25,719 bases of DNA from a virus, in the IMG/VR virus record IMGVR_UViG_3300047548_000232, positions 1-25,719 of that record. One strand, 5' to 3'. Positions 1 to 25,719 of the stretch are shown piece by piece. Both the position numbers and the translations under genes were made by a program. Position 1 is the first letter of the stretch, and every line of letters starts with the position of its first letter. Below the pieces are notes generated by a model. The model saw nothing but the letters and a program-made list of their open reading frames with translations. It had not been told where the DNA came from and made no database searches.

Positions 1-2
1 AA

Positions 3-521
3 TCTAGAGAGACGATTATTGAGAACCGTGTGATCGAAGCAGTCGATCAATGCCAAACTGCCCAGTTTGCTATATCGGACTTTTTATCCTATTTTCATGA
101 CCTGATGCAGAAACGTAACTCCACAGGCGGCGTAATCCTTGGCTCATCCTATGATGAAGCGCGGACCCGTAAGATCAATGCCGAAGCTGAGATCGCTGAA
201 CTTGAATTGCAGCGCATCAAGGCCACGATGTGCTTTACCTCCGATGTCGTGAAAGCATGGGAGAGTGTGCTTCACGCCTGCCGTGCCAAGCTGCTGGCTG
301 TTCCGGTAAAAATGGCTCCGATTGTGTCGAGCATATCTGACACGGCGATAGTTAAGGTGAAGCTGGAGGACGCAATTCGTGAGGCGCTGGAGGAATTGTC
401 GAATTACAATCCCAGCGTAGATCCAGTCGCGACAGGTGTGGCTTTGTCGAGTGACGAGAAAGAAGAGCCGGTGCAAAAGAAGCGAGGTCGCCCAACTAAG
501 ATTGATAGGTTGAAGGAATAG
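3..521 (+). CDS. Terminase small subunit, Nu1-like (5' end cut by window)
   Basis: Small subunit of the packaging terminase, which recognises the phage cos/pac DNA and recruits the large subunit. The frame is open to the left edge, so the gene starts upstream. The first usable start inside the window is GTG at 30, but the coding frame continues before it. The visible part has the central helical region of Nu1-type subunits: an alanine/glutamate-rich helix (EARTRKINAEAEIAELELQ), then a conserved 'W..vl...R.kllavP.k.aP.v' stretch and a basic tail ending KKRGRPTKIDRLKE. The N-terminal winged-helix DNA-binding domain is missing and presumably lies outside the window. Assignment rests on the helical pattern and on a GpA-type large subunit downstream, although five genes separate the two. 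A cos site is expected upstream of the window. Confidence 0.8.
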   Translation, partial: SRETIIENRVIEAVDQCQTAQFAISDFLSYFHDLMQKRNSTGGVILGSSYDEARTRKINAEAEIAELELQRIKATMCFTSDVVKAWESVLHACRAKLLAVPVKMAPIVSSISDTAIVKVKLEDAIREALEELSNYNPSVDPVATGVALSSDEKEEPVQKKRGRPTKIDRLKE

Positions 522-548
522 TTGCCTTAAATCGGTGATTAAGGTAAT
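521..548 (+). other. Intergenic hairpin after terminase small subunit
   Basis: CCTTAA (525-530) and TTAAGG (539-544) form a stem over an 8-nt loop. Weaker pairs, including two G-T, extend it to about 10 bp (521-548). No T tract follows, so it is a weak terminator at best. It sits where the inserted spike block begins and may tune read-through or RNA stability. This is an inference from pairing only. Confidence 0.3.
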
Positions 549-572
549 GTGTATTTACGCAAGGAGCCTTAC

Positions 573-845
573 ATGCCTTACAATCGTCAAGATTTCACTA
601 GCGGTGCTGATACCTTTGGCTTTGGCGGCGCTACAATTAGCCTTGGTTCTGGTGATTTTACGGTTGGCGATACCGTGAAGGCCATTGTTGTGACTGCGGC
701 TGGTTCTGTGACATTCCGCCCGGTGGATGGCGCTGCTGACATCACGATGACGGCGCTTCCTGTGGGATATATCCTTCCATATCATTGTTCGTTCATCCGG
801 CAGAGCGGCACGACTGCATCGCTTGCCACTATTATTGGGCGCTAA
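573..845 (+). CDS. Head-spike base protein (GTA Rcc01079-like family)
   Basis: 90-aa protein resembling the spike-base family of the Rhodobacter gene transfer agent (RCAP_Rcc01079 type), which forms the base of capsid spikes. The conserved layout is visible: an N-terminal 'F..GADTFGFGGATI' stretch, then 'DTVKAIVVTAAGSVTFRP', a small turn, 'ALPVGYILPYHCSFIRQSG' and 'TTASLATIIGR' near the end. This all-beta pattern ends with the glycine-threonine-threonine-alanine motif typical of the family. The start at 573 is chosen because AAGGAG (561-566) lies 6 nt upstream; a GTG at 549 is also in frame but lacks a good site. The gene is the first of a block inserted between the two terminase genes. The family call comes from remembered pattern, not a search. 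Confidence 0.65.
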   Translation: MPYNRQDFTSGADTFGFGGATISLGSGDFTVGDTVKAIVVTAAGSVTFRPVDGAADITMTALPVGYILPYHCSFIRQSGTTASLATIIGR

Positions 846-848
846 TTT

Positions 849-1034
849 ATGTTGAGCCTTGTCCGGTTCATGCTTGGTCTCGGAGGCTCCGGTTCGGATG
901 CAGTTGAGGGCGGATCTGGACAGGCTGAATATCCTTCGTTGATCCTTAACTTTATCAACGACAGTTATGAGGTTTATCCGCCCTATACGCTGGACCTCAA
1001 TTTCACCGCTGACACTTATTTTGTGAGGGACTGA
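849..1034 (+). CDS. Small phage protein linking spike base and spike fibre
   Basis: 61-aa product of unknown function. It begins with a hydrophobic stretch (LSLVRFMLGLGG), then a glycine/serine-rich linker. It ends with two similar short segments, LILNFINDSYEV and LDLNFTADTYFV, which look like a duplicated beta-strand motif. It starts 3 nt after the spike-base gene, and its stop overlaps the start of the fibre gene by one base (TGATG), which suggests translational coupling. A role in joining the spike base to the fibre is an inference from position; nothing in the sequence proves it. Confidence 0.55.
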   Translation: MLSLVRFMLGLGGSGSDAVEGGSGQAEYPSLILNFINDSYEVYPPYTLDLNFTADTYFVRD

Positions 1035-2749
1035 TGGCCGGTTATTCTTTTTCGCAATTGATCGACTTCACCCGCACCTCTGCTGCAACGTATGTTGATA
1101 GCACCGGCAAGATCGTCACGACCCCTGCCAGCCGCAACCTGCTGACGTATACGCAGGAGTTTGATAATTCTACAGTGTGGGGTCCGTCAGGTGTGTCTGT
1201 CACCCCAAATGCGGCTATCTCGCCAGATGGGACGTTAACTGCGGACAAGCTGGTCGAAAGCAACACCAATGCGCTGCACACCCTTATTCGCACCATAACG
1301 ACCACGGCAGTCCCCTACACTTGGTCTTGCTACATCAAGGCAGCAGAGCGTACGTTTGCGTTGCTGTATCACGTTGAGAGCAATTCTGGCGTTTCAATCA
1401 ATCTTTTAACGGGCGCCACTGGAACACCGTCAGGCGTTGTTGCTCCAACGGCATTCACCGCGACAAGCGTTGGTAATGGTTGGTATCGCCTTAGCATGAC
1501 TGCAACCGCCACTGCGGCGTCTAATGGCTTCCGAATTTATACTGCTACCAGCCTTGCGGGTGGTGTCTATCAAGGCGACGGCACTTCTGGCATTTACATC
1601 TGGGGCGCACAGCTAGAGCAAGCCTCTGCTGCCACCACCTACACCCGCAACGTAGGCGGCGTATATCCCCCGCGCTTTGACTACGATCCTGTCACGCTGG
1701 CAGCTAAGGGGCTGCTGGTGGAAGAGCAGCGGACGAATTTGCTGTTGCGGTCGCAAGAATTTGATGTGTCTCCTGCGTGGAATATCGGCACAAACACTGT
1801 CACGGCAAACGTAATTGCATCACCTGACGGCAGCGCAAACGCAGATTTGTTTACCGCAACAGCGACTGGAATTGGTGCATTTTTAAGACAGCAAGCCACT
1901 TTGGCTGCCACGACAACATATACTGTATCAACCTTCTTTAAGAAGGGGACGGCAGATTTTGCGAACATCACCGTCTTTGATAATACGGATGGCAATCGTT
2001 ATTGGTTTAACCTCAACACTGGCGCTATTGCATCGACTGCGCTCGTTGGTGCAGGTTACACAAATGCTTCTGCTCGGATCGAAAACTACGGAAACGGTTG
2101 GTTCCGTTGCATTGTCACGTTTACCACAAAAAGCTCAACTGCATTTAGCCTGTTTGCCACATTTACCGACGCTGACGCTTCACTCACGGTCACCAATGGC
2201 AAGACGGGCTACATCTACGGCGCACAACTCGAAGCTGGCTCCTTCGCCACCTCCTACATCCCGACTGTCGCCTCTCAGGTGACGCGCTCGGCTGACCAAG
2301 CGTCGATCACGGGGCCGAACTTCTCGCAGTGGTATAATCCTGTGGAGGGAAGTTTTGTTGCTGAATATTCGCCATTGGCTGTTGATAACGATATTGCACT
2401 GTCCGTCTCTAGCGCGGCTGGTTATGGTAGCAGCATTTACCTTCCCGCTGACAGCTCATATCAGTTCATTGTAGTCAACAGCACCGTGCAAGCTCAGATT
2501 GATGCAGGCACCGTTACCGCTCTTGCGATAAATAAGACTGCGGCGGCCTACAAAGCCAATGACTTTGCGGCCTCTGTTGGTGGCGGTGTGGTTGTTACCG
2601 ACACTTCTGGAACTATTCCTACGGCTGATCGGGCTGTCATTGGTGGTTTGGAAGGCAACACCGCAAACCGGTTTAACGGCCACATCCGCTCGATCCGCTA
2701 TTATCCAACAAGACTTGGAAATTCACAATTGCAGGCCCTGACGGCATGA
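1034..2749 (+). CDS. Head-spike/fibre protein with duplicated carbohydrate-binding-like modules
   Basis: 571-aa, threonine/alanine-rich all-beta protein of the kind annotated as 'phage head spike fiber domain' proteins. An N-terminal FTRTSAATYVDSTGK segment (12-26) leads into module 1 (about 34-205), which opens with RNLLTYTQEFD, contains SPDGTLTADKL and NGWYRL, and ends with IYIWGAQLE. Module 2 (about 233-415) repeats the pattern with RTNLLLRSQEFD, SPDGSANADLF, NGWFRC and YIYGAQLE. Between them is PPRFDYDPVTLAAKGLLVEE, a common link in these fibres. The C-terminal 150 residues look LamG-like and end 'FNGHIRSIRYYPTRL', typical of sugar-binding domains. Likely role: surface-polysaccharide binding during adsorption. 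Adjacency to a spike-base gene suggests the fibre decorates the head, but a tail-fibre role is possible. Confidence 0.7.
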   Translation: MAGYSFSQLIDFTRTSAATYVDSTGKIVTTPASRNLLTYTQEFDNSTVWGPSGVSVTPNAAISPDGTLTADKLVESNTNALHTLIRTITTTAVPYTWSCYIKAAERTFALLYHVESNSGVSINLLTGATGTPSGVVAPTAFTATSVGNGWYRLSMTATATAASNGFRIYTATSLAGGVYQGDGTSGIYIWGAQLEQASAATTYTRNVGGVYPPRFDYDPVTLAAKGLLVEEQRTNLLLRSQEFDVSPAWNIGTNTVTANVIASPDGSANADLFTATATGIGAFLRQQATLAATTTYTVSTFFKKGTADFANITVFDNTDGNRYWFNLNTGAIASTALVGAGYTNASARIENYGNGWFRCIVTFTTKSSTAFSLFATFTDADASLTVTNGKTGYIYGAQLEAGSFATSYIPTVASQVTRSADQASITGPNFSQWYNPVEGSFVAEYSPLAVDNDIALSVSSAAGYGSSIYLPADSSYQFIVVNSTVQAQIDAGTVTALAINKTAAAYKANDFAASVGGGVVVTDTSGTIPTADRAVIGGLEGNTANRFNGHIRSIRYYPTRLGNSQLQALTA

Positions 2750-3225
2750 CGAAAGTATCAAGCATGAGTGCAACTGAGCGATTTTGGGCAAAGGTTGATA
2801 AAAGCCTTGGCGATCATCAGTGCTGGAATTGGCAAGCAGCAAAACTGCAAGCCGGTTACGGGCAGTTCAAAGCTTCCAGCTATATCATGCATTTGGCTCA
2901 CCGCTTTTCTTATGAATTGCACTTCGGGCCTGTTCCAGATGGAATGTATGTCTGCCACCGCTGCGACAATCCCTCATGCGTCAACCCAGCGCATTTGTTC
3001 GCCGGAGAGCCAAAGGACAATTCAGGCGATATGGTTGCCAAGGGCCGTAATCGCAGCGGCATCCTCCCCGGTGCATTAAATGGTAACGCTAGGCTATCTC
3101 TAGAACAAGTTAAGGCAATCCGTAACTCGAACGTTTCGTGCCGCAAGTTGGCCGCTGAATATGGCGTAGGGTCAAGCCAAATTCATCGCATCAAGCAAGG
3201 CCAAGCATGGAGTAAAGCAGCATGA
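2746..3225 (+). CDS. HNH endonuclease with C-terminal HTH
   Basis: 159-aa HNH nuclease. An N-terminal 'CWNWQ' and 'GYGQF' segment leads to 'AHRFSYELHFGPVP' and the HNH core VCHRCDNPSCVNPAHLF (about 69-85), with paired cysteines and the catalytic HNH histidines and asparagines, then 'DNSGDMVAKGR'. The C-terminal 45 residues (VKAIRNSN..CRKLAAEYGVGSSQIHRIKQG) form a helix-turn-helix DNA-binding motif. This is the layout of free-standing phage homing endonucleases. The start overlaps the fibre stop by ATGA; ATG 2764 is an alternative. Because it lies between the terminase genes, a packaging role like that of terminase-linked HNH proteins cannot be excluded, but the HTH tail favours homing. Confidence 0.85.
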   Translation: MTKVSSMSATERFWAKVDKSLGDHQCWNWQAAKLQAGYGQFKASSYIMHLAHRFSYELHFGPVPDGMYVCHRCDNPSCVNPAHLFAGEPKDNSGDMVAKGRNRSGILPGALNGNARLSLEQVKAIRNSNVSCRKLAAEYGVGSSQIHRIKQGQAWSKAA

Positions 3226-3659
3226 CCGATTATTATCTCAAAGCCGCCACCGAAGCCGACATGAACGCCGCGCTGATTGCTGCTGGACTGGCGTATGAAG
3301 GAACTGAGCAAGTCGCCATCGGCTTCAATTACGATGGCGAGTTTTACGAAAGCTATGCTGACATTCCCCATACCGAAACGGTGGATGAAGAAGGCAATGT
3401 CGATACCGAATACCCTGAAGGCATCGAAACGGTTTATGGCGAGCAAGCCATTCTCCTCCCCGCTCCCGGTGTCAGCCTCGATGTGATCGGCCCGATCAGC
3501 AAAGTCATTGGCTATGACGAGGACGGTAATCCTATCATTCAGGAATATCCTGAGTGGCACGTTAATTTGCGCGTTAGCTCGCTGACCGAAGAGCAACAGG
3601 AGATCATCGCTCCCATTGAAATTGTTCCGCCAGAGGTTCCATTCCGCGTCTGGGCGTAA
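3222..3659 (+). CDS. Hypothetical phage structural-accessory protein
   Basis: 145-aa acidic protein starting MTDYYLKAATEADMNAAL and ending with a conserved-looking 'WHVNLRV' strand and 'PPEVPFRVWA'. I recall similar proteins beside tail-fibre genes in alphaproteobacterial phages, always without a known function. Its start overlaps the HNH stop (ATGA), so it belongs to the same translational unit. It carries a 'LDVIGPISKVIGYDEDGNP' segment in the middle. It might be a fibre-associated or chaperone-like protein; that is only positional inference. Confidence 0.6.
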   Translation: MTDYYLKAATEADMNAALIAAGLAYEGTEQVAIGFNYDGEFYESYADIPHTETVDEEGNVDTEYPEGIETVYGEQAILLPAPGVSLDVIGPISKVIGYDEDGNPIIQEYPEWHVNLRVSSLTEEQQEIIAPIEIVPPEVPFRVWA

Positions 3660-3675
3660 CTAGCGCATCTAACGC

Positions 3676-5538
3676 ATGATCGAATTAGATCCTACGATCC
3701 GCGCAGAGGCTCTTAGCCAGATGGCTGGGGCCATGCGTCGTTTACAGCCGCCACCCCGTCTATCTGTTGCTGAATGGGCTGATGCAGAGCGCAGGCTTGA
3801 TTCGCAATCATCAGCGGAGCCGGGAAGATGGTATACAGCGCGAGCAGAGTATCAGCGTGGCATAATGGATGCTTGCTCTGATCCAGAAGTGCGCGAAGTT
3901 GTAGTAATGTGTGGCAGCCAGAGTGGCAAGAGCGAAGCACTCTTGAACACAATTGGCTATCACATGCACCATGATCCTTGCCCTATATTGGTAATGCAGC
4001 CAACTGTTGATATGGCGCAAGCCTTCTCCAAGGATCGTGTTAGTGCTGGTTTGATCCGTCCAACCCCAGCTCTTCGTGGGCTTGTTAATGATAGCAGGGC
4101 GAAAGATGCGAATAATACGACACTTCATAAAGTTTTTCCCGGCGGCGCTTTGTCTCTTGTTGGCGCTAACAGTCCATCTTCCCTTGCTTCTCGTCCTATT
4201 CGTATTGTCCTATGCGACGAAGTGGACAGATACCCTCCGTCAGCAGGTGAAGAGGGTGATCCGATTTCTCTGGCAAAGCGCCGAGCGGCTACATTCTGGA
4301 ACAGAAAGATAATCCAAGTCTCAACGCCAACCAATAGGGACGCGAGCAGGATTGAAGCCTCCTATAACGAAACAGATCAGCGCAAGTTTTACGTCCCCTG
4401 CCCACATTGCGATCATGAGCAATTGCTGCTCTGGGCGAATGTTCAGTGGCAAGACGACAATCCGAAGACGGCGCATTATCACTGCGGAGAATGTGGAGCT
4501 GCGTGGTCTGAAAGCGAACGCCATGCTGCCGTGTCAAAAGGCCAGTGGATAGCATCAAAGCCATTTAACGGTGCTGCTGGCTTCTGGTTTAATGCGCTTT
4601 ATTCGCCTTGGGTTGATCTGGTGGATACGGTGGAGGAGTTTATCTCTGCGCGCAAAGATCCTATGCGCCTTAAAACCTTCGTCAATACGATCCTTGCTGA
4701 GACATGGGAGGATCAGGGGGAAGGTATCGATGATTACGCCATAGCCCAGCGTAAAGAGGAGTATGATGGCATTCCAGAGGACGTTGTACTGCTGACTGCT
4801 GGCGTGGACGTTCAGGATGATCGCTTAGAGTGCGAAATTGTCGGCTGGGGCGCTGGTGAGGAGTCGTGGCAGATCGAATATCACGTTCTCTACGGAGACC
4901 CGTCTAGCCCTCAACTCTGGACGCAGCTCGATGAGATCCTGCTTGCCACCTATGAGCATCCTCTTGGTGAGCCTATGATAATTCGCTCAACCTGCATTGA
5001 CTCAGGCGGTCATCATACCCGTTCGGTATATAATTATGCCAAAACCCGTGCCGGTCATCGCGTGTTTGCTATCAAGGGCGTAGGCGGAGAGGGTAAACCT
5101 ATTGTTGGCCGCCCATCGAAGAACAATGTCGGCAAAGTTCCATTGTACGCTATTGGCGTAGATACCGCGAAAGAGCTTCACTATGCGCGCTTGCGTATGG
5201 AGGATGCTGGTCCCGGTTATTGTCATTTCCCAGCGAAGCGAGATGATGAGTACTTCCGTCAGCTTACTGCTGAAAAGCAAGTTATAAAATATCACAAAGG
5301 TTATCCAACGCGCACATGGATCAAAACACGCACTCGTAATGAGGCTTTAGACGTTCGTGTTTACGCTATTGCTGCCTTTCATATATTAAATGTGAATATG
5401 GATAGCATTGTACGGCGGTTTTATGCTAATGTGAATGACAGAAATATTCCTGCGAAGGATGTGCAACCTGTGAAGCCTCATCCCTTGATGCCAACCAAGC
5501 GGCCATCAAAGGGCGGTTTCGCTAATAATTGGCGATGA
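3676..5538 (+). CDS. Terminase large subunit, lambda GpA family
   Basis: 620-aa packaging motor: an ATPase that pumps DNA into the prohead and a nuclease that cuts it. Visible motifs: adenine-region 'LSVAEWADAERRL' (29-41), Walker A GSQSGKSE (80-87), Walker B with catalytic acid IRIVLCDEVD (175-184) and coupling motif VSTPTN (215-220). A zinc finger with C242-x2-C245 and C270-x2-C273 is characteristic of the GpA family. The C-terminal RNase H-like nuclease shows AGVDVQ (D378) and IDSGGHHT (D442). Length fits lambda gpA (about 640 aa). The ribosome site at 3676 is weak, and ATG 3721 is an alternative that would cut into the N-terminus. It lies 3.1 kb after the small subunit rather than adjacent to it. 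Confidence 0.95.
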   Translation: MIELDPTIRAEALSQMAGAMRRLQPPPRLSVAEWADAERRLDSQSSAEPGRWYTARAEYQRGIMDACSDPEVREVVVMCGSQSGKSEALLNTIGYHMHHDPCPILVMQPTVDMAQAFSKDRVSAGLIRPTPALRGLVNDSRAKDANNTTLHKVFPGGALSLVGANSPSSLASRPIRIVLCDEVDRYPPSAGEEGDPISLAKRRAATFWNRKIIQVSTPTNRDASRIEASYNETDQRKFYVPCPHCDHEQLLLWANVQWQDDNPKTAHYHCGECGAAWSESERHAAVSKGQWIASKPFNGAAGFWFNALYSPWVDLVDTVEEFISARKDPMRLKTFVNTILAETWEDQGEGIDDYAIAQRKEEYDGIPEDVVLLTAGVDVQDDRLECEIVGWGAGEESWQIEYHVLYGDPSSPQLWTQLDEILLATYEHPLGEPMIIRSTCIDSGGHHTRSVYNYAKTRAGHRVFAIKGVGGEGKPIVGRPSKNNVGKVPLYAIGVDTAKELHYARLRMEDAGPGYCHFPAKRDDEYFRQLTAEKQVIKYHKGYPTRTWIKTRTRNEALDVRVYAIAAFHILNVNMDSIVRRFYANVNDRNIPAKDVQPVKPHPLMPTKRPSKGGFANNWR

Positions 5539-5544
5539 TGGATA

Positions 5545-6132
5545 ATGGCAAACCTATTCGATAGCGCAAATGCCCTGACCACTGAGCCAAATGAGATCCA
5601 TGCTGGCTCACTTATTCAATGGAAGCGGGCAGATCTCTCTGAAGATTACCCACCTGCAAGCTATGATCTGATCTACACATCGCGTTTAAGCGGTGGTTTG
5701 GCTCGCGAATTTACAATCACTGCGACAAATGATGGTGGTGTATTCCTCGCATCAATGAGTGGGGCTGTCACTGGCGCACAAGTTGCTGGTGATTACTTCT
5801 GGCAGGCTGAGATCCAACGCAAGAGCGATAATGCGCGAGTGTTGGTTGCGACCGGGCAATGGAAGATACTGCCTGACCTTGAGCAGAGCGGTGCTGATCC
5901 TCGCACTCATGCGCAAATCATGCTGGGTAAGATCCAGTCTCTCCTTGAAGGCCGCGCTGACAAGGATGTATCAAGCTATAGCATCCAAGGCCGTTCGCTC
6001 GCGAAGATGGGCATCATGGACCTTTTGCAATGGCGTGATTACTACCGCAAAGAGGTTGCTCGCGAACAACGCGACGCTGACATTGCGGCTGGTAAACCAA
6101 GCAAGACCACTATGAAGGTGCGTTTCCTATGA
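5545..6132 (+). CDS. gpW-like head-tail connector with extra N-terminal domain
   Basis: 195-aa protein in the position of lambda gpW, between large terminase and portal. Residues about 118-178 (GKIQSLLEGRADKDV ... GRSLAKMGIMDLLQWRDYYR) are helical and resemble the small gpW joining fold. The first 110 residues are different: an all-beta, immunoglobulin-like domain (IQWKRADLSEDYPPASYDL ... GDYFWQAEI ... GQWKILP) similar in style to BppU N-terminal domains. Lambda gpW is only 68 aa, so this looks like a fusion. The stop overlaps the portal start (ATGA). The connector role is inferred from synteny and the C-terminal pattern; the N-terminal domain could be exposed on the virion. Confidence 0.6.
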   Translation: MANLFDSANALTTEPNEIHAGSLIQWKRADLSEDYPPASYDLIYTSRLSGGLAREFTITATNDGGVFLASMSGAVTGAQVAGDYFWQAEIQRKSDNARVLVATGQWKILPDLEQSGADPRTHAQIMLGKIQSLLEGRADKDVSSYSIQGRSLAKMGIMDLLQWRDYYRKEVAREQRDADIAAGKPSKTTMKVRFL

Positions 6133-7619
6133 GCCTATGGCGCGAGATACTGGGGTTGCCGCAGAAGGGCGATAGCGCACCTGTGCGTAAGCGTGGCTAC
6201 CATGCTGCTAATACTGGCCGGTTGTTTGCTGACTTTATGGCATCCAGCAAAAGCGCCGACAGCGAACTCAAGCCTGACTTGGTTATCATGCGTAATCGTG
6301 CGCGGGCCTTGGCGCGTGATGATGTTTATGTGAAGCGTTACCTTAGCCTGCTTGAGACGAATGTTATCGGTGACAAAGGTGTCACGTTGCAGGTCAAGGC
6401 GCGGAACACTGACAATAGCCTCGATGTCATTGGCAACAATATTGTTGAGAATGCCTTTTATCAATTTGGGCTTAAAGGCAATTGTACTGCTGATGGCCGC
6501 CTTTCTTGGATCGATCTACAGAAGCTGGTGACCTCGACGACAGGTCGCGATGGCGAGATCTTCATCCAGATCATTCGCAATCGTAGCTTCATTCACGGCA
6601 TCGCTTTCCATCCGGTTGAAGCTGACCAGATCGATGAGAACAAGAATGAGCGTCTTCGCAATGGCAACGAGATCCGTCTTGGCATTGAGGTAGACTCATA
6701 TCAGCGCCCGGTGGCTTATTGGGTGAAGCCCCGTCACCCCGGTGATTATGACTTCTCCTCCATCCAGCAGAACCCATCTGTTCGCGTACCGGCTAAAGAC
6801 ATCATCCATGTCTATCGGCAGGAGCGCCCCGGCCAGACCCGTGGTGAGCCTTGGATGGCCCCTGCGATGAGCCAGTTGAAGATGCTGAATGCTCACCGTG
6901 AGGCTGAATTGGTCGCAAGCCGCATGGCAGCATCCAAGATGGGCTTCTTCATCTCAGATAACGGCCAAGATGCGCCTGCTGATGATTACGACAACAATGT
7001 TCCGATCATCGATGCAGAACCCGGCACATTCCATCAGCTTCCTAACGGGGTTGATTTTAAGCCGTTCGATCCGACGCACCCTGCAACTGCCTTTGCAGAG
7101 TTCCAGAAGGGTATCTTGCGCGGCATCGCATCTGGCTTGGCTGTGTCCTACGCGAGCCTCTCAAATGATCTCGAAAGCACATCATACAGCTCGATCCGTC
7201 AGGGCGCACTAGAAGAGCGTGATGCTTATCGGATGCAGCAGCAGTTCATCCTCGATCACTTCATCATTCCTGCGTACTCTGCGTGGCTAATGCACGTTAT
7301 GGAGTTCGGTTATATTCCGATTCCCGCAACACGCTTTGACAAGTTCTTCAATGCCACCAGCTTCCGTCCCCGTGGATGGCAGTGGGTCGATCCTCAGCGC
7401 GAAATCAACGCTGCTGTCATGGCTATGCACAATGGCATTATGTCTATGCAGGATGTTTCCAACCAATACGGCAGGGACATTGAAGAGACATTTAGCCAGT
7501 GGCAGCGCGATAAGGAACTAGCTGACCAATTTGGTCTTGGCATCGCGTTCGAACCGTTCGGCGGTAATGATGCGTTCAAGGGCGAGCCTATGGTCGATGG
7601 AGACGCAGATGGGCAATAA
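6129..7619 (+). CDS. Phage portal protein, lambda gpB family
   Basis: 496-aa portal that forms the dodecameric DNA gate at the capsid vertex, binding the terminase and the neck. Recognisable stretches: an N-terminal RNRARALARDDVYVKRYLSL helix, 'NVIGDKGVTLQ', 'TTGRDGEIFIQIIRNRSF', 'DIIHVYRQERPGQTRGEPW', and a C-terminal 'ISGLAVSY..LSNDLESTSYSSIRQG'-like segment (here GIASGLAVSYASL), all typical of this family. Length is normal. The start is coupled to the upstream gene by ATGA. The 3' end overlaps the start of the protease-capsid gene by 11 nt. Confidence 0.95.
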   Translation: MSLWREILGLPQKGDSAPVRKRGYHAANTGRLFADFMASSKSADSELKPDLVIMRNRARALARDDVYVKRYLSLLETNVIGDKGVTLQVKARNTDNSLDVIGNNIVENAFYQFGLKGNCTADGRLSWIDLQKLVTSTTGRDGEIFIQIIRNRSFIHGIAFHPVEADQIDENKNERLRNGNEIRLGIEVDSYQRPVAYWVKPRHPGDYDFSSIQQNPSVRVPAKDIIHVYRQERPGQTRGEPWMAPAMSQLKMLNAHREAELVASRMAASKMGFFISDNGQDAPADDYDNNVPIIDAEPGTFHQLPNGVDFKPFDPTHPATAFAEFQKGILRGIASGLAVSYASLSNDLESTSYSSIRQGALEERDAYRMQQQFILDHFIIPAYSAWLMHVMEFGYIPIPATRFDKFFNATSFRPRGWQWVDPQREINAAVMAMHNGIMSMQDVSNQYGRDIEETFSQWQRDKELADQFGLGIAFEPFGGNDAFKGEPMVDGDADGQ

Positions 7620-10089
7620 GCCAACAGAGGGCATGAAGACTGAAGCGCAGCGTGGGCTTGACTGGCGCAGAGAGTTTGGCCGTGGTGGCACTGAAGTTGG
7701 GATCGCCCGTGCACGTGACATCGTAAACGACCGCGAACTCAGCGACGAGACCGTCAAGCGGATGTATAGCTTCTTCAGCCGCCATGAGGTTGATAAGCAG
7801 GCAGAGGGGTTTCGTCCCGGTGAAGATGGCTACCCGTCAAATGGTCGTATCGCATGGGCGCTCTGGGGCGGAGATGCGGGTTATTCTTGGTCCAAGGATA
7901 AGGTCAAAGCAATGGATGAAGAAAGATCATACAGAGACGAACGACCCTATCCAAATGAACATGCGGCAAGACTTCACGATCCTGATAAGTATACTGGCTT
8001 TCGGCGTGATAATGATGCTGGCGGTCCCGGTATTGATTTTATTTACGGTATTCTTGCTGATGGTGGCACTGAGTTACAAGCTATTCGATTTGATAAAGAC
8101 AGGTTTACTCCGTCTGAAGCGAAGGCTTGGTTGAATGAACATGACTTTAAGGCTATACTGTTCGAAGAAGCCACTGGAGAAAGAACCGTGGAAGAACTAG
8201 AAGAGCGCATGAAGGTAAAGGTTGAAGTCGAAGTTAAACTCGACGACGCCAGTGCTGTTGATATGCCTGACCCCGAAGGCGAACTGATTGTCCCTGAAGA
8301 CGTTTTGCTTGGTGAAGAAGACCGCAAGAAGATGGTCGACCTTGAGCATCGCGCACGGGATATTGACGCTCGCGCAATCGATGAGAAGAAGCGCACGGTT
8401 GATATTGCCGTCTCCTCTGAATTGGCTGTTGACCGTTCATTCGGTAAAGAAATTCTCGTTCATGAAGCTGGAGCCATTGATATGGCATTCATCGCATCTG
8501 GGCGCGCGCCGCTTTTGCTTGACCATGATATGGAAAAGCAGATCGGCGTAATTGAATCTGTGGAACTTTCTGGAGATAAGGTGCTTCGGGCCAAGGTCCG
8601 GTTCGGGCGCTCTGCTCTCGCACAGGAAGTATTCCAAGATGTTGTTGATGGTATCCGCTCGAATGTTTCGGTCGGCTATCGCGTCAACAAAATGGAGCGT
8701 TCACCAATGAATAAGGACGAGTACCTTGTCCGTTCGTGGTCGCCCCTTGAGGTATCCGTCGTTTCGATCCCTGCTGACCCGTCAGTTGGCGTGGGCCGTA
8801 GCGCGGCTGCTCTCGAACCCCAACCTAAAGTTGAACCATCCATTAAAAAGGACACTATCATGAGTGAAGTGAATCTGGATGCGGTTCGGGCTGAAGCTGC
8901 TGAAGCTGCCGCCCGTAATGCTGCCGCAATTATCGACCTCGGCGCGCGTCACAACAAGCGTGACCTCGCTGATGCCGCCATCAAGTCTGGCAAGAGCATT
9001 GAACAGTTCCGTGGTGAACTGCTCGAAGTGATCGGCAATGACAAGCCGCTCGACAACGGCAACATCGGCCTGAGCAAGAAGGAAGTTCGCAACTTCTCGA
9101 TTGTCCGCGCCATCGCTGCCATGTCGAACCCCGGTGATCGCCGTCTGCGTGAAGCTGCTGCTTTCGAATTTGAAGCATCAGAAGCCGCTGCACAGCGTTA
9201 TGGCCGTTCGGCTCAGGGCATCATGATCCCCGTCGACGTTCTGGGCGTCTGGAAGCAGCGCGACCTGAACACCTCGGACGACAACGAATTGGTTGCTACC
9301 AACCTGTTGGCTGGTGACTTCATCGACGTTCTCCGTAACTCGGCTTCGGTCATGCAGGCTGGTGCGCGTATGCTGCCGGGTCTGGTTGGCAACGTCGCCA
9401 TTCCGAAGAAGACTGCTGCTTCGGCTGGTGGTTGGATCAGCACTGAAGGTGGCGCGGCATCTGAGTCCGAGCCGACCTTTGGCACGGTGAGCCTGACCCC
9501 GAAGACTGTTGGTGCATTCACCGACATGACTCGCCAGCTCATCCTCCAGTCGACGCCTTCGGTTGAAGCTCTGGTCCGTGACGATCTCACGCAGGCTTTG
9601 GCTCTGGCTATCGACAAGGGCGGTCTGGAAGGCACGGGCCTCAGCGGTCAGCCCACGGGCATCCTCAGCACGGTTGGCGTCAATAAGCCGACCAACTTCG
9701 CTGCTGCGGTTCCGACCTTTGCTGAAATGGTTGCGCTGGAAACGGCTGTTGCCGAAGACAACGCTCTCATGGGCAACCTCGCCTACATCACCGATGCGGC
9801 CACTTACGGCGGTCTGAAGACCAAAGCTAAGGACGCTGGCTCGGGTATGTTCGTGATCGAAAACGGTCAGGCCAACGGCTACAACGTCATCCGCTCGCAG
9901 CAATGCACGGCTGGGAATGTTTACTTCGGTAACTTCTCAGACCTGCTGATCGGCATGTGGTCCGGCCTCGATCTCACGGTCGATCCTTACACCTCGTCAA
10001 ACACCGGCACGGTGCGCGTTGTCGCTCTCCAGACGGTTGACGTTGCTGTTCGTCACGCTGTGTCGTTCGCGTACAACAACGACGGCTAA
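7609..10089 (+). CDS. Prohead protease-major capsid protein fusion (HK97 fold)
   Basis: 826-aa polyprotein joining maturation protease and capsid subunit with no stop between. Start 7609 has GGAG 6-7 nt upstream; 7597 and 7531 are in-frame alternatives inside the portal gene. Residues 15-95 (GLDWRREFGRGGTEVGIARA ... GRIAWALWGGDAG) and about 110-188 (NEHAARLHDPDKYTGFRRD ... SEAKAWLNEHDFKAILFE, XkdF-like) are accessory domains often found ahead of such proteases. The protease spans about 245-395, with histidine in LLLDHDM (H306) and nucleophile serine in SNVSVGYRV (S354), followed by 'SPLEVSVVSIPADP'. From M418 a helical scaffold-like delta region leads to the HK97 capsid domain (IMIPVDVLG ... 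FTDMTRQLILQS ... LEGTGLSGQPTGIL). A strong internal start (8860) may supply most of the capsid protein. Confidence 0.93.
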   Translation: MGNKPTEGMKTEAQRGLDWRREFGRGGTEVGIARARDIVNDRELSDETVKRMYSFFSRHEVDKQAEGFRPGEDGYPSNGRIAWALWGGDAGYSWSKDKVKAMDEERSYRDERPYPNEHAARLHDPDKYTGFRRDNDAGGPGIDFIYGILADGGTELQAIRFDKDRFTPSEAKAWLNEHDFKAILFEEATGERTVEELEERMKVKVEVEVKLDDASAVDMPDPEGELIVPEDVLLGEEDRKKMVDLEHRARDIDARAIDEKKRTVDIAVSSELAVDRSFGKEILVHEAGAIDMAFIASGRAPLLLDHDMEKQIGVIESVELSGDKVLRAKVRFGRSALAQEVFQDVVDGIRSNVSVGYRVNKMERSPMNKDEYLVRSWSPLEVSVVSIPADPSVGVGRSAAALEPQPKVEPSIKKDTIMSEVNLDAVRAEAAEAAARNAAAIIDLGARHNKRDLADAAIKSGKSIEQFRGELLEVIGNDKPLDNGNIGLSKKEVRNFSIVRAIAAMSNPGDRRLREAAAFEFEASEAAAQRYGRSAQGIMIPVDVLGVWKQRDLNTSDDNELVATNLLAGDFIDVLRNSASVMQAGARMLPGLVGNVAIPKKTAASAGGWISTEGGAASESEPTFGTVSLTPKTVGAFTDMTRQLILQSTPSVEALVRDDLTQALALAIDKGGLEGTGLSGQPTGILSTVGVNKPTNFAAAVPTFAEMVALETAVAEDNALMGNLAYITDAATYGGLKTKAKDAGSGMFVIENGQANGYNVIRSQQCTAGNVYFGNFSDLLIGMWSGLDLTVDPYTSSNTGTVRVVALQTVDVAVRHAVSFAYNNDG
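8848..8852 (+). promoter_or_regulatory. Internal ribosome binding site for the capsid protein
   Basis: AAGGA inside the protease-capsid gene, 7 nt before an in-frame ATG (8860) that begins the capsid part exactly at the domain border. Confidence 0.6.
8860..10089 (+). CDS. Major capsid protein from internal start within the protease fusion
   Basis: Predicted separate 409-aa translation product, in frame with the 3' part of the fusion. ATG 8860 (MSEVNLDAVRAEAAEAAARN) is preceded by AAGGA at 8848-8852 with a 7-nt spacer, a better site than the one at the start of the fusion. The length and content match a stand-alone HK97-type capsid protein with its N-terminal delta (scaffold) domain. This gives a simple means to make many capsid subunits per protease, as with lambda's nested C/Nu3 pair. 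The protein family is clear; use of the internal start is inferred. Confidence 0.65.
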   Translation: MSEVNLDAVRAEAAEAAARNAAAIIDLGARHNKRDLADAAIKSGKSIEQFRGELLEVIGNDKPLDNGNIGLSKKEVRNFSIVRAIAAMSNPGDRRLREAAAFEFEASEAAAQRYGRSAQGIMIPVDVLGVWKQRDLNTSDDNELVATNLLAGDFIDVLRNSASVMQAGARMLPGLVGNVAIPKKTAASAGGWISTEGGAASESEPTFGTVSLTPKTVGAFTDMTRQLILQSTPSVEALVRDDLTQALALAIDKGGLEGTGLSGQPTGILSTVGVNKPTNFAAAVPTFAEMVALETAVAEDNALMGNLAYITDAATYGGLKTKAKDAGSGMFVIENGQANGYNVIRSQQCTAGNVYFGNFSDLLIGMWSGLDLTVDPYTSSNTGTVRVVALQTVDVAVRHAVSFAYNNDG

Positions 10090-10103
10090 GTCTAGTCGGG
10101 TAC

Positions 10104-10139
10104 AGGGGGTGGAGTTGGGCACTAATCCCGCCACCCCCT
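10104..10139 (+). terminator. Strong hairpin after the capsid gene (attenuator-like)
   Basis: AGGGGGTGG (10104-10112) pairs perfectly with CCACCCCCT (10131-10139), a 9-bp GC-rich stem with a possible inner GGG/CCC pairing. It lies 15 nt after the capsid stop. No T tract follows, so it may be a partial terminator or a 3'-end stabiliser separating abundant capsid mRNA from the downstream genes rather than a full stop. Confidence 0.55.
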
Positions 10140-10204
10140 AAGCCTTGGAGGTTTAAGTGGTACTTTCTACTAGCTCATGGACGAGCAAGGAATCGGAGAC
10201 TGTC

Positions 10205-10426
10205 ATGGCGAAGTATGAATGCGTCCGTGGTGTCGTGACCAGCCAAGGTCCGATTGAGATCGGTCAGATTGTCGAACTCTCGGATCATGAAGCCAAGATG
10301 CTTGCAGGCAAGTTCGTCCCGGCGAAGGACGCTCCAGCACCGATCCGCACCACTGTGCCAGAAGAGATCGAGCATCGCGATCCTGTGATTGAAAAGCCTA
10401 AGAAGGGCCGTCCGCGTGGCCGTTGA
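10205..10426 (+). CDS. Small phage protein between capsid and connector
   Basis: 73-aa protein in the lambda FI position. The pattern 'YECVRGVVTSQGPIEIGQIV' then 'ELSDHEAKMLAGKFV' (a short beta domain in which a ligand- or edge-like strand leads to a 'L...EA..L' helix) recurs in small phage proteins after the capsid gene (DUF7210-like, from memory). The tail is basic, ending EKPKKGRPRGR. Start choice: ATG 10205 has GGAG at 10195-10198; GTG 10157 has GGAGG at 10147-10151 and would add 16 residues. I prefer 10205 because the conserved part begins there. Function unknown; a packaging or head-completion role is positional inference. Confidence 0.65.
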   Translation: MAKYECVRGVVTSQGPIEIGQIVELSDHEAKMLAGKFVPAKDAPAPIRTTVPEEIEHRDPVIEKPKKGRPRGR

Positions 10427-10727
10427 GTCAAGCGATGATCTAGCTATCTTCTTTGAACTCGATGATTTCGGGACTCCTGCCGTATACACGCAGACCAACA
10501 AAGCCCCGATCACCATTAACGGGATCTTTGACAATCCTCACGCGAGCATAACCGCTACTGAGATGATGGATGTCACGATCCCCAAGCCTTCCTTCGTATG
10601 CCGCACCATCGATATTCCGACTGCGGCTGAAGGCGACACAATCAAGATCAATAATGTGACTTACACGGTGCGCATTGTTGCCACCGATGGTCTTGGCGTC
10701 ACTACATTGATGATGGAGCGGAACTAA
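10416..10727 (+). CDS. Head-tail joining protein, gpFII-like
   Basis: 103-aa head-completion protein that caps the filled head and makes the tail-attachment surface. It begins VAVESSDDLAIFFELDDFG and contains 'ITINGIFDNP', the hallmark layout of this family ('DFG.pa.y ... i.GIFD'), then a beta-rich half ending 'GVTTLMMERN'. GTG 10416 is taken as start, with AAGG about 9 nt upstream and 11 nt overlap with the previous gene; TTG 10389 is in frame but less likely. Stop and next start overlap as TAATG. Synteny with lambda FII supports the call. Confidence 0.75.
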   Translation: MAVESSDDLAIFFELDDFGTPAVYTQTNKAPITINGIFDNPHASITATEMMDVTIPKPSFVCRTIDIPTAAEGDTIKINNVTYTVRIVATDGLGVTTLMMERN

Positions 10728-11170
10728 TGTCGCATGTCCGCCAACAGATCCGTGACCGCATCGCCACAATCCTGACTGGTCTGCCGACTACTGGGAATAG
10801 CGTTTATAAGATGCGCCGGTATGCGCTGGACGACTCTAAGCTCCCCGCAATTCTCGTTTACACGATGGATGAAAGCTCCGCTCTGATTACCATTGGCGCG
10901 CGTACAATCCGCCGCGTAATCAATGTTGCAGTACATATTCTTTGCACTGGAAGCAGCACTACGATCCAAGACACAATCGATACGCTCTGTGTCAATGTTG
11001 AAGAAGCAGTCGGCAATGACTACCAATTGAATGGATTGGCTAAATCCTGTATATTGTCCAGTACGGAGGTTGATATTGTCACCGATGGTGAGAAGCCAAT
11101 CTCCTCGGCACGGCTTGTGTTCGCTTGTGAGTACATCACTGCGATCAACGATGTGGAGACTGCACGATGA
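10727..11170 (+). CDS. Tail terminator, gpU-like
   Basis: 147-aa protein in the lambda Z/U position. The family pattern is visible: N-terminal helix (VRQQIRDRIATILTGL), 'LPAILVYTMDE' with the conserved LPA(I)xVY strand, a central helix carrying 'DTIDTLCVNVEEAV', then 'SSTEVDIVTDGEKP' and a final 'ARLVFACEYIT' strand. Such proteins form the hexameric ring ending tail-tube growth and joining the tail to the head. Lambda U is 131 aa, a similar size. The start overlaps the preceding stop and the stop overlaps the next start, so it is tightly coupled. Assignment is by pattern and order. Confidence 0.65.
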   Translation: MSHVRQQIRDRIATILTGLPTTGNSVYKMRRYALDDSKLPAILVYTMDESSALITIGARTIRRVINVAVHILCTGSSTTIQDTIDTLCVNVEEAVGNDYQLNGLAKSCILSSTEVDIVTDGEKPISSARLVFACEYITAINDVETAR

Positions 11171-11340
11171 AGATGGTAACAGTTCATCATAAGGATACGA
11201 AGGAGCCTATCCGGGTTCCTGCGTGTGACTTGCAGTCTTTCGCTGAAAAGGGCTGGCATCCCGCTGCACAGGACAAAAAGTCCACTGTAAAGCCGGTGGA
11301 AGTGCCGGTTGAGTCTGTTGATACTGAGGAGGTTGAATAA
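11167..11340 (+). CDS. Small hypothetical tail-region protein (57 aa)
   Basis: 57-aa product starting MKMVTVHHKDTKEPIRVPA and ending with a valine/glutamate-rich tail (VEVPVESVDTEEVE). It is bounded by ATGA at its start and TAATG at its stop, so it is embedded in the tail operon and almost surely translated. 'DLQSFAEKGWHPA' resembles the short 'elv..Gwe' motif found in small phage proteins next to tail-tube genes. Function unknown; it may help tube assembly. Confidence 0.65.
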   Translation: MKMVTVHHKDTKEPIRVPACDLQSFAEKGWHPAAQDKKSTVKPVEVPVESVDTEEVE

Positions 11341-11732
11341 TGGCTACGCATACCGGCAGTGAAGGCACTGTAAAAGTTGGGGCAGCTACGGTTGCCGAAA
11401 TCCGTTCATTCTCCGTTGCGACGACTGCTGACACGGCAGAAGACACGACGATGGGTGATAGCTGGCGCACCTTCAAGACCACGCTGAAGGGCTGGTCTGG
11501 TTCGCTTGATTGCTTCTGGGATGAGACTGACACGACTGGTCAGGGCGCCCTTGTGGATGGCACAGAGGTTACGCTTAACCTTTACCCTGAAGGCGCTACG
11601 ACTGGTGACAAGTATTACACCGGCACTGCGATCATCACCGGCACGACGATCAATTCTTCGTTTGACGGTTTGGTTGAAGCCAGCTTCACGTTCCAAGGTA
11701 CTGGTGCGCTGACGCTTGGTACGGCTGCTTAA
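11340..11732 (+). CDS. Major tail tube protein
   Basis: 130-aa tube subunit whose hexamers stack around the tape measure. The sequence is characteristic: HTGSEGTVKVG, 'VAEIRSFSV', 'DTTMGDSW', 'GSLDCFWDETDTTGQGAL', 'LNLYPEG', 'YYTGTAIITG' and 'DGLVEASFTFQGTG', the usual strand order of short phage tail tubes of this group. GGAGG about 7 nt before ATG 11340 is a strong ribosome site, as expected for an abundant protein. It sits exactly before the tail chaperone pair. Confidence 0.9.
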   Translation: MATHTGSEGTVKVGAATVAEIRSFSVATTADTAEDTTMGDSWRTFKTTLKGWSGSLDCFWDETDTTGQGALVDGTEVTLNLYPEGATTGDKYYTGTAIITGTTINSSFDGLVEASFTFQGTGALTLGTAA

Positions 11733-11754
11733 GATAGACTGAGAAAGGGGATTT

Positions 11755-12099
11755 ATGAGTCTAGCTAAACGCCTCGCTGCGCGTCAAGATCTTGACCGCC
11801 GTAGCATTGAAGTCGCTGAATGGGGGGAGGATGAAAACTCTCCCCAGATTGTCTATTACGGGCCATTCTTGGCTATCGAAATGGACAAGGTTCAGCGCAA
11901 GCATCCTAACTTCCTGCAAAGCATGACGATGGCTGGCATGGTCGAGATCATCGTGATGAAGGCGGAGGACAAGGAGGGGAATAAGTTGTTCGGCTTGGAA
12001 GATAAGCCGACACTTATGCGTGAGCCTTTGACCTTGATTACACGAGTTGCTGGCGCTCTCATGTCATCTGGAAGTGTTGAGGAGCAGGAAAAAAACTAA
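11755..12099 (+). CDS. Tail assembly chaperone, gpG-like
   Basis: 114-aa chaperone that coats the tape measure before tube polymerisation. It is helical and acidic at the end; 'IVYYGPFLAIEMDKVQRKHP' followed by 'MAGMVEIIVMKAEDKEG' is typical of this family. AAAGGGG lies just before the start. The gene ends GAA AAA AAC TAA, whose last ten bases before the stop contain a canonical slippery heptamer in phase, so part of the product is extended into a GT form. It lies between tail tube and tape measure, the fixed place of G/GT genes. Confidence 0.85.
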   Translation: MSLAKRLAARQDLDRRSIEVAEWGEDENSPQIVYYGPFLAIEMDKVQRKHPNFLQSMTMAGMVEIIVMKAEDKEGNKLFGLEDKPTLMREPLTLITRVAGALMSSGSVEEQEKN

Positions 12100-12143
12100 G
12101 GGCCGATCCGTTCAGGTATAATCTTGTTGCCTTAGCGGATCGG
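12090..12143 (+). promoter_or_regulatory. Programmed -1 frameshift signal (A AAA AAC plus stem-loop)
   Basis: Heptamer A AAA AAC at 12090-12096 is in the correct phase for simultaneous -1 slippage. After a 6-nt spacer, CCGATCCG (12103-12110) pairs perfectly with CGGATCGG (12136-12143) over a 25-nt loop. Heptamer, spacing and stem all match known -1 frameshift signals. Confidence 0.85.
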
Positions 12144-12263
12144 TTAGGCCGATTCATTTACGAAGTTGAGACAATCTCAATTGAAGAGTATAACGAATGG
12201 GTGGCTTATTTTAAGTTAGAGCAGGAGCGAGAGAGCAATGGCGGCAGAATTAGAGCAGCTTAG
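12096..12263 (+). CDS. T extension of the GT tail chaperone (read by -1 frameshift)
   Basis: 55-codon frame with no start of its own, entered from the G gene by a -1 shift and ending TAG at 12263, which gives a GT protein of about 169 aa. The extension reads LRADPFRYNLVALADRLGRF, then a segment with 'ISIEEYNEWVAYFKLEQERE', the 's..E...W.ay' motif that gpT-like extensions share. GT binds the tape measure and recruits tube subunits. It overlaps the tape-measure start by 26 nt. The coding sequence is visible directly; the frameshift is predicted. Confidence 0.85.
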   Translation, partial: LRADPFRYNLVALADRLGRFIYEVETISIEEYNEWVAYFKLEQERESNGGRIRAA

Positions 12264-13881
12264 AGTCTCTCTCGTTGCTGAACTTGTGGGCCGTGAAGCG
12301 TTTGAGCAGCTCAAGCGCGAGGTTAATCAAGTCAAGGCTGCGACTACTAGCCTTGATACTACTCAACAGAAATTGAGAACGACTGTAACTGACGCGGAAA
12401 AGGCTGTTCGTCAGCAGAGGCAGGCATTCTCTCAGGCTGGTATGCAGATCAACCAGTTTGCTGGTCAGATTGCGGCTGGGACATCTCCTATGGTCGCCTT
12501 CACGCAGCAGATCGGTGACGTTGCGTATGTTGTAGGTCAAGCTGGGGAATCGATGGGGCGTGTTGGCCGGTTCCTGCAAGGTCCGTGGGCGGCTGCTATC
12601 CTTATTGCCATTAGTGTTCTTGGCCCTCTGATTGGCAAATTGTTTGAGACAAAAGATGCTACTGAGGAGCTTGAGAAGGCTGAGAAGCTCAAGAAGGATA
12701 CAACTGACACGCTCCGTGAAGCCATATTGGATTACAACTCAGCGGTAGCTAAAACGCCAGCAGCGCAACGTCTTGCTATCCAATCCATGATTGATTCCGC
12801 AAAGGCGGATATGGAAGCTACTATTGTTGCGCAGCGTGGCGCTCAAAACCGTATCAATGCCATTAAAGCTGAAATTATAGCCATTCAGGCTAGAAACAAA
12901 GCAAGGGGTCAACAGATTGGCGGAGACATCGGAGGTGGCGCTGCTAGGGCTGGTGCTGCCATTGCTGGTGTGATTGTTGAGTCCAATGCTCTTGGCGATT
13001 TAGCTGAAGCCGAAAAATTGCTTAATGAGAGACGTAATGATTCAGCTAAAACATTTGCTAAACTAACTGCCCTTCGCGCGCGTCTTGTCAATTTCGATCA
13101 GTCGGCTGCTGATACCGCAGAGAAGGCCGCTGAAAGGCAAGCTAAGGCATATGAAAAGGCGGCTAAAGCGGCTGAGAAGTTAGCTAATAAGGAAGAAGAT
13201 CTTTATCAGGATTATATTGCCAAAAATCTTGGTGATGCGATTAAAGGAGTCGAGGCTTATTCTAAGGCTTACGGCTCCACAATCGATCGTAACATTAGTG
13301 CAGCCGCTGCTGCATTCGATGCGCAAATAAAATTGAATGAAGAGATTAGGGGTTCCGCTATTGATGAGCAGATGGAAGAATTCCTGAAGCCTATCGACCG
13401 CGTTAAATCTATGTCTGAAGCAATGGGTCAGGCATTCTCTGATGGTATCAAGGGGATGATTACTGGCGCGATGAGTTTCAAGCAGGTGATGAGCAATGTG
13501 ATCGATTCCGTTATCAACAAGCTATTTGAAATGTTTGTTGTCCAGCAGATCACGGGAATGATTTCTAAGGGTCTAACATCTCTCGGTATACCGGGATTCA
13601 AGGCAATTGGCGGGCCGGTTCAATCTGGCAAGCCGTACATTGTCGGCGAACGTGGTCCTGAGATGTTTGTGCCATCCCGCAGCGGCTCCATCGTCCCTAA
13701 TAAGGGGCTCGGCGGTGGTATGACAATCAACGTGGACGCGCGTGGCGCTTCTGACCCTGCTGCTGTTCGCGCCCAAGTTGAGCAAGGCATTGCACAGGCT
13801 GCGCCGTACATCATCGCTGCTGCACAGAATAAAACATTGACTACTGCGGCCCGTCCGCGTCTGCCGGGGACTCTTGGATAA
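12238..13881 (+). CDS. Tail length tape measure protein
   Basis: 547-aa protein that sets tail length. The N-terminal 70 residues are coiled coil (LKREVNQVKAATTSLDTTQQ), then 'QINQFAGQIAAGTSPMVAFT' type tape-measure sequence and a membrane-like segment at about 116-134 (GPWAAAILIAISVLGPLIG). Long alanine/lysine/glutamate helices fill the middle. The C-terminal 'GGPVQSGKPYIVGERGPEMF' segment near residue 457-476 is a signature of these proteins. It is short for the family (lambda H is 853 aa), so a tail clearly shorter than lambda's is expected. A second hydrophobic, glycine-rich patch before the C-terminus may help the protein enter the host envelope. Confidence 0.9.
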   Translation: MAAELEQLRVSLVAELVGREAFEQLKREVNQVKAATTSLDTTQQKLRTTVTDAEKAVRQQRQAFSQAGMQINQFAGQIAAGTSPMVAFTQQIGDVAYVVGQAGESMGRVGRFLQGPWAAAILIAISVLGPLIGKLFETKDATEELEKAEKLKKDTTDTLREAILDYNSAVAKTPAAQRLAIQSMIDSAKADMEATIVAQRGAQNRINAIKAEIIAIQARNKARGQQIGGDIGGGAARAGAAIAGVIVESNALGDLAEAEKLLNERRNDSAKTFAKLTALRARLVNFDQSAADTAEKAAERQAKAYEKAAKAAEKLANKEEDLYQDYIAKNLGDAIKGVEAYSKAYGSTIDRNISAAAAAFDAQIKLNEEIRGSAIDEQMEEFLKPIDRVKSMSEAMGQAFSDGIKGMITGAMSFKQVMSNVIDSVINKLFEMFVVQQITGMISKGLTSLGIPGFKAIGGPVQSGKPYIVGERGPEMFVPSRSGSIVPNKGLGGGMTINVDARGASDPAAVRAQVEQGIAQAAPYIIAAAQNKTLTTAARPRLPGTLG

Positions 13882-14528
13882 TGACTACCATCACTTTCCC
13901 TAGCACTCCAAAGCCGTCTGGGATGGCGTGGAAATTGGTTCAGCCCGCCCAGCAGAATATATCCGAATGGACCGGAGCGCGTCAGGTGTTGGCTTCTGGG
14001 CGTGGCTGGTGGGAATGCAATATTACTATGCCGCCGATTGTCGGTGAGGCGAATGCAAGAGCGTGGCTGTCATTTATCGGTCAGGCTCAGGGTATGGCGA
14101 ATGATTTCCGTATTCCTGTGACCCCTACTGAACAGACAAATGGCTGGCCCAGTCCTGCACCAGAATTGTGGTTGAACTTCATTGGTGAATCATATTCAAT
14201 CGGAGATGATCCAAGCGTAAATGGCGCTGGTCAAACTGGTCGATCACTTATCACTGATGGATGGCCTCCATCGACCACAGTTCTTTATGCCGGTCAGTTT
14301 GTAACGATCAACAATCAATTGCTTCAATTGACATCCAACGCAGCATCCAATGCCGCTGGTCAGGCCACGATTTCTTTTGCGCCGGCTCTTCGCGCATCTC
14401 CTGCTGACAATACGTTGATTGAGTTCCGTAATCCTTATGCCTTGATGTACAGCGTAGAAGATTTCGCATACTCCATCGAACCGGGTATGATTTATAGCTT
14501 GAGCTTCAATCTGCGCGAGTCGTTCTAA
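13881..14528 (+). CDS. Tail tip protein, distal-tail (Dit)-like
   Basis: 215-aa protein directly after the tape measure, joined by TAATG at both ends. It is rich in aromatic residues and beta strands: 'GWWECNITMPPIVGEANARA' and a final 'GMIYSLSFNLRESF'. The opening 'FPSTPKPSGMAWKLVQPAQ' and central 'WLSFIGQAQGMANDFRIPV' resemble the first tail-tip protein in many alphaproteobacterial siphophages. The position corresponds to lambda M or the Dit of other phages, so I infer a role as the ring closing the tube end. No catalytic motif is seen. Confidence 0.55.
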   Translation: MTTITFPSTPKPSGMAWKLVQPAQQNISEWTGARQVLASGRGWWECNITMPPIVGEANARAWLSFIGQAQGMANDFRIPVTPTEQTNGWPSPAPELWLNFIGESYSIGDDPSVNGAGQTGRSLITDGWPPSTTVLYAGQFVTINNQLLQLTSNAASNAAGQATISFAPALRASPADNTLIEFRNPYALMYSVEDFAYSIEPGMIYSLSFNLRESF

Positions 14529-15178
14529 TGTCGAACCTCACCCCAACCCTTCAGACGGCCATAGAGCAGCCAATCCTCTATCTTAGGTGGATTTGCTACT
14601 TGGACATCGTTGGTGATCCTGTGCGGGCTACTACGGGGCTTTATGAAAAGACATTCTCTGGCACTGGTGACGCTGATCTGGATGGTGACACATATACGCC
14701 CTACCCGTCTGAGCTGGTTAGCGTTTCTGATGTCAAACATGACGAGTCTGGCTCGGATCAGGTCAGTGTTTCACTGTCAGGCTTGATCGTTAACAACTCA
14801 ACCTTGCTAAACGTCATTGGCAATCGTTCGAACTGGCAAGGGCGCACTGCTCGGCTCTGGTGGTACGTTGTTGACGAAAATGAAACGCAGGTTGGTGAGA
14901 TCTATAGCTATTACACAGGCTATATGAACGATGTCACGATCAATGGCTCACCGGAATCGCAAACCATAGTTCTATCGATTGAAAACTACCTTGTCAGCCT
15001 GTCTGTAACGGCCAGCAAGACCTACCAAATGCAAAAGGAGTACGACTCAGGGGATGAGTCTGCATCACGCTCCATTGCGGCTGCAAACGGCGCAAATAAG
15101 TCTGGTATTAACACTATGAGTGGCGGCAGTGGTTATAAGGCTGAATTTGGGATGGGATTTGACGAGGCGTTAAAATGA
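14528..15178 (+). CDS. Tail tip/hub-like protein
   Basis: 216-aa beta-rich protein in the lambda L position. Visible pieces: 'LYLRWICYLDIVGDPVRATT', a 'YTPYPSELVSVSDVKHDESG' strand pair, 'GRTARLWWYVVDENETQVGE' and 'SIENYLVSLSVTASKTYQ'. This alternation of strands with a late 'R.W......' and a final helical tail looks like the N-terminal hub domains (DUF2163-like) of phage baseplates. Stop and next start overlap (ATGA). Lambda L carries an iron-sulfur cluster; no matching cysteine set is present here, so it is not a plain L homologue. Confidence 0.55.
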   Translation: MSNLTPTLQTAIEQPILYLRWICYLDIVGDPVRATTGLYEKTFSGTGDADLDGDTYTPYPSELVSVSDVKHDESGSDQVSVSLSGLIVNNSTLLNVIGNRSNWQGRTARLWWYVVDENETQVGEIYSYYTGYMNDVTINGSPESQTIVLSIENYLVSLSVTASKTYQMQKEYDSGDESASRSIAAANGANKSGINTMSGGSGYKAEFGMGFDEALK

Positions 15179-15579
15179 CCCAGAGATTATCTGGGTGGGA
15201 GCAGGCGCTTGCTGACTATCTAATCTTGAAGCGTGACTCTGAATTTGAGTATGGCATCCATGATTGCGCGCATTTTGTCGCTGGTGCTGTAGAGACGATG
15301 ACGGGTGAAAACCCGATGTCCCAGATCAATCAGGACTATGAAAATGAGTTTGGCTCGCTTCGTGTTCTCAAGCGGCTTGGCTTTGATAGCGTTGAAGGTT
15401 TTGTTGATAGCAAGTTCAACGAGATCCCAATTGGCTACGCTCAAACTGGTGACATCGCCCTTTTCGAAGATTGCATCGGGATCGTTATCAGTACGAAGGC
15501 TGTTTTCGTCTCAGAAGTAGGCTATACCTTTGTTGATCGATGTGACTGGGCAAAGGCGTGGGAGGTAGGTCGTGGGTAA
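15175..15579 (+). CDS. DUF6950 (NlpC/P60-like) tail protein
   Basis: 134-aa protein in the position of lambda gpK, which carries an NlpC/P60 peptidoglycan peptidase. The family layout is clear: 'WEQALADYLILKRDSEFEYG', the cysteine motif HDCAHFVAGAVE (Cys31), 'MTGENPM', a helix with 'VLKRLGFDSVEGF', 'AQTGDIALFED' and 'GIVISTKAVFV', ending 'CDWAKAWEVGRG'. Cys31 is the candidate nucleophile. The histidine normally opening the 'H.GI' strand of active NlpC/P60 enzymes is absent (CIGIVI), as I recall for DUF6950 generally, so activity is uncertain. Likely role: local wall opening or tip assembly. Confidence 0.75.
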   Translation: MTQRLSGWEQALADYLILKRDSEFEYGIHDCAHFVAGAVETMTGENPMSQINQDYENEFGSLRVLKRLGFDSVEGFVDSKFNEIPIGYAQTGDIALFEDCIGIVISTKAVFVSEVGYTFVDRCDWAKAWEVGRG

Positions 15580-18178
15580 GGTTATTAAGGGTCTTCTGAC
15601 CGCTGCCGTCCTCATTGGTGTAGGCATTGTCCTTGGTCCAGCAACTCTTGCGAGCGTTCTTGTCGCCACTGGTGTCAGCATGGCGCTTGCGACGACATCT
15701 CAGGCGCTTTTCGGACCCAAGACACCCAAGGGCCAACTCAGCCGGCTTAACGCCTCATTCGATCCGCAGGCCGCTCGGAAGTTCGTGATTGGCGAAACAG
15801 CCATGAACACCGACATCCGGTATTACGAACCATCAGGGACCGATCAGGAATATTTCGACTACATCATCGCGACAGCGGCTCATGAGGTCGAAAGCATCGA
15901 TCAAATCTACTTTGATGACGTTCTTGCATGGTCATCTTCTGGCGGTGTTACTGCAACGTATAGCGGCTATCTCACAGTCACCACCAGATTGGTTGGAACT
16001 TCCGCCAATACGATTGCAATTAACGGTGGTGGGATTTGGGGGTCTTCATGCCGCCTAACCGGATGCTCCTACATCCACTTCAGAGTAAAGCGCACCGGCA
16101 ATACCAAGAAGGCTGAAAGCCCTCTGGTTAATGGCCTGCCCACGCGCATAACGATCAAGGGCAAGGGCGCTAAACTCTACGATCCTCGCCGTGATAGCAC
16201 GGTCGCGGGCGGTTCCGGTTCTGAGCGGGCTAATGACCAGACGACATGGGGTGGTGGCGCTTCAACCAATCGCGACAACCCGGCTCTCCAGCTTCTCTGG
16301 TTCCTTCTGGGATGGAAGATCAATGGCAAGTTATCCGTTGGCTGTGGCGTTCCTTATGAGCGCATTGATATGCCGTCATTCATCACGGCGGCTAACATTT
16401 GCGATGAGGCTATTGCGCTTTCGGGTGGTGGCACTCAACCCCGCTATAGAACCGCTGGTGCTGGGTCTGATGCTGATGGCCGCATGGATGTTATCCAGCT
16501 CTTCTTGACCTGCATGAACGGGACGCTGCGGGATTCTGGTGGCCGTCTCTCTCTTCAAGTCATGAAGAATGACCTTGCCACTCCGGTTCTTGAGTTTGAT
16601 GACAACGACATCCTTGATGATTTCACTTGGAATCAGACCAACGGCCTCGACAAGTCGATCAATGCCGTCCACGGCAAATACACAGATCCGACAGCGAATT
16701 CGCTTTATCAGCCTGTCGAGTATCCCAGTATCTCGATTGCATCGGCTGATGGCATTGAACGCCTGCAAACACTCGACCTTCCTTGGGTGGAGGATGGCAA
16801 GAGAGCGCAACGCATCGCCAAGCAAGTTCTTCAGCGGGCGCAATATCGTGGCACGTTCTCTGCGAACTTCACTGCAAAGGCTCTGGGCTGCAAGGTTGGT
16901 GATGTCGTATATTTAACCTTTGGTCCTCTAGGCTGGTCAAACAAGCCATTCCGCATTCTTACTCAAGTCATTAGCAGCACGGGTCGCGTACCCATGACGA
17001 TGATCGAAGAGAATGCTGCGATCTACGCATGGGATGCGGAAGAAAAGGCTCTGGTCACAGCGACTGCACCTACGGTCTATGACCCACTGAATAGCCCCTA
17101 TATCCTTGGCATCTCTGACGCTGAAGCTATTGCTGACGGTAAGATCACTAGCTTCTATCAGGCCAGCGCCCCAACCGCAGAGGGTGTTGGTGACATCTGG
17201 ATCGATACGGATGATAGCAATAAGCTCTATCGCTGGGATGGCTCCGCGTGGGTCTTGTCGCGTGATACCGGAATTACGACCGCTATCGATGCCGCCGCTG
17301 ATGCGCAAGCCACTGCTGATGGCAAGGTCACGACTTTCTACGCAGCCACCGCGCCTACGGCAGAAGCAGTTGGAGATCTTTGGTTCGATACGGACGACAA
17401 TGTTCTTTATCGCTGGAATGGCTCAACGTGGGGCAACAACGTCTCGGACATCACCTCGGCTAACCAGATCACGTTCAGCGAGGTTGATCCGTTCTCCATT
17501 CAGGCAAACAGTGCTGGCGTTACCACCACAACCCTGCCGGTCACTCGCGGCATCAAAGTGTTTCGCGGCGGCGTTGAGCAGACGAGTGGCGTAACGCTCG
17601 GAACAGTCACAGCAACAAGTGGCATCACGGCCTCTGCATCGGTAAGCAGTGGCGCTGTGACCGTTAGTGTAAGCGTGGCAAATGCGGTCGGCTATGTTAC
17701 TGTGCCGATCATCTTCGGCGGCGTGACCTATCCTCGCTTGCTTGTGGTTAACCGCACAATTGCCGCTCCGATTGCTGGAGGCGCGGCTGGCTCAACATCA
17801 TTCACCGATCAGACTTGGACGCAGGTTAGCAGCACCAGTTTTGTTGCCGTGACGGATGCTAATGCGCAGATACTATCTGATAGCAGTGGCCGTATCAGGC
17901 TTCAGGCAAATGCCAGCTATACAGGTACTGGCACTGCGGAGATCAAAACTCAATATTCTGCCAACAACTCCACTTGGACTGATGTCGCAACTGGCACTGG
18001 ATCGACTGCCAGTGATGATCCGTTTGAGCCTGAACCGGGCTTTGTAAACGTCGGGCCGGATACGGTAACTGGTTTAACTGCCTCGACAAATTACTATGTG
18101 CGACTCGTTGCCCGTGAGACAACAAGCGGCGCTAATTTCAGTTGGTCGTACCCATCGTTTACAGCAGACCAGCCTTAA
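15572..18178 (+). CDS. Host-specificity (gpJ-like) tail tip protein
   Basis: 868-aa central tail-tip protein that contacts the receptor. GTG 15572 has GGAGG at 15561-15565. A hydrophobic, alanine/valine-rich N-terminus (about 8-48) is followed by 'GPKTPKGQLSRLNASFDPQA' and 'KFVIGETAMNTDIRYYE', characteristic of J-like proteins in this phage group, then 'AAHEVESIDQIYFDDVLAW'. The middle carries 'NPALQLLWFLLGWKING' and 'VIQLFLTCMNGTLRDSGGRL'. Residues encoded by 17117-17431 hold two tandem ~45-residue repeats. The C-terminus is beta-sandwich, with a fibronectin-like 'GLTASTNYYVRLVA' segment. The last part is the probable host-range region. Confidence 0.85.
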   Translation: MGKVIKGLLTAAVLIGVGIVLGPATLASVLVATGVSMALATTSQALFGPKTPKGQLSRLNASFDPQAARKFVIGETAMNTDIRYYEPSGTDQEYFDYIIATAAHEVESIDQIYFDDVLAWSSSGGVTATYSGYLTVTTRLVGTSANTIAINGGGIWGSSCRLTGCSYIHFRVKRTGNTKKAESPLVNGLPTRITIKGKGAKLYDPRRDSTVAGGSGSERANDQTTWGGGASTNRDNPALQLLWFLLGWKINGKLSVGCGVPYERIDMPSFITAANICDEAIALSGGGTQPRYRTAGAGSDADGRMDVIQLFLTCMNGTLRDSGGRLSLQVMKNDLATPVLEFDDNDILDDFTWNQTNGLDKSINAVHGKYTDPTANSLYQPVEYPSISIASADGIERLQTLDLPWVEDGKRAQRIAKQVLQRAQYRGTFSANFTAKALGCKVGDVVYLTFGPLGWSNKPFRILTQVISSTGRVPMTMIEENAAIYAWDAEEKALVTATAPTVYDPLNSPYILGISDAEAIADGKITSFYQASAPTAEGVGDIWIDTDDSNKLYRWDGSAWVLSRDTGITTAIDAAADAQATADGKVTTFYAATAPTAEAVGDLWFDTDDNVLYRWNGSTWGNNVSDITSANQITFSEVDPFSIQANSAGVTTTTLPVTRGIKVFRGGVEQTSGVTLGTVTATSGITASASVSSGAVTVSVSVANAVGYVTVPIIFGGVTYPRLLVVNRTIAAPIAGGAAGSTSFTDQTWTQVSSTSFVAVTDANAQILSDSSGRIRLQANASYTGTGTAEIKTQYSANNSTWTDVATGTGSTASDDPFEPEPGFVNVGPDTVTGLTASTNYYVRLVARETTSGANFSWSYPSFTADQP
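17117..17431 (+). repeat. Two tandem ~45-codon repeats inside the J-like gene
   Basis: Copy 1 (17117-17251) and copy 2 (17300-17431) encode the same pattern: 'ADGK.T.FY....PTAE.VGD.W.DTDD...YRW.GS.W'. They are separated by 16 codons and are diverged at DNA level. They resemble short carbohydrate-binding or stalk repeats of tail fibres. Confidence 0.8.
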
Positions 18179-18294
18179 AGCAGCTTATTCAAAGACAGAT
18201 ATGCGTTAAGGTCAAAAACCTATTCGTTGCAGAGTACTGGTCTTTCTGATAATGATAGTGATAATTGAGGCGCAATGCACAATTGGGGTAGACC

Positions 18295-18498
18295 ATGGAA
18301 GACCACGATTTTTGGAAGCATATCCCAGAAGGTATTAAGCACCTCTTTGATGCCTTATCAATAGGCACGATGCTGGGGACTTTATTCCAGATGCTTCCTA
18401 ATATTGCTGCGCTTCTTACAATCGTGTGGACAACATTGCGCATTTACGAATCCGCCACTGTCCAGCGATGGCTGAATAGAAAAAACGCAGGAAATTAA
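18295..18498 (+). CDS. Small membrane protein, possible holin
   Basis: 67-aa protein with a charged N-terminus (MEDHDFWKHIPEGIKHLFDA), hydrophobic residues from about 20 to 48 (two short stretches, LSIGTMLGTLFQML and IAALLTIVWTTL) and a basic tail (VQRWLNRKNAGN). Size and layout fit a small class II-type holin, and I recall similar '...P.IAAL..IVW...RI.E' proteins in phages without proven function. A better holin candidate lies beside the endolysin (20058), so this could be a second holin, an antiholin or a superinfection factor. The 116-nt gap upstream (18179-18294) holds only a weak CCTTAA/TTAAGG inverted repeat (18173-18178 with 18206-18211). Confidence 0.6.
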   Translation: MEDHDFWKHIPEGIKHLFDALSIGTMLGTLFQMLPNIAALLTIVWTTLRIYESATVQRWLNRKNAGN

Positions 18499-18501
18499 AT
18501 C

Positions 18502-18837
18502 ATGATCCAGCCCGGTCTTCATGACATTGTTATTCAACAGAATGCTGACTGGGAACAGATCTTCCAGCTATTCGATGGCGACGGAGATCCGGTTGACCTG
18601 ACTGGCTCGACTGTAGATGCAGAAATCTGGACAGCAGGTAAACACGCCAAGTTGGCTGATTTTACAATCACAATGGTTGATATTGCTTTAGGCAAATTCA
18701 AACTGAGCCTTACTGATGCGATCACCGCCACACTGCCAACTAACGGATATTACGATATTCGCGTGACTGATGTTTATGGCTTCTCAAACTATTGGGTGCG
18801 CGGTCAGGCTATCGTTGACACGGGGTATACCGAATGA
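18502..18837 (+). CDS. BppU N-domain-like fibre-attachment protein
   Basis: 111-aa all-beta protein. The layout 'DIVIQQNADWEQIFQLFDGD', 'GDPVDLTGSTVDAEIWT', 'GKFKLSLTDAITATLPTNGY' and 'YDIRVTDVYG' is the immunoglobulin-like fold common to BppU N-terminal domains and small phage proteins just before tail-fibre genes. In lactococcal phages such domains anchor receptor-binding proteins to the baseplate. The stop overlaps the fibre start (ATGA), which supports a role as adaptor for that fibre. The fold is inferred from pattern. Confidence 0.65.
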   Translation: MIQPGLHDIVIQQNADWEQIFQLFDGDGDPVDLTGSTVDAEIWTAGKHAKLADFTITMVDIALGKFKLSLTDAITATLPTNGYYDIRVTDVYGFSNYWVRGQAIVDTGYTE

Positions 18838-19508
18838 GCCAGACTGTCGTAACCACGAACACCGTCACAGATACTGTCGAAGTCACAACTCGCGGCCCCG
18901 CCGGCCCCGGTGGTGCGCGTGGCAATTACGGCTCATTCTATGACACGACAGATCAGGCCCTAGTGACGGCCAATGTTGGTCAACGCCTCAGAATTGCATC
19001 TGTCATTGGTAACCTCAATGTAGATCTGGTCGATAACAAGATCATCTTCCGCGATGGCGGGATCTACTCGATGACCTTTTCGGTCCAATTGGTTAATGTT
19101 GAAAACAATGCCGTTCATGGCGCACGGATCTGGCTGAAGTACCAAGGTTCAGTCTATCCTAACTCGGCAAGCTATATTGCTGTTCCCGGCGCGCATGGCG
19201 GGACTCCCGGCGAGATCATTTCGACTGTCAACTTTGTCGCCCCTGCTACTGGTGATGACGACTACGTTGAAGTCTTCTGGACAGCCGAAAGCACGAACGT
19301 ATCTGTCGCGACGATTGATGCCACTGGGTCTATCCCTGCTGCACCCGGCGTGATCTTAACGGTTACGCAGGTTATGTACATGCAGACGGCTACGCTCTCT
19401 AGCATTAGCGCAACTCCGCAATACACTGGTCAGATGGCTGTTGTCGGAGGGCAGGGTTATATTGCCGTTGGGACAACCGGGACTGCTGATTGGAAGCAGA
19501 TCACTTGA
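18834..19508 (+). CDS. Collagen/C1q-like tail fibre protein
   Basis: 224-aa probable trimeric fibre or receptor-binding protein. A short collagen-like stretch RGPAGPGGARG (20-30) is followed by a jelly-roll domain of the phage C1q/TNF-like type: GSFYDTTDQALVTANVGQ, 'GIYSMTFSVQLVNVEN', 'ARIWLKYQGSVYPNSA' and 'DDYVEVFWTAESTNVSV'. The C-terminal ~35 residues (QYTGQMAVVGGQGYIAVGTT) look like a small beta tail. The domain commonly forms trimeric knobs at fibre ends. It sits after the adaptor-like gene and before lysis, so it may be the distal receptor binder, with the J-like protein and the spike as other candidates. Confidence 0.75.
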   Translation: MSQTVVTTNTVTDTVEVTTRGPAGPGGARGNYGSFYDTTDQALVTANVGQRLRIASVIGNLNVDLVDNKIIFRDGGIYSMTFSVQLVNVENNAVHGARIWLKYQGSVYPNSASYIAVPGAHGGTPGEIISTVNFVAPATGDDDYVEVFWTAESTNVSVATIDATGSIPAAPGVILTVTQVMYMQTATLSSISATPQYTGQMAVVGGQGYIAVGTTGTADWKQIT

Positions 19509-19539
19509 TCCAGATATTCTGGGAACATGAGGTTCAGCC

Positions 19540-20061
19540 GTGAAGGGCAATTTCGATAAATGCTTGAGGGAAATTCTCCACCACGAAGGGGGATTTGTTC
19601 ATCACTCGCGCGATCCCGGCGGCATGACTAATCTTGGCGTGACTAAGGCGACCTATGAAGAGTGGATCGGTCATCCTGTATCAGAAGCGATCATGCGCAA
19701 ACTGACACCCCAGCTTGTCGCGCCACTGTACAAAACAAAATACTGGGACATGATGAAATGCGACGGTCTGCCAAAGGGCCTTGACCTATGCGTATTTGAC
19801 TTTGGTGTTAATGCCGGCGTTAAACGCTCTGTGAGGATGCTACAGCGCCTTGTTGGTGTCGAGGCTGACGGAGTTATCGGGAAAGTAACGCTGGCTGCTG
19901 TAGAGGCTCGCAAAGCGGTTATAGGCACACACGCGCTGATAACCTTCTTTCAGGCAGAGCGCCGGGTCTATTATAGATCGCTCTCTCACTTCCCGACATT
20001 TGGCAAAGGTTGGCTTCGTCGCGTTGACGCGGTGGAGAAGACTGCAAAGGCAATGGTATGA
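19540..20061 (+). CDS. Endolysin, glycoside hydrolase family 108
   Basis: 173-aa lysin cleaving the peptidoglycan sugar backbone at the end of infection. The N-terminus carries the GH108 signature ILHHEGGFV with catalytic glutamate E16, then 'DPGGMTNLGVTKATYEEW' and 'PLYKTKYWDMMKCDGLP'. The C-terminal half (about 95-165) matches the peptidoglycan-binding partner domain: 'GVEADGVIGKVTLAAVEAR' and 'FFQAERRVYYRSL'. GTG 19540 follows GAGG at 19529-19532. No signal peptide is seen, so release probably needs the holin encoded next. Family and role are well supported. Confidence 0.93.
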   Translation: MKGNFDKCLREILHHEGGFVHHSRDPGGMTNLGVTKATYEEWIGHPVSEAIMRKLTPQLVAPLYKTKYWDMMKCDGLPKGLDLCVFDFGVNAGVKRSVRMLQRLVGVEADGVIGKVTLAAVEARKAVIGTHALITFFQAERRVYYRSLSHFPTFGKGWLRRVDAVEKTAKAMV

Positions 20062-20282
20062 TTACGTTTAAGAATATCGAGAAGGTGCTGCTTGAAAGGG
20101 TGAGGGTATGGTGGAGGCCTGTAGCTTGCATCGGGATTGCTGGTGGTGTGGTTATTCACGGGGTGGTTTTGCCATTGTGGAACAAGGAGAGCCTCGATCT
20201 TATGGGTTGGGCGGCGGTGATTACAGCTTGCTCGACAGCATTTGCGGTGAGGACTTGGGAAAAGCTGAATGCCAAAGATTAA
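20058..20282 (+). CDS. Holin, 3TM (GTA-holin) family
   Basis: 74-aa inner-membrane protein that triggers endolysin release. It has 'RVWWRPVACIGIAGGVVIHG' with the conserved W-R-P before a first hydrophobic helix (about 23-41), a second helix (48-64, 'LMGWAAVITACSTAFAVR') and the closing 'TWEKLNAKD', the typical R..EK ending of this family. The start overlaps the endolysin stop by ATGA and the end overlaps Rz by 14 nt. Only two clear helices are visible in this short member. Confidence 0.85.
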   Translation: MITFKNIEKVLLERVRVWWRPVACIGIAGGVVIHGVVLPLWNKESLDLMGWAAVITACSTAFAVRTWEKLNAKD

Positions 20283-20628
20283 CCCGCTATTTGGCTATGT
20301 CGCAGTTGCTGCGCTTGGATGCGGACTTGCTGTAGGCTGGAAGGTCCGCGACTGGCGATGTGATGCTGCATACGCAAAGGCTCTCGAAAAGGCAGAGCGT
20401 GAACGCAAAGCCTTGCAGGGGAAGATCAATGCTATTTCAACGACTTATGAGCAAGAGCGAAATCAAGCCGATGTGGTGGTCGCCGGAACGCGCACAACGA
20501 TCCGCGAGATATATAAAACTCTGCCGCCTGTTCCTGCTGATTGTGCTGCTGACATTCGTGTTGTCGGCTTGCTCGAAAGCAGTGTCGGTAACGCCAATCG
20601 AGCCGCTTCCGGCAAATCTGGCGAGTAA
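20269..20628 (+). CDS. Inner-membrane spanin subunit, Rz-like
   Basis: 119-aa i-spanin that bridges inner and outer membranes with Rz1 and fuses them in the last lysis step. An N-terminal signal-anchor helix (about 8-24, FGYVAVAALGCGLAVGW) is followed by a charged coiled coil (EKAERERKALQGKINAI) and a periplasmic C-terminus with 'PPVPADCAADIRVVGLLESS', a common Rz ending. It starts inside the holin gene. A second spanin gene begins inside it in the +1 frame, the classic nested arrangement. Confidence 0.85.
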   Translation: MPKINPLFGYVAVAALGCGLAVGWKVRDWRCDAAYAKALEKAERERKALQGKINAISTTYEQERNQADVVVAGTRTTIREIYKTLPPVPADCAADIRVVGLLESSVGNANRAASGKSGE

Positions 20629-20773
20629 CTGCCCTGATCTACCACCAGTGCCAAATCCTCTCACAGATCCTGAGAGAGCGATCTGGGAGGTCGAAATCTT
20701 AGCCAAGTACGGTGACTGCGCATTGAGACATCGCCTGACCGTTGAGGCTTGGTCGAAAGCCATTAACAAATGA
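20471..20773 (+). CDS. Outer-membrane spanin lipoprotein, Rz1-like
   Basis: 100-aa o-spanin, nested in the +1 frame of Rz and continuing past it. The signal sequence has a basic n-region (SPERAQRSARYIKLCR), a hydrophobic core LFLLIVLLTFVLS and lipobox LSAC with lipidated Cys34. The mature part is proline-rich (PDLPPVPNPL), then 'WEVEILAKYGDCALRHRL', as in other o-spanins of this group. ATG 20471 places the hydrophobic core correctly; the frame is open further upstream to 20360, but that would give an overlong n-region. Confidence 0.85.
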   Translation: MWWSPERAQRSARYIKLCRLFLLIVLLTFVLSACSKAVSVTPIEPLPANLASNCPDLPPVPNPLTDPERAIWEVEILAKYGDCALRHRLTVEAWSKAINK

Positions 20774-20782
20774 GGTGATGCA

Positions 20783-21769
20783 ATGGCGAAGCAAACTGTT
20801 TCTGATGATGAGTTTATTAGCCTTTGCCAGAAGGCTGGTGGTAGTCCGCGCCAATTGTCCGAGATTTCCGGTATGACGGAGCGGCTCATCTATAAGCGCA
20901 GGAAGAATCTCGCTGATAAAGGCATCGTCCTCAATTCCAACCCGCGCGTTGGCTCCGGTGGCGCTTTCGGCACTTGGACCAATAGTGACATTGGCCGCGC
21001 CTACAAGAACCAGAACATCTTTAACGTAGACACCGGCACGATCATCGTTTTCTCTGATGCCCACTGGTGGCCGAATCAGTGGCGCACGGTTGCCCATGAA
21101 GCGATGCACATTCTCATCAAGGAATTAAAGCCTCGCGCAGTTGTCGCCAATGGTGACATCTTTGACGGGGCTAGAGTGTCTCGACACGCCCCTATGGGCT
21201 GGTCTGATCTACCAAGCGTCAAAGAGGAATTGGAGATCTGCCAAGAGCGGATGGCTGATATTGAGATGTTGCTGCCAAAGGGCTGCGCAAGGTTCTGGAA
21301 TGTCGGAAACCACGATATGCGCTTCGACCGGATGCTGGTGACGAATACCTCAGAGTATGAGGGCCTCCTGTGTAGACTGGAGCATAAATTTGACCGCTGG
21401 GACTTCGCATGGTCGCTGATGGTCAATGACAGCGTGATGATTAAGCATCGCTACCACAACGGCATCCACGCGGCTTACAACAACACCCTGAAGGCTGGGC
21501 GGTCAATTGTCACTGGACACCTGCATCGCCTCGCTGTGACACCTTGGGCGGACTATAACGGGCGGCGCTGGGGTGTGGACACTGGGACGCTATCAGATCC
21601 GCATGGTCCGCAGTTTGATTACGCTGAGAACAACCCGTCTCCTCACACATCTGGATTTGCGGTCCTAAGTTTCAAGGATGGGATGACGCTCCCGCCTGAA
21701 TTGTGTGAGGTGCTGGGGAATAAGGCGTTCTTTAGAGGTCAGTGCGTCTACGAGCAGTCTGATGATTGA
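20783..21769 (+). CDS. Metallophosphoesterase with N-terminal HTH
   Basis: 328-aa calcineurin-like enzyme with all metal-binding motifs: SDAH (D92, H94), NGDIFDG (D125, D128), GNHD (175-178), a histidine segment IKHRYH (220-225) and GHLH (245-248). It hydrolyses a phosphoester bond; the substrate cannot be deduced. Residues about 18-48 (AGGSPRQLSEISGMTERLIY) look like a small helix-turn-helix, suggesting DNA association. AGGTGA just before ATG 20783 is a good ribosome site. It is the last plus-strand gene after lysis, so it may be a late accessory or nucleic-acid processing gene. Similar HTH-phosphoesterases occur in many phages with no known role. Confidence 0.85.
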   Translation: MAKQTVSDDEFISLCQKAGGSPRQLSEISGMTERLIYKRRKNLADKGIVLNSNPRVGSGGAFGTWTNSDIGRAYKNQNIFNVDTGTIIVFSDAHWWPNQWRTVAHEAMHILIKELKPRAVVANGDIFDGARVSRHAPMGWSDLPSVKEELEICQERMADIEMLLPKGCARFWNVGNHDMRFDRMLVTNTSEYEGLLCRLEHKFDRWDFAWSLMVNDSVMIKHRYHNGIHAAYNNTLKAGRSIVTGHLHRLAVTPWADYNGRRWGVDTGTLSDPHGPQFDYAENNPSPHTSGFAVLSFKDGMTLPPELCEVLGNKAFFRGQCVYEQSDD

Positions 21770-21773
21770 ATGA

Positions 21774-21795
21774 GGGCGGTTACATGTAACCACCC
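21774..21795. terminator. Palindromic hairpin at the convergent junction
   Basis: GGTTACATGTAACC (21778-21791) is a perfect 14-bp palindrome. GGG (21774-21776) and CCC (21793-21795) add three pairs after one mismatch. It lies 5 nt after the metallophosphoesterase stop and 6 nt from the end of the minus-strand gene, so it can end transcripts from both sides. A pyrimidine-rich run (CTTCTTCTTC) follows on the plus strand. It has almost no loop, so dimer binding by a protein is an alternative. Confidence 0.6.
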
Positions 21796-21800
21796 CCAAG

Positions 21801-22040
21801 TCACTTCTTCTTCTTCCTACTGAGATGGCCCATCATGCTCAAGATAGTGGTGTGGTCACGATTAAGGTACTTACCTATCCGAGTGATGCTCAAGCCACGG
21901 TCGTAAAGCTCCTGCGCTATGACCTTCCTAATCTCGAAGACAAATCTATCGCGTGATCGGCCTCTGAGTGTCTCAACGCTGATAAAGTTCTCATTAGCTA
22001 TCTTGCGGATTAAACCCTCATACTCTTCTGCCGGTGTCAT
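21801..22040 (-). CDS. Orphan DnaA domain IV-like DNA-binding protein
   Basis: 79-aa protein consisting only of the C-terminal DNA-binding domain of the replication initiator DnaA. The signature is visible: 'ISVETLRGRSRDRFVFEIRK', a helix ending 'LYDRGLSITRIGKYLNRDHT' and 'TTIL', where DHTT is the residue set contacting the DnaA box. There is no ATPase domain, so it cannot act as a full initiator; it ends in a basic KKKK tail. It may bind DnaA boxes or phage sites to influence host or phage replication or transcription. The start overlaps the 29-aa gene upstream by ATGA. Family assignment is strong, role inferred. Confidence 0.85.
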   Translation of the reverse strand: MTPAEEYEGLIRKIANENFISVETLRGRSRDRFVFEIRKVIAQELYDRGLSITRIGKYLNRDHTTILSMMGHLSRKKKK

Positions 22041-22126
22041 TTGCGGCTCATCCCGTAATCAACACCCACGAGAAAACCTATAAACGCCCAAATGGCGCAG
22101 ACAGCAATTCCGATAAAATGTCCCAT
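22037..22126 (-). CDS. 29-aa membrane micro-protein
   Basis: Very short gene: MGHFIGIAVCAIWAFIGFLV followed by GVDYGMSRK. Almost the whole product is one transmembrane helix with a short positive tail. It is supported by a strong ribosome site (AGGAG about 7-12 nt ahead, on the minus strand at 22132-22138) and by ATGA overlap with the DnaA-like gene, as in its neighbours. Possible roles include membrane signalling or modifying a host membrane protein; none is shown. Confidence 0.6.
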   Translation of the reverse strand: MGHFIGIAVCAIWAFIGFLVGVDYGMSRK

Positions 22127-22305
22127 TATTCCTACTCCTGATGATTAAGGTGGGGCGTTTAACGTCTCGCGGCAACGATGCCCCATGACGGTCAACTCAG
22201 CGCGCAGGAATAAGACGCGCCGTTGACTGCTGGTGATTTAAGCCTCTGAACCAGCTTGGCCGCCTCCGGGGGAAAACCAACAGAAAAACCCCGGCGCTGT
22301 TAACT
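22127..22305 (-). other. Structured intergenic leader within the minus-strand operon
   Basis: 179 nt without a convincing gene. It holds two hairpins: GTCAAC (22191-22196) with GTTGAC (22222-22227), reinforced by GCGCG (22200-22204) with CGCGC (22216-22220); and CCGGGG (22266-22271) with CCCCGG (22289-22294) over a 17-nt loop. TGGGGC/GCCCCA (22151-22156, 22180-22185) is a third. A 13-codon reading frame (22145-22186) lies upstream of the micro-protein but has no good ribosome site. The copy of a 23-bp repeat (22239-22261) looks like the tail of a lost gene. A processing or partial-termination site is plausible. Confidence 0.45.
22239..22261. repeat. 23-bp repeat, remnant copy
   Basis: Identical to 24479-24501, where it encodes the last residues of a gene (GQAGSEA and stop on the minus strand). 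Here it is intergenic; the same frame is present with its stop but with no recognisable gene in front. Confidence 0.7.
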
Positions 22306-22449
22306 CTATCTCTCTTCCAAGATCATCTGATACTCGTAGATGTCCTCTTCCAACTCATATATCCTGTTATGAAGCATGGCTGCGCAGATGACGTACCCTA
22401 GAGCGAACCCGACGAGCAGGCATATTACACCGACTGAGATGGTTGTCAT
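22306..22449 (-). CDS. 47-aa membrane protein with short coiled tail
   Basis: Single-span protein: MTTISVGVICLLVGFALGYV, then ICAAMLHNR and an acidic helix (IYELEEDIYEYQMILEER). The first 25 residues form one transmembrane segment; the tail is a short amphipathic or coiled-coil helix likely in the cytoplasm. The start overlaps the stop of the upstream 59-aa gene by ATGA, and AGGGGTGA stands just before it. Function unknown. Layout resembles small phage membrane regulators or i-spanin-like stubs, but it is far from the lysis genes. Confidence 0.65.
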   Translation of the reverse strand: MTTISVGVICLLVGFALGYVICAAMLHNRIYELEEDIYEYQMILEER

Positions 22450-22625
22450 GACTTATCACCCCTGAATGAATTGATAACCTGCATCCCGGCTTCAAACTCA
22501 TCATGTGTGTAATATGGACCGCCGCAGCAGTCCGGGTCTCCGCATGAGTTATCGGACAGGTATCCGAGGACATCATCAATCGCTTGCCTCAGGATGTTCA
22601 GTTCGCAGATCTCTTCGTCTGTCAT
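22446..22625 (-). CDS. 59-aa cysteine-rich small protein
   Basis: Product begins MTDEEICELNILRQAIDDVL and contains a compact cysteine cluster, NSCGDPDCCGGPYYTHDEF (about 26-44), followed by a helical end. Three close cysteines and a nearby histidine could bind zinc. Start and stop both overlap neighbours by ATGA, strong evidence of a translated gene in a coupled operon. Function unknown. Confidence 0.65.
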   Translation of the reverse strand: MTDEEICELNILRQAIDDVLGYLSDNSCGDPDCCGGPYYTHDEFEAGMQVINSFRGDKS

Positions 22626-22819
22626 AACTCACCTATATATTCAAGGACGCGCTTGAAGGCTTTCAGATCCTTCTTGTAGGCCCTGATGTCCTCTGGGTGA
22701 TATACTATAGCAGCTTCTTTCTCGGTCCATTCAATGCGCTGCTTTAGCCACGCCTTAACCACGGCATCCATGTCCTGAAGGTCGAGCGATATAATAATCC
22801 TGTCACTGATCTGTGTCAT
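22622..22819 (-). CDS. 65-aa hypothetical protein
   Basis: Starts MTQISDRIIISLDLQDMDAV and ends 'EDIRAYKKDLKAFKRVLEYI' then GEL. The first third has beta-strand character (IIISLDL), the rest is helical and charged. The ATG at 22819 is chosen because it overlaps the upstream stop by ATGA; the frame is open further upstream, but that portion lies over the neighbouring gene. A hydrophilic cytoplasmic protein of unknown function. Confidence 0.6.
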   Translation of the reverse strand: MTQISDRIIISLDLQDMDAVVKAWLKQRIEWTEKEAAIVYHPEDIRAYKKDLKAFKRVLEYIGEL

Positions 22820-23004
22820 TTCTTCTTCCTCGCTTCTTTCTGCCAACCATCTTTTAAATGCCCGAAGTCGCGCGGCTCGGTAACAATATCCTCTTTGCCG
22901 CAAATGCCGCAGATGTCGGGATGCCACGTTGCAACGCCACACTCTCTGCGTCCATGCTTTTCTCCGCATTCGTAGCATATCCATGATGGGTATTCTTTAG
23001 TCAT
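22816..23004 (-). CDS. 62-aa zinc-ribbon-like protein
   Basis: MTKEYPSWICYECGEKHGRR begins a protein with two cysteine pairs: CYEC (about 10-13) and CGIC (about 33-36), plus an extra Cys in RRECG and histidines between. This spacing fits a zinc ribbon. The C-terminus is basic (WQKEARKKK). ATG 23004 is preferred because the conserved part begins there. It may bind nucleic acid or a host protein; that is inference from fold class. Confidence 0.7.
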   Translation of the reverse strand: MTKEYPSWICYECGEKHGRRECGVATWHPDICGICGKEDIVTEPRDFGHLKDGWQKEARKKK

Positions 23005-23332
23005 CGAACACGATCCTTCCACCACGCTTGGCGAGTGCGGCGCGGAGGGCGTCAGCATCCGTTGGTGCATTATACCATCCAAGTTCTTCCATCGCCTCCA
23101 CCAGCGGGTCAGGCTTTGGCGAAAGGATGGAGCCGTTCAAATGCTCCCCTGCCTCAATGGCGTCTGCTAAATACGCCCCAACATTCGCGGGGTTACACCC
23201 AGCAAACTGTTCATCATTCGCCCGCAGCCACGCGACAATCGCTGCGAGTTCTTTTTCAGCGCCATCATCGTAGCCTACGCAGTAGATGGCGGTCAGTTTT
23301 TCGTCCAAATCGGCCTGTGTGATCTCAGTCAT
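22997..23332 (-). CDS. Hypothetical protein, 'MTEITQAD' pair member 1
   Basis: 111-aa acidic protein. It starts MTEITQADLDEKLTAIYCVG, then 'KELAAIVAWLRAND', 'YLADAIEAGEHLNG' and 'LRAALAKRGGRIVFDD'. The N-terminus, 'AAIVAWL' helix and 'AGEHL' end are shared with the gene just upstream (23329-23565), so the two are paralogues with different middle parts. The final 'LRAALA' echoes the 'AALGET' module of the neighbouring family. Function unknown. Confidence 0.7.
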   Translation of the reverse strand: MTEITQADLDEKLTAIYCVGYDDGAEKELAAIVAWLRANDEQFAGCNPANVGAYLADAIEAGEHLNGSILSPKPDPLVEAMEELGWYNAPTDADALRAALAKRGGRIVFDD

Positions 23333-23565
23333 TTCAAATGCTCCCCTGCCTTAATCCCGTCGATCATATCGAACACATCAATGTTGTCTGTGGCATCGCC
23401 CACCCATTTCTCATGCAGCCACGCGACAATCGCAGCACGTTCTTGCATGCGGTGACGGGCGAAGGTTTCAGCGGTGAACACATGACACCTGTCGCAGGTG
23501 CATAGGTCAACCTCATTCCACAGCTCTTCCGTTGCATCATAGTCAGCCTGTGTGATCTCCGTCAT
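23329..23565 (-). CDS. Hypothetical protein, 'MTEITQAD' pair member 2
   Basis: 78-aa paralogue of the next gene downstream: MTEITQADYDATEELWNEVD, then 'CTCDRCHVF', 'ERAAIVAWLHEKWVGD' and 'DGIKAGEHLK'. It carries its own CTCDRC cysteine motif that could bind metal and is absent from its paralogue. Start and stop overlap neighbours by ATGA. Function unknown. Confidence 0.7.
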   Translation of the reverse strand: MTEITQADYDATEELWNEVDLCTCDRCHVFTAETFARHRMQERAAIVAWLHEKWVGDATDNIDVFDMIDGIKAGEHLK

Positions 23566-23849
23566 TTCGTTTCCCCCAAGGCTGCGATTGCATCACGCTG
23601 ACGATTGCCACAGCCGCCATTAAGCCAATCCCGTGCAGCGTCTTCCGATTGCGCAGATATGGCAGCGTATTGCTTTGCGCCGTTGTAATAAGCCAAGTCC
23701 TGTAATGCTTCGCTTTTAGTCAGCAACTCACGTAGCCGCTCGTTCTCTGCGCTTAGGGCTTCGATGCGGTCGGCGGCTTCATGCGGCAGTGTCGGGAGTG
23801 GTCTGTTAGACCGCAGCCGCTCCACCAGCGCCTTGTCGTCGTCAGTCAT
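23562..23849 (-). CDS. Modular small protein, 'DKALVERL' family member
   Basis: 95-aa protein with the family's three parts: N-terminus MTDDDKALVERLRSN, coiled-coil 'HEAADRIEALSAENERLREL' and C-terminus 'RDAIAALGETK'. The middle (LAYYNGAKQYAAISAQSEDA) is specific to this copy. Such proteins are common and uncharacterised in alphaproteobacterial phages; by layout they recall the enterobacterial Ead/Ea22 accessory proteins, an analogy only. Coupled by ATGA on both sides. Confidence 0.75.
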   Translation of the reverse strand: MTDDDKALVERLRSNRPLPTLPHEAADRIEALSAENERLRELLTKSEALQDLAYYNGAKQYAAISAQSEDAARDWLNGGCGNRQRDAIAALGETK

Positions 23850-24322
23850 TTCGTATCTCCCAGTGCTGCGCGGGCTGCTTCCTCGGTAGCATGAACCGTA
23901 TAGTCATACGGATTGTCTTCCCCGCGCTCGTCCTTCTCGGCGTCAGTGAAATAGTGCAGCGCAACCCACATATCGGGGACTGGCTTTGCGCCGCTTATCT
24001 GCAACACATGATTACCCTGCGGGCGGTTATCCCATTCGAAGTCTTCGTCGATACACTCGTCGATAGAGAAACGGCACTGGTCGCTACTGCAATCGTCTCC
24101 AAGGTAAAACCAATGCGCCTCATTTGACAGCCTCAACGCCTCACGCAGCCGCTCAATCTCTGCCGCTTGGGCTTCGATGCGGTCGGCGGCTTGGCGTCCA
24201 TCAACAACGCACATCTCATGTCCATAAATGAAGTCGGCCTTGTCGAGTTCATTAGGCGTCATCTCATCAACGGTCTTTTGCACCCGCAGCCGCTCCACCA
24301 GCGCCTTGTCGTTGTCAGTCAT
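23846..24322 (-). CDS. Modular small protein, 'DKALVERL' family, longest member
   Basis: 158-aa member: MTDNDKALVERLRVQ, then the coiled coil 'AADRIEAQAAEIERLREALR', a variable acidic middle with cysteines (YLGDDCSSDQCRFSIDEC), a segment 'GAKPVPDMWVALHYFTDAE' and the end 'EEAARAALGDTK'. The coiled-coil DNA is nearly identical to that of the copy at 25408-25467. GGGAG lies about 9 nt before the start, and a 155-nt regulatory gap precedes it, so this gene may head its own transcript. Function unknown. Confidence 0.75.
   Translation of the reverse strand: MTDNDKALVERLRVQKTVDEMTPNELDKADFIYGHEMCVVDGRQAADRIEAQAAEIERLREALRLSNEAHWFYLGDDCSSDQCRFSIDECIDEDFEWDNRPQGNHVLQISGAKPVPDMWVALHYFTDAEKDERGEDNPYDYTVHATEEAARAALGDTK
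24133..24192. repeat. 60-bp direct repeat, copy A
   Basis: Lies in the coiled-coil part of the 158-aa gene. It matches copy B (25408-25467) at 58 of 60 positions. The central 29 bp (24150-24178) also match 24740-24768 exactly. Confidence 0.85.
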
Positions 24323-24477
24323 ATCAAAAATCTCCCAATCCTTTTACACATCCAGCGAACGTGTAAAGAAATGCCGGGGTTCTTTTACATCTCGGCGGCA
24401 ACCGCCCCGGCTAGATGGATAGGTCAATGGTTGGACGGCACAGATAAACCTTGTTCCACCCCTATCTGCTGGCGATA
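24323..24477 (-). promoter_or_regulatory. Intergenic region with repeats upstream of the 158-aa gene
   Basis: 155 nt between two operon parts. TTTACAC (24343-24349) and GTGTAAA (24361-24367) form an inverted repeat with an 11-nt spacer. On the minus strand GATGTAAAAG and GATGTGTAAAAGG are imperfect direct repeats that overlap it. This looks like an operator or a second hairpin; no clear -35/-10 pair could be defined. Confidence 0.4.
24373..24411 (-). terminator. Terminator-like hairpin on the minus strand
   Basis: GCCGGGG (24373-24379) pairs perfectly over 7 bp with CCCCGGC (24405-24411), with an inner CGG/CCG pairing. Read on the minus strand, the stem is followed by ATTTCTTT, a modest T-rich tract. 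It would end transcripts from the 24478-24867 gene. Confidence 0.5.
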
Positions 24478-24867
24478 CTAAGCCTCTGAACCAGCTTGGC
24501 CTGTCAACGGCTCGTCAGGTGCGAATACCTGTTGAACATCAAATTCAATCTTCCACAGCGCACGTTTCAGCCGCTCAATCTCTGTCGTAAGGATTGCGTT
24601 AGCCGCTCTTTCGCTATCGAGTGACGAGACGGCTCCATGCCATTCTCGCTTTTGCTGGCGAAGAATGTTGATCTCCGTATCTTCATTGGCTTGCAGCGTT
24701 CGCACCGCTGAGGCTTGAAGTTTTATGGCTTTCTCCAGACGCTCAATCTCTGCCGCTTGGGCTTCGATTAGACGGGCAGCACGTTCAGCATCGCATCTGA
24801 AAGGAGTTTGATCGGTTAGAAAAAAGTTATCCAGCCGCTCCACTAGCGCCTTGTCGTTAGTCAACAC
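24478..24867 (-). CDS. Modular coiled-coil protein, 'DKALVERL' family member
   Basis: 129-aa protein from GTG 24867: N-terminus (V/M)LTNDKALVERLDNFF, coiled coil 'AARLIEAQAAEIERLEKAIK' and a long second helical stretch (INILRQQKREWHG ... AILTTEIERLKRALWKIEFD). It ends 'DEPLTGQAGSEA'; the DNA of these last codons is repeated at 22239-22261. AAGGGA about 6 nt ahead supports GTG 24867; the frame is open upstream, but that part lies over the neighbouring gene. Unlike its relatives it lacks the 'AALGET' ending. Confidence 0.65.
   Translation of the reverse strand: MLTNDKALVERLDNFFLTDQTPFRCDAERAARLIEAQAAEIERLEKAIKLQASAVRTLQANEDTEINILRQQKREWHGAVSSLDSERAANAILTTEIERLKRALWKIEFDVQQVFAPDEPLTGQAGSEA
24479..24501. 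repeat. 23-bp repeat, coding copy
   Basis: 3' end of the 24478-24867 gene; the partner copy lies at 22239-22261. Weaker similarity continues for about 14 bp on the low-coordinate side (ctgctgg[c/t]gat). Confidence 0.7.
24740..24768. repeat. 29-bp direct repeat, copy C
   Basis: Exact match to the centre of copy A (24150-24178), inside the coiled-coil part of the 24478-24867 gene. Similarity drops at once on both sides. Confidence 0.8.
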
Positions 24868-25069
24868 GCCCTGTCCCTTCGCAGTCTGGGCAAATAATAT
24901 CTTCGCCGCTGTTAGGTCCGTATGTTTGGCCGTTGCCGCAGCATCGTTCGCATTCAATATACCCGCGATCCACCAGCGGCTTGTCGTCCGACAAAGTTTC
25001 CTTCCGCTCAAAATCAAGCGGCATTGATGCGCAAATAATCTTGTCCAGCGCTTTGTCGTGGTCAGTCAT
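24857..25069 (-). CDS. DnaJ-type zinc-finger small protein with 'DKAL' N-terminus
   Basis: 70-aa protein. It begins MTDHDKALDKIICASMPLDF, a version of the family N-terminus, and ends in two CxxCxGxG-type motifs, CERCCGNGQ and CPDCEGTG (about 45-67), as in the DnaJ cysteine-rich domain. Two motifs would bind one zinc. DnaJ itself has four, so this is a half-size finger. It may be a host protein-binding or RNA/DNA-associated factor. ATG 25069 is chosen by the match to family N-termini. Confidence 0.75.
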   Translation of the reverse strand: MTDHDKALDKIICASMPLDFERKETLSDDKPLVDRGYIECERCCGNGQTYGPNSGEDIICPDCEGTGRVD

Positions 25070-25283
25070 CGCTATCTTCCTCTTCGCTATCGGTGAAGTC
25101 CTTGATGACTTCCGCCACGCGCTTCTGGGCAAACCAAAAGCCAGACAGCCAGCCAGTAGATTCACCATCGTTGTTCGCCAGTTCGCACATGGCCAACTCC
25201 ACTGTGAGGGCACGAGACAGTTCTTCAATGGCATCGTGGTAGCCAGCTTCATAGGCGGCGGATGTTAATGGCTTGTCAGTCAT
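25062..25283 (-). CDS. 73-aa hypothetical acidic protein
   Basis: Starts MTDKPLTSAAYEAGYHDAIE, followed by helical 'LSRALTVELAMCELANND', 'GWLSGFWFAQKRVAEVIKDF' and a highly acidic end (TDSEEEDSDD). It shares only the first residues with the neighbouring family. Good ribosome site (GGGAGAG); the stop overlaps the next gene. The acidic tail is reminiscent of DNA-mimic proteins, but the rest is not. Confidence 0.65.
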   Translation of the reverse strand: MTDKPLTSAAYEAGYHDAIEELSRALTVELAMCELANNDGESTGWLSGFWFAQKRVAEVIKDFTDSEEEDSDD

Positions 25284-25564
25284 TCCGTCTCTCCCAGTGC
25301 GGCGCGCAAACCGTTTTCATCGTAATATGTAGATAAGAACCGATCCCGCTTAACGCCCATAACGCTGTCGCTGTAACTGGCCTCTTCAATCAAATCCCAA
25401 GCGTAGTTCAACGCCTCACGCAGCCGTGCAATCTCTGCCGCTTGGGCTTCGATGCGGTCGGCGGCTTCGCGCAATGCTTCTCCTCGCGTTTTCCTCCCGT
25501 GAACAATGTCGCTATAACCCCATGCCTTTATAGCTGTGCATAACGCCTTGTCGTCGTCAGTCAT
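25280..25564 (-). CDS. Modular small protein, 'DKAL' family member
   Basis: 94-aa protein with all three family modules: MTDDDKALCTAIKAWG, coiled coil 'EAADRIEAQAAEIARLREAL' and C-terminus 'GLRAALGETE', around a unique middle (NYAWDLIEEASYSDSVMGV). AAGGAG precedes the start, and ATGA overlaps the gene on each side. Function unknown. Confidence 0.75.
   Translation of the reverse strand: MTDDDKALCTAIKAWGYSDIVHGRKTRGEALREAADRIEAQAAEIARLREALNYAWDLIEEASYSDSVMGVKRDRFLSTYYDENGLRAALGETE
25408..25467. repeat. 60-bp direct repeat, copy B
   Basis: In the coiled-coil part of the 94-aa gene at the right end. Two adjacent mismatches separate it from copy A (24133-24192), far less divergence than in the flanking coding sequence. 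Confidence 0.85.
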
Positions 25565-25719
25565 TGGAAACGCTCCTTGAGTTGGCGGACAAAGCCAGCG
25601 TATTCAGCATCGTCCACAACATCCGCCGCCATGTCCAAGATCAGCGGCGCGGCTGCACGGATGGCTGCACGGGCTTCATTCAAGACCATATCCATCAACG
25701 GCGAGGGACGCCCCCAATC
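25561..25719 (-). CDS. Partial hypothetical gene at the right edge
   Basis: Only the last 52 codons are in the window; the frame is open to the edge. The visible part reads DWGRPSPLMDMVLNEARAAI ... DAEYAGFVRQLKERFQ, helical, alanine-rich. Its TGA overlaps the next start, so the coupled operon continues beyond the window. No function can be given. Confidence 0.6.
   Translation of the reverse strand, partial: DWGRPSPLMDMVLNEARAAIRAAAPLILDMAADVVDDAEYAGFVRQLKERFQ

Follow-up and report, generated by a model that had tools for sequence, protein, structure and literature searches.

A probable in-frame internal start conserved at the protease-capsid border of a fused phage head gene

The window analyzed here, the whole 25,719-nt stretch of viral DNA from IMG/VR record IMGVR_UViG_3300047548_000232, carries on its plus strand an open frame (7609-10089) of 826 codons with zero internal stops, whose start overlaps the 3' end of the portal gene (6129-7619). 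The encoded protein comprises, in order, N-terminal extensions, a prohead protease, a linker, a delta domain and a capsid protein with the HK97 fold. At the border between the protease and capsid halves, an AAGGA motif is followed after a gap of 7 nt by an in-frame ATG. The features of the locus are as follows.

7599..7602, plus strand: Shine-Dalgarno (SD)-like GGAG of the long form (duplex energy -6.4 at ATG 7609)
7609..10089, plus strand: fused gene, long product of 826 aa, 89.5 kDa
7609..7926, plus strand: helical GRGGT/ALWGGDAG domain, residues 1-106 (PHROG_2859, AlphaFold models)
7960..8166, plus strand: BRX-like domain, residues ~118-186 (Pfam PF08381, Foldseek)
8374..8808, plus strand: prohead protease domain (Peptidase_S78, assemblin-like), residues ~256-400 (PF04586, TIGR01543 partial)
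8797..8868, plus strand: disordered linker, residues 397-420 (AlphaFold pLDDT < 50; lowest synonymous change in the gene)
8848..8852, plus strand: AAGGA, internal SD, kept in relatives
8853..8866, plus strand: possible mini-hairpin CACT-AUCAUG-AGTG with the start codon in the loop (4-bp stem, close clade)
8860..8862, plus strand: internal ATG, codon 418 (Met418), predicted short-form start (conservation in relatives)
8860..10089, plus strand: predicted short product of 409 aa, 42.8 kDa, delta-domain capsid precursor (TIGR01554, Phage_capsid)
8872..9201, plus strand: helical delta/scaffold region, residues ~422-531 (AlphaFold helices)
9280..10086, plus strand: mature HK97-fold capsid protein, residues ~558-826 (PDB 8gta, HK97 prohead fold matches)

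In the 826-aa protein, Pfam assigns residues 288-395 to Peptidase_S78 and residues 568-821 to Phage_capsid. The protease is recognized by PF04586 (34.0 bits against a cutoff of 21), and its His306 and Ser354, which form invariant columns in alignments A1 and A2, are probably catalytic, as in the family. TIGR01543, the equivalog model for the HK97 family prohead protease, scored 43.3 bits, under its threshold of 59 bits, and by this score the window protease is a relative of that group below the equivalog level. The exception model for prohead protease/MCP fusions, NF045541, matched residues 257-532 only, with 152 bits where 525 are needed; judged by this profile, the window protein shares the architecture and belongs to a different family. 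NF045540, the model for ClpP-like fusions, was absent from the protein's NCBIfam matches. PHROG_617 (major head protein, fused) covered residues 250-823 on profile positions 13-621 of 626, with 502 bits. The R4C capsid (PDB 8gta) aligns with residues 558-819 (E = 5e-78), and the capsid fold matches 8fqk (Z = 18.3, 249 aligned, 4.0 Å) as well as HK97 proheads, in a fold comparison of the full model that tests mainly residues 495-826 and does not reach the protease fold. In the AlphaFold model, the linker connects the protease sheet to the first helix (423-447) of the delta domain, and by analogy with HK97 the delta/scaffold region would be expected to be removed at maturation. Taken alone, the predicted short product scored 103.1 bits with TIGR01554 (cutoff 27.5) and 128.8 bits with PF05065 (cutoff 24.2), and thus has both the profile matches and the fold of an HK97-type major capsid protein. 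Coordinates, Pfam domains and the AlphaFold linker confirm what an earlier, sequence-only reading of the window had claimed, that protease and capsid share one unbroken 826-aa frame with AAGGA and ATG at their border.

The same reading had proposed two accessory domains upstream of the protease. The first, the GRGGT/ALWGGDAG domain, is real and is matched by PHROG_2859 over residues ~1-105. On its own, this domain matches other proteins in tblastn, from many Vibrio phages, Synechococcus phage S-CBS4 and archaeal virus HRTV-4; a fold search of the PDB with residues 1-105 gave no match, which we do not take to mean a new fold. The second had been labeled XkdF-like, a name that found no support, as the XkdF/S78_2 Pfam models gave zero matches at E <= 1 across residues 107-194. 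Residues ~118-186 match PF08381 (BRX) with 28.4 bits against a cutoff of 24.5, and Foldseek aligned them with the BRX fold of 6l0v at a probability of 1.00 over 50 columns and 2.3 Å, yet with an E value of 0.075. From profile and predicted fold, this domain looks BRX-like rather than XkdF-like, a match to a plant-type Pfam family within a phage protease-capsid protein.

In the window itself, the internal start is unexceptional. ATG 8860 falls within the interdomain linker, where pLDDT is below 50, and its anti-SD duplex energy is -5.3 kcal/mol versus -6.4 at the frame's own start at 7609, so that the short-form and long-form starts are of similar predicted strength. Among the 21 in-frame ATGs of the gene, 7609 and five internal ones (codons 102, 292, 367, 588 and 747; -5.6 to -6.3) outscore 8860, and the signal in this one sequence is weak evidence of use. 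The SD is moderate, and the start had been called strong too readily.

Comparison with more than 200 related phages and several unrelated ones gives the site its weight. The main set comprised 161 distinct fused relatives, drawn from scans of viral contigs and from phage records; among the peptide patterns used in the first scan, KKDTIMSE contains the start, and a second scan by a protease motif without the start had the same outcome. An in-frame linker ATG was present in 161 of 161, and an SD energy of -4.5 or lower in 134 of 161, compared with 18% of equal-length control windows from the same ORFs; taking the ATG with the best SD in each linker inflates the per-sequence score, and the control windows were given identical freedom. 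When lineages were clustered at 50% identity, ATG with SD occurred in 24 of 34 (14.6% of control windows; nominal binomial P = 3e-13), and at 40% identity in 13 of 18 (11.8% of control windows; P = 4e-9), with the P values assuming an independence of lineages that is incomplete. The column of Met418 is 98% Met; no other Met column of the alignment exceeds 95%, and the runner-up reaches 83%. Spacing of the SD is canonical: of 42 lineage representatives, 26 have its GG core at -10 and 8 at -13. In a small number of lineages the SD falls in another reading frame and encodes a different peptide, such as RGAE in VP882. Across 33 additional, more distant members, a linker ATG was again found in 33 of 33, although L193 and L214 have theirs only close to the delta helix. 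At the junction site, L193 has no ATG and instead has a GTG behind caggaggccgaa; a GTG also occurs in L207, where the SD is of moderate strength. Across the sequences compared, conservation of the internal site is far above chance.

Ten of the 34 lineages at 50% identity lack ATG with SD at the threshold, some having a weaker SD or a site beyond the 45-codon window. The Synechococcus phages S-CBS1, S-CBS3 and S-LBS1 and the group L144-L154 keep the ATG and have no SD; several other annotated genes of the cyanophages S-CBS1/3 and S-LBS1 are also SD-less, though not all. Inspection of the border in L307 and L279 for a start signal found no convincing site. On this comparison, the rule of an internal start is strong and perhaps not universal.

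A methionine could also be kept for reasons of protein function, an explanation that we disfavor because Lys414 in the SD is restricted to AAG, L193 has GTG in place of the ATG, and the flanks vary. Residues around Met418 vary widely, and upstream of it only Lys at -4 and Glu at -3, which together read AAGGAR, are strongly kept. Lys414, the SD codon, is AAG only, in 106 sequences, and AAG makes up 54.5% of Lys codons overall. Normalized synonymous change, with an expectation corrected for pair divergence and residue type, is 0.16 at codon 414 versus 1.68 at the adjacent Lys413. Of 577 ten-codon synonymous windows, the 12 with the least change all begin at residues 397-408, at the junction. An earlier scan of synonymous rates was open to bias, in that variable positions retain only close pairs; the pair- and residue-specific repetition agrees with it. 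Nucleotide-level conservation of the site is thus observed directly, and by this measure selection at the junction acts on nucleotides.

Synonymous constraint also reaches about 50 nt 5' of the internal SD (8797-8847, codons 397-413), peaking at codons 408-409 (GTTGAA), and reappears at codons 425 and 429, near bases that pair with 8797-8847 in the predicted fold of the window. RNA near the internal start is less structured than in the rest of the ORFs; synonymous resampling of upstream codons in each sequence was only moderately informative. A 4-bp hairpin at the start codon was found in 18 of 49 distinct windows from relatives of at least 60% identity, a count that relatedness inflates (shuffles, 3.5 +/- 1.7). 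Its stems use differing complementary triplets (AGA/TCT, GGA/TCC, AGT/ACT, AGC/GCT, GTC/GAC), with CACT/AGTG in the window. As a family-wide trait the mini-hairpin was rejected (10 of 96 versus 6.9 expected), and we retain it for the close clade, where it lends some support to an RNA element at the start.

Relatives in which protease and capsid are separate genes point to how the fusion arose. With the protease of one of these, Dulem virus 34, as the query, 33 split and 23 fused distinct contigs were recovered, assigned to the two classes from the length of their ORFs; the 33 include some truncated contigs that may be fused. The separate capsid ORF of Dulem virus 34, like that of most split contigs, starts behind an SD of about -9.5 to -12. 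Those capsid starts lie within ~20 nt of the protease stop and ~30 codons past VGxGR, which is the place of the internal ATG in the fused members, and the two sites are equivalent. In the simplest and most likely history, neighboring protease and capsid genes lost the stop codon that separated them, and the ribosome-binding site and start of the capsid gene were retained. Two contigs call for comment. In L086 (CRP-823; 1183-4111), the annotation divides the fused gene into two overlapping CDS with a break in the N-terminal part, either a natural split or a sequencing error. A contig that had been binned into a Euryarchaeota MAG (L228) carries a fused gene with 62% identity and is probably mis-binned phage DNA.

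Taken together, the conserved codon, its SD, the nucleotide constraint, the split relatives and the recurrence described below strongly support the suggestion made from the sequence alone, that an internal start yields a free capsid subunit beside the fusion. It is very probable that the gene encodes two products in frame, one nested in the other: an 826-aa fusion and, through the internal start, a 409-aa capsid precursor. Ribosomes initiating at 7609 would make the protease-delta-capsid fusion, and ribosomes initiating at 8860 on the same message would make a delta-capsid precursor equivalent to HK97 gp5. Both forms could then co-assemble through their identical delta and capsid domains. In HK97, the delta domain faces inward in the prohead. 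Because the protease lies N-terminal to that domain, co-assembly would put it inside, and targeting of the protease by its own capsid domain would follow from the HK97 topology. Once carried into the prohead, the protease would cut at the border between delta and mature regions, converting both forms to one mature subunit. We infer initiation at 8860, co-assembly, the ratio of products and the order of cleavage from these comparisons.

The foremost alternative is that the fusion is the sole product, a polyprotein from which the protease frees all capsid protein, the Met and SD being there by accident or as elements of a cleavage site. In its favor, cleavage within the linkers of prohead proteins is common. 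In Dinoroseobacter phage vB_DshS-R4C, the virion capsid protein is assigned to the fused gene vBDshSR4C_006 and only its mature region was modeled (PMC10276861), for which proteolysis alone could suffice. A polyprotein nevertheless leaves unexplained the AAG-only Lys414, the canonical SD spacing with varying peptides, the GTG replacement in L193 and the match to the capsid start of the split relatives. Space within the prohead also bears on it. The HK97 prohead has an inner radius of 20-23 nm and 60 protease copies. With this radius and the T=7 geometry of R4C, we roughly estimate that the N-terminal parts would fill 60-91% of the interior if all 415 subunits were long, and 21-32% with 60 long copies. 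On this rough estimate, because an all-long prohead would be so filled, a majority of short subunits, as the sequence-only reading had proposed with its few fused and many free copies, is physically favored, unless cleavage precedes closure, which would also spare the polyprotein this difficulty. We consider a polyprotein unlikely. The long message could also be processed, or capsid protein could come from proteolysis of the fusion, with the internal site adding little.

The short form might instead come from its own internal transcript rather than from internal initiation on the long message. Such a transcript would separate the control of capsid and protease, and synonymous constraint that extends ~50 nt 5' of the SD is in keeping with it. 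A scan of 8300-10200 for sigma-70-like promoters, the one type sought, found zero sites on the plus strand and one match on the minus strand, where 0.7 are expected by chance, and we regard this origin as very unlikely. Least likely of all is that the internal start is an unused fossil of the gene fusion, as the common start in split relatives and the weak or absent SD of some lineages might suggest, since its retention at the deepest sampled divergences (about 20-40% identity) and the ongoing synonymous constraint are unexpected without use.

A dual-product gene of this kind would have counterparts among known assembly systems. Like herpesvirus UL26/UL26.5, the window gene has an assemblin-class protease and a predicted shorter in-frame product, whereas UL26.5 has a separate internal transcript and encodes the scaffold only, the capsid protein being separate. 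In phage lambda, Nu3 is made from an internal start. The C/Nu3 pair consists of a protease-scaffold gene and an overlapping in-frame scaffold gene (Shaw and Murialdo 1980, as cited in PMC8508860). As in lambda C/Nu3, a single frame in the window has the protease ahead of an assembly domain, a conserved internal start with SD lies at the border, and the shorter in-frame product would lack the protease. Unlike in lambda, where the short product is scaffold only and capsid protein E has a separate gene, the short product of the window would be the capsid precursor itself, containing the capsid domain; the proteases also differ in class (S78/assemblin-like versus ClpP-like in lambda C). Domain order is the same in HK97 gp4 (protease) and gp5 (delta and capsid), as would be the products if the short form is made, but gp4 and gp5 are two genes and the window has one, with a nested start.

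The fusion itself is already known. Protease-capsid fusions have been described in Arthrobacter, Rhodobacter and Pseudomonas phages (PMC5513430, PMC8601537, PMC12760985, PMC8508860), and are covered by NCBIfam NF045541 (prohead protease) and NF045540 (ClpP-like) and by PHROG_617 and PHROG_4523; SEA-PHAGES records bear the label 'major capsid and protease fusion protein'. Like the window, these families and MD8 gp5 have protease, scaffold and capsid in one gene. What may be new here is recognition of the internal start. Of the inspected records in the S78 fusion family, none has a second CDS annotated at that site; the consulted passages of these papers do not mention an internal start, and searches of a mostly open-access literature turned up no account of one in such fusions, though it may have been recognized earlier. 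R4C (L099) belongs to the same fused family as the window, with a capsid about 39-41% identical and a shorter N-terminal part; its capsid has been solved (T=7, 415 copies; PDB 8GTA, PMC10276861). The text of that paper contains neither 'protease' nor 'cleav', though vBDshSR4C_006 is a protease-capsid fusion.

Fusions without close sequence similarity to the main family have the same arrangement. The tiny actinophages RRH1, GMA5, BlueFeather and KylieMac, missed by the main searches, carry an ATG with SD at the border, which in GMA5 is aggaggacaccacaATG. In the ClpP-like fusions of Pseudomonas phages F10 and MD8, Met220 with an SD (-5.4 to -8.3) was found in 13 of 13 representatives with at least 60% identity to F10. 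Because the proteases of these fusion families differ, the nested design seems to have more than one origin, unless the ClpP-like case descends, as it may, from a nesting like that of lambda C/Nu3. In L185 (DCP80), a second internal ATG with SD (1889-1891, codon 321) lies just before the mature capsid region, in addition to that at codon 180, and possibly starts a third product.

It is possible, if somewhat short of probable, that protease-capsid fusions of tailed phages, whether S78 proteobacterial, S78-like actinophage or ClpP-like lambdoid, have arisen repeatedly and are generally unannotated dual-product genes, in which a conserved initiation element at the junction (an SD, joined in some clades by a start-codon hairpin that covaries) determines, and may also regulate, the number of protease copies per prohead. 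How the right small number of proteases is loaded into each prohead is an old question of assembly. If the dual-product reading is true, one gene would answer it, with a shared capsid domain for co-assembly and two starts to set the ratio. The capsid precursors of many sequenced phages would then be mis-annotated, with a wrong N-terminus and the protease counted as capsid, which would touch structural work such as that on R4C, capsid phylogenies and engineering.
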